NCBI RefSeq assembly: GCF_029846115.1
Contig: NZ_JARVZZ010000001.1
Coordinates: forward strand, 1,922,001 to 1,986,000
DNA from: Serratia marcescens
GTDB taxonomy: Bacteria; Pseudomonadota; Gammaproteobacteria; Enterobacterales; Enterobacteriaceae
Direction of reading: 5' to 3'
Length of the DNA: 64,000 nucleotides
Part shown: piece after piece, positions 1 through 64,000 of the stretch
How positions within the stretch are numbered: position 1 is the first letter of the stretch
How the letters are laid out: each line of letters starts with the position of its first letter
Made by a program: the position numbers and the translations under genes
Notes under the pieces: generated by a model
Databases searched by the model: none
What the model was told of the DNA's origin: nothing
Seen by the model: the letters and a program-made list of their open reading frames with translations, nothing else

Positions 1-2
1 TG

Positions 3-32
3 TTCCGCCGCGATCACCCGGTGAAAAAGTAA
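3..32 (+). CDS. 3' end of a gene cut by the window edge
   Basis: An open frame enters from the left edge and ends at a TAA at 30-32. The last residues read FRRDHPVKK. Too little remains to name the product, and the frame is inferred only from the stop codon and the basic tail, so this could also be chance. Confidence 0.35.
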   Translation, partial: FRRDHPVKK

Positions 33-67
33 CCCTCGCGGCGCCGGCTTTTCCGCCCGGCGCCCGA

Positions 68-685
68 TCAGAATTGGCGATCCCCTATCGGCTGCAGCTG
101 CAGGCTGCCGTCCTTCTGTAGCGTCAGCGGCATGCGCCAATCGCTCTGTTTATCCAGGTTGAACGGCCGGGAGCGGAACATGCAGCCGGTCTTGATGTTC
201 TTGATTTTCATGACGTGTTCCGCGTCCGCATTGATTTTCATCTCGAAGCTGCCGGCGGGTGGAATAAAGACTTCCGCCAGCTGTTGCGGCGCCGTCGGCG
301 TTTCCAGCTTGACCAGCACCGCGAAATCGTTGCCCTGGTTATCCAGCGTCAGCCGATGCAGACCGGTCGCGGGCAGCCGCGTCGGCTGATGCAGATAACC
401 GGCTGAGGCGGGCCACGGCTGCCCGGCATTGTCATGCAGCGGACCGCCGCACTGTTCACGCGCCTCGCGCAGCGGCATTTCGCGCTTTATTGCGCGGTTA
501 TAATCGGTGGGGGCGGCGAGGCTGAACTCGTCGTCAGATTGGTGGGCGCGCAAATAGCGCTTGGCGCCGAGCACCCCAACGGCGATCAGCATGAAGAACA
601 AAAATATCCTCAGGCGATTTTTGAAAATCAGCCCGAACAGCTTCCCGGGGAGTTGAAACAGCCACCTTGCGATCGTCAATAACAT
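68..685 (-). CDS. hypothetical membrane-anchored protein
   Basis: This is a 205-residue protein that I do not recognise as a named family. The N-terminus is basic and carries one hydrophobic segment at about residues 27-41 (RIFLFFMLIAVGVLG). The rest is soluble, with two Cys residues (CGG near 80 and GCM near 168), which suggests a single-pass inner-membrane protein with a periplasmic domain. The start ATG follows an AGGG Shine-Dalgarno. It is divergent from the DeoR-type gene at 855. Function is unknown. Confidence 0.7.
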   Translation of the reverse strand: MLLTIARWLFQLPGKLFGLIFKNRLRIFLFFMLIAVGVLGAKRYLRAHQSDDEFSLAAPTDYNRAIKREMPLREAREQCGGPLHDNAGQPWPASAGYLHQPTRLPATGLHRLTLDNQGNDFAVLVKLETPTAPQQLAEVFIPPAGSFEMKINADAEHVMKIKNIKTGCMFRSRPFNLDKQSDWRMPLTLQKDGSLQLQPIGDRQF

Positions 686-854
686 CGTTTTCCCTTAGCG
701 TCCAAGCCGTTACGTCTGCGGTAACTTCGCTTGCCTCAGTATAGCCAACATCCCGCAGGCGAAAATCCTGCCCGGCGATTTTTCTTTCGCTCTGTATTGT
801 ACGTTTTTGTTTGTTTGTGTACATTTGTGATCACTTTAGCGTCACCGGATTGAC

Positions 855-1640
855 ATGATGTCCAAACTGTTACCGAATGAGCGCCACCAGGCCATTCTCG
901 ATGCGCTTCGCCAACAGGGGCGGGTGCTGGCCCCGGAGATGGCGCAGCGGTTGAATACCACTGAAGCGACCATCCGCCGCGATCTGCGCCAGCTGGCGGC
1001 GCAGAACCTGTGCAAACGCATCTATGGCGGCGCGCTGGCGCCGACGCCGGCCGAGGGCCCCGTTGCGGCACGCATGGCGCTCAGCGGCAATGAGAAGCTG
1101 GCGCTGGCGCAGACCGCGCTGGAGTTGATCGGTGAAGAGCAGCTGATCTTCCTCGATGCCGGCAGTACCCACCTGTATCTGGCGGATCTGTTGCCGCGCG
1201 ATCGGCGTTTGACGGTGGTGACCAATGCATTGAGCATCGCCGGCAAAATGCTGGAACGGCCGGGGATCCGCACCATCCTGATCGGCGGTGAGCTGGATGC
1301 GCAGGTCGGCGGCTGCGTGGACGCCAAAGCGGCGGAAGAGATAGACGGTTTCCACTTCGATCTGGTGTTCACCGGCATCTGCGCCTACGCCCCGGACGGC
1401 GGCTTCTCCGCGCTGAGCTACCAGGACGCCACCTTCAAAAAGCGGCTGCTGACGCGTGCCGGCAGCGTGGCGGTGCTGTGTACCCGCGACAAGCTCAATA
1501 CCTACGCCCCTTACCCCTTCCTGCCCGCCGGGCGGGTGGATCATCTGGTGACGGCGCGCGGCGCGCACCCGCAGCTCGAGCTGCAGGTGGCGCAGGGCGG
1601 CGGCCAGGTTTGGCACAGCGATTTACCGACCGGAGAATGA
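855..1640 (+). CDS. DeoR/GlpR-family transcriptional regulator
   Basis: The protein has 261 residues. An N-terminal winged helix-turn-helix of the DeoR type (residues about 6-60, core TTEATIRRDLRQL) is followed by a DeoRC sugar-phosphate sensor domain with the family pattern FLDAGSTHLYLADLL and, later, TGICAYAPDGGFS. Such proteins repress sugar or nucleoside catabolic operons until a phosphorylated sugar binds. No sugar operon is adjacent; the only co-directional partner is the VOC gene, whose start overlaps this stop. ATG codons at 855 and 858 are both possible starts. A T/G-rich stretch at 796-825 upstream may hold its operator. Confidence 0.88.
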   Translation: MMSKLLPNERHQAILDALRQQGRVLAPEMAQRLNTTEATIRRDLRQLAAQNLCKRIYGGALAPTPAEGPVAARMALSGNEKLALAQTALELIGEEQLIFLDAGSTHLYLADLLPRDRRLTVVTNALSIAGKMLERPGIRTILIGGELDAQVGGCVDAKAAEEIDGFHFDLVFTGICAYAPDGGFSALSYQDATFKKRLLTRAGSVAVLCTRDKLNTYAPYPFLPAGRVDHLVTARGAHPQLELQVAQGGGQVWHSDLPTGE

Positions 1641-1642
1641 TG

Positions 1643-2026
1643 ATGAAAATAGCCCATGTTGCCATGTGGACCCGTGATATCGACGCGCAGCTGGCGTTTT
1701 GGCAGCGCTATTTCAACGGTGAGGCGGGCGAGGAGTACGTCAGCCGCAACCGGCCGGGGTTCGTTTCCCGCTTCGTCAGCCTGGCGACCGGGCCGACGCT
1801 GGAGATCATGCGCGTGCCGACGCTGTTGCCGGCGCCGGCCCAGGAGGAACGGGTGGGCTGGGCGCACATCGCGCTGTCGCTGGGGGATGAACAGCAGGTC
1901 GACCGGTTGGCGCAGCGCGCACAGCAGGAGGGCATTTTGCTGTCCGCGCCGCGCTGGACCGGCGACGGCTTCTATGAGGCCGTCATCCGCGATCCGGACG
2001 GCAACGCGATCGAAATCACCGCCTGA
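1643..2026 (+). CDS. VOC-family (glyoxalase/bleomycin-resistance fold) protein
   Basis: This 127-residue protein has the single-domain vicinal-oxygen-chelate fold. It opens with MKIAHVAMWTRDID, where His is a typical metal ligand, and closes with RDPDGNAIEI, where the final Glu is the usual metal ligand. It resembles lactoylglutathione-lyase-like proteins, but the substrate cannot be told from sequence. Three ATGs in a row (1637, 1640, 1643) are possible; the last gives the best spacing to GGAG at 1632. It overlaps or abuts the deoR-type stop, so the two are probably co-translated. Its stop touches the end of the convergent LysR gene. Confidence 0.85.
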   Translation: MKIAHVAMWTRDIDAQLAFWQRYFNGEAGEEYVSRNRPGFVSRFVSLATGPTLEIMRVPTLLPAPAQEERVGWAHIALSLGDEQQVDRLAQRAQQEGILLSAPRWTGDGFYEAVIRDPDGNAIEITA

Positions 2027-2935
2027 TCACTCTTCTTCAATGCTGGCGAACTGCTCGCCCAGGTAGTCGAGCAGCAGCCGCACCGCTGGCAACAAACCGC
2101 GGCGCGATGGGTAGACCGCATGCACCACGCCGCCCTGCGGTTGCCAGCCGGGCAGCAACTGAACCAGTTCGCCGCGCAGCATGTCGTCGCGCATCATCAT
2201 CGCCGGCAGCTGAACGATGCCGGCGCCGGCGATGGCGGCGGTGCGCAGCATCAGCATGTCGTCGGTGACCAGCCGCGGCGTGTGTTCCCACTCGACCCGC
2301 TCACCCAGCGGGCCGGTCAGCCGCCATTGGTGCTGACCGCGCGCCGGGCCGAGATCGAGCGTCGGGTATTTACGCAGGTCTTCCGGCGTGCGCGCCGGCC
2401 CGAGGGTGCGCACCAGCGCCGGGCTGGCGGCGACGCACCAGGTGCGCTGCGCCAGGATCTTCAGCACCAGATCGCTGTCTTCCAGCGGCGGCGGCCGCAC
2501 GCGGATCGCCAGATCCAACCCTTCGCCCACCACGTCCACCCGGCGGTTGGTGGCCTCCAGATGCACCGTCACCTTCGGATAGTCGGCCATAAAGGCCGCC
2601 ACCATGCTGCCGACGCGGGTGTGCAGGATCGCCACCGGGCACGACATGCGCACCGTGCCGCAGGGCTCGGCGCGCGTCTGTTCGATCGCCTGCTGCGCCG
2701 CTTCCGCTTCCACCAGCATCGCCTTGCAGTGCGCGTAATAGGTTTGGCCGACCTCGGTCACCGAGAAACGCCGCGTCGAGCGCTGGATCAGGCGCACGCC
2801 CAGCCGCTCTTCCAGCAGCGCCACGCGGCGGCTGAGCTTGGATTTGGGAATGCCCAGCGCCCGGCCGGCGGGGGCAAATCCCTGGTGATCGACCACGCTG
2901 GCGAAAAAAAACAGATCGTTCAGATCGGTCAGCAT
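2027..2935 (-). CDS. LysR-family transcriptional regulator
   Basis: The protein has 302 residues. The N-terminal LysR helix-turn-helix spans about 1-60 (MLTDLNDLFFFASVVDHQ, then RVALLEERLGVRLIQRSTR) and is followed by a substrate-binding domain. It is divergent from the pirin gene, an arrangement like E. coli yhaJ-yhaK, so it probably controls pirin and itself. The start at 2935 matches the family N-terminus; an upstream in-frame ATG at 2977 would add 14 unconserved residues and overlap the operator-like palindrome at 2948-2965. Confidence 0.9.
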   Translation of the reverse strand: MLTDLNDLFFFASVVDHQGFAPAGRALGIPKSKLSRRVALLEERLGVRLIQRSTRRFSVTEVGQTYYAHCKAMLVEAEAAQQAIEQTRAEPCGTVRMSCPVAILHTRVGSMVAAFMADYPKVTVHLEATNRRVDVVGEGLDLAIRVRPPPLEDSDLVLKILAQRTWCVAASPALVRTLGPARTPEDLRKYPTLDLGPARGQHQWRLTGPLGERVEWEHTPRLVTDDMLMLRTAAIAGAGIVQLPAMMMRDDMLRGELVQLLPGWQPQGGVVHAVYPSRRGLLPAVRLLLDYLGEQFASIEEE

Positions 2936-2947
2936 CGTATCCCTTAT

Positions 2948-2965
2948 CGTTCTACCAGTAGAACG
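2948..2965. promoter_or_regulatory. perfect palindrome between LysR gene and pirin gene (candidate LysR operator)
   Basis: CGTTCTAC-CA-GTAGAACG is an 8-bp perfect inverted repeat with a 2-nt centre, 12 nt before the LysR start. LysR regulators usually bind dyads in the shared divergent region. That this protein binds here is inference. Confidence 0.55.
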
Positions 2966-3060
2966 CTGAGTGTACATCTTGCCTACTACTGCAGCAAACT
3001 CCGACAGATTAAACTTCTGCCATCAACTTAAGGCCGTGAGGTCTGAAACGGGAGTTCAAG

Positions 3061-3942
3061 ATGAAAAAAATCCTCGGTATTCACAACAGCCCGGAAGCGC
3101 ATTGGGTCGGTAACGGTTTCCTGGTGAATTCGCTGTTCTCTTATAACGATTTGGGGGCGGAAATGAGCCCGTTCCTGCTGCTGGATCACGCGGCGCCAAC
3201 CAAATTCCGCTCTTCCTCCGGCACCCGAGGCGTGGGTCAGCATCCGCATCGCGGGTTTGAAACGGTGACCATCGTTTATCAGGGCGAAGTGGAACACCGC
3301 GACTCGACCGGCAGCGGCGGGGTGATTGGCCCCGGCGACGTCCAGTGGATGACCGCCGCCTCCGGCATTCTGCACGAAGAGTTCCATTCGCGGGACTTCT
3401 CGCGCAAGGGCGGCACTATGGAAATGGTGCAGCTGTGGGTCAACTTGCCGGCCAAAGACAAAATGGCCAAGCCGGGTTACCAGACGCTGCTGAACGCTGA
3501 TATTCCGGTGGTTCCGCTGGCGGACGGCGCAGGGCAGGTGCGGGTGATCGCCGGTGACTTTGGCGGCCACGCCGGCCCGGCACGCACTTTCAGCTCGCTC
3601 AACGTGTGGGATATGAAGCTGAATGCCGGCCACACCACCACGCTGACGGTGAAAGAAGGCCATACGCTGGCGTTGGTGATGCTGCACGGCGCGATCCTGG
3701 TCAATGGCGAAGAGGTGGTGCGTGAAACCCAAATGGTGCGTTTCGACCGGGCGGGGGATTCGATCACTATCGAAGCCAACAACGACGTCGCGCTGCTGGT
3801 GTTGAGCGGCGAACCGATCGATGAGCCTATCGTCGGCTACGGCCCGTTCGTCATGAACAGCGACGCGGAAATCCAGCAGGCGTTCCGCGATTTCAACAGC
3901 GGCAAGTTCGGTAGCATGAACGCCGAAGCGACCGCCGGTTGA
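3061..3942 (+). CDS. pirin-family bicupin protein
   Basis: This 293-residue pirin has an N-terminal cupin carrying the metal-binding pattern HPHRGFETVTIVYQGEVEHRDS and a second cupin in the C-terminal half. Pirins are iron-binding bicupins. A S. marcescens pirin (PirSm) has been described as binding the pyruvate dehydrogenase E1 subunit and tuning pyruvate catabolism; this gene is likely that protein or a close paralogue, but I cannot confirm identity. The start follows GGGAG at 3051. It is divergent from the LysR regulator. Confidence 0.9.
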   Translation: MKKILGIHNSPEAHWVGNGFLVNSLFSYNDLGAEMSPFLLLDHAAPTKFRSSSGTRGVGQHPHRGFETVTIVYQGEVEHRDSTGSGGVIGPGDVQWMTAASGILHEEFHSRDFSRKGGTMEMVQLWVNLPAKDKMAKPGYQTLLNADIPVVPLADGAGQVRVIAGDFGGHAGPARTFSSLNVWDMKLNAGHTTTLTVKEGHTLALVMLHGAILVNGEEVVRETQMVRFDRAGDSITIEANNDVALLVLSGEPIDEPIVGYGPFVMNSDAEIQQAFRDFNSGKFGSMNAEATAG

Positions 3943-3998
3943 TCCTTGGCGTCTGGGCCGGGTCGTGTTCCCCGGCTCAGGCGCTACACTTAAACCTC

Positions 3999-4025
3999 AA
4001 CGCCCCGTCCCAGCGGCGGGGCGTT
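3999..4025 (+). terminator. hairpin between pirin gene and ycaC
   Basis: AACGCCCCG and CGGGGCGTT form a 9-bp stem with a 9-nt loop. The following T-run is short, so termination may be partial. It lies 36 nt before ycaC. Confidence 0.55.
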
Positions 4026-4060
4026 TCATCCGCAACATCAACCCCCACAGGAGTAAAACC

Positions 4061-4687
4061 ATGACTGCAAATTACAAGCGCCTCGACAAGGACCAGGCCG
4101 CCGTATTGCTGGTGGATCATCAGGCAGGGCTGCTTTCGCTGGTGCGCGATATCGATCCCGATCGGTTTAAAAATAACGTGCTGGCGCTGGGTGATTTAGC
4201 GAAGTACTTCAATCTGCCGACCATTCTGACCACCAGTTTTGAAAACGGCCCCAACGGCCCGCTGGTACCGGAATTGAAGGCCCAATTCCCCGATGCCCCG
4301 TTCATTCCCCGCCCCGGTCAAATCAACGCCTGGGACAACGACGATTTCGTCAACGCAGTGAAAGCCACCGGCCGCAAGCAGCTGATCATCGCCGGCGTGG
4401 TGACCGAAGTGTGCGTGGCATTCCCGGCGCTGTCTGCGCTCAATGAGGGTTTCGAGGTCTTTGTGGTGACCGACGCCTCCGGCACTTTCAATGAGCTGAC
4501 GCGTCAGTCGGCCTGGAGCCGTATGGAAGCTGCCGGCGCGCAGTTGATGACCTGGTTCGGCGTCGCCTGCGAGCTGCATCGCGACTGGCGCAACGACATC
4601 GAAGGTCTGGGCACGCTGTTCTCCAACCATATCCCGGACTACCGCAATCTGATGACCAGCTACAACACGCTGACTAACGGTAAGTAA
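4061..4687 (+). CDS. ycaC: YcaC-like isochorismatase-family hydrolase
   Basis: The 208-residue protein equals the length of E. coli YcaC and is close to it throughout (LLVDHQAGLLSLVRDI; AGVVTEVCVAFPALSA). It is a cysteine hydrolase of the isochorismatase fold, with Asp19 and Cys118 in the expected catalytic positions. The physiological substrate of YcaC is not established. ATG 4061 is preceded by AGGAG. A possible TACACT -10 box lies at about 3984, upstream of the hairpin. Confidence 0.93.
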   Translation: MTANYKRLDKDQAAVLLVDHQAGLLSLVRDIDPDRFKNNVLALGDLAKYFNLPTILTTSFENGPNGPLVPELKAQFPDAPFIPRPGQINAWDNDDFVNAVKATGRKQLIIAGVVTEVCVAFPALSALNEGFEVFVVTDASGTFNELTRQSAWSRMEAAGAQLMTWFGVACELHRDWRNDIEGLGTLFSNHIPDYRNLMTSYNTLTNGK

Positions 4688-4841
4688 CACGACGGTCCTT
4701 TACCCCACCTTTCGCCTTTCATCACGTTAGACGCGGGATGTAAGCAAAACGTAGCGGGGCGAAAAGGTAGTGAAAAGCGGCTTTCTCATGGGCCGGGGGC
4801 GGGGTAGCGTAATCCCGAACCCGGCAAATGAGGCAAATTCA

Positions 4842-5171
4842 ATGAAACAAGCAATCAAGATCCTGGCGCTGCCCTGCATGGGCATGGCGCTGTTGTTCAG
4901 CGCGAGCGCGATGTCGGCCCCCGAGGCGCCTGCGGCCAAAGCGTTGCCGCCTGCGGCGGATGAACCGATGCGCATGCCGCCTTTCCCGGGCGGGCACCCG
5001 CCCAAGCCGGGGTTCTGCCACGGCGGTGAATTGTTCTGCGCCACCTCGGCCAGCGACAATCCGGTGGAAACCATCAACAAACTGACGGCGGTAATCCCGG
5101 CGGGCAGCGCCAAACATTACGAAGTGCGCGTCGCGGTGGTGGCCGTGCCTGACGCCCCGCCTGCGCGTTAA
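4842..5171 (+). CDS. small secreted hypothetical protein
   Basis: The protein has 109 residues. A Sec signal peptide (MKQAIKILALPCMGMALLFS...) probably ends near ASAMSA, followed by a Pro/Ala-rich stretch (EAPAAKALPPAADEP, then MPPFPGGHPPKPGFCHGG) and a short C-terminal domain with two Cys. It would be periplasmic or exported. I do not recognise the family. The flanking 150-nt gap after ycaC contains an imperfect dyad but no clear promoter. Confidence 0.7.
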   Translation: MKQAIKILALPCMGMALLFSASAMSAPEAPAAKALPPAADEPMRMPPFPGGHPPKPGFCHGGELFCATSASDNPVETINKLTAVIPAGSAKHYEVRVAVVAVPDAPPAR

Positions 5172-5244
5172 CGGACCGTCATCCCGCTCTGGTTCGCACG
5201 CTCAAGGCGCGTTAGGCTAAGGCGTGCGTTTAACGGGAGGCGGG

Positions 5245-5697
5245 ATGACCCCTTTATCACCATTGCCCTATCTCCAGCCCGGCGATCGCGCGCTGTTGTT
5301 CGACGGCGCATGCAATCTGTGTCACGGGCTGGTGAGGTATCTTATTCGCGCCGATCGACAGCGGCGCATTCTGTTGGCGACGGTGCAATCCGTCGAAGGG
5401 CAGGCGATCCTGCAGGCGTTGGGGTTGCCGACCGATCGTTACGATTCCGTGGTCTATGTTGAGCAGGGGCATTATTGGCTGCGTTCGGCGGCGCTGTTCC
5501 AGGCGCTGCGTCAATTGGGGTGGCCGTACCGCGTACTGGCGTTGGCGCGTTACCTGCCGCCGCGGCTGGCGGACAAGGTCTACGATGCGGTCGCCGGCAA
5601 TCGCTACCGGCTGTTTGGCCGTAACGACGGCACCGATTTGCCGGGCACCGACCAGCCCGGGCGCTATCTGCCCCGGCGGCGGGAACCGCCGGCCTGA
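5245..5697 (+). CDS. DCC-family thiol-disulfide oxidoreductase (DUF393)
   Basis: The 150-residue protein begins with the signature LLFDGACNLCHGLVRYLI, which is the DxxCxxC motif of the DCC (DUF393) family, predicted thioredoxin-like thiol-disulfide oxidoreductases. The second family block, LRSAALFQALRQLGWPYRVL, is also present. ATG 5245 has GGGAGG at 5235-5240; a GTG at 5224 in frame lacks a ribosome site. The partner protein is unknown. Confidence 0.87.
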   Translation: MTPLSPLPYLQPGDRALLFDGACNLCHGLVRYLIRADRQRRILLATVQSVEGQAILQALGLPTDRYDSVVYVEQGHYWLRSAALFQALRQLGWPYRVLALARYLPPRLADKVYDAVAGNRYRLFGRNDGTDLPGTDQPGRYLPRRREPPA

Positions 5698-5783
5698 GCT
5701 TTACGCATCTTTACCATCCAACCGCTTGAAATATCAACACCCCAGCTCCATATAATGGAACGATCAGCCAACAAGGAGCGCGT

Positions 5784-6035
5784 ATGGGAATCAGTGAAGA
5801 AGAGCACATCCGCCGTTTGACCCAGGAGAAGAACGACATGGGCAATACGGCAAAATGGGTGGCGATCGTTTCCGCCGTGTACTTTGCCTTGATGGTGTTT
5901 TACGGCCACCCGACAGGGGTGTTGGCGATGTCGGGCGCGGTGTTCATCGTTTCTACCACCACCTGGCTGAAAAAGCGTCAGAAGGTCAAATCTTACCGCA
6001 TGGCGTTGGCCAAAATCAGCGACAATCAGCCCTGA
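5784..6035 (+). CDS. small two-pass membrane protein
   Basis: This is an 83-residue protein with a charged N-terminus (MGISEEEHIRRLTQEKND) and two hydrophobic segments at about 24-40 and 46-60, ending in a basic tail. It is probably an inner-membrane protein of unknown role. The start follows AAGGAG. The last 10 nt overlap the 3' end of the convergent acetyltransferase gene. Confidence 0.75.
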   Translation: MGISEEEHIRRLTQEKNDMGNTAKWVAIVSAVYFALMVFYGHPTGVLAMSGAVFIVSTTTWLKKRQKVKSYRMALAKISDNQP

Positions 6036-6574
6036 TAGTCGCCGCGCTTTAGCGTATACACCAGGCTCGGCGCCGCGCCGGGCACGTCATCCAGCGTATC
6101 CACACGCTGCATGCCAATTTTTTCCAGCACTCGCCACGAAGCCTGATTCTCTGCGCGCACAATGGCGGAAATCTCGCCCACCTCCAGCCCGATAAAACCG
6201 TATTGCAATGAAGCCCGCGCCATCTCGGTGGCCAGCCCCATGCCCCACACGCGGGTGTCGAAGCGATAGCCGAGGTTGACGGTGCGCTGCGCGCCGAGCG
6301 GTTTCCAGGACAACCCGCCAAACCCGATAATCCAATCCGGCCGTTCGCGCAGGGCGAGCGCCCAGGAGCCGTAGCCGTGTTGCCGCCAGCCGGCGAGCCG
6401 GTCCTGCAGCGCCGAAGCGGCCTGCGCTTCACTGGTGAGCGGGCCGGCGGGGTTGAAGCGTTGGGTTTGCGGATCGCCAAAGATGGCGTAGAAACGTTCG
6501 AGGTCCGCCATCACCGGCGGCCGCATCTGCAGGCGTTCGCTAAAAAAAGGGGCGGTAGGATTAAAGCTCTGCAT
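6026..6574 (-). CDS. GNAT-family N-acetyltransferase (RimJ-like)
   Basis: The 182-residue protein matches the RimJ/RimL branch of GNAT acetyltransferases: SERLQMRPPVMADLERFYAIFGDPQTQRF at the start, then LGYRFDTRVWGMGLATEMA as the acetyl-CoA loop and NQASWRVLEKIGMQRV near the end. It would acetylate an amine, perhaps a protein N-terminus or small molecule. The start at 6574 has AGGAG 7 nt upstream; an upstream ATG at 6670 lacks support. Confidence 0.87.
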   Translation of the reverse strand: MQSFNPTAPFFSERLQMRPPVMADLERFYAIFGDPQTQRFNPAGPLTSEAQAASALQDRLAGWRQHGYGSWALALRERPDWIIGFGGLSWKPLGAQRTVNLGYRFDTRVWGMGLATEMARASLQYGFIGLEVGEISAIVRAENQASWRVLEKIGMQRVDTLDDVPGAAPSLVYTLKRGDYQG

Positions 6575-6669
6575 CGTTTCTCCTGGCCGGATAAATGGAC
6601 AGCGTTCACTGTAGTCCAGATCGGCGAAACGGGAAATCCCCCTCTGCGAGTGAGAGGGGGATAGGGGCA

Positions 6670-7416
6670 TTACAGGAAGGAATCGTCGTCGTCGTTGTAA
6701 TCGTCGTCGGCGTAGTCCGTGTCATCCTGGTCGTTGGCATTCTGGAAGGCGTTGTCCTGATTCAGGAAGCTGCCGCCGTCGCCGTTGTTGAAGGTATCAA
6801 GGTTGTTGGAGGCGTCGAAATTGCGCATCGCGCTGTCGTCCAGCGGCGCCGGGGTTTCTTCGATAATATTCACGATTTCCTGCGGCTGCGAATGGCGGAA
6901 CATGCCGGTCAGCATGTCGGCCAATACCACGCCCCCGGCGACGCCCGCCGCGGTTTGCAAAGCCCCACCCAGGAAGCCGCCGGCGCGCGAAGGCGCCGCC
7001 TGCTGCGGTTGGGCATAGGCAGGCTGCTGCGGCTGCGAGTAGCCCCCCTGCTGCACGTTGTTCCAGGCCGCCGTATTTTGCTGCTGCGCCTGATACTGTT
7101 CACGCGGGCTTGGCGTACTGCGGCTGCCGCCGCCGAACAGGCCGGCCAGGAAGCCGCCGCTGCTCTGTTGGCCGTTGGCGGTTTGCTGCAGCTGCGCGAC
7201 CTGGGCTTCCAGCTCTTTGACTCGCTGGTCCATCTGTTTGAGCGCCGCTTCCTGAATGATCATCGCCTGCGCCATGTAATAAGGGGCGGAAGGCTGCTCG
7301 CGAATATGCTGATTAATTTGCTGTTCTGCCTGGAGATCCCGTGGGCCCGTCTTGGTCTCGGCTTCTTTCAGGCGGCCAAACAGACCATCGATAAGGCGTT
7401 GTTCTTCGGATTGCAT
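6670..7416 (-). CDS. DUF2076 family protein
   Basis: The 248-residue protein fits the DUF2076 family. An N-terminal helical region, MQSEEQRLIDGLFGRLKEAE, leads to a coiled coil (about 75-100, QMDQRVKELEAQVAQLQQ), a Gln/Ala/Pro-rich low-complexity middle, a Gly/Ala-rich hydrophobic stretch (GGFLGGALQTAAGVAGGVVLADML) that may contact membrane, and a very acidic tail rich in Asp. The family has been linked to the periplasm but has no clear function. The start follows GAGG. Confidence 0.85.
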   Translation of the reverse strand: MQSEEQRLIDGLFGRLKEAETKTGPRDLQAEQQINQHIREQPSAPYYMAQAMIIQEAALKQMDQRVKELEAQVAQLQQTANGQQSSGGFLAGLFGGGSRSTPSPREQYQAQQQNTAAWNNVQQGGYSQPQQPAYAQPQQAAPSRAGGFLGGALQTAAGVAGGVVLADMLTGMFRHSQPQEIVNIIEETPAPLDDSAMRNFDASNNLDTFNNGDGGSFLNQDNAFQNANDQDDTDYADDDYNDDDDSFL

Positions 7417-7541
7417 AGGCGTACCTCGGGAGATAAAAAACGGTGCTGGATGATCGTTGTCATCGGTAACAATCACCCTAGCGCGTTTACATGAACCAAT
7501 AAATAAATGGCGGGTAAACCTGTCTATGAATTTGTTACCAA

Positions 7542-8327
7542 TTACGGCAGCGGGATCAGCATCACCAGCTTCAGACCGCCGTGCTCCGCCGGATGGAAGG
7601 TGAGCTGGCGATAGCGCAGCGCACCTTGCTGAGGGTGCTCGAACGCGCGCTCGCCGCCTTCGCGCGCCATCACGTCATGCTGTTTCCACCAGTGATTAAA
7701 GTCCGCGCTGTTGTGCGTCATGTTGCGCACGAAGGCGCGCATCTCTTCAGTGTTTTGATGATGGCTGGTTTCGGCGCGGAATTCGGCCACCACGCGGCGA
7801 GCGCGCTCTTCCCAATCGCTGACCAGCGTTTTCGCCAGCGGGTGGAAGAACATGAAGTGCAGCAGGTTGGGGCTGTTGGCCACATCTAGCCAGCCGCTGA
7901 ACAGCGCCGCCGCCTGTGGGTTCCAGGCGACGACGTTCCAGGTCACGTCCAGCAGGTAGCAGGGCACCGTCATCTGGTGCACGCTTTGCAGCACCGCGTC
8001 GTTGGCGGTTTCTCGGTGCGTTTCCTGCTCGGGGTCGGCGACGCGCGCCAGGGTAAACAGGTAGTGGCGTTCGGCGGGGCCGAGCCGCAGCGCCTTGGCG
8101 ATGCGTGCCAACGTATAGGGGGAAATGGACACCTCGCGGCCCTGTTCGATCCAGGTATACCAGGTGGCGCTGATGCCGCTGATTTGCGCCAGCTCTTCGC
8201 GCCGCAGGCCGCTGGTGCGACGGCGCGAGGAACTGGGCAGGCCGAGCATTTCCGGCGTGATGCGTTCGCGGTGCGCGCGCAGGAAAGCGCCGAGGGCCTT
8301 TGGCCCGGATAAGGCTTCTGATGACAT
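7542..8327 (-). CDS. MmyB-like helix-turn-helix regulator
   Basis: The protein has 261 residues. An N-terminal XRE-type HTH (LRREELAQISGISATWYTWI, about residues 40-65) is followed by the MmyB-like ligand-binding domain (NVVAWNPQAAALFSGW; LLHFMFFHPLAKTLVSDWE). Regulators of this class usually control a divergent enzyme gene, here the methyltransferase at 8445. An in-frame ATG 12 codons upstream (8363) would run into the dyad in the promoter region, so 8327 is preferred. Confidence 0.87.
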   Translation of the reverse strand: MSSEALSGPKALGAFLRAHRERITPEMLGLPSSSRRRTSGLRREELAQISGISATWYTWIEQGREVSISPYTLARIAKALRLGPAERHYLFTLARVADPEQETHRETANDAVLQSVHQMTVPCYLLDVTWNVVAWNPQAAALFSGWLDVANSPNLLHFMFFHPLAKTLVSDWEERARRVVAEFRAETSHHQNTEEMRAFVRNMTHNSADFNHWWKQHDVMAREGGERAFEHPQQGALRYRQLTFHPAEHGGLKLVMLIPLP

Positions 8328-8331
8328 AGCG

Positions 8332-8397
8332 TGGTACCTATTTATACCAGGATAACTGCTCATATTGTACCCGTATAGTAGCCTGATTATAGTAGCC
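8332..8397. promoter_or_regulatory. divergent control region with a dyad and a direct repeat
   Basis: TGGTA-N8-TACCA occupies 8332-8349, and TATAGTAGCC occurs twice at 8374-8383 and 8388-8397 (14-nt period). Both lie between the HTH regulator and the methyltransferase gene, so they are candidate operators for the regulator. Confidence 0.45.
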
Positions 8398-8444
8398 GAA
8401 AGCCTTCAGGCACAGGCGCAAGCCGGATAATAACGGGAGCAAAC

Positions 8445-9215
8445 ATGAGCATCAGCAACAGCCATAAAAACGCAGTAGACCGGCAGTTCGGCGAGCAGGC
8501 CAACGCCTACTTAACCAGCGCGGTACACGCGCAGGGCAAGGATTTGCAACGCCTTGCACAGTTACTGGAACCGCACGCCAGCGCGCGCCTGCTCGATCTG
8601 GGCTGCGGCGCCGGGCATGCCAGCTTCACGGCGGCGGCCAGGGTGGCGCAGGTGGTGGCCTACGATCTGTCGGCGCAGATGCTGGCGGTGGTGGAGCAGG
8701 CGGCGGCGGAAAAAGGCCTGAACAACATTCAGCTGCAGCAGGGCGTGGCGGAGTCTTTGCCGTTTGAAGACGCCGGCTTCGATCTGGTCATCAGCCGCTA
8801 TTCGGCGCACCACTGGCACGACGTCGGCCAGGCGCTGCGTGAGGTCAGGCGGGTACTCAAGCCGGGCGGCAGAGCGATCTTTATGGACGTGGTCTCGCCG
8901 GGGCATCCGCTGTTGGATATCTACCTGCAAACCGTGGAGGTGCTGCGCGACACCTCACACGTGCGCAACTATGCGCCGGGCGAGTGGCTGGCATTATTGA
9001 CCGAGGCCGGGCTGGTGGTGCGCGAGGTGACGTCGGATAGATTGATGCTGGAGTTTGGCAGTTGGGTGGCGCGTATGCGCACGCCGGCGCATTTCGTGAC
9101 CGCGATCCGTGCGCTGCAGCAAAGCGTGTCGCAGGAGGTGGCGGCGCACTTCGCCATTCAGCCGGATGGCTCCTTTACCAGCGATATCATGATGTTTGAA
9201 GTGACGAAGGGCTGA
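8445..9215 (+). CDS. class I SAM-dependent methyltransferase (UbiE/YcgJ-like)
   Basis: The 256-residue protein carries motif I (LLDLGCGAGHASFTAA), an acidic post-I residue (VAYDLSAQML), and motif II/III patterns (FDLVISRYSAHHW; VLKPGGRAIFMDVV). This is the small-molecule methyltransferase type related to YcgJ/UbiE. Substrate is unknown. GGGAG precedes the ATG. Divergent placement from the MmyB-like regulator suggests that regulator controls it. Confidence 0.88.
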   Translation: MSISNSHKNAVDRQFGEQANAYLTSAVHAQGKDLQRLAQLLEPHASARLLDLGCGAGHASFTAAARVAQVVAYDLSAQMLAVVEQAAAEKGLNNIQLQQGVAESLPFEDAGFDLVISRYSAHHWHDVGQALREVRRVLKPGGRAIFMDVVSPGHPLLDIYLQTVEVLRDTSHVRNYAPGEWLALLTEAGLVVREVTSDRLMLEFGSWVARMRTPAHFVTAIRALQQSVSQEVAAHFAIQPDGSFTSDIMMFEVTKG

Positions 9216-9220
9216 AACAA

Positions 9221-9246
9221 CGGGGCAGCCGATGAAGGCTGCCCCG
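9221..9246. terminator. bidirectional terminator between methyltransferase gene and aqpZ
   Basis: CGGGGCAGCC pairs with GGCTGCCCCG across a 6-nt loop. The hairpin sits between two convergent genes. Confidence 0.65.
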
Positions 9247-9270
9247 TGAAACGCTTCGGCTGCGATGCGC

Positions 9271-9966
9271 TTATTTTTTGTCTTCTAGCAGGCAGCGGTA
9301 GATCAGGCCGCCGATAATGCCGCCGACCAGCGGCACCAGCCAGAATACCCACAGCTGCTGCAGCGCCCAGGTGCCCTGGAAGATCGCTACGCCGGTGCTG
9401 CGCGCCGGGTTGACGGAGGTGTTGGTCACCGGGATGCTGATCAGGTGGATCAGGGTCAGCGTCAGGCCGATCGCCAACGGGGCAAAGCCTGCCGGCGCGC
9501 GCTTGTCGGTCACGCCATGAATAACGATCAGGAAGAAGGCCGTCAGCACCAGCTCAATCACGATTGCTGATTGCAGAGAGTAACCGCCTGGAGAGTGTTC
9601 GCCGTAACCGTTGGAGGCGAAACCGCCTGCGGTGGCGTCGAAACCGGCTTTGCCGCTGGCGATCAAATACAGCACCGCCGCTGCGGCGATACCGCCGATC
9701 ACCTGAGCGATAACGTAAGGGATCACGTCTTTCGCCGCGAAACGGCCACCGGCGAATAAGCCGACGGTGATCGCCGGGTTAAAGTGCCCGCCGGAAATAT
9801 GGCCGACGGCATAGGCCATCGTCACCACGGTCAAACCGAAAGCGAGCGCGACGCCGAGGAAACCAATACCCAGTTGTGGGAATGCCGCTGCTAATACTGC
9901 GCTACCACAACCACCAAACACCAACCAAAATGTGCCAAAAAATTCGGCAAAAAGTCGCTTTGACAT
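9271..9966 (-). CDS. aqpZ: aquaporin Z
   Basis: The 231-residue protein is nearly collinear with E. coli AqpZ. Six membrane helices and both aquaporin NPA motifs are visible (HFNPAITV at 61-68 and SVNPARST near 185), with the selectivity-filter Arg following the second NPA. It is a water channel of the inner membrane. The start at 9966 has AGGA 8 nt upstream; a longer frame to 10005 is less likely. Confidence 0.96.
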
Positions 9967-10005
9967 AGATTCCATCCTGCGGAATTGACTAACGGGCGTT
10001 AGCAC

Positions 10006-10392
10006 TAAAAACTATAGAACAGCTTTTTCAGTTCATGCAGATATTCTATAGAATTTTCTTAATGCACCTTGAATAACGGCGGTATTAAATCCCCGGTATT
10101 TTATTTTGTCTATGAGAAAAACACCGTTTTTTGCCGTGCCGGCGCGTGTTTGCCGTTTTTTTTATCTTTGCCATAAGAATTTACCCTAAGCGTAATGATG
10201 GGCTATTTTCGGGCGATTTTTTCCAGCGGTTTTCTCCATTCAATACGCTCAGGTTAATTGCTAATTTCTATTTGCCAGCCAACCTTATTACCGATTGTGC
10301 ATTTGACGAATGGCCTGTTGTCATCTAAGTGTCATGCTAAATTAATATCTTCTTCTGCCTGATAACGCTTCATTCAACCTCGGGTAAAAACC
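10006..10392. other. intergenic region, AT-rich, between aqpZ and esterase-like gene
   Basis: About 390 nt with no convincing gene. It contains a 12-bp perfect palindrome ATTCTATAGAAT at 10043-10054, close upstream of aqpZ, and otherwise AT-rich sequence that must hold the promoters of both divergent genes. No known regulator motif was recognised. Confidence 0.5.
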
Positions 10393-11754
10393 ATGAAAAT
10401 AAAATCGCTCTCCCTGCTGTTGGCTTCACTGTTTCCTGTATTGGCTCACGCTGCCGACATTGAGGTGGCGCGTTATGTGGTCGGCTTCCCCGGTGGGGAA
10501 CGCGTCGCCTATCAGGGGGCGTTCGCCAAGAATTTCCCGCAGGGACTGCCGGTGGGGATCGGCTCAGGGCTGACGTTCAATCGCAAGCAGGGCGACGATC
10601 TGGTGCTGACGACGTTGACCGATCGCGGCCCGAATGCCGATGCCCCTGCGGTGGGCAAGCAAGAAGCCAAGATTTTCGCCAATCCGCAATTCGTGCCCCT
10701 GTTGATGGACATTCGTATTGGCGGCGGCAAGGCCGTGGCCGAGAATGCGCGGCCCTTGCATGACGAAAAAGGGCCGATCAGCGGGCTGCCGCTGCCAGGC
10801 GAGCTGATTGGTTCCACGAATGAAGTGGCGTTGAATGATGCGTTGCAACCACTGTCCGGCGATCGCCGCGGGTTGGATACCGAAGGCATCATCGGTGACG
10901 GCAACGGCGGCTATTGGCTGTGTGACGAGTACGGCCCGTTTCTGATCCAGGTCGACGGTAAAGGTAAAATTCTCGCCAAATACGGCCCAACGCCGCAGGC
11001 CGGCGAGCAGGCGGTGGCGAGCGGTTTGCCGAACATCCTGAAGTGGCGCCAGCCCAACCGCGGTTTTGAGGGGCTGACCCGAATGCCGGATGGGCGCATT
11101 CTGGCGGCGGTGCAGAGCACGCTGGATGTCGATGGCAAAAGCAAAAACAAGGCGCAGTTTACCCGGCTGGTGAGCTTCGATCCGCGCAGTGGCAAAACCG
11201 CCATGTACGGCTATCCCATCGATATCGATAGCTATAAAAAAGCCAAAGACGCCAAGATTGGCGATGTCGTGGCGTTGGACAATCAGCGCATCCTGTTGAT
11301 TGAGCAAGGAACCGGTAAAGACAAGACGATGATCAACAAGATCTATCTGGTGGATCTCGCGCAGGCCAGCGATCTGAGCGCGTTTGACGGCCAGGGGAAA
11401 GCGCTGGAGTTCGACGATGCGAAAGATCTCGCCAAACGCGGCGTGAAGCTGGCGCAGAAACGGGAAGTGGCGGACCTGCGCCAGTTGGGCTGGCGCCAGG
11501 AGAAAGCGGAAGGATTGGCGCTGATCGACGATCGCACGCTGGCGGTGATCAACGACAACGATTTCGGCTTGCAGGCGAAGCTGGTGGATGCGTCGCCAAA
11601 GAGCAAGAAAATCGGTGACTATCAGCTGGAGAAAGAAGGGCGGTTGAGCCTCGACGGCGACAAGACCGACGCCCGCATCGAATTGCGCCCGCTGGAGCAG
11701 CCGGAATCGCTGAGCGAGCTCTGGGTGCTCACCTTGCCGCAGCCTTTGAAGTGA
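10393..11754 (+). CDS. esterase-like activity of phytase family protein
   Basis: The 453-residue protein has a clear signal peptide (MKIKSLSLLLASLFPVLAHA, cleavage after AHA), so it is periplasmic or exported. The body matches the phytase-like esterase domain: DRGPNADAP near the N-terminus, GLDTEGIIGDGNGGYWLCDEYGP in the middle, RGFEGLTRMPDGRILAAVQS, and a C-terminal EGLALIDDRTLAVINDNDFG block. These Asp/Glu-rich loops suggest a metal-dependent beta-propeller phosphoesterase. The actual substrate is unknown. Confidence 0.87.
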   Translation: MKIKSLSLLLASLFPVLAHAADIEVARYVVGFPGGERVAYQGAFAKNFPQGLPVGIGSGLTFNRKQGDDLVLTTLTDRGPNADAPAVGKQEAKIFANPQFVPLLMDIRIGGGKAVAENARPLHDEKGPISGLPLPGELIGSTNEVALNDALQPLSGDRRGLDTEGIIGDGNGGYWLCDEYGPFLIQVDGKGKILAKYGPTPQAGEQAVASGLPNILKWRQPNRGFEGLTRMPDGRILAAVQSTLDVDGKSKNKAQFTRLVSFDPRSGKTAMYGYPIDIDSYKKAKDAKIGDVVALDNQRILLIEQGTGKDKTMINKIYLVDLAQASDLSAFDGQGKALEFDDAKDLAKRGVKLAQKREVADLRQLGWRQEKAEGLALIDDRTLAVINDNDFGLQAKLVDASPKSKKIGDYQLEKEGRLSLDGDKTDARIELRPLEQPESLSELWVLTLPQPLK

Positions 11755-11761
11755 CAAACAG

Positions 11762-11781
11762 CGGGGGCGATAGCGCCCCCG
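11762..11781 (+). terminator. GC-rich hairpin after esterase-like gene
   Basis: CGGGGGC and GCCCCCG pair across GATAGC directly after the stop at 11754. No long T-run follows. Confidence 0.5.
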
Positions 11782-11792
11782 TCAGGCCGTTG

Positions 11793-11828
11793 ACAAAGGA
11801 GGAAAAAACGTGGTTTTTCCTCCTTTGT
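11793..11828. repeat. 15-bp perfect hairpin containing a Shine-Dalgarno
   Basis: ACAAAGGAGGAAAAA (11793-11807) is fully complementary to 11814-11828 across a 6-nt loop. The left arm contains AAAGGAGG, 7 nt before a GTG at 11810 that opens a 13-codon frame ending at 11851. It may be only a terminator-like structure, or a small RNA-controlled leader. Nothing else supports expression. Confidence 0.5.
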
Positions 11829-11928
11829 GGCCATTAGCCGAAAATCAATAAATTGATTTTCCTTGTTTTTTTATCCGCTGCTCTCTGCAAACCCGGCAAT
11901 GGCATGAGGTTTGTCATCAATCTCACAG

Positions 11929-11948
11929 CGGGGGCGGTGACGCCCCCG
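11929..11948 (-). terminator. GC-rich hairpin after ltrA
   Basis: CGGGGGCG pairs with CGCCCCCG across GTGA just beyond the ltrA stop. It is almost the same sequence as the hairpin at 11762-11781. Confidence 0.55.
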
Positions 11949-11954
11949 TTTGCT

Positions 11955-13130
11955 TCAGGCTTCCGCGTGCCGCTGCGGCGCTCTGCCGCGCGAGATGCTC
12001 TCCCACACCGCCACCACCACCATGATCAGCGTCGTCAGGCCATTGACCATCAGCAGATCGGTTAAATAGGCGATGGGGGCCAATGCCGCCAGCGCCAGCA
12101 GCCCCACCAGGTGCGACAGCGGGAAGCGATGATACACCAGCCGTTTATACAGCGCGTTGGCGAACAGGTAGAGCGCCGGACCGAGCAGCAGCACCACCGC
12201 CGTGGCGTGTTGGATGCGGCCGTCGGGATGGGCGATCACCAGCTCGTTGGCCACGGCGCAGACGATGATGGCGCCCACCAGCGCGACGTGGACGTAATGG
12301 AAATAAGCGCCCAGCTGGCCGGGGTTTTCCGCCTGGCTGATGGCGTGGCTGCCGGCTTTGCTGCTGGTGTCGAAGTAAACCCACCACATCGCCAGGCTGC
12401 CGAGAAAGGCCACCAACGAGGCGATGAGCACCGGCAGGCTCCAGCTTTCTATCTCACTCAGGGTGGCGCCGGTGATCAGAATGGTTTCCCCCAGCGCCAC
12501 GATCACGAACAGCTGGCAGCGCTCCGCCAGATGGTGACCCTCGATGGTCCATTCGCTGCTGCTGTCCGAGCGCCCCAGCACCGGCAGCCGGAAGCCGAAC
12601 ATCGGCGAGACGTATTCGCACAAGACGGCGATCGCCCACAGCGCCAGGCGGGCGTTGCCTTCCGCCAGCCCACCGGCGATCCAGAAGACGGCGGAGATGC
12701 ACAGCCAGCCGAGAATGCGGCGAAAGTTTTGTTTTAACGGATGACCGGGTGCCAGCAGGCGCAGCACCGTGACGGAGCGCCCGACCTGAATGGCGACATA
12801 GAACAGCGCGAAGATCAGGCCGCGCTCGCCAAATGCCTGCGGCAGTGCGGCGGCGGCGAACAGCCCCAGCAGCATGATAGCGAACAGCAGTAGGCGGATC
12901 TGACGGGTATCCGGATTGAACCAGTTGGTGACCCAGGCGGTGTATTGCCAGGCCAGCCAGACGGCGAACCACAGCAGCAGGGTTTCCAGCGCGCCGGTCA
13001 GCGTCAGGTGATGCAACAGATAGTGGGAAAGTTGGGTTACGGCGAAAACGTAGATCAGATCGAACAGCAGCTCGGAAAATGAGACCGAAGCGCCCTGACC
13101 GTCACGCACGCGCAGCAGGTTTTGCGACAT
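11955..13130 (-). CDS. ltrA: low temperature requirement protein A (LtrA family)
   Basis: The 391-residue integral membrane protein has about ten hydrophobic segments and the LtrA family start, VSFSELLFDLIYVFAVTQLSHYL. Other family blocks are EHHLAERCQLFVIVALGETIL-like (here GHHLAERCQLFVIVALGETI). LtrA was named from Listeria growth at low temperature; its biochemical role is unclear. The gene stands alone, convergent to the esterase-like gene. Confidence 0.87.
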   Translation of the reverse strand: MSQNLLRVRDGQGASVSFSELLFDLIYVFAVTQLSHYLLHHLTLTGALETLLLWFAVWLAWQYTAWVTNWFNPDTRQIRLLLFAIMLLGLFAAAALPQAFGERGLIFALFYVAIQVGRSVTVLRLLAPGHPLKQNFRRILGWLCISAVFWIAGGLAEGNARLALWAIAVLCEYVSPMFGFRLPVLGRSDSSSEWTIEGHHLAERCQLFVIVALGETILITGATLSEIESWSLPVLIASLVAFLGSLAMWWVYFDTSSKAGSHAISQAENPGQLGAYFHYVHVALVGAIIVCAVANELVIAHPDGRIQHATAVVLLLGPALYLFANALYKRLVYHRFPLSHLVGLLALAALAPIAYLTDLLMVNGLTTLIMVVVAVWESISRGRAPQRHAEA

Positions 13131-13439
13131 AAGCGTTCTTCCTTAAAAGGGTAAGCCACAAAATCAGCGTAGCTCAGCGCGCCTCGGCGGGTAAAAAATC
13201 TTAAATAGCGGCGGCGCGCGTTCTTTCTTTCGCCCCGTCTTTAATTGTTCATCAAATAGCGGTAAGGTGAGCTTTATAAAGTCATTCCTGCCTGAAAATA
13301 CACACTCGCTCTCACATCCTCCTTATTCTCCTCACAATGATTGATGTTCTTTACGTTGCATGACGTCCGTTTTCATTGGCTAGCGGATAATTAACATCAC
13401 TGACAACGAGCTAATAAACAAGAACACCTGGAGTCAATC
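13131..13439. other. intergenic region between ltrA and a DUF1471 gene
   Basis: About 310 nt holding the promoters of two divergent genes. It is AT-rich toward the right. I see no repeat, hairpin or recognisable operator worth calling. Confidence 0.5.
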
Positions 13440-13724
13440 ATGAAACTTATCCCAAGCATCGCAGCCGTATTGATCGCCGCCGCTTCCTTCTCCACTTTCG
13501 CCGCGCCGCTGTCGTCGGTGAAACAGGTCAACAGTGAACAGGCCGCCAATCTGCAAAGCCTCGGCGTGGTGTCGGTTTCCGGCATTAGCGGCTCACCGCA
13601 TGATGCCGTCACTGCCCTGAAAGAAAAAGCCGCGGCGGATGGCGCCAGCCATTACCGCATTATCGGTCTGGACACCCCCGGGGACTCCAGCAACTGGCGC
13701 GGCAATGCGGAAATTTATCGCTAA
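13440..13724 (+). CDS. DUF1471 (YhcN/BhsA-like) periplasmic protein
   Basis: The 94-residue protein has a signal peptide (MKLIPSIAAVLIAAASFSTFA) and a C-terminal DUF1471 domain (LGVVSVSG, then ALKEKAAADGASHYRIIGLD, ending NWRGNAEIYR). BhsA, McbA and YhcN of E. coli belong here; they are periplasmic stress and biofilm-related proteins. CTGGAG precedes the ATG. Confidence 0.9.
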   Translation: MKLIPSIAAVLIAAASFSTFAAPLSSVKQVNSEQAANLQSLGVVSVSGISGSPHDAVTALKEKAAADGASHYRIIGLDTPGDSSNWRGNAEIYR

Positions 13725-13744
13725 GCGTTCGCTTTTTTACGCTC

Positions 13745-13764
13745 TGGCCGCGGCAACGCGGCCA
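13745..13764 (+). terminator. hairpin after DUF1471 gene
   Basis: TGGCCGCG pairs with CGCGGCCA across a GCAA tetraloop, shortly after the stop. The downstream tract is AT-rich rather than a T-run. A second weaker stem, AACGGC/GCCGTT followed by T5, lies at 13809-13845. Confidence 0.5.
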
Positions 13765-13965
13765 ATAAAATAAACGGTCGCAATAATTATCTGAACAGGC
13801 GGTGCATCAACGGCTTATTCTCAGGTCATTATTACGGCCGTTTTTCTTTGCCTGCCGCTGATGAGGTTGCATTTTATTACAACTGTGTCCGCCGCTTTCG
13901 GAATCATGTTAATGATTACTTAAGATATTCGGCTCACATTGAGGGCTTAACCCAAGGAGGCCTCA

Positions 13966-14523
13966 ATGTTAAATGCGACCCGACTGCAACTGATGAATCA
14001 CTTCGCTTACCTGCAGCAATTTATGGCTTCACCGCGTACCGTCGGTACGCTGGCGCCTTCTTCCCCGTGGCTGTGCCAGGCGATGCTGAACCAGGTTGAA
14101 TGGACTCGGGCGCTGTCGATCGCGGAACTGGGGGCGGCGGACGGTGTACTGACCAAACGCATTTTGGGGCGGATGCGCGCCGATGCGGCGCTGGAGGCTT
14201 TCGAGATCCAACCCCATTTCGTGCATCGGCTGCGCGGGATAGACGATCGGCGGCTGCAGGTGATGGGCCATTCGGCGACCCGGATGGCCACGGATTACGA
14301 CGTGGTGTTTTCCTGCCTGCCGCTGCTGTCGATCCCAGTCAGGATCAGCGTGCGCATTCTTCAGCAGGCCCGGCAGCGGCTGCTGGCGCGCAACGGCACG
14401 CTGGTGTTGTTTCAATACAGCCACCTGTCGGAAAAATTGCTGTCCCGCTATTTTCACTGGAAGCGCCTGCGGGTGGTACGCAACTTCCCGCCGGCGCTGG
14501 TGTATGTCTGTACGCCGCGCTAA
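13966..14523 (+). CDS. class I SAM-dependent methyltransferase (phospholipid methyltransferase-like)
   Basis: The 185-residue protein starts FAYLQQFMASPRTVGTLAPSSPWLCQAML and has motif I as IAELGAADGVLTKRIL. This layout matches the small COG3963-type methyltransferases related to bacterial phosphatidylethanolamine N-methyltransferases and rRNA adenine methylases. The substrate is not clear. A strong AAGGAGG at 13954-13960 fixes the start. The stop touches the convergent GNAT gene. Confidence 0.82.
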   Translation: MLNATRLQLMNHFAYLQQFMASPRTVGTLAPSSPWLCQAMLNQVEWTRALSIAELGAADGVLTKRILGRMRADAALEAFEIQPHFVHRLRGIDDRRLQVMGHSATRMATDYDVVFSCLPLLSIPVRISVRILQQARQRLLARNGTLVLFQYSHLSEKLLSRYFHWKRLRVVRNFPPALVYVCTPR

Positions 14524-14985
14524 CTACAGCGTTTTCGCCATCACCACCACGTCTTCGTCATGCTGCCGCCGGCGTTCCAGAGGCTGCCAACCCCAGCCGG
14601 CGTACAGCGCTTCAGATTTGTCGGTGATGAGATGCAAAACCGAGTGATGGCGCTGTCGCGCCGCTTCGACGATCGCCATCTCCAGGCGGTGGGCAATGCC
14701 TTTGCGGCGGTGATCGGGATGCACAAAAACGCCGGCCAGCCACGGAGTGAGATCCTGGCGTTGATGGTCGTCGCTGGGCCACAGGCTGGCCATGCCCACC
14801 GGACGATCGCCGTCGATCATCATCAGCGTCAGGTGATCGTCGCTTGGCCGGCTGCATTGGGCGAAGCGCAGCTGGGTGCGCTCCAGCGAACCGCCGCGCT
14901 GTGAGCCCCATTGGCCGAAGGCCCAGGCGGCGCACACATCGGCAAACTGCGGGCACTCCGACAGCGGAATGATGCGTTGAGTCAT
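14524..14985 (-). CDS. GNAT-family N-acetyltransferase
   Basis: The 153-residue GNAT protein shows the acetyl-CoA site as AGVFVHPDHRRKGIAHRLEMAIVEAAR, with MASLWPSDDHQRQDLTPWL as the preceding strand region. The C-terminal SEALYAGWGWQPLERR is also typical. The substrate is unknown. GGGAG precedes the ATG. Confidence 0.87.
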   Translation of the reverse strand: MTQRIIPLSECPQFADVCAAWAFGQWGSQRGGSLERTQLRFAQCSRPSDDHLTLMMIDGDRPVGMASLWPSDDHQRQDLTPWLAGVFVHPDHRRKGIAHRLEMAIVEAARQRHHSVLHLITDKSEALYAGWGWQPLERRRQHDEDVVVMAKTL

Positions 14986-15152
14986 GGAGGTCTCCCGGTT
15001 TTTTTGCTGTTTTCCCCTCCTATTTAACCGATTTTTCCGCCATTTTTTTAACTTTTTAAAGCCGCTATTTCAGCGGTTTCACGGTGTTTCACCGCGTGTC
15101 CGGCGCCGTTTCCCGGATTTCTTTTGGCAATCGCGGCGTGGGATTGCAAGTG

Positions 15153-15171
15153 TTAATGAGAGTGATTATCA
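15153..15171 (+). promoter_or_regulatory. Fur box upstream of siderophore uptake pair
   Basis: The 19 nt ending in TGATTATCA, including AATGAGAGTGATTATCAT, match the Fur consensus GATAATGATAATCATTATC well in the right half. They lie about 35 nt before the start of the binding-protein gene, so iron repression of the pair is likely. Confidence 0.7.
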
Positions 15172-15204
15172 TGCGCACACTATTTCCCCCGTTTCGGCTC
15201 AATC

Positions 15205-16320
15205 ATGCGCAATTCCCTCATTTTACTGCTGCTTTCCCTGTGGTTCGGCCTGTTCTCCGCCCAGGCGAAGACGGTGACCGATATCACCGGCCGCCAGGTC
15301 GTGGTGCCGGATAACCCGCAGCGCATCGTGGTGGGAGAGAGCCGTATGCTGTATACGCTGGCGCTGCTGGAGCCGGGCAATCCGGCGCAGCGTATCGTCG
15401 GCTGGCCGGCGGATCTGGCGCGTTTCGATGCGCAAAGCTGGCAACTTTATACGCAGAAGTTCCCGCAGATCGCCGCGATCCCCATTATCAGCGGCAATAA
15501 TTTCCGCCAGGTCAACATCGAAAGCCTGCTGCAGCTGAAGCCGGATCTGGTGATCCTGGCGCGCTACGCGCGTGAAGACGGCGACAACGATCTGCTGGTT
15601 TCCGCGCTGAACAAGGCCGGCGTGGCGGTGATCTACGTCGATCTGCGTATCGATCTGCTGAACAACACCGTGCCGAGCGTGCGGCTGCTGGGTGAAGTGC
15701 TCAATCGCCAGCCGCGCGCCGAGCAGTTCATCGCGTTTTATCAGCAGCATATGGCGGTGGTTCAGCAACGGCTGGCGGGCTATCAGGGGGCGAAGCCCAA
15801 AGTGATGCTGCACCTGCATCTGGGGCGGCGCGATACCTGTTGCACCACCGCCGCACACGGCAACCTTGGCGATCTGCTGACCTTCGCCGGCGGTGACAAC
15901 ATCGCCAACGCCAGCGTGAAAGGGGTGTATGGCGAACTGAACCCGGAAACCATTCTCAGCGCCAATCCTGACGTGTACCTTGCCACCGGCATGGCCGGCC
16001 CACAGGGCAAACGGCTGTCCGATCTGCGCCTCGGGCCGCAGGTCAGCCAGCATGACGCTGCCGACAGCTTCCGGCGGCTGATCGCCACACAGCCGATGCT
16101 GGCCAGCCTGCAGGCGGTGAAAAACCATCGCGCCTGGAGCGTCTGGCACAATTTTTACCTCAGCCCGTACCACGTGGTGCTGGTCGAGATGTTCGCCAAA
16201 GCGTTTTACCCGGATCTGTTCGCCGACATTAACCCGCAGCAGACCTTCCAACAGCTTTATCAGCAGTTTTTGCCGTTACCTTTTTCAGGGACCTATTGGA
16301 GTCAGTTAGATAATGAATAA
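15205..16320 (+). CDS. iron-siderophore ABC transporter substrate-binding protein
   Basis: The 371-residue protein begins with a Sec signal peptide (MRNSLILLLLSLWFGLFSAQA) and has the class III binding-protein layout: VTDITGRQVVVPDNPQRIVV, then LLQLKPDLVIL, and a second lobe GNLGDLLTFAGGDNIA with NPETILSANPDVYLATG. It should bind a ferric siderophore or haem-like ligand in the periplasm. No permease or ATPase genes are adjacent, so it must share a membrane transporter encoded elsewhere. It overlaps the receptor gene by 8 nt. Confidence 0.88.
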   Translation: MRNSLILLLLSLWFGLFSAQAKTVTDITGRQVVVPDNPQRIVVGESRMLYTLALLEPGNPAQRIVGWPADLARFDAQSWQLYTQKFPQIAAIPIISGNNFRQVNIESLLQLKPDLVILARYAREDGDNDLLVSALNKAGVAVIYVDLRIDLLNNTVPSVRLLGEVLNRQPRAEQFIAFYQQHMAVVQQRLAGYQGAKPKVMLHLHLGRRDTCCTTAAHGNLGDLLTFAGGDNIANASVKGVYGELNPETILSANPDVYLATGMAGPQGKRLSDLRLGPQVSQHDAADSFRRLIATQPMLASLQAVKNHRAWSVWHNFYLSPYHVVLVEMFAKAFYPDLFADINPQQTFQQLYQQFLPLPFSGTYWSQLDNE

Positions 16321-18436
16321 CAACAAGCGTGGCTGGTGGTGCGCATTGCCTTTGGCGGCTTGCGCGACATCACCGACGTGGGCGGCGGAAAAAGCCGCAT
16401 CGAAAGAAGAAAGCCTGGTGGTGATTGGCCGCAAAGACGCCGACGGCGTGCAGAGCTATCAGCCGTTGACCAGCGTCACCGGCACCCGCAGCGAAACCAA
16501 CCTGCTGAACGTACCGCAGGCGATCGACGTGGTGCCGCAACAGGTGATTGCCGATCAGGCGGTCAGCAGCCTGGACGAAGCACTGTACAACGTCAGCGGT
16601 ATTACCCAGGCCAACACGCTGGGCGGCACCCAGGACGCGGTCATGAAACGCGGCTTCGGCGACAACCGCGACGGCTCCATTCTGCGCGACGGCGTGCGCT
16701 CGGTGCAGGCGCGCAACTTTACGCCGACCACCGAGCGGGTGGAAGTGCTCAAGGGGCCGGCCTCGATGCTGTACGGCATGGGTGAGCCGGGCGGGATGAT
16801 CAACATGATCACCAAAAAGCCCCAGCTGCAGCAACATACCCATGTGGAAGGCTGGGGCAGCAGCTTCAACGGCGGCGGCGGCCAGCTCGACGTTACCGGG
16901 CCGCTCGGCACGTCGGGGTTTGCCTATCGGATGATCGTCGATCACGATGAAACCGATTACTGGCGCAACTTTGGCCGCAACCGCCAGACGGTGATCGCGC
17001 CCTCGTTGATGTGGTACGGCGAGAACACTACCGTGCGGTTGGCCTACGAACATATGGAATATCTGGTGCCGTTCGATCGCGGCACCATTATCGATTCGCG
17101 CACCGGCAAACCGGTGAATACGCCGCGCGATCGCCGTTTCGACGAAGCCTATAACGCCACCCGTGGCGATCAGGACAGCATTACCCTGCAGATCGATCAA
17201 ACGCTCAATGAGCGCTGGAAAAGCTCGCTGACCTACGCCTACAGCCGCAACAGCTACAGCGACAACCAGGCGCGCGCCACGGCGTTGAACCCGGAGACCG
17301 GCGTGTTGAGCCGCCAGGCCGACTCGACCGCCAACGCCGTCAGCCACGCCAACGCGGTGCAGCTGACGCTCAATGGCGACGTGGACTGGGGCAGCATCAA
17401 CCACCAGATGCTGTTCGGCTTCGATTTTGAAGATAACCGTACCTTCCGCGGCGACATGATCCGCGGCAAAAAGAACAGCGATTTCAATATCTACCATCCG
17501 GTATACGGCCTGATGCCGCCGTCGACGGCGGTCAGCGCCAAAGACAGCGACCAGCGGGAAAACCTCACCAGCTACGGTTGGTTTATGCAGGACTCCATCC
17601 AACTGACCGATAAATGGCTGGTGATGGGCGGGCTGCGTTACGACGCTTTCGACGTCTATGCCGGCAAGGGGCGGCCGTTCCAGACCAATACCGACAGCTC
17701 GGACAGCAAGCTGGTACCGCGCGCCGGGGTGGTCTATAAGCTGACGCCTTACGTGTCGCTGTACAGCAGCTATACCGAGTCGTTCAAGCCGAACTCTTCC
17801 ATCGCCACCCAAATTGATTCGCTGCCGCCGGAGCAGGGCAAGTCGTGGGAAGTCGGCGGCAAGCTGGCGTTGCCAAACGGCGTTACCGGCACGCTGGCGC
17901 TGTTCGACATCACCAAGCGCAACGTGATGGTCAATGAGCTGGTGGAAGGTGAAACCGTGACGCGCACCGCCGGGCGCGTGCGTTCGCAGGGCGTGGAGCT
18001 GGACGTGGCCGGCAATCTCACCGATTCGCTGAGCCTGATCGGTTCCTATGCGTATACCGACGCGCGGGTGGTGGACGATCCGGACAACAAGGGTAAAGAG
18101 ATGACCAACGTGGCTCGCCATACCGCTTCGCTGTTTCTGACCCAGAATCTGGGCAGCCTGGGCCTGTACAGCGGCGATGAAGTGCGCATCGGCGCCGGCG
18201 CGCGCTATGTGGGCCGCCGCCCGGGTGACGCCGCCAACAGCTTCTACCTGGATAATTACACCGTTGCCGATGCGTTCGCCGCTTACACTATGCCGATCAA
18301 CGGCTATCGGGTGAAATGGCAGCTGAACGTGAAGAACCTGTTCGATAAAACCTACTACCCGTCCAGCGGGGGCAACTTGCGCGTGGCGGTGGGGGAACCG
18401 CGTGAGGTGGTGTTGCGCGGCAGTATCGATTTTTAA
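16313..18436 (+). CDS. TonB-dependent siderophore receptor
   Basis: The 707-residue protein has a signal peptide ending near TWAA, a TonB-box-like EESLVVIG, a plug domain (VPQAIDVVPQQVIADQ; RVEVLKGPASMLYGMGEPGG) and a 22-strand-type barrel ending in the outer-membrane signal RGSIDF. It is of the ferric-siderophore receptor class (FhuE/FiuA-like), but the ligand cannot be named. The start overlaps the binding-protein gene by 8 nt and lacks its own clear ribosome site, so the two are probably translationally coupled and both Fur-controlled. Confidence 0.92.
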   Translation: MNNNKRGWWCALPLAACATSPTWAAEKAASKEESLVVIGRKDADGVQSYQPLTSVTGTRSETNLLNVPQAIDVVPQQVIADQAVSSLDEALYNVSGITQANTLGGTQDAVMKRGFGDNRDGSILRDGVRSVQARNFTPTTERVEVLKGPASMLYGMGEPGGMINMITKKPQLQQHTHVEGWGSSFNGGGGQLDVTGPLGTSGFAYRMIVDHDETDYWRNFGRNRQTVIAPSLMWYGENTTVRLAYEHMEYLVPFDRGTIIDSRTGKPVNTPRDRRFDEAYNATRGDQDSITLQIDQTLNERWKSSLTYAYSRNSYSDNQARATALNPETGVLSRQADSTANAVSHANAVQLTLNGDVDWGSINHQMLFGFDFEDNRTFRGDMIRGKKNSDFNIYHPVYGLMPPSTAVSAKDSDQRENLTSYGWFMQDSIQLTDKWLVMGGLRYDAFDVYAGKGRPFQTNTDSSDSKLVPRAGVVYKLTPYVSLYSSYTESFKPNSSIATQIDSLPPEQGKSWEVGGKLALPNGVTGTLALFDITKRNVMVNELVEGETVTRTAGRVRSQGVELDVAGNLTDSLSLIGSYAYTDARVVDDPDNKGKEMTNVARHTASLFLTQNLGSLGLYSGDEVRIGAGARYVGRRPGDAANSFYLDNYTVADAFAAYTMPINGYRVKWQLNVKNLFDKTYYPSSGGNLRVAVGEPREVVLRGSIDF

Positions 18437-18489
18437 GCCGCGGGCGGTGAAATTTGCTTAAATAACCGCCCTAACGTTAAGGAGAACCC

Positions 18490-19008
18490 ATGAGCCTGCA
18501 GATTCGTTTGGCGCAGCAGCGGGATATTGTGCATTTGATGTCGGTTGAACGTTCGGCGGCGCAGCTGTTTCGCCAGCAGCCGGAATGGCGCTTTATCGCC
18601 GAAGGCGAGGTGATGGCCCCGCAGCAGCATGCCACGTTTATCGCCGAGCGCCGTGAATGGCTGGCGGAAAGCGACAACGGCGAGTGCGCCGGTTTTATCG
18701 CCGTGCAGGATCAGGGGGAAGATTGGCACATCGCCGAATTGTCGGTCGCCGGCACCTGGCAGCGGCAGGGCGTCGGCCGTCGCCTGATCGGCGCGGTGGC
18801 GGAAGAGGCCAAACGGCAGGGCGCCTGTCGCCTGACGCTCACCACCTTCATTGAGGTGCCGTGGAATGCGCCTTACTACCGGCGGCTGGGATTCCGGCCG
18901 CTCGACGACGCGCGGCTCACGGCTGCCCTGCGGCGGCACCTGGATGAGGATCTGGCGCACGGCTTTGCCGTCGGCAGTCGCTGTGCCATGGAATTTACAC
19001 TATCGTAA
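18490..19008 (+). CDS. GNAT-family N-acetyltransferase
   Basis: The 172-residue GNAT protein shows IAELSVAGTWQRQGVGRRLIGAVAEEAKRQG as the acetyl-CoA-binding core, followed by APYYRRLGFRPLDD. The substrate is unknown. AAGGAG at 18479 supports the ATG at 18490. It is 53 nt after the receptor gene but has no evident functional link to it. Confidence 0.88.
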   Translation: MSLQIRLAQQRDIVHLMSVERSAAQLFRQQPEWRFIAEGEVMAPQQHATFIAERREWLAESDNGECAGFIAVQDQGEDWHIAELSVAGTWQRQGVGRRLIGAVAEEAKRQGACRLTLTTFIEVPWNAPYYRRLGFRPLDDARLTAALRRHLDEDLAHGFAVGSRCAMEFTLS

Positions 19009-19039
19009 ATATTGAAATACAGAGCGGGCAGGGTATGAT
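18993..19039 (+). promoter_or_regulatory. aroL promoter with adjacent dyad
   Basis: A -35 TTGAAA (19012-19017) and -10 TATGAT (19034-19039) are 16 bp apart. Immediately upstream, ATTTAC-N6-GTAAAT (18993-19010) is a perfect dyad that overlaps the end of the acetyltransferase gene. The dyad geometry recalls TyrR boxes (TGTAAA-N6-TTTACA), but the half-sites are not the same. Confidence 0.6.
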
Positions 19040-19117
19040 GCAGCCACCACGCCATCGCACCCGCTCGGTATTTTGGTATGCAATGCACTCAAGTCACCGC
19101 ATAAGGGACAACCCGTA

Positions 19118-19642
19118 ATGACACAAACCCTGTTCATGATAGGCGCTCGCGGAGCCGGCAAGACCACGGTAGGCAGCGCATTGGCGTTGGCGTTGGGCTA
19201 TCAGTTCGTCGATACCGATCTGTTTATGCAGCAGGCGGCGCAGATGAGCGTGGCGGAAATGGTCGAGCGCGAGGGCTGGCTGGGGTTCCGCCGGCGCGAG
19301 ACCATCGCGTTGCAAACCGTGACCAAACCGTCAACTATAGTTGCCACCGGCGGCGGGGCGATCCTGGCGGAGGAGAACCGTCAGTTTATGCGTCAGCACG
19401 GCACCGTTATCTACCTGCGCGCGCCGGCCAGCGTGTTGGCGCAGCGGTTGGAAGAGTACCCGGAAGATGCGCAGCGCCCGACGCTCACCGGCAGGCCGAT
19501 CGCCGAGGAGATGCTCGAGGTGCTGGCGGCGCGCGAAGCGCTGTATCAGGACGCCGCGCATTACGTGATAGACGGCGCCGCCGATCCGCAGCGGGTGGTG
19601 GAACAAATCCTCGCGGTGTTGCCGCGTGAGACGGTGAAGTAA
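19118..19642 (+). CDS. aroL: shikimate kinase II
   Basis: The 174-residue protein has the same length as E. coli AroL. It phosphorylates shikimate in aromatic amino-acid synthesis. Visible are the Walker [10 protein letters not shown] at 9-17, FVDTDLFMQ, the shikimate-binding FRRRE (about 58), TGGGAIL (about 79-85) and the lid around [12 protein letters not shown]. It is the first gene of the E. coli-like backbone aroL-yaiA-ppnP-rdgC, although an AraC gene and an NTF2-like gene now separate it from yaiA. The in-frame ATG at 19073 is too far upstream of the family start. Confidence 0.96.
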
Positions 19643-19656
19643 CCCTTTCTTCTCTT

Positions 19657-19680
19657 CGGGCGCTGGGCGCCCGTTTTCTT
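19657..19680 (+). terminator. Rho-independent terminator after aroL
   Basis: CGGGCGC pairs with GCGCCCG across TGG, followed by TTTTCTT. It also lies at the end of the convergent AraC gene. Confidence 0.75.
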
Positions 19681-20422
19681 ATTCCGTTTGCCGAGCCGGC
19701 GCAAAGTATGCCCCGGGCGTGACGCCGAAGCGGCGGCGAAAGGCGGCGATGTAGGCGCTGACGTTGTCATAGCCACAGGCGTCGGCCACCTCGCCGACCG
19801 CTTCGCCGCGTGATAATCCCTCCAGTGAACGCAATACCCGCGCCTGCTGGCGCCACAGCGCGAAGCTGATGCCGGTTTCCTGCAGAAAACGGCGGCTCAG
19901 GGTGCGCGTGCTGAGCCCGGCCCAGGCGGCCCAGTCGCGCTGGCTGCGCAGGCTGGCGGGATCGTTCAGCAGCGCCCGGGCGATGTTCAGCAACCGGGCG
20001 TCCTGCGGCAGCGGCAATTGCAAAGGGGCGCGGCTTGCCGCGTGCATTTCGTCCAGCAGCACCTGCAGCAGCCGCCGTTGCGGCGCATTCAGCGGGCCGG
20101 CGGGGAACTGCGCGATGCGCTCCACCAGGGCCTGCAACAGCGCAGAGGCCGTGAACAGCTGCGGCAGCGGCGGCATCTCCGGCACGCTTTCCACCGGCAG
20201 ATACAGACTCCAGCCCGCCACGTCGCCGCAGGCCAGCGCCTGATGGGCGCATCCCGGCGGCAGCCAGCCCAGCGTACCGCCGGTGATTGCCCATTGCCGG
20301 CCCGGGAGTTCCATTGCCAGCATGCCGCGCGTCAAGAGATAGATCTGGCCGCCTTCGTGCCGGTGCCAGGGCGTTAGGTGTTTTTTTTCATGCTGAAGGC
20401 GTTGGCTGCGGATCTGCGTCAT
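19679..20422 (-). CDS. AraC-family transcriptional regulator
   Basis: The 247-residue protein has an N-terminal cupin sensor (WHRHEGGQIYLLTRGMLAMEL, then GWLPPGCAHQA) and a C-terminal double helix-turn-helix (WAAWAGLSTRTLSRRFLQETG; VADACGYDNVSAYIAAFRRRFG). Regulators of this class often control a neighbouring gene, here the divergent NTF2-like gene at 20519. The inducer is unknown. Confidence 0.9.
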   Translation of the reverse strand: MTQIRSQRLQHEKKHLTPWHRHEGGQIYLLTRGMLAMELPGRQWAITGGTLGWLPPGCAHQALACGDVAGWSLYLPVESVPEMPPLPQLFTASALLQALVERIAQFPAGPLNAPQRRLLQVLLDEMHAASRAPLQLPLPQDARLLNIARALLNDPASLRSQRDWAAWAGLSTRTLSRRFLQETGISFALWRQQARVLRSLEGLSRGEAVGEVADACGYDNVSAYIAAFRRRFGVTPGAYFAPARQTE

Positions 20423-20518
20423 ATTGGCCGTTTAACGTGATTAAAAGTCTTAATGTGGTTATTATGCCACCGCCGGACCGGGATAGGATCGCCGTTCACC
20501 CTATTTCGGAGAAACGTG

Positions 20519-20923
20519 ATGACTCAACTTACCCCACTGGATCTGGTACTCGATACGCTGCAGCAGGTCGTCGCCAGCCCGGAACATCGGCCGACGCAGC
20601 TCGCCGCCCGTTTCAGTGCAGGCTACCGCCAGCAGGTGGATGGTAAGGTGCTGAACTTCGAGCAGTTTGAGCAACACATGGCGCTGCTGAAGCGGCAAAC
20701 TCGCCGCATGACGCTGAGCGTGATCGCGGCGGCGGAGCAGGGCGAGGCGGTGCTGACCCACCATTTGGTCGAGCTGGAAAAGCGCGACGGCTCCTGCAGC
20801 CGCGTGCGGGTGCTGGCGCACTTCACCGTGCGTGAAGGCCGCATTTGCGCCTGCGACGAACTGACCGAGCTGTTGGCGGGCGCCCCCGGCGATCGCGATC
20901 TTGGCTCGCGCGTGTCGGAATGA
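20519..20923 (+). CDS. NTF2-like (SnoaL-type) protein
   Basis: The 134-residue protein has the cone-shaped NTF2-like pattern: ARFSAGYRQQVDGKVLNFEQFEQHMALLKR, then VLAHFTVREGRICACDELTELL. Such domains bind small hydrophobic ligands or act as isomerases or polyketide cyclases. CGGAGAAACGTG precedes ATG 20519. It is divergent from the AraC gene, which may regulate it. Confidence 0.82.
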   Translation: MTQLTPLDLVLDTLQQVVASPEHRPTQLAARFSAGYRQQVDGKVLNFEQFEQHMALLKRQTRRMTLSVIAAAEQGEAVLTHHLVELEKRDGSCSRVRVLAHFTVREGRICACDELTELLAGAPGDRDLGSRVSE

Positions 20924-20970
20924 GGGCGGCTGCTATACTTGCTACTGTGTGAAACACACGGGAGAACGGC

Positions 20971-21171
20971 ATGCGCGAAAATGATCAACCTGCTTATCCA
21001 CGGAGCGCCCGCGTCGTAGAGGTGTTTCGGGGCGACCCGAACCTGCATCTGCGCCGTTTTGAAGTGCGCACCGACGACATTGAGCCGAATACGCTGCTCA
21101 GTGAACATGAAACCGAGCAGGAAGCGCTCGACGCCAAGCACCGCTATGAGGACGAGGCGCTAGAGCTCTGA
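20971..21171 (+). CDS. yaiA: YaiA-family small protein
   Basis: The 66-residue protein matches E. coli YaiA in layout: PAYPRSARVVEV, LRRFEVRTDDIEPNTLLSEH and TEQEALDAKHRYEDE. YaiA has no assigned function, but it lies next to aroL in enterobacteria and is under the same aromatic control in E. coli. Here it marks the left border of the has insertion. GGGAG precedes the ATG. Confidence 0.85.
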   Translation: MRENDQPAYPRSARVVEVFRGDPNLHLRRFEVRTDDIEPNTLLSEHETEQEALDAKHRYEDEALEL

Positions 21172-21184
21172 CCTGCTGCCCAGC

Positions 21185-21209
21185 GGAAACCGGCGCCAGG
21201 CCGGTTTCC
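21185..21209 (+). terminator. terminator after yaiA
   Basis: GGAAACCGGC pairs with GCCGGTTTCC across GCCAG. It separates the aroL-side genes from the has locus. Confidence 0.65.
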
Positions 21210-21251
21210 TGTTTATCCCCCGCCTTAGCACATATTTCCCAGAACAATATT

Positions 21252-21270
21252 GATAATGATAATCATTTAT
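21252..21270 (+). promoter_or_regulatory. Fur box upstream of hasI
   Basis: GATAATGATAATCATTTAT differs from the 19-bp Fur consensus only near the right end. It is 46 nt before the hasI start. Fur control of hasI is established in S. marcescens. Confidence 0.9.
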
Positions 21271-21316
21271 GTGATTTTTATCGCCCCTATTGGGTGTTTC
21301 ACTTCTGGGAAAAGAG

Positions 21317-21817
21317 ATGTCCAATTCCGAGTTGCAGGCGCTGTTTCTGCGCCATATGCGGCCGCTGCAAGCCTATTTGAACGCCAAACTGCGCGACCCT
21401 CAGCTGGCCGCGGATTTGGCGCAGGAAAGTTTTACCCGTCTTACCGAGCAGTATCCGCAGGGTAACATTCTCGATATCGAGGCCTACCTGTATAAAACCG
21501 CCAAAAATCTGATGCTCGACCATGTGCGCCAGCAGCAGCGGCGGCAGACCGAAGCGGTCGAAGACGACATTCTGGCGCAGTATCCCTCCGGTGAACCGGC
21601 GCTTGAACAACTGGCGATCGACAGCCAATTGCTGCAGCTGTTGCAGCAGGCGCTGGCGGACATGCCGCCGCGCACGCAGCAGATTTTCCGCCTTAACCGG
21701 CTCGATGGCCTGACCCAGGCGCAGGTGGCGGCGCAGCTGGGCGTGTCGCTCAGCACGGTAGAAAAACACCTGGCCAGCGCGCTCGAGCGGCTGATGGCAC
21801 GGATGGAAGAACAATAA
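21317..21817 (+). CDS. hasI: ECF sigma factor HasI
   Basis: The 166-residue protein has sigma-70 region 2 (LRDPQLAADLAQESFTRLTEQ; IEAYLYKTAKNLMLDHVRQQ) and region 4 (FRLNRLDGLTQAQVAAQLGVSLSTVEKHL). It is the ECF sigma factor that turns on hasR and hasS when HasR binds haem-loaded HasA. The start at 21317 was chosen on region 2 spacing. It is followed by hasS, its anti-sigma, after a HasI-type promoter motif. Confidence 0.94.
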   Translation: MSNSELQALFLRHMRPLQAYLNAKLRDPQLAADLAQESFTRLTEQYPQGNILDIEAYLYKTAKNLMLDHVRQQQRRQTEAVEDDILAQYPSGEPALEQLAIDSQLLQLLQQALADMPPRTQQIFRLNRLDGLTQAQVAAQLGVSLSTVEKHLASALERLMARMEEQ

Positions 21818-21827
21818 TGGCAATTTT

Positions 21828-21858
21828 TTTACGGGTTTATCCGCGCTCAGACGTCTTA
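21828..21858 (+). promoter_or_regulatory. candidate HasI-dependent promoter of hasS
   Basis: TTTACGGGTTTAT (21828-21840) and CGTCTTA (21852-21858) recur before hasR with identical 13-nt spacing between ACGGGTTT and CGTC. HasI is known to act at both genes, so these are the likely -35 and -10 elements. Confidence 0.75.
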
Positions 21859-21893
21859 ACCTATAACCAGAAAAAACAGAGGTCTATGCCATT

Positions 21894-22847
21894 ATGAAAC
21901 CGCTAACCGCACAGGCGCGACAGCAGGCGGCCGCCTGGGCCGTGAGCCTGGCCGAAGGGGCGTTGCCGGCCGATCGGCGGCGAGCGTTGGACGCCTGGCT
22001 GGCCGCCGATCCGCAGCATCCGGCGGCGCTGCGTCAGGCTCGCCTGCTGTGGACGACGCTGGGGCAACTGCCGCCAGAGCAGCGGCGGGCGTTACAACCA
22101 CAGGTGGCGGCGCTGAAAACGTCATCCCATCGCAGGTGGCCCCGCTGGGCGGTGGCGGCGGCGGTGGCGATCGCCGTTTCCTTCGGCGTTTATCGCGGGC
22201 CGGATCTGTGGATTGGCCTGCAGGCGGATTATCAAACCGTTCGCGGCGAAGTGCGCGAAGTCGCGCTGCCGGACGGCAGCCGGGTGGCGCTGGACAGCGG
22301 CAGCGCGATCGCGCTGGCGTATTCCGCAGGCGAACGCAAGGTGCGGCTGCTGAGCGGCGGCGCCTATTTTATCGTCGCGCCGTTGGGCGGGGCGGAAAGC
22401 CGCCCGTTCAGGGTGGAGGCGGAAAACGGCGTCACCCAGGCGTTGGGCACTGAGTTCAGCGTGGCGCGCACCGAACGGGGCGTCGACGTCAGCGTACATC
22501 AGCACAGCGTGCGGGTAACGCTTGATCGCGGTGAGCGCTCGCTGGTGGTCGCGCAACGCCAGGCGGCGCATTACCGCAATGGGCAGCTGCAGCTGACGCG
22601 GCAAACGGCCGGTGATGACGCCTGGCGACGCGGCTGGCTGGTGATCGACCGCCAACCGCTGACGCAGGCGCTCGCGCAGCTCAACCGCTATCGCGAGACC
22701 CGCATCGTGGCGGTCAATCCCGCGCTAAGAGCGCGCACGGTGAGCGGCGTGTTCGCGCTCAATAAACTCGATGACGGCGTCGGCGCCATTCGTCAGGAAC
22801 TCTCCGCCCGCCAGCTGAATCTCCCCGGCATCACGCTGCTTTACTGA
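21894..22847 (+). CDS. hasS: FecR-family anti-sigma factor HasS
   Basis: The 317-residue protein has an N-terminal cytoplasmic DUF4880-type region (QAAAWAVSLAEGALPADRRRALDAWL), one membrane helix at about 82-98 (RWAVAAAVAIAVSFGVY), a periplasmic FecR domain (VREVALPDGSRVALDSGSAIAL; GTEFSVARTERGVDVSVH) and a C-terminal signalling domain (LTQALAQLNRYRETRIV). HasS holds HasI inactive until HasR transmits the haem-HasA signal. Confidence 0.95.
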   Translation: MKPLTAQARQQAAAWAVSLAEGALPADRRRALDAWLAADPQHPAALRQARLLWTTLGQLPPEQRRALQPQVAALKTSSHRRWPRWAVAAAVAIAVSFGVYRGPDLWIGLQADYQTVRGEVREVALPDGSRVALDSGSAIALAYSAGERKVRLLSGGAYFIVAPLGGAESRPFRVEAENGVTQALGTEFSVARTERGVDVSVHQHSVRVTLDRGERSLVVAQRQAAHYRNGQLQLTRQTAGDDAWRRGWLVIDRQPLTQALAQLNRYRETRIVAVNPALRARTVSGVFALNKLDDGVGAIRQELSARQLNLPGITLLY

Positions 22848-22906
22848 GCGGCAAAGGCGGGCCGGGATGCCCGTTTCGCCGCTATTTTCACTTTCTGTAA
22901 AAAATC

Positions 22907-22938
22907 TTTACGGGTTTTTGCCTCCCGGAACGTCCTTA
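22907..22938 (+). promoter_or_regulatory. candidate HasI-dependent promoter of hasR
   Basis: TTTACGGGTTTTT (22907-22919) and CGTCCTTA (22931-22938) match the hasS promoter blocks. The spacing is the same. Confidence 0.78.
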
Positions 22939-22947
22939 TGTTTAAAC

Positions 22948-22966
22948 GAGATTGATTTCCATTATC
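22948..22966 (+). promoter_or_regulatory. Fur box upstream of hasR
   Basis: GAGATTGATTTCCATTATC matches the 19-bp Fur consensus at 14 of 19 positions. It lies between the HasI promoter and the hasR start. It should give iron repression on top of HasI activation. Confidence 0.72.
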
Positions 22967-23003
22967 ACTTGGTTTGACATTCTTTCGGGTGGAACACACA
23001 CGC

Positions 23004-25703
23004 ATGCTTATTCACAAGGGAACCACGCCGGCCGGCCGATTGGCCTCGGCGGTACGCGCCGCGCTGGCGGCGATGATGTTGACTCAGCCGGCTGTGACGC
23101 TCGCTGCCCAGGCTGAAGCGAGCGGCGCGCAGGCCGCACAGCAAAAGCATTTCAACATTGCGGTGCAGCCGCTGCAGAGCGCTATGTTGCGCTTCGCCGA
23201 GCAGGCCGGCATGCAGGTGTTTTTCGACGAGGTGAAGCTCGACGGCATGCAGGCGGCGGCGCTGGACGGCAGCATGAGCGTTGAACAGGGCCTGCGGCGC
23301 TTGATCGGCGGCAATCCGGTGGCTTTCCGCCTGCAGCCGCAGGGGCAGATCGTATTGAGCCGGCTGCCGACGGCGAACGGCGACGGCGGCGCGCTGGCGC
23401 TGGATAGCCTGACGGTGCTGGGCGCCGGCGGCATCAACGCCAACGATTGGGTTTACGACGAACCGCGCTCGGTCAGCGTCATCAGCCGTGAGCAGATGGA
23501 CAACCGCCCGGCGCGACACGCGGCCGATATTTTGGAGCAGACGACGGGAGCCTATTCCAGCGTCAGCCAGCAAGATCCGGCGCTGTCGGTCAACATCCGC
23601 GGCATACAAGACTATGGCCGGGTGAACATGAACATCGACGGCATGCGACAGAATTTTCAAAAGAGCGGCCATGGCCAGCGTAACGGCACCATGTACATCG
23701 ATTCCGAACTGCTGTCCGGCGTGACCATCGACAAGGGCACCACCGGCGGTATGGGCAGCGCCGGCACGCTCGGCGGCATCGCCACCTTCAATACCGTCAG
23801 CGCGAGCGATTTCCTGGCGCCAGGCAAAGAGCTGGGCGGCAAGCTGCACGCCAGCACCGGCGACAACGGCACCCACTTCATCGGCAGCAGCATATTGGCA
23901 TTGGGCAACGAAACCGGCGATATCCTGCTGGCTGCCAGCGAACGCCACCTCGGCGACTATTGGCCCGGCAACCAGGGCGACATCGGCAACATTCGCATCA
24001 ATAACGACACCGGCAATTACGATCGCTACGCCGAGAGCATCAAGAACAACAAAATCCCCGACACAAATTACCGCATGCACTCGCGGCTGGCCAAGGTGGG
24101 CTGGAATCTGCCCGCCAACCAGCGCCTGCAGCTGAGCTATCTGCAGACCCAGACCGCGTCGCCGATCGCCGGCACGTTGACCAACCTGGGCACCCGCCCG
24201 CCCTATGAACTGGGCTGGAAGCGCACCGGTTACAGCGACGTGATGGCACGCAACGCGGCGTTCGACTACAGCCTGGCGCCGGAAGACGTCGACTGGCTCG
24301 ATTTTCAGGCCAAGCTGTATTACGTCGATACTCAGGACGACAGCGACACCTACAGCACCAGCTCGCTGCTGGACAACGGCTACGCGACGCGTACCCGGCT
24401 GCGTACCTACGGCGCGCAGGCGCAAAACACCTCGCGCTTCAGCCTGGCGCCGGGGCATGACTTCCGCGCCAACTACGGGCTGGAGTTCTATTACGACAAG
24501 GCAACCAGCGACTCTTCCCGCCAAGGCATGGAAGGGGTGACGCCGGCCGGCAACCGTTCGGTAGCCAGCCTGTTCGCCAACCTGACCTACGACTACGACG
24601 GCTGGCTGACGTTGGAGGGGGGGCTGCGTTACGACCGCTATCGCCTGCGCGGCCAGACCGGCCTGAGCTATCCGGATTTAGCCAAAGATGGGCAGCGCTA
24701 CACGATTGACAATCCTTGCAAAGAGTTGCGTCTGACCGGCTGTTCAACCACGACCCGTGAAGATTGGAACGTGGATCGCGATCAGGGCAAGCTGTCGCCG
24801 ACGCTGGCGGTGGCGGTGCGCCCCGGCGTGGAGTGGCTTGAGCTGTATACCACCTACGGCAAATCCTGGCGGCCGCCGGCGATCACCGAAACGCTGACCA
24901 ACGGCAGCGCGCACAGTTCTTCCACGCAATACCCCAACCCGTTCCTGCAGCCCGAGCGTTCGCGCGCCTGGGAAGTCGGGTTCAACGTGCAGCAGCCGGA
25001 TCTGTGGTTTGAGGGCGATCGGTTGGTGGCCAAGGTGGCCTACTTTGACACCAAAGTGGATAACTACATCAACCTGGCGATAGACCGCAATAAACCGGGG
25101 CTGGTGCAGCCGAGCATCGGCAATGCCGCTTACGTCAACAACCTGTCTAAAACCCGCTTCCGTGGGCTGGAGTACCAGCTCAACTATGACGCAGGGGTAT
25201 TCTACGCCGACCTGACCTATACCCACATGATCGGTAAAAACGAGTTCTGCTCGAACAAGGCCTGGTTGGGGGGACGTCTGCGCTACGGCGACGGATCGCG
25301 CCGCGGCAACTTCTATGTTGAGCCGGATGCCGCTTCCAATGACTTCGTCACGTGTGACGGGGGAACGCAGTTCGGCTCCGCCGCCTACCTGCCAGGCGAT
25401 CGCGGCTCGGTGACGCTGGGCGGTCGCGCCTTCGATCGCAAGCTGGACGCCGGGGTGACCGTGCGCTTTGCGCCGGGCTATCAGGACAGCTCGGTGCCAT
25501 CCAACTACCCGTACCTGGCCGACTGGCCGAAGTACACCCTGTTCGATTTGTACGCCAGCTACAAGCTGACCGACAGCCTGACGCTGCGCGGCTCGGTGGA
25601 GAACCTGACCAACCGCGCCTATGTCGTCAGCTACGGCGAGACGCTGGCCAATACCCTCGGGCGCGGCCGCACCGTGCAGGGCGGGGTGGAATACCGTTTT
25701 TAA
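23004..25703 (+). CDS. hasR: haemophore receptor HasR
   Basis: The 899-residue precursor equals the known S. marcescens HasR length. It has a signal peptide of 34 residues, an STN signalling domain (about 49-118), a plug and a beta barrel ending GVEYRF. Residues His223 (in KSGHGQRN) and His637 (in TNGSAHSSS) correspond to His189 and His603 of mature HasR, the two haem ligands, when 34 residues are subtracted. HasR takes haem from HasA and signals to HasS. The ATG at 23004 is chosen because it gives this exact numbering; a TTG at 22974 would not. Confidence 0.97.
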   Translation: MLIHKGTTPAGRLASAVRAALAAMMLTQPAVTLAAQAEASGAQAAQQKHFNIAVQPLQSAMLRFAEQAGMQVFFDEVKLDGMQAAALDGSMSVEQGLRRLIGGNPVAFRLQPQGQIVLSRLPTANGDGGALALDSLTVLGAGGINANDWVYDEPRSVSVISREQMDNRPARHAADILEQTTGAYSSVSQQDPALSVNIRGIQDYGRVNMNIDGMRQNFQKSGHGQRNGTMYIDSELLSGVTIDKGTTGGMGSAGTLGGIATFNTVSASDFLAPGKELGGKLHASTGDNGTHFIGSSILALGNETGDILLAASERHLGDYWPGNQGDIGNIRINNDTGNYDRYAESIKNNKIPDTNYRMHSRLAKVGWNLPANQRLQLSYLQTQTASPIAGTLTNLGTRPPYELGWKRTGYSDVMARNAAFDYSLAPEDVDWLDFQAKLYYVDTQDDSDTYSTSSLLDNGYATRTRLRTYGAQAQNTSRFSLAPGHDFRANYGLEFYYDKATSDSSRQGMEGVTPAGNRSVASLFANLTYDYDGWLTLEGGLRYDRYRLRGQTGLSYPDLAKDGQRYTIDNPCKELRLTGCSTTTREDWNVDRDQGKLSPTLAVAVRPGVEWLELYTTYGKSWRPPAITETLTNGSAHSSSTQYPNPFLQPERSRAWEVGFNVQQPDLWFEGDRLVAKVAYFDTKVDNYINLAIDRNKPGLVQPSIGNAAYVNNLSKTRFRGLEYQLNYDAGVFYADLTYTHMIGKNEFCSNKAWLGGRLRYGDGSRRGNFYVEPDAASNDFVTCDGGTQFGSAAYLPGDRGSVTLGGRAFDRKLDAGVTVRFAPGYQDSSVPSNYPYLADWPKYTLFDLYASYKLTDSLTLRGSVENLTNRAYVVSYGETLANTLGRGRTVQGGVEYRF

Positions 25704-25741
25704 GCAGTAAAAGGGCGTTGCTCATCCTTGAGCACAAGGGC

Positions 25742-25757
25742 CGCCCCGCAAGGGGCG
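25742..25757 (+). other. GCAA-tetraloop hairpin between hasR and hasA
   Basis: CGCCCC pairs with GGGGCG across GCAA, 24 nt before the hasA start. GNRA tetraloop stems often stabilise or mark processing of mRNA, which would fit the need for abundant hasA transcript. This is inference. Confidence 0.45.
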
Positions 25758-25781
25758 CCGTTCATCAATGGAGATAGAGAA

Positions 25782-26351
25782 ATGGCATTTTCAGTTAACT
25801 ATGACAGCAGCTTTGGCGGTTACAGCATTCATGACTATCTGGGCCAATGGGCTTCGACATTTGGTGATATCAACCATACCAACGGCAATGTCGTCGAAGG
25901 CTCAAACAGCGGTGGCTTCTACGGCGGCCGGTTGTCCGGTAGCCAATACGCCGTGACCAGTACGGATAACCATGTCACGTCGGTCGTGGCGGGTGGCAAC
26001 CTGACCTACACGCTGTTCAATGAACCGGCGCATACCCTGTACGGCCAGCTGGATTCCCTGTCGTTCGGCGACGGTTTGAGCGGTGGCGATACATCACCGT
26101 ACAGCATTCAGGTGCCTGACGTCAGCTTCGGCGGCCTGAACCTCAGCAGCCTGCAGGCGCAGGGCCACGATGGCGTGGTGCACCAGGTGGTGTACGGCCT
26201 GATGTCCGGCGATACCGGCGCGCTGGAGACCGCGCTGAACGGCATCCTCGACGACTACGGCCTGAGCGTCAACTCCACCTTCGATCAGGTGGCGGCGGCG
26301 ACGGCGGTGGGCGTGCAGCATGCCGACAGCCCGGAATTGCTGGCGGCCTGA
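25782..26351 (+). CDS. hasA: haemophore HasA
   Basis: This 189-residue secreted haemophore has no N-terminal signal peptide. The C-terminal SPELLAA is the type I export signal. The haem ligands are His32 (in NHTNG) and Tyr76 (in NLTYTLFN), with His84 behind it; these correspond to His32, Tyr75 and His83 of the described S. marcescens protein, shifted by one-residue insertion in the loop at about 37-41. The middle segment 37-68 differs from that protein as I recall it, while the C-terminal half appears identical. HasA is exported by HasD-HasE and delivers haem to HasR. Confidence 0.97.
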
Positions 26352-26363
26352 TTGCGGCCGTTT

Positions 26364-26392
26364 GCCCGCCGGCGCCGCGCGCCCCGGCGGGC
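26364..26392 (+). terminator. attenuating hairpin between hasA and hasD
   Basis: GCCCGCCGG pairs with CCGGCGGGC across an 11-nt loop, followed by ATTTTCTCGTTTTT. It probably stops much of the transcription after hasA and lets a fraction reach hasDEB. That would match the need for more haemophore than transporter. Confidence 0.72.
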
Positions 26393-26453
26393 ATTTTCTC
26401 GTTTTTAGCCGATGGAAAACGCCATGAAAAACGCCGTCAGGCGCGGAGAAGTG

Positions 26454-28202
26454 ATGAGCGTGCTGGCCGCATACCGGCGCGGGTTTTGGGGCATCGCGCT
26501 GTTTACCGCGGTGATCAACCTGTTGATGCTGGCCCCGGCGCTGTACATGCTGCAGGTCTACGATCGCGTGTTGCCGTCGGGCAACCGCATGACGCTGGCG
26601 ATGCTGACCCTGATGGTGGTCGGCCTTTATCTGTTTATGGGGCTGCTGGAGTGGGTGCGCAGTCAGGTGGTGATCCGCCTCGGCGCCCAGATGGATATGC
26701 GCCTGAATCAGCGGGTCTACGACGCCGCCTTCGAAACCAACCTGAAAACCGGCAACCCGCTGGCGGGACAGGCGCTGAACGATCTGACCAACCTGCGCCA
26801 GTTCGCCACCGGCAATGCGCTGTTCGCCTTTTTCGATGCCCCCTGGTTCCCGGTTTATCTGCTGGTGGTTTTTCTGCTCCATCCCTGGCTTGGCGCGTTG
26901 GCCAGCGCCGGGGTGATCGTGCTGGTGCTGCTGGCCTGGCTCAACCAGCGGGTGTCGCAGGCGCCGCTCGCGGAGGCCGGCCGGGTCGCGCTGAGCGCCA
27001 CGCAGCAGGCCAACGGCAACCTGCGCAATGCCGAAGCCATCGCCGCCATGGGGATGCTGACCGATTTGCGCCTGCGCTGGCTGCGGCAGCACCAGCAGTT
27101 CCTGCTGTTGCAGAACCGCGCCAGCGAGAAAATCGCCGCCGTCACCGCCTGGTCGAAAACCGTGCGGCTGGCGCTGCAGTCGCTGATGTTGGGCTGCGGC
27201 GCGCTGCTGGCGGTGAACGGCGACATTACGCCGGGCATGATGATCGCCGGATCGATCCTGATCGGCAGGGTGCTGGGGCCGATCGATCAGCTGATCGGCG
27301 CCTGGAAACAGTGGTCGTCGGCGCGCCAGTCCCTGCAGCGGCTGGAGGTGATGCTGGCCGCCAACCCGCCGCAGGCGGCGAGCCTGCCGCTGCCGGCGCC
27401 CAGCGGCACATTGGCCGTGAATCAGCTGACCGCCAGCGCGCCCGGCGGGAGCGCGCCGGTGTTGCACGGCGTCAGTTTTCGTCTGGAGGCCGCAGAGGTG
27501 CTGGGCGTCATTGGCGCGTCCGGCTCCGGCAAAACGCTGCTGATGCGCCAACTGGTCGGCGCGCTGACGCCGCTCAGCGGCGACGTGCGGCTGGACGGTG
27601 CGGATCTCCGGCGGTGGGACAAACAGCAACTGGGGCCGCATATCGGCTATCTGCCGCAGGATATCCAGCTGTTCGCCGGTACGCTGACGGAAAACATCGC
27701 CCGTTTTGGCCAGGTTGACGCCGAGAAGGTAGTGGCCGCCGCCGCGCTGGCCGGCGTGCACCAATTGATCCTGCATTTGCCCAAAGGGTATGAAACCGAG
27801 CTGGGCGAGGGCGGCAGCGGCCTGTCCGGCGGCCAGCGTCAGCGGGTGGCGCTGGCGCGCGCGCTGTATGGCTCTCCGGCGTTGGTGGTGTTGGACGAAC
27901 CGAATGCCAACCTCGATCGTGAAGGGGAAGAGGCGCTGCAGCGGGCGATCGAAGCGCTGAAGGCGCGCGGTACCACCATCGTGTTGGTCACCCACAAACC
28001 GGCGATCCTGGCGACGACCGACAAATTGCTGGTGCTGGCCGCCGGCCAGGTGCAGCACTTCGGCCCCAGTGACGCCATCCTGAAAAAACTGCCTGGTTTT
28101 GCACCCGCGGCCGTACCGGCCAACGCCGGCCGCAGCAGCGGCGGCTTCAACGTCAACTACGCCAACTTTGCCAAAACGGCCAGCGGTGAACGAAAAGTAT
28201 GA
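26454..28202 (+). CDS. hasD: type I secretion ABC transporter HasD
   Basis: The product is an exporter half-transporter: membrane domain with about six helices in the first 300 residues, then a nucleotide-binding domain with Walker A GASGSGKT, signature GLSGGQRQRVALARAL and Walker B ALVVLDEPNANLD. With HasE and an outer-membrane TolC-type channel it exports HasA. ATG 26454 has GGAG at 26446-26449; earlier in-frame ATGs at 26412 and 26424 lack a ribosome site but are often used in annotations, adding 14 or 10 residues. It overlaps hasE by 4 nt. Confidence 0.94.
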   Translation: MSVLAAYRRGFWGIALFTAVINLLMLAPALYMLQVYDRVLPSGNRMTLAMLTLMVVGLYLFMGLLEWVRSQVVIRLGAQMDMRLNQRVYDAAFETNLKTGNPLAGQALNDLTNLRQFATGNALFAFFDAPWFPVYLLVVFLLHPWLGALASAGVIVLVLLAWLNQRVSQAPLAEAGRVALSATQQANGNLRNAEAIAAMGMLTDLRLRWLRQHQQFLLLQNRASEKIAAVTAWSKTVRLALQSLMLGCGALLAVNGDITPGMMIAGSILIGRVLGPIDQLIGAWKQWSSARQSLQRLEVMLAANPPQAASLPLPAPSGTLAVNQLTASAPGGSAPVLHGVSFRLEAAEVLGVIGASGSGKTLLMRQLVGALTPLSGDVRLDGADLRRWDKQQLGPHIGYLPQDIQLFAGTLTENIARFGQVDAEKVVAAAALAGVHQLILHLPKGYETELGEGGSGLSGGQRQRVALARALYGSPALVVLDEPNANLDREGEEALQRAIEALKARGTTIVLVTHKPAILATTDKLLVLAAGQVQHFGPSDAILKKLPGFAPAAVPANAGRSSGGFNVNYANFAKTASGERKV

Positions 28203-29530
28203 GCAATCAGAGTGTGATCCTCGGCGATATCGACGCCCTTTCCCGGCAGTTCGACGAAGGGCGCCATCTGCGGCTCGGCGGCTGGCTGGTGCTGCTGGGA
28301 TTTGGCGGCTTCCTGCTGTGGGGGCTGTTGGCACCGTTGGATAAGGGCGTGCCGGTTTCCGGCAGCGTGGTGGTGGCCGGCAACCGCAAGGCGGTGCAGC
28401 ACCCGAGCGGCGGCGTGGTGTCGCAAATTCAGGTGCATGAAGGCGACCGGGTCCGCGCCGGGCAGGTGCTGTTGCTGATGGATACCGTCGACAGCCGCAC
28501 CCAGCGCGATGCGCTGCGCAGCCAGCAGTTGAGCAACGCCGCGCAGCGGGCGCGGCTGCAGGCCGAGCGCGACGGCCTGCAGGCGATCGCTTTCCCTGCA
28601 TTGCTGCAGGTGCGGCGGGGGGAGCCGGAGGTGATGTCGTTGATGCTGCTGCAACAGCAGCTGTTCACCAGCCGCCGCGCGGCGTTGCAGAGCGAGCTGG
28701 CGGCGATCGCGGAGAGCATCGCCGGATCGCAGGCGATGCTGGAGGGGATCCGGCAGTCTTACGCCAGCAAACAGCGACAAAAGGCCATGTTGCAAGAGCA
28801 GCTGGGCGGCATGCGCAAGCTGGCGGCGCAGGGATATGTGGCGCGCAATCGGCTGCTGGATCTGGAAGGGCAGTATGCGCAGATCGACGGCCAAGCGTCC
28901 GAGGACACCGGTAATATCGGCCGCCTGGGGCGCCAGATCCTGGAGCTGAAGCTGCGGGCGATCCAGCGGCGGGAAGAGTATCAGAAAGAGGTTAGCAGCC
29001 AACTGGCCGAGGTGCGGATGAAGCTGGACGAACTGGATAACCGCCTGGCCAAGGCGGAGGCCGATCTGGGCCATACGCAGGTGAAAGCGCCGGTGGCGGG
29101 CACCGTGGTGGGGCTGAGCGTGTTCACCGAAGGCGGCGTGATCGGCGCCGGCCAGCAACTGATGGAGATCGTGCCCAGCGATCGGGGGCTGCAGGTGGAG
29201 GCGCGTATCCCGGTCGAGCTGATCGACAAGGTGCAGGTGGGGTTGCCGGTCGAGCTGTTGTTCTCGGCGTTTAACCAAAGCACCACGCCGCGCGTTGAGG
29301 GCGAAGTGACGCTGGTCGGGGCCGATCGCCTGACCGACGAGAAAAGCGGTGCGCCTTATTACAGCGTGCGCGCCAAGGTCAGCGAAGAAGGATTGCAACG
29401 TTTGAACGGGTTGGAGATCCGCCCAGGGATGCCGGTCGAAGGGTTCATCCGCACCGGCGAGCGTTCGATGATGAACTATCTGTTCAAACCGCTGACCGAT
29501 CGCCTTCACTTGGCGCTGACGGAAGAGTGA
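28199..29530 (+). CDS. hasE: membrane fusion protein HasE
   Basis: The 443-residue HlyD-family adaptor has one N-terminal membrane helix at about 26-45 (LGGWLVLLGFGGFLLWGLL), a lipoyl/barrel-sandwich part (GNRKAVQHPSGGVVSQIQVHEGDRVRAGQVL), a long coiled-coil hairpin in the middle (about 100-290), and a return to the barrel domain (APVAGTVVGLSVFTEGGVI). It bridges HasD to the outer-membrane channel for HasA export. ATGA overlap with hasD indicates coupling. Confidence 0.94.
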   Translation: MSNQSVILGDIDALSRQFDEGRHLRLGGWLVLLGFGGFLLWGLLAPLDKGVPVSGSVVVAGNRKAVQHPSGGVVSQIQVHEGDRVRAGQVLLLMDTVDSRTQRDALRSQQLSNAAQRARLQAERDGLQAIAFPALLQVRRGEPEVMSLMLLQQQLFTSRRAALQSELAAIAESIAGSQAMLEGIRQSYASKQRQKAMLQEQLGGMRKLAAQGYVARNRLLDLEGQYAQIDGQASEDTGNIGRLGRQILELKLRAIQRREEYQKEVSSQLAEVRMKLDELDNRLAKAEADLGHTQVKAPVAGTVVGLSVFTEGGVIGAGQQLMEIVPSDRGLQVEARIPVELIDKVQVGLPVELLFSAFNQSTTPRVEGEVTLVGADRLTDEKSGAPYYSVRAKVSEEGLQRLNGLEIRPGMPVEGFIRTGERSMMNYLFKPLTDRLHLALTEE

Positions 29531-29532
29531 GC

Positions 29533-30321
29533 ATGTCGGTTTCGCCGCTGCCTTTCGCCGCGCCCGGCGCCGCCATGCCCTGGCGCCGTTGTCTGGTATT
29601 GGTGCTGGCGCTGCATCTGCTGGCCGCGGCGTTGTTCTGGCCCTGGCAGGACAAGGTTGAGCCGCCGTGGGTGCCGCCGCCGGCGGTCATGGTGGTGATA
29701 GCTGCCGCACCGCAGGCTCCAGCCGAAGTAAAGCAACCGCCGGGGCAAAGAACGCCGCCTCAGGTTGAACCGCCGGCGCCGCCGGAGCCGTTGCCGACGG
29801 TGAAGGTGCCTGAAGCCATACGGCCGAACATCGCCGTACCGCCGAAGCAGAAAAAACCGCCCAAGCCGGTGAAGAATCCCCCCCTGCCGCGCACACCGCC
29901 GCAGGAGAAAACGATCGCGCCGCCGAAGGTTCAGGAGCAAAGCGTCGGCGCGCCGCCGCCGGGCCGGGCGGATAAAACGGCCGCGCCGCAAACTCGCCTG
30001 ACGCCCTATGCTCAAGCGGGGGTGGACAACTGGCGCAGCCGCATCAGCGGCCGCCTGAATCGTTTTAAACGTTACCCCAAAGACGCATTGCGGCTAAAGC
30101 GCCAGGGCGTCGGGCAGGTGCGTTTCACGTTGGACAGGCAGGGCCATGTGCTGGCGGTGACGCTGGTCAGCAGCGCCGGGCTGCCGTCGCTGGATCGCGA
30201 AATCCAGGCGCTGGTCAAACGCGCTTCGCCGCTGCCCACGCCGCCGGCGGACGCTTACGTCAATGGCACGGTGGAATTGACGTTGCCGATCGATTTCAGT
30301 TTGCGCGGCGCGGGTTTTTGA
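29533..30321 (+). CDS. hasB: TonB-like energy transducer HasB
   Basis: The 262-residue protein has the TonB layout: an N-terminal inner-membrane helix (CLVLVLALHLLAAALFWPW, about 20-38), a periplasmic Pro/Lys-rich spacer (about 45-150, with repeats such as PPKQKKPPKPVK), and a C-terminal TonB domain (RLNRFKRYPKDALRLKRQGVGQVRFTLDRQG). HasB energises HasR specifically with the host ExbB-ExbD. It lies 2 nt after hasE and ends the operon. Confidence 0.95.
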   Translation: MSVSPLPFAAPGAAMPWRRCLVLVLALHLLAAALFWPWQDKVEPPWVPPPAVMVVIAAAPQAPAEVKQPPGQRTPPQVEPPAPPEPLPTVKVPEAIRPNIAVPPKQKKPPKPVKNPPLPRTPPQEKTIAPPKVQEQSVGAPPPGRADKTAAPQTRLTPYAQAGVDNWRSRISGRLNRFKRYPKDALRLKRQGVGQVRFTLDRQGHVLAVTLVSSAGLPSLDREIQALVKRASPLPTPPADAYVNGTVELTLPIDFSLRGAGF

Positions 30322-30472
30322 CGCGGCTGTTTCATGCCGATGGTCTGGGCGTTGCGCACGGTAACCTTTGCCTCTGCGCCGCGATCGCATTTCGCGCGAA
30401 AAACCAGTGACAGATCAACCGCAATCCCCCAATATGGATTTTCCATCAAGATGATTACGCGGGTGCCAGTCT

Positions 30473-30763
30473 ATGCTGAAAGTGAATGAGTATTTTGCCG
30501 GAAAAGTGAAGTCTATCGGTTTTGACAGTAGCAGCATCGGTCTTACCAGCGTGGGCGTGATGGAAGAGGGCGAATACACCTTCTCCACCGCGCAGCCGGA
30601 AGAAATGACGGTGATCACCGGGGCGCTGAAAGTGCTGCTGCCGGGGGCGCCGGACTGGCAGGTGTTTACGCCGGGCGAGAAGTTCTTCGTGCCGGGGCAC
30701 AGCGAGTTCAACCTGCAGGTGGCCGACGCGACCGCCTATCTGTGCCGCTACCTGAGCAAATAA
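30473..30763 (+). CDS. ppnP: pyrimidine/purine nucleoside phosphorylase PpnP
   Basis: The 96-residue cupin-like protein matches E. coli PpnP (YaiE): [37 protein letters not shown] and [13 protein letters not shown]. PpnP phosphorolyses several nucleosides. In E. coli it lies in aroL-yaiA-aroM-yaiE-rdgC, so here it marks the right border of the has insertion; aroM is absent. Confidence 0.94.
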
Positions 30764-30783
30764 CGTTGCTTGTTAGGGGAACG

Positions 30784-30809
30784 CAGGGCTCAGCGGATGC
30801 TGGGCCCTG
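30784..30809. terminator. terminator hairpin between ppnP and rdgC
   Basis: CAGGGCTCAGC pairs with GCTGGGCCCTG across GGAT with a single wobble pair. It serves two convergent genes. Confidence 0.7.
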
Positions 30810-30827
30810 GTCGTTTCTGCGGCGGGA

Positions 30828-31739
30828 TTAACGCTGGGCTTCGCCGCCGAGCGCTTCGATGGTGTTTTTGATCAACGCCGCCAGCTCGCTGGTCATCAGG
30901 ATAAAGTCGGCGTCAAAGCGCTGGGCGAAGTCATCGCGATCGATATCGTCGTTCTGCTCGCGCAGCGTGTCGGCGAACTTCAGGCGCTTGAGCGAGCCGT
31001 CGTCCGACAGCATCAGCTGAATGCGTTCCTGCCAATCCACCGCCAGCTTGGTCACCAGCTTGCCGGCTTCGATATGCACCGCGATTTCGTCGCTGATCAG
31101 ATTCTGTTTCTTGCAGCGGATCACGCCGCCTTCTTCCAGAATCGCTTTCAATTCCGCTTCATCCTGAATGGCGAAGCCGGCCGGCATCTCGCCGGAACGC
31201 ACCCATTCGGTCAGCGTCAGTTCGATCGGGCTTTCCATTGTCAGCGGCACCACCGGCAGCGAGCCGAGGCTTTTGCGCAGCAGCGCCAGCGTATCTTCGG
31301 CGCGTTTTGCACTGGCGGCATCGACCATGATCAGATCGTTGACGGTGTCGATCCACATGAAGGTCTGATTGAAGCGGCTGAACGCGCGCGGCAGCAGGCT
31401 GTGCAGCACTTCGTCCTTTAGCGCGTCTTTCTCTGTTTTCTTCAGTTTGCGGTGTTGTTCCGCCTCCAGGCGCTCAATCTTGGCCTGCAGCTCTTGTTTG
31501 ATGACCGGCGACGGCAGGATTTTCTCTTCCTTACGCGCGCAGATGACGATTTGGCCGTTGACCGCGTGCGTCAGCGCATCGCTGTGCGAGCCCATCGGGG
31601 AGACCCAGCCGGTCTTCGCCATGTCTTGGCTGCCGCACGGCGTGAAGGCGAACGCGCTGAGTTGTTTTTCCATTTCATCCGCGTTTAACGCCACTTCACG
31701 GCTCAAACGGTAAACCATCAAATTCTTAAACCACAGCAT
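30828..31739 (-). CDS. rdgC: recombination-associated protein RdgC
   Basis: The 303-residue protein equals E. coli RdgC in length and begins [18 protein letters not shown]. RdgC is a nucleoid-associated ring protein that binds DNA and limits RecA activity. The family blocks [20 protein letters not shown] and [20 protein letters not shown] ([16 protein letters not shown]) are visible. It is divergent from mak. Confidence 0.96.
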
Positions 31740-31954
31740 AATGTTATCCCTGGCTGGGCGTGCGTTCGGCACGCTGATTCGTCAAAAGCAGGGCGGCATG
31801 ATAACGAATTGACGCTGAAAAATCGCCCCATTCTCTCCGAATTGCGTCGCCGTACGCAGCGGTAAAGCCCTGGCCGGGGAGAGGGAAACAGGTGATTCAT
31901 CCGCGCGCTTACATTAGGCTGTGGCAACGCTGCGCTGCATCGAGGAGAAAAAAC

Positions 31955-32869
31955 GTGCGCATTGGCATCGACTTGGGTGGGACGAAAATTGAAGTGATTG
32001 CGTTGGCGGACGACGGGCGGGAGTTGTTTCGCCATCGTATCGCCACGCCGCGTCATGACTACGGGCAAACCCTGGCGGCGATCGCCGGGCTGGTGAAACT
32101 GGCGGAAGATCATACCGGCGAACAGGGATCGGTCGGGATCGGCATTCCTGGCACGCTGTCGCCGTTTACCGGGCGGGTGAAAAACGCCAACTCGGTATGG
32201 CTCAACGGCCAACCGTTGGACAAGGATCTGTCGGCGCTGTTGGCGCGCGAGGTGCGTATCGCCAACGACGCCAACTGCCTGGCGGTGTCGGAAGCTACCG
32301 ACGGCGCAGGCGCCGGCGCGCAAACCGTGTTTGCGGTCATTATCGGCACCGGCTGCGGCGCCGGCGTGGCGCTGAACGGCCAGGCGCATTCCGGCGGCAA
32401 CGGCATCGCCGGCGAATGGGGCCACAATCCGCTGCCGTGGCAGGATGACGATGAGCTGCGTTACGCCCGCGAAGTGCCGTGCTACTGCGGCAAGCCGGGC
32501 TGCATCGAAACCTTTATTTCCGGCACCGGTTTCGCCACCGACTATGCGCGCCTGAGCGGCAACGCGCTGCAAGGGCACGAGATCATGGCGCTGAGCGAGC
32601 GGGGCGATGCGCTGGCGGAGCAGGCGATCGTTCGCTACGAAATGCGGCTGGCGAAAGCGTTGGCGCACGTGATCAACATTCTGGATCCGGACGTGGTGGT
32701 GCTCGGCGGCGGCATGAGCAATGTGGATCGCCTGTATCGCACGGTGCCTGAAAGGGTGAAAGATTGGGTGTTCGGCGGCGAGTGTGAAACGCCGATCCGC
32801 AAGGCGATCCACGGCGACTCCAGCGGCGTACGTGGCGCGGCCTGGCTATGGCCGCAACAGCAGCGCTAA
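31955..32869 (+). CDS. mak: fructokinase Mak (ROK family)
   Basis: The 304-residue ROK-family sugar kinase starts with [20 protein letters not shown] is the ATP-binding phosphate loop. The ROK zinc site appears as GEWGHNP and [15 protein letters not shown], with [10 protein letters not shown] as the sugar-binding region. In E. coli Mak phosphorylates fructose. GAGGAG at 31942-31947 supports the GTG. It sits next to rdgC as in E. coli. Confidence 0.94.
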
Positions 32870-32879
32870 GCGTTGCAAC

Positions 32880-32903
32880 AAAGCGCGAGCAGGCTCGCGC
32901 TTT
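32880..32903 (+). terminator. terminator after mak
   Basis: AAAGCGCGAG pairs with CTCGCGCTTT across CAGG. Confidence 0.72.
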
Positions 32904-32914
32904 AAACCCTTCCC

Positions 32915-32960
32915 TGTACAAAAACTGGACGGCGCTTTATGATTTAGCTAACTTAGCTAA
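32915..32960 (+). promoter_or_regulatory. vapBC promoter and tandem-palindrome operator
   Basis: A weak -35 TGTACA (32915-32920) and -10 TATGAT (32938-32943) are 17 bp apart. Two copies of the palindrome TTAGCTAA (32944-32951 and 32953-32960), one base apart, follow at once and abut the GGAGG ribosome site. This is a fitting place for autoregulation by the antitoxin. Confidence 0.65.
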
Positions 32961-32971
32961 GGAGGACGCGT

Positions 32972-33205
32972 ATGGCAATTCAGGCCAATATGCACGAAGC
33001 CAAATCCAATCTGAGCCAGCTGGCGGACAGAGCCGCGGAGGGAGAAACCGTGATTATTGCAAAAGCAGGGAAGCCGTATGTACAGCTGGTTGCCATCCAG
33101 GGCGAAGCGCGCCGCCCTGGCGCCGCCAAGGGCAAGTTCACCGTGCCGGCGGATTTCAACGCGGGGGATGCGGCCATTGCGGCGCTGTTTGAGGGCGATG
33201 AATGA
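32972..33205 (+). CDS. Phd/YefM-family antitoxin of a VapBC-like pair
   Basis: The 77-residue protein starts MAIQANMHEAKSNLSQLADRAAEGE, the Phd/YefM DNA-binding fold, and ends in a short toxin-binding tail (DFNAGDAAIAALFEGDE). It should bind the PIN toxin encoded next and repress the pair through the tandem palindromes upstream. It overlaps the toxin gene by 4 nt (ATGA). Confidence 0.88.
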   Translation: MAIQANMHEAKSNLSQLADRAAEGETVIIAKAGKPYVQLVAIQGEARRPGAAKGKFTVPADFNAGDAAIAALFEGDE

Positions 33206-33588
33206 AGCGCTTGCTGCTGGATACCCACACATTGCTGTGGTGGCTGATTGATGACGCCTGCCTGGGCGCGAACGCCAAAAGGCAGATCGCCGATCCGGGC
33301 AATGCGGTGTACGTTAGCGCGGTCAGCATTTGGGAGATCTCGATCAAGCAGGCGCTGGGTAAACTGGCGCTGCCGGAAGATATCTTTGCGATCATCGAGG
33401 CCGAAGATTTTCTGTCGCTGCCGATGGACGCCTTTCACTGCCAACAGGCCGGGCAGTTGCCGCCCTATCATCAGGATCCTTTCGATCGCATGCTGATCGC
33501 ACAGGCGCAGGCCGAGGGGCTGACGCTGATCTCCGCCGACGCGGTGTTTCCGCAGTACGGCGTGCGGGTGGCGGACGCCCGCCGTTAA
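33202..33588 (+). CDS. PIN-domain toxin (VapC-like)
   Basis: The 128-residue PIN-domain ribonuclease keeps the acidic catalytic set: Asp7 (LLLDTHTLLWW), Glu45 (SIWEISIK), Asp95 (with Asp92, DPFDRMLIAQA) and Asp113. Such toxins cleave RNA and are blocked by the antitoxin encoded just upstream. The last 4 nt overlap the 3' end of the convergent bglG-like gene. Confidence 0.89.
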   Translation: MKRLLLDTHTLLWWLIDDACLGANAKRQIADPGNAVYVSAVSIWEISIKQALGKLALPEDIFAIIEAEDFLSLPMDAFHCQQAGQLPPYHQDPFDRMLIAQAQAEGLTLISADAVFPQYGVRVADARR

Positions 33589-34433
33589 GCCGGTTTTTCC
33601 TCGCTTTCGCTGCGCACCCGTTCGATATGAATGGTCAGGAACATCATCTCTTCCGTGGTGAGCTGATGCTGATAGTGCTTTTCGATGTGGCGGTTGATCT
33701 TGCCGGCGCAGGCGAATGACTCACGGTATTTCTCTTTCACTACCTGATACAGCGAGTCGTCGTCGCTGTCGACGTAGTTTTTCCCCAGCAGGCGCTGGGC
33801 GAAGAATTTCAAATGGGTGACGAAACGGTGGTAGCTCAGGGCTTCCTCGTTGTAATCAAAGCGGAAGTGGTATTTGACCAGGTTGAGGATCTCTTGCATC
33901 ACGCGGGTGATGTGCAGCGTATTGTGCATCTCGTCGTTAAGCTGGGCGTTGACCAGGTGCAGGGCGATAAATCCGGCTTCGTCTTCCGGCAACGCGGTAT
34001 CCAGCCGCTGAGCGATCAGGGCCAGCGCCTCCAGGCCGACGGCGAACTCGGCTGGATAGAGCTTTTTAATCTCCCACAGCAACGCATTTTTGATATCCAG
34101 CCCTTCCGCGTGGCGCTGCAGAGCGAAATGGATGTGGTCGGTCAGCGTGATGTAGACGATGTTATGCAACTTGCCCGGCAGCCGTTCGCGGGCGAGGGTA
34201 ATAATCCTGTCGGCGGTGGTGACGCAGGCCAGCGGGATCTCGGAGAGCAGCTCTTTATAGCGCTCGGCGATTTCGCCGCCGTTATGGGTGAACACCTTTT
34301 CGATCAGACTTTCGTCCAGCGTGTCGCCGGGCTTCTTTTTAAAGCCGATTCCTTTTCCCATGACCACCGTCTCTTCCTGACGGTCGTCCAGCGTAATCAC
34401 CACGTTATTATTGAGTATTTTAGCGATTTTCAT
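33585..34433 (-). CDS. BglG/LicT-family transcriptional antiterminator
   Basis: The 282-residue protein has an N-terminal CAT RNA-binding domain (MKIAKILNNNVVITLDD; GKGIGFKKKPGD) and two PRD domains with the regulatory His residues (DHIHFALQRH; ALHLVNAQL; NRHIEKHYQHQ; FLTIHIERVRSE). Such proteins bind RAT RNA in their own leader and stop termination when the PTS phosphorylation state allows it. No PTS permease or glycosidase gene follows; the downstream neighbour is vapBC in the opposite direction. Its leader carries a RAT and a terminator. Confidence 0.93.
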   Translation of the reverse strand: MKIAKILNNNVVITLDDRQEETVVMGKGIGFKKKPGDTLDESLIEKVFTHNGGEIAERYKELLSEIPLACVTTADRIITLARERLPGKLHNIVYITLTDHIHFALQRHAEGLDIKNALLWEIKKLYPAEFAVGLEALALIAQRLDTALPEDEAGFIALHLVNAQLNDEMHNTLHITRVMQEILNLVKYHFRFDYNEEALSYHRFVTHLKFFAQRLLGKNYVDSDDDSLYQVVKEKYRESFACAGKINRHIEKHYQHQLTTEEMMFLTIHIERVRSESEEKPA

Positions 34434-34468
34434 GGTCTTTCCCGGTGTTTCAGCATCCTGAAAACGAA

Positions 34469-34508
34469 AAAACCTGACGCCCGGAAGCGATCCCGGGCGT
34501 CAGGTTTT
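34469..34508 (-). terminator. leader terminator of the bglG-like gene
   Basis: On the minus strand a 16-bp perfect stem (arms 34508-34493 and 34484-34469) with an 8-nt loop is followed by T-rich sequence. Its first arm overlaps the last 6 nt of the RAT (34508-34503), so the two structures exclude one another. Confidence 0.85.
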
Positions 34509-34568
34509 GCCTGTATTTTATGTTTCTGTCCTGCGGCCTGAGCGGCGGAGGGGATACAGTAACAATCC
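34503..34568 (-). promoter_or_regulatory. RAT (ribonucleic antiterminator) with expanded apical loop
   Basis: On the minus strand GGATTGTTACTGTAT (34568-34554) and ATACAGGCAAAACC (34516-34503) are the two halves of a BglG-type RAT. The CTGTAT/ATACAG stem pairs perfectly, but the halves are separated by 37 nt instead of the usual few. Confidence 0.8.
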
Positions 34569-34580
34569 TGTTATGCCTGC

Positions 34581-34608
34581 ATAATAACCCGTGCTCGCCG
34601 CGGCTCAA
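34581..34608 (-). promoter_or_regulatory. promoter of the bglG-like gene
   Basis: On the minus strand TTGAGC (34608-34603) and TATTAT (34586-34581) are 16 bp apart. Transcription would start just before the RAT. Confidence 0.6.
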
Positions 34609-34616
34609 CGCTTTTC

Positions 34617-34637
34617 ACCGCGGAGTGCCGCCGCGGT
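34617..34637. repeat. inverted repeat downstream of sbcC
   Basis: ACCGCGG and CCGCGGT form a 7-bp stem with a 7-nt loop, just beyond the sbcC stop. No T-run follows in either direction, so it is at best a weak terminator. Confidence 0.4.
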
Positions 34638-34664
34638 CACACTTCTGCGCCGCGCGCCGCGGGA

Positions 34665-37600
34665 TCATTCCAGCCTGAAGTGCGCCTCCAGCCGGCTGAC
34701 GCCGAGCCCGTTGACCTTTTTCACTTTGATCTGCACCGGAATACGCTCTTTCATCGCCTCGACGTGGCTGATCACGCCAATGGTTTTACCGGAGGCATTC
34801 AGGCTGTCCAGCGCGTCCAGTGCGGTATCGAGGGTTTCTGCGTCCAGCGTGCCGAAGCCTTCGTCGAGGAACAGCGAATCGATGCTGGTTTTGTGGCTGA
34901 CCAGATCGGACAACGCCAGCGCCAGCGCCAGGCTGACCAGGAAGCTCTCGCCGCCGGACAGGGTGCGGGTATCGCGCAGCGCGTCGGCCTGCCAGGTGTC
35001 CACCACCTGCAGCTCCAGCGCGTCGCTGGTTTTGCGCTGCAGCAGGTAGCGCCCGTGCAGCCGGCCGAGCTGAAGGTTGGCCAGATAAACCAGATGATCG
35101 AGCGTCAGCCCCTGAGCGAAGCGGCGGAACTTGTCGCCTTCTTTCGAGCCGATCAGCTGGTTGAGGTAGCTCCAGTCGTCGTAGTCTTGCTGGCTGCGGG
35201 CGATTTGCTCGAACAGCGCCTGTTGATTGAGACGGCGGGCGGCGTCGCTTTCCAACTGGTTGCGCAGTTCGCCCTGGCTCAGCTGCAGCGCCTTCAACTG
35301 CTGTGCCAGATCGGCCAGCGATTGGGTGAGCGCGTCGAGATCCGCGTTGGCCTCATCCACCCCTTCCGGGTGGTTCTGCCGATGCTGCTCCAGCGTTTGC
35401 GTCGCCTGAGCCAGCAGGGCCGCAGCCTCTACCTGCCGCTGTTGCAGCTGCTCTTTGCGCTGCTGCAATTCGCGGCGCAGGGCATCGTCCAGCAGCGCGG
35501 CGGCGAAGGCGGTTTCATCGGTAAATTCGCTGTCGGCCAGCGCCTGCTGCCATTGCTGCTGCGCCTGCTGTAGCCGTTCCTGCATTTGGGCGTGCTGCTG
35601 TTGTAACCCTGCCTGCTGGCCGGCCAGGCGCTCGCGCAGTTCCTGCGCCTTTTGCCATTGCTCGGCGGCCTGCAAGCTGGCCTGTTCACAGGCGGTTTGT
35701 TTGGCGCGCAGCTGTTCGCGCACCTCGGCGATCCGCTGTTCGCCGAACAGCGCCAGCCGCTGCGCGCGCCGTTCTGCAAGAGTTTTCTCGCCTTCTTGCC
35801 AGCGTTGTTGCAGGTCTTGCTGCTGTTGCAGGCTGTCGGCATGGGTCTTTTGCAGCAGCGTAAAGCGCTCTTCGAGCAGCGCCAGCTGTTGCTGCGCCTG
35901 CTGCTGCTGCGTTTGCAGGGCGGCGAGCGCGTCTTTTGCCTGCTGCACCGCCTGCGCCGCCTGTTCGTGCTGCTGCAGCGTGTGCTGCCCGTGTCGCTCT
36001 TCGTCGTCGCAGCCGCTCAGCCAGGCGCTGAGTTGCTCGCCCTCCGCCAGGGTAAAGTCGAATGCCAGCGGCGCGCTGAGCTGCTGCCACTGCTGCTGTT
36101 GGGCAGCCAGCTGCTGCTCATCCTGCGCGATAGCCTGCTGCTGGCGTTGCTGCTGCTCTTGCAGGCCTTCACAGCGGGTGCGCAGCTCGGTGCCCTGGGT
36201 TTGCAGTTTCTCGGCGAGGGTGCGCATCTCAACCAAGCGTTGTTCCGTCGCCGAAGGCTGCACCGCCTGATATTGCTCCACCGCCGGGTGGCTGGTGGAG
36301 CCGCACAGCGGGCAGGGGGCGCCGCTCTGCAACAGGGCGCGCTCCGCTTCCAGGCTGACGATGCGTTTTTCCAGCTCGTGGATCCGCTCCACTTCCTGCA
36401 GCTGTGCCTTGTGCTGTTTGAATTGCTGACGCGCGTTCTCCAGCTGGTGTTGCAGCCCGGCGAGCTGCGTTTGCCGTTCGGCGTGCTCCGCCTGTTGCCG
36501 GGCCAGACGCTCGCGGGTCTGACGGTTAAGGGAAGCGAGCGTAAATAACTGTTGGCGCGTCGGGCGCAGATCCGCCAGAGCGCTCAGGCGCTGGCGCAGC
36601 GGGGCCAGCGGCGTTTGCGCCTCCAACGCCTGTCGTTGTTGCTGTTGAGCGGCCAGCGCTTCGGTCAGTGCGTTCAACTGCTGTTGATGCTGTGCGGCCT
36701 GCGCCGTCAGCTGGCTGCGCTGGGCGGTGAGCTGCTCCAGTGCAGTCTGCTGCTGGGCGCACTGCTGCGCGGCGGCATCGCCGGCCTGTCGCCGCTCGGC
36801 CTGCATCGACTGCAGTTGGGCGATCTGATGGTCGAGCGGAGCGACCTGGTCATCGATCAGCTGTTGCTGCTGACGCATATGCTCGGCATGGGCTTGCTGC
36901 GCCAGACGGGCCTTTTCCACCGCCTGCTGCAGCGGCGCCAGCTGCGCCGAGTGCTGCTCCTGTTGCTGCGTCAGCTGGGCAGCCTGCTGTTGTATCGTCT
37001 GCAGCTCGGCGCGGCAGCGATCGCGTTCGCTGCGCAGCGGCCGCAATTTCTCGGCCGGTTCGCTGAGCGCCAGCCGCTGCAGCTGCGGGGCGGCCTCGGC
37101 CTGCTCGCGCTGGGCGGTTTCCAGCCGCCGTTGCCCCTCGTTTTGCTGTTGCTGGAGGCGCTGCCATTGCTGCAGCCAGCTCAGCGCCTGTTGCTGTTGC
37201 TGAGTTTGCTTGCCGAGAGCGCTTTCCTGCGCGCTCAGCGCCGCTAGCCGTTCAGTCAGGGAGTAGCGCTGTTCATCGTTCAGCAGCTCGATGCCGCTGG
37301 CGCGCTGGTGCAACGCATCCAGGTCAGTTTTGGCCTGCTTGTGGGATTCGAACACCTGTTCGGACAGCCGCCCGTAGATTTCGGTGCCGGTCAGTTCTTC
37401 CAACAGCTCGGCGCGATCGTTGGCGTCGGCGTTGAGGAACGCGGCGAACTGCCCCTGAGACAGCATCATCGATTTGGTGAAGCGGCCGAAGTCCAGCCCG
37501 GTGATGGCGGCGGTGATCTCCAGCTTATCGCGCACCTTATCCGCCAGGATCTTACCGTCCTCGCGGCGCGCCAGTTCGACCTTCGGCGCCTGCAGATTGC

Positions 37601-37916
37601 CGTCCGGCGCGTTTTTGGCGCGACGCTGGCTCCAGAAGGCGCGATAGCCGATGCCCTTAACCTCAAATTCGACCTCCGCCAGCGATTCGGCGGTGTGGCG
37701 GGTCATCAGTTCATTCTGGCTCGGCGTGACGTTGAGACGCGGCGTCTGGTGGTACAGCGCCAGGCAGATGGCGTCCAGCAGGGTGGTTTTGCCCGCGCCG
37801 GTCGGGCCGGTAATGGCGAACAGGCCGTTGCTGGCGAACGGCTCGGCGGTGAAGTCAATTTTCCACTCGCCCTGCAGCGAGTTGAGGTTTTTTAACCGCA
37901 GGCTGAGGATCTTCAT
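34665..37916 (-). CDS. sbcC: exonuclease subunit SbcC
   Basis: This 1083-residue SMC-like ATPase begins [18 protein letters not shown]. Walker A is GPTGAGKTT (37-45); two very long Gln-rich coiled coils flank the zinc hook CPLC (Cys535 and Cys538); the C-terminal ABC half has [20 protein letters not shown] and [12 protein letters not shown]. With SbcD it cleaves DNA hairpins and processes ends. It overlaps sbcD by 4 nt. Slightly longer than the E. coli protein, mainly in the Gln-rich coils. Confidence 0.97.
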
Positions 37917-39145
37917 GGGTAGGGCTCCTCAAGATTGTGCTGCACCGCATCGACTACCTGGCGGAACAGTTGATGCATCCGCCGTTGGCGCGCTTCGGGC
38001 ATGTCGGCCTCTTGCGCCAGGCGCCGTTCGAACACCTCGTTGACGCTCAGCTCGTTCAGCGTTTCCTTGTCCTGCTGCGCGATCGCCTGGCGGCGTTGCT
38101 CTTTGCTGCGCCGCAGCAGCACCACTTCCACCGGCAGCTCATCCGCCATCAGCTGGATGCGGCGCTGGATATCGCTGAGGTAGTCCTGCGTCGCCACTTC
38201 GATATCCAGCCAAACCGGCAGCTCGCCGGCATAGTCGGCAAATTGCTGCAGCTGCCGTTCGATCTCGGCCAGATCGCCTTTGATCAGTTGCATGGGCTGG
38301 AACTGCGGGATCGTTAACGCCTCTACCTGCTGCAGGGCGCCGTCGGCGAAATCGACCAGGAAGACGCTTTTGGCTTTGCCCAGTTCATCGAAGCTGAGCG
38401 GAATCGGTGAGCCGCTATAGCGAATATGTTCCGACTTGGCGACGTTCTGCGCGCGGTGAATGTGGCCCAGCGCGATGTAATCGGCAGGGGGGAAGGCCTG
38501 CGCCGGGAAGGCGTCCAGGGTGCCGATATAGATGTCGCGCACCGAGTCGGAGGTGGTGACGCCGACGGTGGTCAGGTGGCCGGTGGCGACGATCGGCAGC
38601 GGCAGGCCCAGCCGATCGCGGCGTTCGCAGGCCGCCTGATACAGCGCTTGGTAATGTTCGGCGATGGCTTCCTGCAGCGCCTGCTGTTTCTGCGCGCCGG
38701 ATTCGCCGGCGCGGCTAGTGAGCAGATCGCGCGGCCGCAGAAAAGGAATGGCGCACAGCACCGCGCCCGGCTGGCCGTCGCGTCGATTCAGCACCACGAT
38801 CTGCTGCTCAAGGGAGCCCTGCGCACTCGCGATCACCGTGGTGTTCAGGCAAGAGAGCAGTTCCCGCGATTCGTTCAGCGTCGCTACCGAGTCGTGGTTG
38901 CCGCCCAACACCACCAGCTGGCAGCCGGTGCGCTGCAGTTCCACCACGAAGCGGTTGTACAGCTCGCGGGCGTAGCTGGGCGGCGAGCCGGTATCGAACA
39001 GATCCCCGGCGACGATCAGCGCATCCACCTGCTGCTGCTCGATCTGTTCGATCAGCCAGTTCAGAAAAGCCTGATGTTCGGCGGCACGGCTTTTGGTGAA
39101 AAAGTACTGGCCAAGATGCCAGTCAGAGGTGTGGATCAGGCGCAT
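37913..39145 (-). CDS. sbcD: exonuclease subunit SbcD
   Basis: The 410-residue Mre11-type nuclease has the metallophosphatase motifs [33 protein letters not shown] and ALGHIHRAQ. Together with SbcC it forms the hairpin-cleaving exonuclease. It is the promoter-proximal gene of sbcDC and diverges from phoB, as in E. coli. Confidence 0.97.
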
Positions 39146-39287
39146 GACACTCCCGGATGCAAAGGTAATGGCGATGATTATAAAGGCCGCGGCGGCGGCT
39201 GTCCCGGCGCAATGGCGATGACCACGGAATGATTTTTCTTTGCGCCGGGAAATAATCGCTATGCTTACTGCCTATAACAGCCGCTTT

Positions 39288-39321
39288 TTTTCATAAAAGT
39301 GTCACAAAACTGACGCATAAT
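39288..39321 (+). promoter_or_regulatory. Pho box and -10 of phoBR
   Basis: Three 7-mers, TTTTCAT, GTGTCAC and CTGACGC, are separated by AAAA (11-nt period, 39288-39316), the direct-repeat layout that PhoB dimers bind. CATAAT at 39316-39321 is the -10. The E. coli phoB promoter is nearly the same. Confidence 0.9.
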
Positions 39322-39360
39322 GGCGCCCGCAAAGTCGCTAACACATTGGCAGGATTGACG

Positions 39361-40050
39361 ATGGCAAGACGCATACTGGTGGTGGAAGACGAAGCGCCGA
39401 TCCGTGAGATGGTGTGCTTTGTGTTGGAACAGAATGGTTACCAACCGTTGGAAGCCGAGGATTATGACAGCGCCGTGACGCGCCTGTCTGAGCCGTTCCC
39501 TGATTTGGTGTTGCTCGACTGGATGTTGCCCGGCGGTTCCGGCATTCAGTTTATCAAACATATGAAGCGCGAAGCGCTGACCCGCGATATTCCGGTCATG
39601 ATGCTGACCGCGCGCGGCGAAGAGGAAGACCGGGTGCGCGGCCTGGAAGTGGGGGCGGATGATTACATCACCAAGCCGTTCTCGCCCAAGGAGCTGGTGG
39701 CGCGCATCAAGGCGGTCATGCGCCGCATTTCACCGATGGCGGTGGAAGAAGTGATTGAAATGCAAGGGCTGAGTCTGGATCCGTCCTCCCACCGCGTGAT
39801 GGCTAACGATCAGGCGCTGGACATGGGGCCGACCGAGTTCAAGCTGCTGCACTTCTTTATGACCCACCCGGAGCGGGTTTATAGCCGTGAGCAGTTGCTT
39901 AATCACGTCTGGGGCACTAACGTTTATGTGGAAGACCGTACCGTTGACGTGCATATCCGTCGGCTCCGCAAGGCGTTAGAAACCAGTGGACATGATAAAA
40001 TGGTTCAAACCGTTCGGGGCACCGGCTACCGGTTCTCAACGCGCTACTGA
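39361..40050 (+). CDS. phoB: phosphate response regulator PhoB
   Basis: The 229-residue OmpR-family regulator has the acidic pocket (Asp10, Glu11), the phospho-acceptor Asp53 (LLDWMLP), Lys of TKPFSPKEL, and a C-terminal winged helix ([31 protein letters not shown]). It activates the Pho regulon at low phosphate and its own promoter. ATG 39361 gives the family N-terminus [10 protein letters not shown]. Confidence 0.98.
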
Positions 40051-40074
40051 TCGCGCTGCGCTGGAGAATATGCC

Positions 40075-41391
40075 GTGTTAGAACGTCTGTCGTGGAAGAG
40101 GCTGGCTCTGGAGCTGGCTCTTTTTTGCCTGCCCGCCTTGCTGCTGGGGCTGATTTTCGGTTATCTGCCCTGGTTCCTGCTGGCCTCCGCGCTGGCTGCG
40201 CTGGTGTGGAATTTCTACAACCAGCTCAAACTCTCCCATTGGCTGTGGATTGACCGCAGCATGACGCCGCCGCCCGGCCGCTGGAGCTGGGAGCCGCTGT
40301 TCTATGGCCTGTATCAGATGCAGCAGCGCAATCGCCGCCGCCGGCGCGAGCTGGCGCTGCTGATCAAGCGCTTTCGCAGCGGGGCCGAATCGCTGCCTGA
40401 TGCGGTGGTGATGACCACCGTCGAAGGCAACATCTTCTGGTGTAATGGGCTGGCGCAGCATCTACTCGGCTTTCGCTGGCCGGAAGACAACGGCCAGCAC
40501 ATCCTCAACCTGCTGCGTTATCCGGAATTCAGCCACTACCTGCAACAGCAGGAGTTCTCGCGCCCGCTGACGCTGCAGCTGAACAACGAACACTACGTCG
40601 AATTCCGCGTGATGCCTTATTCCGAAGGGCAACTGCTGATGGTGGCGCGCGACGTCACCCAGATGCGCCAGCTGGAGGGCGCGCGGCGCAACTTCTTCGC
40701 CAACGTCAGCCATGAACTGCGCACGCCGCTGACGGTGTTGCAGGGTTACCTGGAGATGATGGGCGACGAAGAGCAGGACGGCTCGCTGCGCAGCAAGGCG
40801 CTCGGCACCATGCAAGAACAGACCCGTCGGATGGACGGGCTGGTCAAGCAACTGCTGACGCTGTCGCGCATCGAGGCGGCGCCCAATGTCGACATGAACG
40901 AGCGGGTGGATATCCCGCTGATGCTGCGAGTGTTGCAGCGCGAGGCGCAATCGTTGAGCGGTGGCAATCACGAGATCAGCTTCCGGGTGAACGAACAGCT
41001 CAACGTGTTCGGCAATGAAGATCAGTTGCGCAGCGCGGTGTCTAACCTGGTGTACAACGCGGTCAATCACACGCCGAAGGGCACCCACATCGAAGTGAGT
41101 TGGCAGCAGACGGCGCATGGTGCGCAGTTCCAGGTCAGCGACAACGGGCCGGGCATCGCCGCCGAACACCTGCCGCGCCTGACCGAGCGTTTTTACCGCG
41201 TCGATAAGGCCCGTTCGCGCCAAACCGGCGGCAGCGGGTTGGGGCTGGCGATCGTCAAACACGCGCTCAGCCATCACGACGCGCGGCTGGAGATCCTCAG
41301 CGAGCCGGGGATCGGCACCCGCTTTATCTTTACCTTACCCAACCGGTTGATTGTTCCCGCCGCTTTATCAGAGAATGCGGTGAAAAATTAA
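40075..41391 (+). CDS. phoR: phosphate sensor kinase PhoR
   Basis: The 438-residue histidine kinase has two N-terminal membrane segments (about 10-46), a PAS domain (about 105-195), the phospho-acceptor His213 in [13 protein letters not shown], and an ATPase domain with N-box ([13 protein letters not shown]) and G-boxes ([17 protein letters not shown]). It phosphorylates PhoB. The start is GTG with GGAG upstream. It lies 24 nt after phoB. Confidence 0.97.
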
Positions 41392-41405
41392 CGCGAGACA
41401 CCGGT

Positions 41406-42368
41406 ATGACCCGAATAACCCGAGGGCTGTTGCTTTGCCTGGCGCTGCTGGCCGGACGCGGCGCGCTGGCGCAGCCCGACGGCATGCTGGCGGGCAACCT
41501 GTCCAGCGTCGGTTCCGACACCTTGGCGAATCTGATGGCGCTGTGGGCGCAGGATTTCAGCCGGCATTACCCCAACGTTAACCTGCAGATCCAGGCCGCC
41601 GGCTCGTCGACCGCGCCGACCGCCTTGGCGGCGGGCGCCGCGCAGTTGGGCCCGATGAGCCGGCCGATGAAGGCGGCCGAGGTCTCGGCGTTCGAACACC
41701 GTTACGGCTATGCGCCGCTGGCGGTGCCGGTGGCGGTGGATGCGCTGGTGGTGTTGGTGCATCAGGACAATCCGCTGCGCGGCCTTAATCTGCAGCAGCT
41801 CGATCGCATTTTCTCCGCCACCCGGCGCTGCGGAGAAAGCAAACCGCTGACGCGTTGGGGCGAGCTGGGGCTCAGCGGCGACTGGGCGACGCGCTCGCTG
41901 CAGCGCTTCGGCCGCAATTCGGCTTCCGGCACCTACGGGTATTTCAAACTGCGCGCGCTGTGCGGCGGCGATTTTATGCCGCGCGTCAATGAGCTGCCCG
42001 GTTCGGCCTCGGTGGTGCAGGCGGTGGCCGGTTCGCTCAACGGCATCGGCTATGCCAGCATCGGCTTTCGCGCCAGCGGCGTGCGGCTACTGCCGTTGGC
42101 AGAGTCGGGTGAGGACTATGTCGCGCCTACCGCCGCCAACGTGCGCAACGATCGCTACCCGCTGTCGCGCTATCTCTATATCTATATCAACAAAGCCCCC
42201 AATCAACCGCTCGAGCCGCTGACCGCCGCGTTCCTCGACCGCGTGCTGTCGGCCGCAGGGCAGAACCTGGTCAATCACGACGGCTATCTGCCGCTGCCGC
42301 CGGCCGCCCTGCAGAAGACCCGCCAGGCGCTCGGCTTGCAGCCGCTCGCGTCGGCCACGGTGCAATAA
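41406..42368 (+). CDS. PstS-like phosphate-binding protein
   Basis: The 320-residue protein has a signal peptide ([22 protein letters not shown]) and a PstS/PBP2 fold with phosphate-contact patterns: [38 protein letters not shown], and [15 protein letters not shown]. It begins 14 nt after phoR, so it is probably cotranscribed and Pho-controlled. E. coli lacks this gene here. It may bind phosphate in the periplasm or help sensing; no permease genes are nearby. Confidence 0.88.
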
Positions 42369-42854
42369 GCGACAAAATGTGGCGTAATTTTCGCCTTTTT
42401 TAACGGCTGAACGGAGCTTATGCCACGCGAAAATCGGGCATTTATTGGCGTTTTCGCGCGGTAAAGTGGTATATGCTTCACGTTTCGTGAATCTGTTGTT
42501 CAAAAATGATACAAATCATGTAGTGTATATTTATTGATAGCCAATATGATCGACTGGTGGCTAAAGTTTATATGGTCGATAGCTCTGCTTTTCGCCGTGC
42601 GTCTTGCCTTGAAGCGCTATAAACGTTTACCTTAGCCCTCGTTGTCGGATTAAACCTCCATTTTTATAACTCCTAAAATTTTGCCCATCTTCATGAGTGG
42701 CCACTTTCGAATAGGGACATAAACGCCGGATCGACTGCGTTTAGGGTGCTTATTTGGTGCTGCAACGATCGGGCATGCCGGCAACCGGGTGGGGCGTCAC
42801 GCCACCACGCTATCGGACCATATTTTTTCATTTGAACAGGCAACACGACATCGT
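42369..42854. other. 486-nt AT-rich region between the PstS-like gene and brnQ
   Basis: Near the left end GGCG/CGCC plus T6 (42381-42401) may be a weak terminator. Other dyads are CGCGAAAA/TTTTCGCG at 42426-42458 (17-nt loop) and TTCACG-TTT-CGTGAA at 42477-42491. A 29-codon hydrophobic frame lies at 42546-42635. The rest holds the brnQ promoter; no known operator was recognised. Confidence 0.5.
42546..42635 (+). CDS. possible 29-residue membrane peptide
   Basis: An ATG frame of 29 codons encodes MIDWWLKFIWSIALLF followed by AVRLALKRYKRLP: a 16-20-residue hydrophobic helix rich in Trp, Leu and Ile, ending in a strongly basic tail. That is the shape of small inner-membrane proteins and of type I toxins. 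There is no good Shine-Dalgarno (TGATAG only), and no known homologue comes to mind, so it could be chance. Confidence 0.35.
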   Translation: MIDWWLKFIWSIALLFAVRLALKRYKRLP

Positions 42855-44171
42855 ATGAGTCATCGTTTAACGTCAAAAGATATCCTGGCACTGGGCTTCA
42901 TGACCTTTGCCTTATTCGTTGGGGCCGGGAACATCATCTTCCCGCCGATGGTCGGCTTGCAGTCCGGTGAACACGTCTGGACCGCGGCGCTGGGCTTTCT
43001 GATCACCGCGGTCGGTCTGCCGGTCATTACCGTCATCGCGCTGGCGCGCGTCGGCGGCGGCATCGACGCCCTCAGCTCACCGATCGGCCGCGGCGCCGGC
43101 CTGCTGCTGGCGACCGTCTGCTACCTGGCCGTCGGCCCGCTGTTCGCCACGCCGCGCACCGCCACCGTGTCCTTTGAAGTGGGTATCGCCCCGCTGACCG
43201 GCGACGGTGCCATGCCGCTGTTCATCTACAGCCTGGTGTACTTCGCGCTGGTGATCGGCATCTCCCTGTATCCGGGCCGCCTGCTCGACACCGTCGGCCA
43301 CGTGCTGGCACCGCTGAAGATTGTGGCGCTGGCCGTATTGGGCATCGCCGCGCTGCTGTGGCCTGCCGGCGCGCCGATCCCGGCGACGGCGGCTTACCAG
43401 AGCGTGCCTTTCTCCTCCGGCTTCGTTAACGGCTATCTGACCATGGATACGCTGGGTGCGCTGGTATTCGGCATCGTTATCGTCAATGCGGCGCGCTCGC
43501 GCGGCGTGAAAGACGCCGGTCTGTTGACCCGTTACACCATCTTGGCCGGTTTGATCGCCGGCGTGGGCCTGACGCTGGTTTACCTGAGCCTGTTCAAGCT
43601 GGGCTCCGGCAGCGGCGCGCTGGTGCCTGACGCCACCAACGGTGCGGTGATCCTGCACGCTTACGTTCAGAACACCTTCGGCGGCCTGGGCAGCTTCTTC
43701 CTGGCGGCGCTGATCTTCATCGCCTGTATGGTGACCGCAGTCGGCCTGACCTGCGCCTGCGCCGAGTTCTTTGCGCAATATCTGCCGTTCTCGTACAAGA
43801 CGCTGGTATTTATCCTGGGCCTGTTCTCGATGGTGGTGTCCAACCTCGGCCTGAGCCACCTGATCCAGATCTCCATTCCGGTGCTGACCGCGATTTACCC
43901 GCCGTGCATCGTGCTGGTGGTGCTGAGCTTCACCCTGCGTTGGTGGCACAGCGCGCCGCGTATCATCGCGCCGGTGATGCTTGTCAGCCTGTTGTTTGGT
44001 ATCCTTGACGCGGTGAAAGCCTCCAGTTTCCAGCAGCTGCTGCCGGCCTGGACCACTCACCTGCCGCTGGCGGAGCAGGGGTTGGCATGGTTGCCGCCTT
44101 CGCTGCTGATGCTGGTGCTGGTCGCGATTTATGATCGGGTGTGCACGCGTTCCCAAGTGACCGCGCACTGA
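42855..44171 (+). CDS. brnQ: branched-chain amino acid transporter BrnQ
   Basis: The 438-residue protein is nearly collinear with E. coli BrnQ ([30 protein letters not shown]). It has about twelve membrane helices and imports Leu, Ile and Val with cations. The in-frame ATG at 42789 would add 22 unconserved residues, so 42855 is chosen. It follows phoR and the PstS-like gene as phoBR-brnQ-proY does in E. coli. Confidence 0.96.
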
Positions 44172-44193
44172 TAATCCCCCGGCTTAATCCAGG

Positions 44194-44219
44194 GCCACGG
44201 ACATGTCCGTGGCTTTTTT
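44194..44219 (+). terminator. terminator between brnQ and proY
   Basis: A 20-nt perfect palindrome (GCCACGGACA then TGTCCGTGGC) is followed by T6. Confidence 0.85.
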
Positions 44220-44244
44220 ACGTTTAAAACTATGGGTCATCTTC

Positions 44245-45651
44245 ATGCAACAACAGTCACCCACCACGGCCCCCGACAATAAGCTGAAACGCGGCCTCAG
44301 TACGCGTCATATCCGCTTTATGGCGCTGGGATCGGCCATCGGCACCGGGTTGTTCTACGGCTCGGCGGACGCCATCAAAATGGCCGGTCCGAGCGTGCTG
44401 CTGGCTTACCTGATCGGCGGTATCGTGGCCTTTATCATCATGCGCGCACTGGGGGAGATGTCGGTCAACAACCCGCAGGCCAGTTCGTTTTCCCGCTACG
44501 CGCAGGACTACCTCGGCCCGATGGCGGGTTACATCACCGGTTGGACTTACTGCTTTGAAATCCTGATCGTCGCCATCGCCGACGTGACCGCCTTCGGCAT
44601 CTATATGGGGGTCTGGTTCCCGGAAGTGCCGCACTGGATCTGGGTGCTGAGCGTGGTGCTGATCATCGGTGCCATCAACCTGATGAGCGTCAAGGTATTC
44701 GGCGAGTTGGAGTTCTGGTTCTCGTTCTTCAAGGTCGCCACCATCATCATCATGATCGCGGCCGGCATCGGCATCATCATCTGGGGCATCGGCAACGGCG
44801 GGCAACCGACCGGCATTCATAACCTGTGGTCGAACGGCGGCTTCTTCAGCAACGGCTTTATCGGTATGATCCTGTCGCTGCAGCTGGTGATGTTCGCTTA
44901 CGGCGGCATTGAAATCATCGGCATCACCGCCGGCGAAGCCAAAGATCCGAAAAAATCGATTCCTAAAGCCATCAACTCGGTGCCTTGGCGCATTCTGGTG
45001 TTCTACGTCGGCACGCTGTTCGTCATTATGTCTATCTACCCGTGGAACCAGGTGGGCACCAACGGCAGTCCGTTCGTGCTGACCTTCCAGCATATGGGCA
45101 TCACCGTGGCGGCGGGTATCCTCAACTTCGTGGTGATCACCGCTTCGCTGTCGGCGATTAACAGCGACGTGTTCGGCGTCGGTCGCATGCTGCACGGTAT
45201 GGCCGAGCAGGGCCATGCGCCGAAGATGTTCAGCAAGGTATCGAAGCGCGGCATTCCCTGGGTGACGGTGGTGGTGATGATGCTGGCGCTGCTGCTGGCG
45301 GTATACCTCAACTACATCATGCCGGAGAGCGTGTTCCTGGTGATCGCGTCCCTGGCGACCTTCGCCACCGTGTGGGTGTGGATCATGATCCTGTTCTCCC
45401 AAATCGCCTTCCGCCGCAGCCTGAGCAAAGAGCAGGTGAAGCAGCTGGCGTTCCCGCTGCGCGGCGGAGTGTTCACCTCGGTGGTGGCAATCGTGTTCCT
45501 GGTGTTCATCATCGGCCTGATCGGCTACTTCCCGACCACGCGCGTCTCGCTGTACGCCGGCCTGGTTTGGGTGGTATTGCTGCTGGCGGGATACTGGTTC
45601 AAGGTCAACCATCAGAAAAAACGCGCGCCGCTGGCGGCGCAGCAAGACTAA
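44245..45651 (+). CDS. proY: proline-specific permease ProY
   Basis: The 468-residue APC-family amino-acid permease has the family start [37 protein letters not shown] and twelve helices; [27 protein letters not shown] is the conserved helix 6 region. In E. coli ProY is a cryptic proline transporter next to brnQ and malZ. ATG 44245 gives MQQQSP; an ATG at 44203 overlaps the terminator and is rejected. Confidence 0.93.
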
Positions 45652-45655
45652 ATGG

Positions 45656-45686
45656 AAAAACACCGGCTAAGGCCGGTGTTTTTTTA
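45656..45686 (+). terminator. terminator after proY
   Basis: CACCGGC and GCCGGTG pair across TAAG, flanked by A5 and T7. It works in the proY direction and may also end higBA transcripts. Confidence 0.85.
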
Positions 45687-45696
45687 GGGGCAGGCG

Positions 45697-45984
45697 TCAA
45701 GCGAAGTCCAGCTTGCGCAGTTTCGAAACGTCGATGGACTGCCTGGCCTGCCACAGATCGTAAGCATCCTGCATACCCATCCAAACCTGTTCGGAACTGC
45801 CTATCACGATAGACAGGCGGATGGCCATTTCCGGCGAGATATCGGACTTTCCGCTGATCAGGCGTTGAACCGTGGAGGGCGCGACGTCCAGCGCTTTAGC
45901 CAGCGCGCGCGCGCTGAGATTCAGCGTTTCCATGGTTTCTTTGATCAACTCGCCAGGATGAGGGGGATTATGCATGCGGTTCAT
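45697..45984 (-). CDS. higA: HigA-family antitoxin
   Basis: The 95-residue HigA-type antitoxin has the XRE helix-turn-helix: HPGELIKETMETLNLSARAL, then KALDVAPSTVQRLISGKSDISPEMAIRLS. It neutralises HigB and represses the operon. Stop of the toxin and start of this gene overlap by one base (TAATG). Confidence 0.92.
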   Translation of the reverse strand: MNRMHNPPHPGELIKETMETLNLSARALAKALDVAPSTVQRLISGKSDISPEMAIRLSIVIGSSEQVWMGMQDAYDLWQARQSIDVSKLRKLDFA

Positions 45985-46262
45985 TAGTGATAGTCCTCAT
46001 AATTCACGATATAAACATCACCCTCGACCAGTTCAAACGTGATACGCCAGTTGCCGGTTACGGTGACGGACCATTGCCCGCTGCGAGCGCCCGTTAGCGG
46101 GTGCAAGAAGAAGCCGGGCAGATCTACGTCATCAATCACTTTCGCCAGATCCAGTACGCTCAGCCGCAGCGCGATTTTCTTCGCCTGCTTGGCGTCGATA
46201 CCCGCCGTTGAACCGGTTTCGAAAAACTTTTTGAGTCCCTTATGCTTGAAGCTTCTTATCAT
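45984..46262 (-). CDS. higB: HigB-family RelE-like toxin
   Basis: The 92-residue RelE-fold toxin starts MIRSFKHKGLKKFFETG and ends with GNWRITFELVEGDVYIVNYEDYH, the HigB pattern. It is a ribosome-dependent mRNA interferase in known cases. The toxin gene is first in the operon, as usual for higBA. Confidence 0.92.
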   Translation of the reverse strand: MIRSFKHKGLKKFFETGSTAGIDAKQAKKIALRLSVLDLAKVIDDVDLPGFFLHPLTGARSGQWSVTVTGNWRITFELVEGDVYIVNYEDYH

Positions 46263-46279
46263 CCTGACGGCTCCATGAG

Positions 46280-46325
46280 TGTTGCGCTATACGCATCATA
46301 GCCAGGTGTTGCGTGTGACGCAACA
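46280..46325 (-). promoter_or_regulatory. higBA promoter and operator
   Basis: On the minus strand, TTGCGT (46323-46318) and TATGAT (46300-46295) are 17 bp apart. TGTTGCGTGTGACGCAACA (46307-46325) is a perfect 8-bp dyad covering the -35. A second partial site begins GTTGCG at 46281. HigA autoregulation is expected. Confidence 0.7.
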
Positions 46326-46347
46326 AGATGGGGCGTTTTTTAACCTA

Positions 46348-46617
46348 CTATGCCAAGCGTTTGTCTTCCACTTCATCCTCCCCGGCGGCGCGCGCTTCGA
46401 TGCGCACGTCGCCGCCGTTAAGGCGTTCCTCCTCTTCCTCGCCGGCGCAGCGCGCCAACACTTCGCGAATGTCCTGCATATTGCTGCTGAGCGCGCTCAG
46501 CGAAGGTTGCAGATTGCGGGGCATGCGGCTTTCCTCCAGCGAAGCGCTGTGCAGGCAGCCGATAAACAGCAGGGTGGCCATCAGGGTAAACAGCCGATGA
46601 CGTAACCGTTTCAGCAA
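46348..46617 (-). CDS. putative small lipoprotein
   Basis: Reading from a TTG at 46617, preceded by GAGAGGG at good spacing, gives an 89-residue protein: basic start (LLKRLRHRLF), hydrophobic helix, then a lipobox-like LLFIGC followed by LHSASLEES. The tail is acidic (EEEEERLNGG). An ATG-start reading to 46719 is possible but lacks a ribosome site. Function is unknown. Confidence 0.5.
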   Translation of the reverse strand: MLKRLRHRLFTLMATLLFIGCLHSASLEESRMPRNLQPSLSALSSNMQDIREVLARCAGEEEEERLNGGDVRIEARAAGEDEVEDKRLA

Positions 46618-46749
46618 GGGCTTTCCCTCTCGGTGGTGAAGGTGATGGCGCATTAACGCCGTTTTCATCGGGGAAAAGAAGGGGATGGAGATATCTGCTG
46701 GCAATTGAAAGAACATCATTACCAGCAGACACAGTTACGTCAGCCGACG

Positions 46750-48006
46750 TCAGGAAGCGTTCGCGTTTTGTAGCAGCATGCCGCGCAGGTCATTGCCGGT
46801 TGGCGTCTGATGCACGCGTAGGCCGAACTCGTCGATCACCGCCAGAATATGGTCGAAAATATCCGCCTGAATGCTTTCATACTCCGCCCAGACCGTGGTG
46901 TTGGTGAAGGCGTAGATTTCCAGCGGCAGGCCTTCCGGCGTCGGCGCCAGCTGGCGCACCATCAGCGTCATGTTCTGGTGAATGCGCGGGTGAGCGCGCA
47001 GATAGGCTTCCAGATAGGCGCGCAGCGTGCCGAGGTTGGTCAGGCGGCGGCCGTTGAGCGGCGAGGCCAGATCGATGGCGATCTCCTGGTTGTGCTGGCT
47101 CAGCTCTTGGGTCTTGACGTTCAGGTAGCTGTGCAGCAGCGGGTTGCGCTGCAGGCGGTGCTGTTCCTCTTGCGACAGGAAGTGCACGCTGCCGGTGTCG
47201 ATATTCAGGCTGCGCTTGATGCGACGCCCACCGGATTCCGACATCGAACGCCAGTTTTTGAACGAGTCGGAGATCAGCGCGTAGGTGGGAATGGTGGTGA
47301 CGGTATTGTCCCAGTTGCGCACTTTGACCGTGGTCAGGCCGATGTCGGTGACCGCGCCGTCGGCGCCGTATTTCGGCATTTCCAGCCAGTCGCCGATCTT
47401 CAGCATATCGTTGGCGGAGAGCTGAATGCCGGCCACCAGCCCGAGGATCGGATCCTTGAACACCAACATCAGGACCGCGGTCATGGCGCCCAGGCCGCTG
47501 AGCAGCAGCAGCGGCGATTTGCCCATCAGCAGCGAGACGATCATGATACCGATCAGGATCGCCGCCACCAGTTTCAGGCCCTGGAAAATGCCGCGCAGCG
47601 GCAGCTGATTGGAAATCGGGCTTTGGCGCAGCAGCGCCAGCAGCGTATCCAGCAGCGAGAACAGCGACAGCAGGGTGAAGGCGAGGATCCACACCTGTGC
47701 GGCGGTGACGATCACCGCCTGGGTCTGGCTGCCGCTCTGTAACCACAGCGTCGCCTGGATGCTGATGATCACCCCTTGCAGCAGCAGCGCCACGCGCTGG
47801 AACAGTTTGTATTGGGTGATGGCCTGTTGCCAGACGCGCTGCGATTGCTGGCCGCGGCGCTGAAGGGCGGCCAACACCACCCGGTGCAGCACCAGGTGGA
47901 TCACCACCGAGATCAGGACAATCAACCCCAATACCATCAACAGCGACATCACTCCGCCGAATTCCAAACCAAACTGTTCCAGCCAGCGCGTTATCTGTTG
48001 TTGCAT
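46750..48006 (-). CDS. ybdG: MscS-family mechanosensitive channel (YbdG-like)
   Basis: The 418-residue protein is close to E. coli YbdG. It has about five membrane helices in the first 170 residues, then the MscS pore and beta-domain blocks [20 protein letters not shown] and [15 protein letters not shown], then [20 protein letters not shown] and the C-terminal cytoplasmic domain. YbdG is a miniconductance channel that opens under osmotic downshock. It is placed here, next to malZ, unlike in E. coli. Confidence 0.92.
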
Positions 48007-48129
48007 TACCGCTCCTTAAAAAATGCGCAAAAAATATCCTGTAAACTTAAAACGCGTTAGCCTAAGGGGTAACGTGCAGGATTTGTGCCTGTTTACCTTT
48101 TTTTACATCGGGTTAGCGTTATTTTTCGG

Positions 48130-48152
48130 TCTCCGCCCCCCGGCTCATCCCC
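48130..48152 (-). promoter_or_regulatory. candidate MalT boxes upstream of malZ
   Basis: On the minus strand GGGGATGAGC (48152-48143) matches the MalT box GGGGA(T/G)GAGG at nine of ten positions, and GGGGCGGAGA follows 3 nt later with seven. E. coli malZ depends on MalT. Orientation and distance to a promoter were not confirmed. Confidence 0.4.
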
Positions 48153-48253
48153 GGGTTTTGCGGCCAGAGAGGAGGGGGAGTTGCACTTAACGTGGCATTG
48201 TTCGCTTCTTGAAGAACGCCGTCGATTTCGTTTGGTACAGCAGGAGAAACAGT

Positions 48254-50077
48254 ATGCTTAACGCCTGGCATCAACCGGTCCCGCCTTTTGTGGTGAAGCA
48301 AGGGCAACGTTTGGATATCACGCTGTGGTTACAGGGGGATGAACTGCCGGAGCGGGTGTTTTTGCGCGCCGAACCGGACAACGAAGAGTGGCTGCTGGTG
48401 ATGAAAGCGCAGCGCCACGAGGGGATGCGGCGCTACCAGGCCAGCCTGACGCTGAATGAGGGCGAGCCGACGCGGCGTTACTGCTTCAAGCTGCTGTGGG
48501 CCGATCGCCAGCAGTGGTTCGGCCCGCAGGGCTGGTCATCAACGCCGCCGGGCCAGCTGGCGCAGTTCGCCGTCGACGATCCTGACAATGGCCCCGAGTG
48601 GGTGGCGGATCAGCTGTTCTACCAGATTTTCCCCGATCGGTTCGCCAGCAGCGGCGGCGAACACGGCATCCAGAGCGGCAGCTACCGCCATCACGCGGCC
48701 GGTGCCGAGGTGATTCGGCGCGACTGGCAGTATCCGCTGGAGGATCGCCACGCCGCCTCGACCTTTTACGGCGGCGATCTGGACGGCATCAGCGCCAAAC
48801 TGCCGTATTTGCAGCAGCTGGGCGTGACGGCGCTGTATCTGAACCCGATTTTTACCGCGCCGAGCGTGCATAAGTACGATACCGAGGACTATTACCAGGT
48901 CGATCCGCACTTCGGCGGCAACGCGGCGCTGCAGCGTTTGCGAGTGAGCACTCACAAGGTGGGCATGAAACTGGTGCTGGACGGGGTATTCAACCACACC
49001 GGCGACTCGCATCCGTGGTTCGACCGCCATCGCCAGGGCGAAAACGGCGCCTGTCACCACCCCGATTCACCGTATCGCGGCTGGTTCAACTTTTACCCGG
49101 ACGGCCGCGCGCTCGACTGGAAGGGCAACGCCAGCCTGCCGAAGCTTAATTTCGCCGAGCCGCAGGTCGCGGAAGCGATCTATCGCGGAGAAGGCAGCGT
49201 GGTGCGCCACTGGCTGCGCCCGCCGTACAGCATCGACGGTTGGCGGCTGGACGTGGTGCACATGCTGGGAGAGAACGGCGGCGCCACCGGTAACCTGAAC
49301 CACCTGGCTGGCATCTATCAGGCGGTGAAGCAGGAGAACCCGCAGGCCTACGTCTTGGGCGAGCACTTCGGCGACGCGCGCCGCTGGCTGCACGCCGGCG
49401 TGGAGGACGCGGCGATGAACTACATGGGGTTCGCGCTGCCGGTGCGGGCGTTCTTGGCGGGGCTGGACGTGGCCTATCACCCGGTGCGGCTGGACGCCGC
49501 CGGGTGCGCGCAGTGGATGGACGGTTACCGCGCCGGGCTGCCGCACGGCCGCCAGCTGATCCAGTTCAACCAGCTGGACAGCCACGATACCGCGCGTTTC
49601 CTCACGCTGCTGCAGGGGAACGCGGCGCGCATGCAGATGGCGGCGGTGTGGTTGCTGAGCTGGATTGGCGTGCCTTGTCTCTATTATGGCGATGAGATTG
49701 GTCTGGACGGCGGCAACGACCCGTTCTGCCGCAAGCCGTTCCCGTGGGACGTCGGCGACTGGGACCGGCCGCTGTTGGCGCTGTTCCAGCGCATGGCGGC
49801 GCTGCGTAAACAGAGCGTGGCATTGCGCCGCGGCGGCTGTCAGGTGCTGTATGCCAACGGAGAAACGCTGGTGTTCGTGCGCCTGTATCAACAGGAGCAG
49901 GTGCTGGTGGCGCTGCAGCGCGACGGCAGTGGCCAGGCGCAGTTGCCGCATAACCCGCTGTTGGCGCGCGGCCCGTGGCGGCGTGTGGAAGGGCAGGGAG
50001 AGCTGAGCGAAACGGCGGGCGGGCTGCGCCTACAGCTGACGGAAGCGTCGGCCAGCGTGTGGCGTTATGAAGGCTAA
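48254..50077 (+). CDS. malZ: maltodextrin glucosidase MalZ
   Basis: The 607-residue cytoplasmic GH13 enzyme releases glucose from short maltodextrins. It starts [13 protein letters not shown], like E. coli MalZ. The catalytic residues are nucleophile Asp333 ([10 protein letters not shown]), acid-base Glu370 (LGEHFGDAR) and Asp445 ([11 protein letters not shown]). An N-terminal beta domain precedes the barrel. AGGAG before the ATG at 48254 supports the start. Confidence 0.96.
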
Positions 50078-50084
50078 AGCAACT

Positions 50085-50106
50085 GCGGGGGCCGAAGGGC
50101 CCCCGC
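50085..50106. terminator. bidirectional terminator between malZ and ggt
   Basis: GCGGGGGCC pairs with GGCCCCCGC across GAAG. It serves two convergent genes. Confidence 0.75.
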
Positions 50107-50130
50107 GATCAAGGTGAGTAGGCGTTTACA

Positions 50131-51894
50131 TCAGTAACCGACCGCAGAACCTGCCGGGCGACGCACGTCGTTGGCGCCGTACAGGTAGCCTTCGCGCACC
50201 TTGCCGGAAACCGCCGAGTCGTTGCCGGAGTTGGCCGGGCTGACGCCCGCCGCGCCCGGCAAACCGACCAGAATCAGTTCGGCGGCGCCCCACGGCGTTT
50301 GCTCGACCATCTTATAGCCCATGCCGCTCAGCAGCTTCAACGTATCGGCGGAAACGCCGCGCTGTTCGTAGTACACCTCATCCGGCAACCATTGGTGATG
50401 GATGCGCGGCGCGTCCACCGCTTCCTGCGGTGCCATGCCGTGGTCGATCACGTTCAACGCGGTCTGCAGGGTAATGGTGATGATGCGCGAACCGCCCGGC
50501 GAGCCCAGTACCATAAAGATCTTGTTGTCCCTGGTCACCAGCGTCGGGCTCATCGACGATAGTGGGCGCTTACCGGGGGCAATGCTGTTGGCGGTGCCCT
50601 GCACCAGCCCGTACAGGTTTTTCTCGCCCACTTTGACCGTAAAGTCGTCCATCTCGTCGTTGAGGAAGAAGCCGGTGCCCGGTGCGATCACCACGGCGCC
50701 GAAACGGCCGTTGACGGTATAGGTGGTGGAGACGGCGTTGCCGTCGTGATCGACGATCGAATAGTGGGTGGTTTCCGGTTTTTCATGCGGTTCCATGCCG
50801 GGCTGCACGTTTTCCGACGGCGTGGCCTTGTCCGCGACGATTTTCTTGCGGATCTGCTCGGCGTAGCTCTTGCTCACCAGCCGGTCGATCGGGTTCTTGA
50901 TGAATTCCGGGTCGCCGAGGTAGGTGTTGCGGTCCATGTAGGCATGGCGCATCGCTTCGGTCATGGTGTGAATGGCCGCCGCCGAGTTGAAGCCCATGCT
51001 TTTCAGGTCATAGCCTTCCACCACGTTGAGGATTTCGCACAGCGTCACGCCGCCGGAGCTGGGAGGCGGCGCCGACACGAACTTGTAGCCGCGATAGCTG
51101 CAGGTAATCGGCGGGGTTTCGGTGACCTTGTAATTGGCGAAGTCGGCGGCGGTCAAGATGCCGCCGCCCTGTTTGGCCGCCGCCTCCACCGCCTGCGGGA
51201 TCTTGCCTTTATAGAAGGCATCGGTTCCCCCTTTGGCGATGGCTTCCAGCGTATTGGCCAGATCGGTTTGCACCAGTTTGTCCCCCGGCTGCAGCGGGCT
51301 GCCGTCCGGGCGCAGGAAGATTTTGGCCGACTCGGGATCCTGTTTGAAGCGCGCGATGGTGGTGTCGAGAATATCGGTATCGGCGCGGGTCAGCACAAAG
51401 CCTTCGCGCGCCAGCTTGATAGCCGGCGCCAGCACCTGTTCGCGGCTCAGCTTGCCGTACTTCTCACGCGCGGTTTCCATCCCCAGCACGGTGCCCGGCA
51501 CGCCCGCCGCCAGATAGCCGTACAGGCTGGCGTCTTTCTTTACCTTGCCGTCGGCATCCAGATACATGTTGGCGCTGGCCGCCGCCGGCGCGGTTTCACG
51601 GAAGTTGATGAAGGTGTCGGTGCCGTCCGCCAGGTGGACGGTCATAAAGCCGCCGCCGCCGATGTTGCCGCAGCAGGGGTTAACCACCGCCTGCGCATAG
51701 CCCACCGCCACGGCGGCGTCGATGGCGTTGCCGCCCATCTTCAGGATATCCACGCCGACCTGCGAGGCCAGGTGTTGCGAGGTGACCACCATGCCGTTTT
51801 TGGCTTCCACCGCCGGGTTGGATGCCGCATACAGGCTGCCGCTGACCAGCAGCGCCGCCATGGTCAGGGGTTTGCTCCATTTCTGTAAAAACAT
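50131..51894 (-). CDS. ggt: gamma-glutamyltransferase
   Basis: The 587-residue precursor has a signal peptide (about 1-23), so it is periplasmic. The enzyme self-cleaves before Thr375 in PETTHYSIVD to give large and small subunits; Thr375 is the nucleophile. Other family blocks are GNIGGGGFMTVHL and SSMSPTLVTRDNKIFMVLGSPGG. It cleaves gamma-glutamyl bonds in glutathione. In E. coli ggt is elsewhere; here it interrupts malZ-acpH. Confidence 0.95.
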   Translation of the reverse strand: MFLQKWSKPLTMAALLVSGSLYAASNPAVEAKNGMVVTSQHLASQVGVDILKMGGNAIDAAVAVGYAQAVVNPCCGNIGGGGFMTVHLADGTDTFINFRETAPAAASANMYLDADGKVKKDASLYGYLAAGVPGTVLGMETAREKYGKLSREQVLAPAIKLAREGFVLTRADTDILDTTIARFKQDPESAKIFLRPDGSPLQPGDKLVQTDLANTLEAIAKGGTDAFYKGKIPQAVEAAAKQGGGILTAADFANYKVTETPPITCSYRGYKFVSAPPPSSGGVTLCEILNVVEGYDLKSMGFNSAAAIHTMTEAMRHAYMDRNTYLGDPEFIKNPIDRLVSKSYAEQIRKKIVADKATPSENVQPGMEPHEKPETTHYSIVDHDGNAVSTTYTVNGRFGAVVIAPGTGFFLNDEMDDFTVKVGEKNLYGLVQGTANSIAPGKRPLSSMSPTLVTRDNKIFMVLGSPGGSRIITITLQTALNVIDHGMAPQEAVDAPRIHHQWLPDEVYYEQRGVSADTLKLLSGMGYKMVEQTPWGAAELILVGLPGAAGVSPANSGNDSAVSGKVREGYLYGANDVRRPAGSAVGY

Positions 51895-52082
51895 AGTTAT
51901 TCCTACCCTGTCAGTTTTTTATTGTGTTGTGTTTGCTTGCCGCTGTTCGCTTGCAAAGCGCGAGCCAGCGTTATTGATAGTAGCCGCAGATGGGCGTGCG
52001 CGCGGCGAACTGGGTGGGAAATGTGAGCGGAAACAGGGAAATAAAGCACTGAAGGTGGGCGGTCTGCCCCATAAAGGGGCAT

Positions 52083-52108
52083 AAAAAAACCGGCCGCGTG
52101 GGCCGGTT
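52083..52108 (-). terminator. terminator of the peroxiredoxin gene
   Basis: On the minus strand AACCGGCC and GGCCGGTT pair across 5 nt, followed by a T7 run. Confidence 0.85.
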
Positions 52109-52128
52109 GATTCACTATCAGGCTGAAA

Positions 52129-52731
52129 TTACAGCTTGGCAGCGTTTTCAGACAGGTATTTTGCAACGCCGTCTGGAGAAGCGCCCATACCTGCTTTGCC
52201 TTTTTCCCACTGAGCCGGGCACACTTCACCGTGCTCTTCGTGGAATTGCAGCGCATCAACGGTACGGATCATTTCGTCGATGTTACGGCCGATTGGCAGG
52301 TCGTTAACAACCTGAGCACGCACGATGCCGTCTTTGTCGATCAGGAAGGAGCCGCGCAGCGCAACGCCGGCTTCCGGGTGTTCGATGCCGTAAGCTTTCT
52401 GGATTTCACGCTTGATGTCAGCAACCATTGCATATTTCACTTCACCGATGCCGCCTTTGTCGACAGGGGTTTTACGCCATGCGTTGTGAACGAACTCTGA
52501 GTCGAAGGAAACGCCAACCACTTCAACGCCACGCTTCTGGAACTCTTCATAGCGGTGATCGAAAGCGATCAGCTCGGAAGGGCATACGAAGGTGAAGTCC
52601 ATTGGCCAGAAGAACAGCACGGCCGGTTTGCCGTTCAGGTGCTTCTTCAGGTTGAAGTTTTCAACGATTTCGCCGCTACCCAGTACGGCAGCTGCAGTGA
52701 AGTCAGGGGCTTGACGAGTTACCAGGACCAT
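52129..52731 (-). CDS. AhpC-type 2-Cys peroxiredoxin
   Basis: The 200-residue protein is a typical 2-Cys peroxiredoxin: peroxidatic Cys50 in FTFVCPSEL and resolving Cys171 in GEVCPAQW. It reduces hydrogen peroxide and organic peroxides. AGGAG 7 nt before ATG 52731 rejects the longer frame to 52848. It stands alone, divergent from the region before ggt and with an OxyR-like dyad upstream. It is not the classic ahpCF pair, since no ahpF follows. Confidence 0.94.
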   Translation of the reverse strand: MVLVTRQAPDFTAAAVLGSGEIVENFNLKKHLNGKPAVLFFWPMDFTFVCPSELIAFDHRYEEFQKRGVEVVGVSFDSEFVHNAWRKTPVDKGGIGEVKYAMVADIKREIQKAYGIEHPEAGVALRGSFLIDKDGIVRAQVVNDLPIGRNIDEMIRTVDALQFHEEHGEVCPAQWEKGKAGMGASPDGVAKYLSENAAKL

Positions 52732-52829
52732 AATTACTCCTGTAATAGGTGTTAAAGGGTGGATGTAAAAACAAGGGCCAGTATAGGGGCCGCGACTTGG
52801 TGAATAAAGGGTAAAAGACCAATCGATGA

Positions 52830-52846
52830 GATAGCTTTCACCTATC
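52830..52846 (-). promoter_or_regulatory. OxyR-like site upstream of peroxiredoxin gene
   Basis: GATAGCTTTCACCTATC contains the ATAG-N7-CTAT core of an OxyR half site. It is about 100 nt before the start. A second, weaker half follows on the promoter side. Confidence 0.5.
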
Positions 52847-52960
52847 AAAGTCGTTGATATAATTTAGCGAGCTTTAAAAATAACCTTTTCCCACAAAAGG
52901 GCAAGCGGCAAAACGTAAATTCTTGCAAGGCGTTGCAATTTCAATGGCTTGGGCTTGACC

Positions 52961-53542
52961 TCAGAGCGCTTTGTCCTTCGCCTGCCGCATCATTTGCGGG
53001 TAAAACTGCCAGAACTGTGTTTCAAGCTGATGATAATGTTGCTCGACGTCGGCGAACGAACCGGCCAGCGCTTCGAGGCGCGGGCGGCGGCTGGCCATGC
53101 CCTGCAGCACCCGGGCGATGAACGGCAATTCGGCGTAGCGCTCCAGCCAGCGCTCCGGCCACAGGTAGCCGTTCAGGTTCTGAAAACGCGGCGGCGTGAG
53201 CGGCAGATAAGGCTCGATCTGGCTGCGGGCTTCTTGGGTAAACTGGTGCAGATCGCGCGAAGGCTCCAACTGCTGCCAGTGGCGCGCCAGAAAATGGTCC
53301 CACACCACGTCGAGGGTGATCGGTGCCACGCGGCGGTAGGGGGCGCTGAAATAGTCGCGGCAGGCTTTCACCTGCGGCAGGCTGTCGGTCAGCACGTCGA
53401 CGCGGCGGTGCATCATGATGCCGGCCACCACGTCGGGCTGGTAGTCGGCGGCGGGGTTGCCGCGCACGAAATCGGCCAGCAGGTTGCCCAGCAGCGAGCT
53501 GTCCGCCAACATGGCCAAATGAAGATGAGCGAGAAAATTCAT
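52961..53542 (-). CDS. acpH: ACP phosphodiesterase AcpH
   Basis: The 193-residue protein equals the E. coli length. It starts [28 protein letters not shown] and has the HD-like metal residues in [14 protein letters not shown]. It removes the phosphopantetheine arm from acyl carrier protein. It diverges from queA as in E. coli (yajB-queA). Confidence 0.95.
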
Positions 53543-53662
53543 CCCACAACTATACCCGAAGTCAGGCAAATCCTCCTTATTTCTTGCCGCTGACCGCCCC
53601 CGGCTTTAGACTAGGCCGCCTGTTTTTTACCAACCAGCCCTAAATTGAAGAAGTGAATACCC

Positions 53663-54733
53663 ATGCGCGTCGCTGATTTTTCGTTTGAACTTCCCGAATC
53701 CCTGATTGCCCACTATCCCCAGGCCGAACGCAGCGCATGCCGCCTGCTGCAGCTGGATGGGCCGAGCGGGGCGCTGACGCACGGCGTATTCACCGATCTG
53801 CTGGATAAGCTGGAAGCCGGCGATCTGCTGGTGTTCAACAATACCCGCGTGATCCCGGCGCGGATGTTCGGCCGCAAGGTCAGCGGCGGCAAGATTGAAG
53901 TGCTGGTGGAGCGCGTGCTGGACGACCATCGCGTGCTGGCGCACGTGCGCGCGTCGAAAGCGCCGAAGCCGGGCGCCGAGCTGCTGTTGGGGGATGACGA
54001 GAGCATCGCCGCGACCATGGTGGCGCGCCACGAGACGCTGTTCGAGCTGCGCTTCAACGACGAGCGCGACGTGTTCACTATCCTCAACGCCGCCGGTCAC
54101 ATGCCGCTGCCGCCTTATATCGCCCGCCCGGATGAAGACGCCGACCGCGAGCTGTATCAGACGGTCTACAGCGAGAAGCCCGGCGCGGTCGCCGCGCCGA
54201 CCGCCGGCCTGCACTTCGACGAGCCGCTATTGGCGGCGCTACGCGCCAAGGGCGTGGAAATGGCGTTCGTGACGCTGCACGTCGGCGCCGGCACCTTCCA
54301 GCCGGTGCGGGTGGAGACCATCGAAGATCACGTGATGCACGCCGAATACGCCGAAGTGCCGCAGGACGTGGTCGATGCGGTGCTGGCCTGCAAGGCGCGC
54401 GGCAAACGCGTGGTGGCGGTGGGCACCACCTCGGTGCGCTCGCTGGAAAGCGCCGCGGCGGCCAGCAAAGAGGCGCTGATTGCGCCGTTCTTCGGCGATA
54501 CAAGCATCTTTATCTATCCAGGCTATCACTATCAGGTGATCGACGCGCTGGTGACCAATTTCCACCTGCCGGAATCGACCCTGATCATGCTGGTGTCGGC
54601 CTTCGCCGGCTATAAAAATACCATGAATGCCTATCAGCAGGCGGTGGCCGAGCAGTATCGCTTTTTCAGCTACGGCGATGCGATGTTCATCAGCCATAAC
54701 CCGCAGGCGGAAAACGAATCCGTCGGCGGTTAA
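53663..54733 (+). CDS. queA: tRNA preQ1(34) S-adenosylmethionine ribosyltransferase-isomerase QueA
   Basis: The 356-residue protein is the same length as E. coli QueA ([22 protein letters not shown]). It moves a ribosyl group from SAM to preQ1 in tRNA to give epoxyqueuosine. The C-terminal blocks [17 protein letters not shown] ([15 protein letters not shown]) and [12 protein letters not shown] are clear. It starts the queA-tgt-yajC-secDF string. Confidence 0.97.
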
Positions 54734-55930
<1,197 letters not shown>

Positions 55931-55963
55931 TCTAATAATTGATAACTTAATGAGGGAATTTCA

Positions 55964-56296
55964 ATGAGCTTTTTCATTTCTGACGCCGTCGCATCCGCAG
56001 GGGCTCCGGCTCAGGGAAGCCCGTACTCTCTGATCATTATGCTGGTGGTGTTCGGCCTGATCTTCTACTTCATGATCCTGCGCCCACAGCAGAAGCGCGC
56101 TAAAGATCACAAGAAGCTGATGGACTCCATCGGTAAAGGCGACGAAGTGCTGACCACCGGCGGCCTGATCGGTCGCGTGACCAAAGTGGCCGACACCGGC
56201 ATCATCGCCATCGCGCTGAACGACACCACGGAAGTGATGATCAAGCGTGACTTCGTGGCGGCCGTTCTGCCGAAAGGTACCATGAAGGCCCTGTAA
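55964..56296 (+). CDS. yajC: Sec translocon accessory protein YajC
   Basis: This is the 110-residue protein with a single membrane helix at about 21-38 (LIIMLVVFGLIFYFMILRPQQK). It associates with SecD and SecF. Same gene order and length as E. coli. Confidence 0.97.
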   Translation: MSFFISDAVASAGAPAQGSPYSLIIMLVVFGLIFYFMILRPQQKRAKDHKKLMDSIGKGDEVLTTGGLIGRVTKVADTGIIAIALNDTTEVMIKRDFVAAVLPKGTMKAL

Positions 56297-56320
56297 TCTT
56301 TTTTCCCGAAGGGAATTGCC

Positions 56321-58168
56321 GTGCTAAACCGTTATCCTTTGTGGAAGTATCTGATGTTGATCGTCGTGATCCTCGTCGGTCTGCTTTATGCGCTTCCCAA
56401 CATCTACGGTGAGGATCCGGCCGTACAAATCACTGGCGCGCGCGGCGTCGCCGCCAGTGAAACTACGCTGGACCAGGTCCGTACCGTATTAGAAAAAGAC
56501 AACATCGCGAGCAAGTCGATTGCGCTGGAAAATGGCGCCATCCTGGCTCGCTTTAAAGATCCTGACGTTCAGCTGCGCGCCCGCGAAGCGCTGGTGACCG
56601 AGCTGGGTGACAAATTCGTCGTGGCGCTGAACCTGGCGCCGGCCACGCCGACCTGGCTGGCCATGCTGGGCGCAGAGCCGATGAAACTCGGCCTGGACCT
56701 GCGCGGCGGCGTGCACTTCCTGATGGAAGTGGACATGGACACCGCGCTGAGCAAGCTGCAGGAACAGACCATGGATACCCTGCGCAGCGAGCTGCGTGAG
56801 AAGGGCATTCCTTACGCGTCTATCCGCAAGCTGGACAACAACGGCGTGGAAGTTCGCTTCCGTGACGATGCGGCTCGCGACCAGGCCATCAGCTACATCG
56901 GCCCGCGTCAGCGCGATCTGGTGCTGTCCGCCAACGGCGCCAACACCATGAAAGCCAGCCTGACGGACGCCCGTCTGAGCGAAGCGCGCGAATACGCCGT
57001 CCAGCAGAACATCACTATCCTGCGTAACCGCGTCAACCAGCTCGGCGTTGCCGAACCGCTGGTGCAGCGCCAGGGCGCCGACCGCATCGTGGTCGAGCTG
57101 CCGGGCATTCAGGACACCGCGCGCGCCAAAGAAATTCTGGGCGCCACCGCGACCCTGGAGTTCCGTTTGGTGAACACCAATGCGGACGCCACTGCGGCGG
57201 CCAACGGCCGCGTGCCGGGCGACTCCGAGGTGAAATACACCCGTGACGGCCAGCCGATCGTGCTGTACAAGCGCGTGATCCTGACCGGTGACCACATCAC
57301 CGACTCCACCTCGAGCACCGACGAATACAACCAGCCGCAGGTTAACATCTCGCTGGACAGCGCCGGCGGCACGTCGATGTCCAACTTCACCAAGGACAAC
57401 ATCGGCAAGCCGATGGCGACCCTGTTCGTGGAGTATAAGGACAGCGGCAAGAAAGACGCCAACGGCCGTGCGGTGCTGGTGAAACAGGAAGAAGTGATCA
57501 ACGTGGCGAACATTCAGTCGCGTCTGGGCAACAGCTTCCGCATCACCGGTATCGGCAACCCGAACGAAGCGCGTCAGCTTTCGCTGCTGCTGCGTGCGGG
57601 CGCGCTGATCGCGCCGATTCAGATCGTCGAAGAGCGCACCATCGGTCCAACCCTGGGTCAGCAGAACATCACCCAAGGTCTGGAAGCCTGTCTGTGGGGC
57701 CTGGTGGCGTCCATCGTCTTCATGGTGGTCTGGTACCGTAAGTTCGGCGTGATCGCCACCACGGCGCTGGTCGCCAACCTGGTGCTGATCGTCGGCGTGA
57801 TGTCCCTGTTACCGGGGGCGACGCTGACCATGCCGGGCATTGCCGGGATCGTGTTGACGCTGGCGGTGGCGGTCGACGCCAACGTACTGATTAACGAACG
57901 TATCAAGGAAGAGCTGAAGAACGGCAGGTCCGTTCAGCAGGCGATCCATGAGGGCTATAAAGGCGCGTTCTCCAGTATCGTCGACGCCAACATCACCACG
58001 CTGATCACCGCGGTCATCCTGTACGCAGTGGGCACCGGTTCGATCAAAGGCTTTGCGATCACCACCGCTATCGGTGTGGCGACGTCCATGTTCACCGCGA
58101 TTGTCGGTACCCGTGCCATCGTCAACCTGCTTTACGGCGGCAAACGCATTAACAAGCTGTCTATCTGA
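56321..58168 (+). CDS. secD: protein translocase subunit SecD
   Basis: The 615-residue protein has an N-terminal helix, a large periplasmic domain and five C-terminal helices, matching E. coli SecD ([35 protein letters not shown]). With SecF it uses the proton gradient to pull proteins across the membrane. The start is GTG. The conserved pore block [17 protein letters not shown] is present. Confidence 0.98.
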
Positions 58169-58178
58169 GGAGTGCGTT

Positions 58179-59147
58179 GTGGCACAGGATTATACTGTTG
58201 AGCAACTCAACTACGGCCGTAAAGTCTACGACTTTATGCGCTGGGACTATTTGGCCTTCGGCATCTCGTTGCTGCTGTTGGTCGCGTCGATCGTCACCAT
58301 GTCGGTGCGCGGGTTTAACTGGGGTCTGGATTTCACCGGCGGTACGGTGATTGAAATCAACCTGGAGAAACCGGCTAACCTCGACCTTATGCGCGATACG
58401 CTGGAGAAGGCCGGGTTCCAGGATCCGATCATCCAGAACTTCGGCAGCAGCCGCGACGTGATGGTGCGCATGCCACCGGCGACCGGCACCGCAGGTCAGG
58501 AACTGGGCAACAAGGTGATCGGCGTGATCAACGACTCGGTGGATAAAAACGCCACCGTGAAGCGCATCGAGTTCGTCGGCCCGAGCGTGGGCAGCGAACT
58601 GGCGCAAACCGGCGGCATGGCGCTGCTGGTGGCGTTGATCTGTATCCTGATCTACGTCGGTTTCCGCTTCGAATGGCGCCTGGCGCTGGGGGCGGTTATC
58701 GCGCTGGCGCACGACGTGATCATCACGCTGGGCGTGCTGTCGCTGTTCCACATCGAGATTGACCTGACCATCGTCGCGTCCCTGATGTCGGTTATCGGCT
58801 ACTCGCTGAACGACAGCATCGTGGTCTCCGACCGTATTCGTGAGAACTTCCGCAAGATCCGCCGCGGTACGCCTTACGAGATCATGAACGTGTCGCTGAC
58901 CCAAACGCTGAGCCGTACGCTGATGACCTCCGGGACCACCCTGATGGTAGTGCTGATGCTGTACATCTTCGGTGGCGCGATGCTGCAAGGCTTCTCGCTG
59001 GCGATGCTGATCGGCGTGTCGATCGGTACCGTTTCCTCCATTTACGTCGCGTCCGCGCTGGCGTTGAAGCTGGGGATGAAACGCGAACACATGCTGCAGC
59101 AAAAAGTGGAAAAAGAGGGCGCAGATCAGCCTTCGATTCTGCCTTAA
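58179..59147 (+). CDS. secF: protein translocase subunit SecF
   Basis: The 322-residue protein has six helices and the block [16 protein letters not shown], then [22 protein letters not shown]. It works with SecD and YajC. GTG start with GAGG upstream, 10 nt after secD; a longer frame from 58053 overlaps secD and is not supported. Confidence 0.98.
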
Positions 59148-59172
59148 CCGCCGCAGTATTCAGCGAAATGAG

Positions 59173-59202
59173 AAGGAGCGCCGATGGCGCTCCTTTTTTT
59201 TG
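59173..59202 (+). terminator. terminator after secF
   Basis: AAGGAGCGCC pairs with GGCGCTCCTT across GAT, followed by T8. It ends the queA-secF operon. Confidence 0.9.
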
Positions 59203-59211
59203 CCTCGGGTT

Positions 59212-59772
59212 TCAGTGTTGCTGCGCCACCGCCGGTTGGGCGATCGAAACCAGACTGTGCAGACGGATATAGCCCAATTGTTCCGGCGTCAGGCCGCTGA
59301 AACGCAGCTCGAAGTCCTGGCCGGGCTTCGGCAGCAGCGAGTCGGCGCTGGCGATCGGTTGCGACAGCGCCTCGGCGGTCAGCGGCCGGCCGGTGGCCTC
59401 GTCCAACTGGCCCCATTCCACCACGGCTTTGAACGGCGGCAGCGTGGCCTGTGAGAGGATGCGCACATGCAACTGCGCCTGAGTGCCGTTGGCTTCGTTC
59501 TTGATGTGGCTCAGCGAAACGCTCAGCTCGCCGATGCCGCTCTGCAAACGGGCGGCGCTTCGGGCTGCCGGCAGCAGGTAGACGCCGTTGTCGGAGTGCT
59601 GATTGAGCAGATTTTGCCGCTCCAGCGCAGTGGTCTGATCGGTCAGCACGCTCACTTTCTGGTTCAGCGCGGCGACCTGATGGCGCAGCTGGGGCACGGC
59701 GGCGTTGTGCGCGCAGCCCGCCAGCAAAATAGCGGCGGCGAGCAGGGCGATTTTAGGGTAACAGGTTGTCAT
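59212..59772 (-). CDS. yajI: DUF3251 lipoprotein YajI
   Basis: The 186-residue protein has a lipoprotein signal ending in the lipobox LLAGC, then a helical stretch (LRHQVAALNQKVSVLTDQTTALE) and the DUF3251 domain (LLPAARSAARLQSGIGELSVSL). E. coli YajI sits between tsx and nrdR; here secF is directly next to it, so yajD and tsx are missing. Function is unknown. Confidence 0.92.
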   Translation of the reverse strand: MTTCYPKIALLAAAILLAGCAHNAAVPQLRHQVAALNQKVSVLTDQTTALERQNLLNQHSDNGVYLLPAARSAARLQSGIGELSVSLSHIKNEANGTQAQLHVRILSQATLPPFKAVVEWGQLDEATGRPLTAEALSQPIASADSLLPKPGQDFELRFSGLTPEQLGYIRLHSLVSIAQPAVAQQH

Positions 59773-59948
59773 GACGGCGATTTCCTATGCTGAGTCTCCT
59801 GCTATCAAGCTTAGTCCGCATGGCGGTGAAAGTCATATCGTTGCTGCCTTTCCGCCGCCTGTCGCAACAAATGGCCGCCGCCCTTTGTTGTGGCTGCACT
59901 TCGGGGTAAACTGCTTTTATCTATAAAAAACGTTTATCAGGACGTGTT

Positions 59949-60398
59949 ATGCATTGCCCTTTCTGCGCCGCCGTTGATACCAAAGTCATTGATTCCCGCC
60001 TGGTGGGGGACGGTTCGCAAGTGCGCCGCCGCCGCCAGTGTCTGGTGTGCAATGAACGCTTCACCACCTTCGAAGTGGCCGAGCTGGTGATGCCGCGAGT
60101 GATTAAAAGCGATGAGGTGCGCGAGCCGTTCAACGAAGACAAACTGCGCCGCGGCATGCTGAAAGCGCTGGAAAAGCGCCCGGTCAGCTCGGATGACGTG
60201 GAAAACGCCCTTAATCACATCAAATCCCAACTGCGCGCCACCGGCGAACGCGAAGTGCCGACCAAACTGGTGGGCAATCTGGTGATGGATGCGCTGAAAA
60301 AGCTGGATAAGGTCGCCTATATCCGCTTCGCGTCGGTATACCGCAGCTTCGAAGACGTGCGCGAGTTCGGCGAAGAGATTGCCCGCCTGCAAGACTAA
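59949..60398 (+). CDS. nrdR: transcriptional repressor NrdR
   Basis: The 149-residue regulator has an N-terminal zinc ribbon (Cys3, Cys6, Cys31, Cys34: MHCPFC...CLVC) and an ATP-cone domain. It represses ribonucleotide reductase operons according to nucleotide state. It leads into ribD with 10 nt between them. Confidence 0.98.
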
Positions 60399-60408
60399 AG
60401 GATCTTTC

Positions 60409-61518
60409 ATGCATCACGACGAATTTTACATGGCGCGCGCCTTCGAACTGGCGCGGCTGGGGCGTTTCACCACCGCGCCCAATCCGAACGTCGGCTGCGT
60501 TATCGTGCGCGACGGCGAAATTGTCGGTGAAGGCTATCATCTGCGCGCCGGCGAGCCGCACGCGGAAGTGCACGCGCTGCGCATGGCGGGCGACAAGGCG
60601 CGCGGCGCCACCGCCTATGTCACGCTCGAGCCGTGTAGCCACCACGGCCGCACGCCGCCCTGCGCCGATGCGCTGGTGGCCGCCGGGGTGACGCGGGTGG
60701 TCGCGGCGATGCAAGATCCTAACCCGCAGGTGGCGGGGCGCGGGCTGTACAAGCTGCAGCAGGCCGGCGTCGAGGTGCGGCACGGCCTGATGCTGGCCGA
60801 GGCCGAAGCGGTCAATCTGGGCTTCCTCAAGCGCATGCGCACCGGCTTCCCTTACGTGCAGCTGAAGCTGGGCGCGTCGCTGGACGGCCGCACGGCGATG
60901 GCCTCCGGCGAGAGCCAGTGGATCACCTCACCCGAAGCGCGTCAGGACGTGCAGCGCCTGCGCGCGCAGAGCGCCGCCATCCTCAGCACCAGCGCCACCG
61001 TGCTGGCGGACGATCCGTCGCTGACGGTGCGTTGGGATGAACTGGACGCCGAGACGCAGCGCCTCTATCCGCGCGACAATCTACGCCAGCCGCTGCGCAT
61101 CCTGCTCGACAGCCAAAACCGCATTACCCCGCAGCACCGCGTGGTGCAGCAGCCCGGCGCCACCTGGCTGGCGCGCCTGCAGGCGGATGAACAGGCCTGG
61201 CCGCAAGACGTTGAGCAGTTTATCTGCCCGGCGCACGGCGGCGGCGTCGATCTGGTGGTGATGATGATGCTGTTGGCCAAGCGCCAGGTGAATTCAATCT
61301 GGGTGGAGGCGGGCGCATCGCTGGCCGGTGCGCTGCTGCAGGCCGGCCTGGTGGATGAGCTCATTTTGTACATCGCGCCGAAACTGTTGGGCGATAATGG
61401 CCGTGGCCTGTGCCACCTGCCGGGCCTGGAGCGATTGGCCGACGCGCCGGAATTCGTCTTTAGCGACGTGCGTCAGGTCGGCCCCGATCTGCGTTTGCGC
61501 CTGCGGGCGAAACACTGA
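60409..61518 (+). CDS. ribD: riboflavin biosynthesis deaminase/reductase RibD
   Basis: The 369-residue bifunctional enzyme has a deaminase half with zinc residues His51 and Glu53 (HAEVHAL) plus Cys76 and Cys85 (EPCSHHGRTPPC), and a reductase half starting at about 150 (YVQLKLGASLDGRTAM; IWVEAGASLAGALL). It performs the second and third steps of riboflavin synthesis. ATG 60409 is preferred to the upstream in-frame start at 60379. Confidence 0.97.
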   Translation: MHHDEFYMARAFELARLGRFTTAPNPNVGCVIVRDGEIVGEGYHLRAGEPHAEVHALRMAGDKARGATAYVTLEPCSHHGRTPPCADALVAAGVTRVVAAMQDPNPQVAGRGLYKLQQAGVEVRHGLMLAEAEAVNLGFLKRMRTGFPYVQLKLGASLDGRTAMASGESQWITSPEARQDVQRLRAQSAAILSTSATVLADDPSLTVRWDELDAETQRLYPRDNLRQPLRILLDSQNRITPQHRVVQQPGATWLARLQADEQAWPQDVEQFICPAHGGGVDLVVMMMLLAKRQVNSIWVEAGASLAGALLQAGLVDELILYIAPKLLGDNGRGLCHLPGLERLADAPEFVFSDVRQVGPDLRLRLRAKH

Positions 61519-61625
61519 ATCTCGCGCCCGCGCGCCGGTTTTACAAAAGCGCCGCGCAGGCGATGAAAGAATATGATAGAATCCGCCCCCCTGCGGGGTA
61601 TTGAACCCATTTTTAAGGAAAGCCC

Positions 61626-62096
61626 ATGAAAGTTATCGAAGGTGTTGTTGCTACTCCAAATGCCCGTGTGGCGATCGCAATTGCACGTTTTAACAATTTC
61701 ATCAACGACAGCCTGCTGGAAGGTGCCATCGACGCGCTGAAACGCATTGGTCAGGTTGCTGACGACAACATCACCGTTGTCTGGGTCCCGGGCGCTTACG
61801 AGCTGCCGCTGACGGCGAGCGTATTGGCCAAAACCGGCAAATACGACGCGGTTATCGCGCTGGGCACCGTTATCCGTGGGGGCACCGCGCACTTCGAATA
61901 TGTGGCGGGCGAAGCCAGCTCCGGCATCGGCAACGTTGCGATGAATGCCGAAATCCCGGTTGCCTTTGGCGTGCTGACCACCGAAAGCATCGAGCAGGCG
62001 ATCGAACGCGCCGGCACCAAAGCGGGTAACAAGGGCGCTGAAGCCGCGCTGACCGCACTTGAAATGATTAATGTTATCAAAGCTATTAAAGCCTGA
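61626..62096 (+). CDS. ribE: 6,7-dimethyl-8-ribityllumazine synthase
   Basis: The 156-residue enzyme makes lumazine from a pyrimidine and a butanone phosphate. It starts [36 protein letters not shown] and [14 protein letters not shown] are the active-site blocks. Also named ribH. AAGGA precedes the ATG. The 107-nt gap after ribD has a small GC hairpin CCCCCTGCGGGG. Confidence 0.98.
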
Positions 62097-62116
62097 ATTT
62101 AGTTAAGGGGAATTCC

Positions 62117-62533
62117 GTGAAACCTGCTGCTCGTCGCCGCGCTCGTGAGTGCGCTGTTCAAGCGCTTTACTCTTGGCAGTTGTCTAAAAACGACCTTGCC
62201 GATGTTGAACACCAGTTCCTGACGGAGCAGGATGTCAAAGATGTTGACGTCGCCTATTTTCGCGAGTTGCTGTCCGGCGCGGCAGTGAATGCAGGTATGC
62301 TGGACGAACTGATGGCGCCTTACCTGTCGCGTCAGCTCGAAGAGCTGGGCCAGGTGGAACGCGCGGTGCTGCGCGTCGCGCTGTTTGAACTGAAAATGCG
62401 CGAGGATGTCCCTTACAAGGTGGCGATCAACGAAGCGATCGAACTGGCGAAAACCTTCGGCGCAGAAGACAGCCACAAGTTTGTGAACGGGGTGCTGGAT
62501 AAAGTGGCACCAACCCTTCGCAAGAAAAAGTAA
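62117..62533 (+). CDS. nusB: transcription antitermination factor NusB
   Basis: The 138-residue all-helical protein starts with GTG ([20 protein letters not shown]). It joins NusE in rRNA and phage-lambda-type antitermination complexes. [14 protein letters not shown] and [23 protein letters not shown] are conserved. AAGGGG precedes the GTG. Confidence 0.98.
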
Positions 62534-62537
62534 AACA

Positions 62538-62562
62538 TTAAGGCCGGCATTCCCGGCCTTAA
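62538..62562 (+). terminator. weak hairpin between nusB and thiL
   Basis: TTAAGGCCGG pairs with CCGGCCTTAA across CATTC, followed by an imperfect T-rich tract. It may attenuate transcription into thiL. Confidence 0.6.
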
Positions 62563-62584
62563 TTTCTTCTAGTGGAATATCGAT

Positions 62585-63577
62585 ATGGCATGCGGCGAAT
62601 TTGACCTCATTGCCCGCTATTTTGACCGGTTTAAGCGCGTGCGCCGGGATGTACAGTTGGGCATTGGAGATGACTGCGCACTGCTGGCAGTGCCGGAAAA
62701 ACAGCTGGTGGCCGTCAGTACCGATACGTTGGTCGCGGGCATTCACTTCCTGCCGGACATCGATCCGGCCGATCTCGGTTATAAGGCGCTGGCGGTCAAT
62801 CTGAGCGATCTGGCGGCGATGGGCGCCGATCCGGCCTGGCTCTCGCTGGCACTGACCCTGCCGGAGGTGGACGAGCCGTGGCTGAAGGCCTTCAGCGACA
62901 GCCTGTTCGATCAGCTCAACTATTATGGCATGCAGCTGATCGGCGGCGATACCACGCGCGGGCCGCTGAGCATGACGTTGACCATTCAGGGGCTGATCCC
63001 GGCCGGCCGGGCGCTGACCCGCAGCGGTGCGCGCATCGGCGACTGGATCTATGTGACCGGCACGCTGGGCGACAGCGCCGCCGGTCTGGCGATCCTGCAG
63101 GATCGCCTGGCGGTGACGGATGCGGCGGCGCGCGATTATCTGATCGCTCGTCATCTGCGGCCGCAGCCGCGGGTGCTGCAGGGGCAGGCGCTGCGCGATC
63201 TGGCCAGCTCGGCGATCGACATCTCCGACGGCCTGATTTCCGATCTGAAGCATATCCTGAAGGCCAGCGACTGTGGCGCGCGCATCGTGCTGGACGAGCT
63301 GCCGATGTCGCAGGCGCTGAGCAGCCACGCCGATGCCGAGCAGGCGCTGCGTTGGGCGCTGGCGGGCGGTGAAGATTATGAGCTGTGCTTCACCGTGCCG
63401 GAGATCAACCGCGGCGCGCTGGAAGTGGCGCTGAGTCACCTCGGAGCTGACTACACCTGCATCGGCCAAATTGGCCCGCTGTCTGAAGGCATCCGCTATT
63501 ATCGCGACGACGAAGCGGTAGAGCTGGATTGGATTGGGTTCGATCATTTCAACGCGGAGCCGGGCACCCATGGATGA
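62585..63577 (+). CDS. thiL: thiamine-monophosphate kinase
   Basis: The 330-residue kinase makes thiamine diphosphate. The N-terminus [16 protein letters not shown], the [11 protein letters not shown] block, and [16 protein letters not shown] are PurM-fold family motifs. It overlaps pgpA by 8 nt. Confidence 0.97.
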
Positions 63578-64000
63578 AGCCAAGCGTCGGCTGCGGATGA
63601 GCAATCCGTGGCACCTGCTGGCCACCGGGTTTGGCAGCGGTTTGTCGCCGGTGATGCCGGGCACCATGGGATCGCTGGCGGCGATCCCGTTCTGGCTGCT
63701 GCTGATCCAGCTGCCGTGGCAGCTTTACTCGCTGGCGGTGATGTTCAGCATCTGCATCGGCGTCTATATTTGCCACCGTACGGCAAAAGACATGAAGGTG
63801 CACGATCACGGCAGCATCGTCTGGGACGAGTTCGTCGGCATGTGGATCACGCTGATGGCGCTGCCGGTCAACGACTGGCGCTGGGTCGCCGCCGGTTTCG
63901 TCATCTTCCGCATTCTGGATATGTGGAAACCGTGGCCGATCCGCTGGTTCGACCGCAACGTACATGGCGGCATGGGCATCATGGTCGACGATATCATCGC
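63570..64000 (+). CDS. pgpA: phosphatidylglycerophosphatase A, cut by the right edge
   Basis: The first 143 codons are present: [42 protein letters not shown], then [12 protein letters not shown]. It removes phosphate from phosphatidylglycerophosphate in the membrane. The frame is open to the window end. Confidence 0.95.

Follow-up and report, generated by a model that had tools for sequence, protein, structure and literature searches.

The window, a stretch of 64,000 nt of Serratia marcescens DNA, carries on its minus strand bglG, a gene for a LicT/BglG-family antiterminator of 282 aa (34433-33585), and a leader that precedes it. This leader begins with a sigma-70-like promoter (TTGAGC and TATTAT separated by 16 nt, 34608-34581, minus strand) with 9/12 consensus matches, where shuffles of the region contain 0.1 such sites on average. 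The two halves of a BglG-type RAT follow on the same strand, GGATTGTTACTGTAT (34568-34554) and ATACAGGCAAAACC (34516-34503), and between them lies an expanded apical loop of 37 nt (34553-34517). Folding places an intrinsic terminator with a T-rich tail at 34508-34469, also on the minus strand. We could thus confirm the succession of promoter, RAT halves and terminator given in the preliminary description, as well as a perfect CTGTAT/ATACAG stem that closes around the 37 nt and leaves the halves pairable. The overlap between the first arm of the terminator and the second RAT half stood as well, AAAACC (34508-34503) being common to both, so that RAT and terminator would be mutually exclusive, while the terminator stem had to be revised from 16 bp to 18 bp with a 4-nt loop. 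Transcription is predicted from the sequence to start near 34574. A TTGAG..TTAT(C/G/T)AT layout was found at the same place in 12 of the 13 named Serratia leaders that we compared; in the remaining one, from S. oryzae (L015), a promoter-like sequence lies further upstream.

The protein has the CAT RNA-binding domain (PF03123, E 1.2e-23) followed by two PRDs (PF00874, matched in two stretches), and its alignment to LicT structure chains is ungapped. Histidines occupy positions 100, 159, 207 and 269, which we take to be the four conserved PRD histidines by LicT numbering. The NCBIfam LicT model gave a score of 396.9 bits against a cut-off of 300, and the NCBIfam BglG model gave 308.2 bits, below its cut-off of 322. 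Of 30 Serratia genomes, 24 have an intact bglG open frame, whose product is 91-100% identical to the window protein in 23 of them and 84% identical in G025. Upstream of bglG lies a gene with an SbcC Walker B domain. The window shares with LicT/BglG/SacY systems the protein domains, the histidines, the RAT consensus, the overlap with the terminator and a site before the regulator gene, but differs from them in that no PTS gene adjoins the regulator. On the plus strand lies a PIN-domain gene (33202-33588) in convergent orientation to bglG, the two sharing the last 4 bases of bglG.

Rfam, applied to the whole window at gathering thresholds, returned no family, and we therefore built a RAT covariance model of our own from 19 short-loop RATs. 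The split RAT scored 32.6 bits with this model, with an E value of 3.4e-8 in the window, where the next match had an E value of 1.7, and it was the best of three RATs in the 5.2-Mb genome (E 2.8e-6). These values argue that the split RAT is not a chance match. Model positions 1-29 were matched, without a single departure from the 23 consensus letters of the halves. Pattern matches lacking the TTACTG part, such as G000:C1:1233253, were taken as chance.

In the window RAT, 43 nt separate CTG from CAG. We searched 394 Enterobacterales genomes for exact-consensus RAT halves at spacings of 1-14 and 15-45 nt, a search that misses variant halves, and obtained 67 sites. The spacing between CTG and CAG is 4-10 nt in 57 of these; another 8 have 15-19 nt, and the remaining 2, which are from Serratia, have 43 nt. 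Spacings of 47-107 nt, with one T required inside, yielded a single match, in G017, among 392 genomes of the family that include some Serratia (variant halves being missed here too). The window leader, with its 37 nt, lacks the short apical loop otherwise expected of a BglG-type RAT. The earlier statement that RAT loops are only a few nt long describes the great majority of the exact-consensus sites and fails for the remaining ten. Because of the 8 sites with 15-19 nt, and of a RAT with a 39-nt tip in Zophobihabitans (L016:3934-3995), we treat the short loop as a usual rather than a defining feature of RATs. Long tips are rare, yet not unknown.

Downstream of each of the RATs with 15-19-nt tips (L193-L200) comes an open frame that looks like a PTS EII or family-3 glycosidase gene, as Pfam bears out for L193 and L198. 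At least part of each of these tips is predicted to pair with itself. The RAT of Zophobihabitans, which we take to belong to the Orbaceae, lies between bglG and a PTS EII gene (Pfam), and its tip folds as a near-continuous helix. A repeated GTTACTGTA in this tip looks like a local duplication. The RATs with extended tips resemble the window RAT in having longer tips, there before PTS or glycosidase frames. They differ from it in that their tips are shorter and predicted to be partly self-paired near the stem, whereas the window loop is predicted to form a small hairpin within a mostly unpaired loop. Among the matches listed in a search of titles and abstract starts of the open-licence literature, there was no report of a MITE in a RAT or of any Serratia RAT.

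Aligning the same leader across Serratia, a check that had been proposed for this locus, gave matches in 24 of 30 genomes and revealed a natural series of loop lengths. We classified the leaders by the number of letters between GGATTGNNACTG and ACAGGC, where 42-43 letters correspond to a loop of 37-38 nt. This class comprises 12 of the 24 leaders, which form the marcescens group; its named loci come from S. marcescens, S. nevei, S. ureilytica and S. bockelmannii. Longer inserts were found in 6 of the 24: 57 letters in G004 and G017 (named loci from S. proteamaculans and S. grimesii), 102 letters in G005, G015 and G016 (S. plymuthica and S. inhibens), and the insert of G025. The other 6 leaders have short loops, with 7 letters in G006, G007, G008 and G023, 15 letters in G003, and 11 nt between CTG and CAG in G002; the named loci of the short class (4-8) come from S. 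liquefaciens, S. silvae, S. oryzae and three other species. The G025 leader (L106) carries a 137-base insert between damaged RAT halves, one base being missing from the first half and one change being present in the second, and the covariance model found no RAT in this leader. A tree of bglG only (32 rows, L087 and L012 left out), in which deep forks are weak, placed the filled S. grimesii leader and the short-looped G023/L009 as sisters with 100/98 support. A tree on concatenated upstream DNA and bglG was discarded because in S. plymuthica, S. inhibens and G003 (L008, L010 and L098) the gene upstream of bglG is not sbcC but an amino-acid-permease-family gene, assigned by Pfam in the L098 copy. 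Between species, inserts of a few to about 100 nt thus occupy one protein-binding hairpin while the protein is nearly constant, a series with which one can directly test what portion of a RAT is read by BglG-type proteins.

ERIC elements were present in all 30 Serratia genomes searched, and a published description (PMC2229807) has ERIC ends carrying TA, with target duplication. The clearest likeness to an ERIC is in the S. proteamaculans leader L006, whose loop starts with TACCCGTCGCCTTTCAAGCCGCAG and contains the end CATAGGGTA. These two ends match a 124-bp Serratia ERIC copy in L011 at 23/24 and 16/18 positions, and the anchored score was reached by 0/5000 shuffles for the left end and by 1/5000 for the right end. 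The filled arrangement CTGTA-TACCC..GGGTA-GAGATAT.. of L006 can be set against CTGTAGATATACAG in L009, a comparison in which the flank differs and the exact empty site is uncertain. The window loop is homologous to the L006 loop, with a score of 26.5 against a shuffle maximum of 14.5 (0/1000). Its similarity to the L007 loop is less clear (5/1000 shuffles), and none was detectable with the plymuthica-group loops L008 and L010 (330/1000 and 121/1000 shuffles). In the alignment to L006, the stretch 34556-34531 (minus strand), which takes in the TAT of the first RAT half, corresponds to the left end of the Serratia ERIC subfamily. Taken alone, this likeness is weak: the window loop was equalled by 130/5000 shuffles, or by 363/5000 if TAT was kept, scores as high as its own were obtained at 339 of the 5020 TA sites of L001-L015, and nhmmer with an ERIC model gave no match to it. 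It is through the homology to L006, whose loop ends are ERIC ends, that the window loop is tied to this family.

The other filled loops add to the picture to differing degrees. The L007 loop has a right end that resembles an ERIC end (8/5000 shuffles) and a left end that does not reach significance (1271/5000). The starts of the L008 and L010 loops match an ERIC end in the opposite orientation (9/5000 and 2/5000 shuffles), and no second ERIC end could be recognised in the plymuthica-group loops. Besides the three orthologous leaders, 31 other places match the L010 loop in part, and 29 of these matches fall within the first 34 bases of the loop (E 8.6e-4 to 0.08). The G025 insert corresponds to positions 6-116 of an ERIC model from which the G025 copy itself had been kept out, scoring 12.6 bits where the best of 200 shuffles scored 3.8, and judged by this match it is a decayed, nearly full-length ERIC. 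A first ERIC model of 25 copies gave weak nhmmer values (L006, E 0.03; L010, E 0.46), and the case for an ERIC is built on the anchored-end tests, the Serratia ERIC subfamily and the G025 copy. Taken together, these comparisons make an ERIC-type MITE, since decayed, the most likely source of the window loop. Compared with the ERIC/IRU/RU-1 MITEs, the Serratia leader copies have similar end sequences beginning at a TA in L006, L008, L010 and G025, and the near-full copy of G025 has their size; the leader copies differ in sitting in the loop of a regulatory RNA hairpin and in being internally deleted or decayed.

Alternatively, the loop may have arisen by slippage, duplication or some other insertion, with a coincidental likeness to ERIC. 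The weak ERIC signal of the marcescens loop by itself speaks for this view, as does the apparent duplication in the L016 tip. We consider this unlikely in view of the ERIC matches of the L006 loop ends, the L010 loop start and the G025 insert, the partial copies of the L010 loop at unlinked places, and the homology of the marcescens loop to that of L006. Two further observations concern ERICs in this genus. The S. oryzae leader (L015) carries a fragment resembling an ERIC (E 0.0021) downstream of its promoter-like sequence and upstream of the RAT, a second ERIC-bearing place in this leader. At other Serratia sites (L214 and L223, also L219 and L221), we noted very short ERIC derivatives of about 45-60 bp, with their ends nearly or directly fused.

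The preliminary description had left open whether the expansion is a neutral insertion or a second input to the switch. Among the 12 marcescens-group leaders, the number of variable columns is 0/29 in the RAT halves (0/15 in the first and 0/14 in the second), 9/38 in the loop, 11/60 upstream, 2/36 in the terminator and 2/74 beyond it. The loop is more variable than the RAT halves (p = 0.004, Fisher test) and comparable to the upstream spacer (p = 0.61), both values being rough since the sequences are related. Because the RAT halves are invariant and the loop is variable, we favor a tolerated insertion over a second input. This is compatible with a review (PMC7430163) according to which LicT contacts two bulges and the minor groove between them; such contacts would leave the loop free. 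The closing of the RAT over the folded loop is predicted to contribute -1.2 kcal/mol in the window, and -1.0 to -5.2 kcal/mol in 10 leaders with short loops.

Folding of the leader RNA, another check that had been proposed, recovered the terminator and failed to recover the RAT: the whole-leader MFE fold consists of the terminator and a decoy hairpin, as would be expected without the protein. The decoy is predicted to form between ACAGAAACA in the loop (34529-34521, minus strand) and TGTTACTGT, which belongs to the first RAT half. For the isolated window RAT RNA, the decoy fold is predicted at -13.4 kcal/mol and the fold with the RAT enforced at -9.5 kcal/mol, and the upper stem of the RAT has a predicted probability of 0.24. 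When the growing transcript was folded at nine lengths, from 50 to 104 nt, the decoy was predicted at each of them. These predictions speak in favor of a functional loop that either engages the first half, through pairing of UGUUACUGU with ACAGAAACA, or binds another factor, such that autoregulation needs an extra signal. The decoy dominates in 7 of the 12 marcescens-group leaders, the window included (RAT stem 0.14-0.25), but the remaining 5 leaders have a RAT-stem probability of 0.76-0.94, and with shuffled loops the same or a lower probability came out in 155 of 1000 cases. On these two grounds the decoy was dropped as a conserved second input, and its pairing is probably incidental. The loop also varies as freely as the upstream spacer, other Serratia have different, longer or no inserts, and G023, with its short RAT, has a bglG that is sister to that of a filled-loop species. 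We therefore regard a second input as very unlikely. Of the two options originally offered, the neutral insertion is the one favored by the comparative evidence, while no positive evidence emerged for the other.

The invariance of the halves also bears on the possibility that the insertion disabled the RAT and left a leader that acts only as an attenuator with constitutive low read-through. In favor of this possibility, the exact-consensus sites found outside Serratia in the 394 genomes have at most 19 nt between CTG and CAG compared with the 43 nt of the window, and in G025 both halves are changed next to the near-full-length ERIC. However, the halves and the CTGTAT/ATACAG stem have stayed invariant in 12 marcescens-group genomes while the loop drifted, the bglG frame is open in 24 genomes, and PTS or glycosidase genes elsewhere are preceded by RATs whose 15-39-nt tips are at least partly self-paired. 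We give loss of function as low a probability as the second input. A tolerated insertion in a working RAT is the reading we retain, and the leader would then harbor a probable MITE remnant in a regulatory RNA hairpin without evident damage.

Calling this leader an orphan was accurate for the immediate surroundings of bglG and incomplete for the genome as a whole, which has a second BglG and two further RATs. One of these RATs precedes a bgl operon whose own BglG shares 39% identity with the window BglG. The other leads an operon located 0.9 Mb from the window bglG (L206, G000:C1:1047500-1054500), which consists of bglF, a 6-phospho-beta-glucosidase gene and an OprB-family porin gene, with no bglG. 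Of the 30 genomes, 24 contain the bglF of this operon (E up to 1e-100), and these are exactly the 24 in which the orphan BglG is intact. A RAT lies just upstream of bglF in all 24; the bglF frame has one internal stop in each of two of them, G002 and G017. In G028 the orphan BglG is broken and this bglF is absent, and the other five genomes have neither; three of those five (G018-G020) do have the second BglG. The probability of this co-occurrence would be 1.7e-6 if the genomes were independent, although they are related and represent few independent losses. The second BglG was not found in 11 of the 24 genomes (G002, G010-G014, G021, G022, G024, G025 and G029), and the window-type BglG is therefore the only candidate seen for the bglF RAT in these. 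Thus, the window BglG probably serves the RAT of the unlinked bglF-bglA-porin operon, which provides a concrete proposal for the trans partner of an apparently orphan antiterminator. The bgl genes of E. coli form a bglGFB operon. The Serratia system has in common with it a bglG-type regulator, bglF, a phospho-beta-glucosidase and a RAT, and differs in that 0.9 Mb separates the regulator gene from the structural genes, with a RAT of its own at each of the two places.

Taking these observations together, we propose that the leader is probably a working autoregulated switch of the LicT/BglG type that has tolerated an ERIC remnant, and that its BglG also acts in trans on the bglF operon. RNA polymerase would start near 34574 and make the split RAT. 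With the PRDs active, a BglG dimer would bind the RAT via the two internal bulges and the helix between them and hold GGAUUGUUACUG and CAGGCAAAACC together, which would keep AAAACC off the terminator and allow bglG to be transcribed; binding and antitermination are what we infer from the domains, the RAT consensus and the overlap with the terminator. Because the apical loop presumably lies outside the protein contacts, an ERIC-type MITE could have inserted there at a TA and later decayed, leaving a 37-nt remnant that would be tolerated and evolve without visible constraint. The same BglG would act in trans on the RAT of the unlinked bglF-bglA-porin operon, which lacks bglG. A bolder and decidedly improbable extension, drawn from the folding predictions, is that RAT loops are landing sites for ERICs in Serratia and that the predicted fold is the decoy (RAT stem about 0.24) or the RAT (about 0.76) depending on a natural A/G difference in the remnant, which would tune the switch over the unlinked bgl operon. 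If this were true, insertions would be tolerated because BglG ignores the loop, and they would seed strain-level variation in autoregulation.

Some RATs in other Serratia genomes stand before genes of other families. Three such loci, L164, L165 and L167, come from G004, G025 and G028. In L164 and L167, a RAT lies upstream of a histidine-phosphatase-family gene, after which an OprD-family porin gene follows at some distance. In L165, the RAT is followed by a 97-aa frame without a Pfam match, and the terminator arm is changed. The same RAT was seen in G011, G012, G024 and G029 (L152, L166, L170 and L176), and in L152 a terminator-like sequence and a Glucosamine_iso-family gene lie downstream of it, the gene being possibly a further target of BglG.
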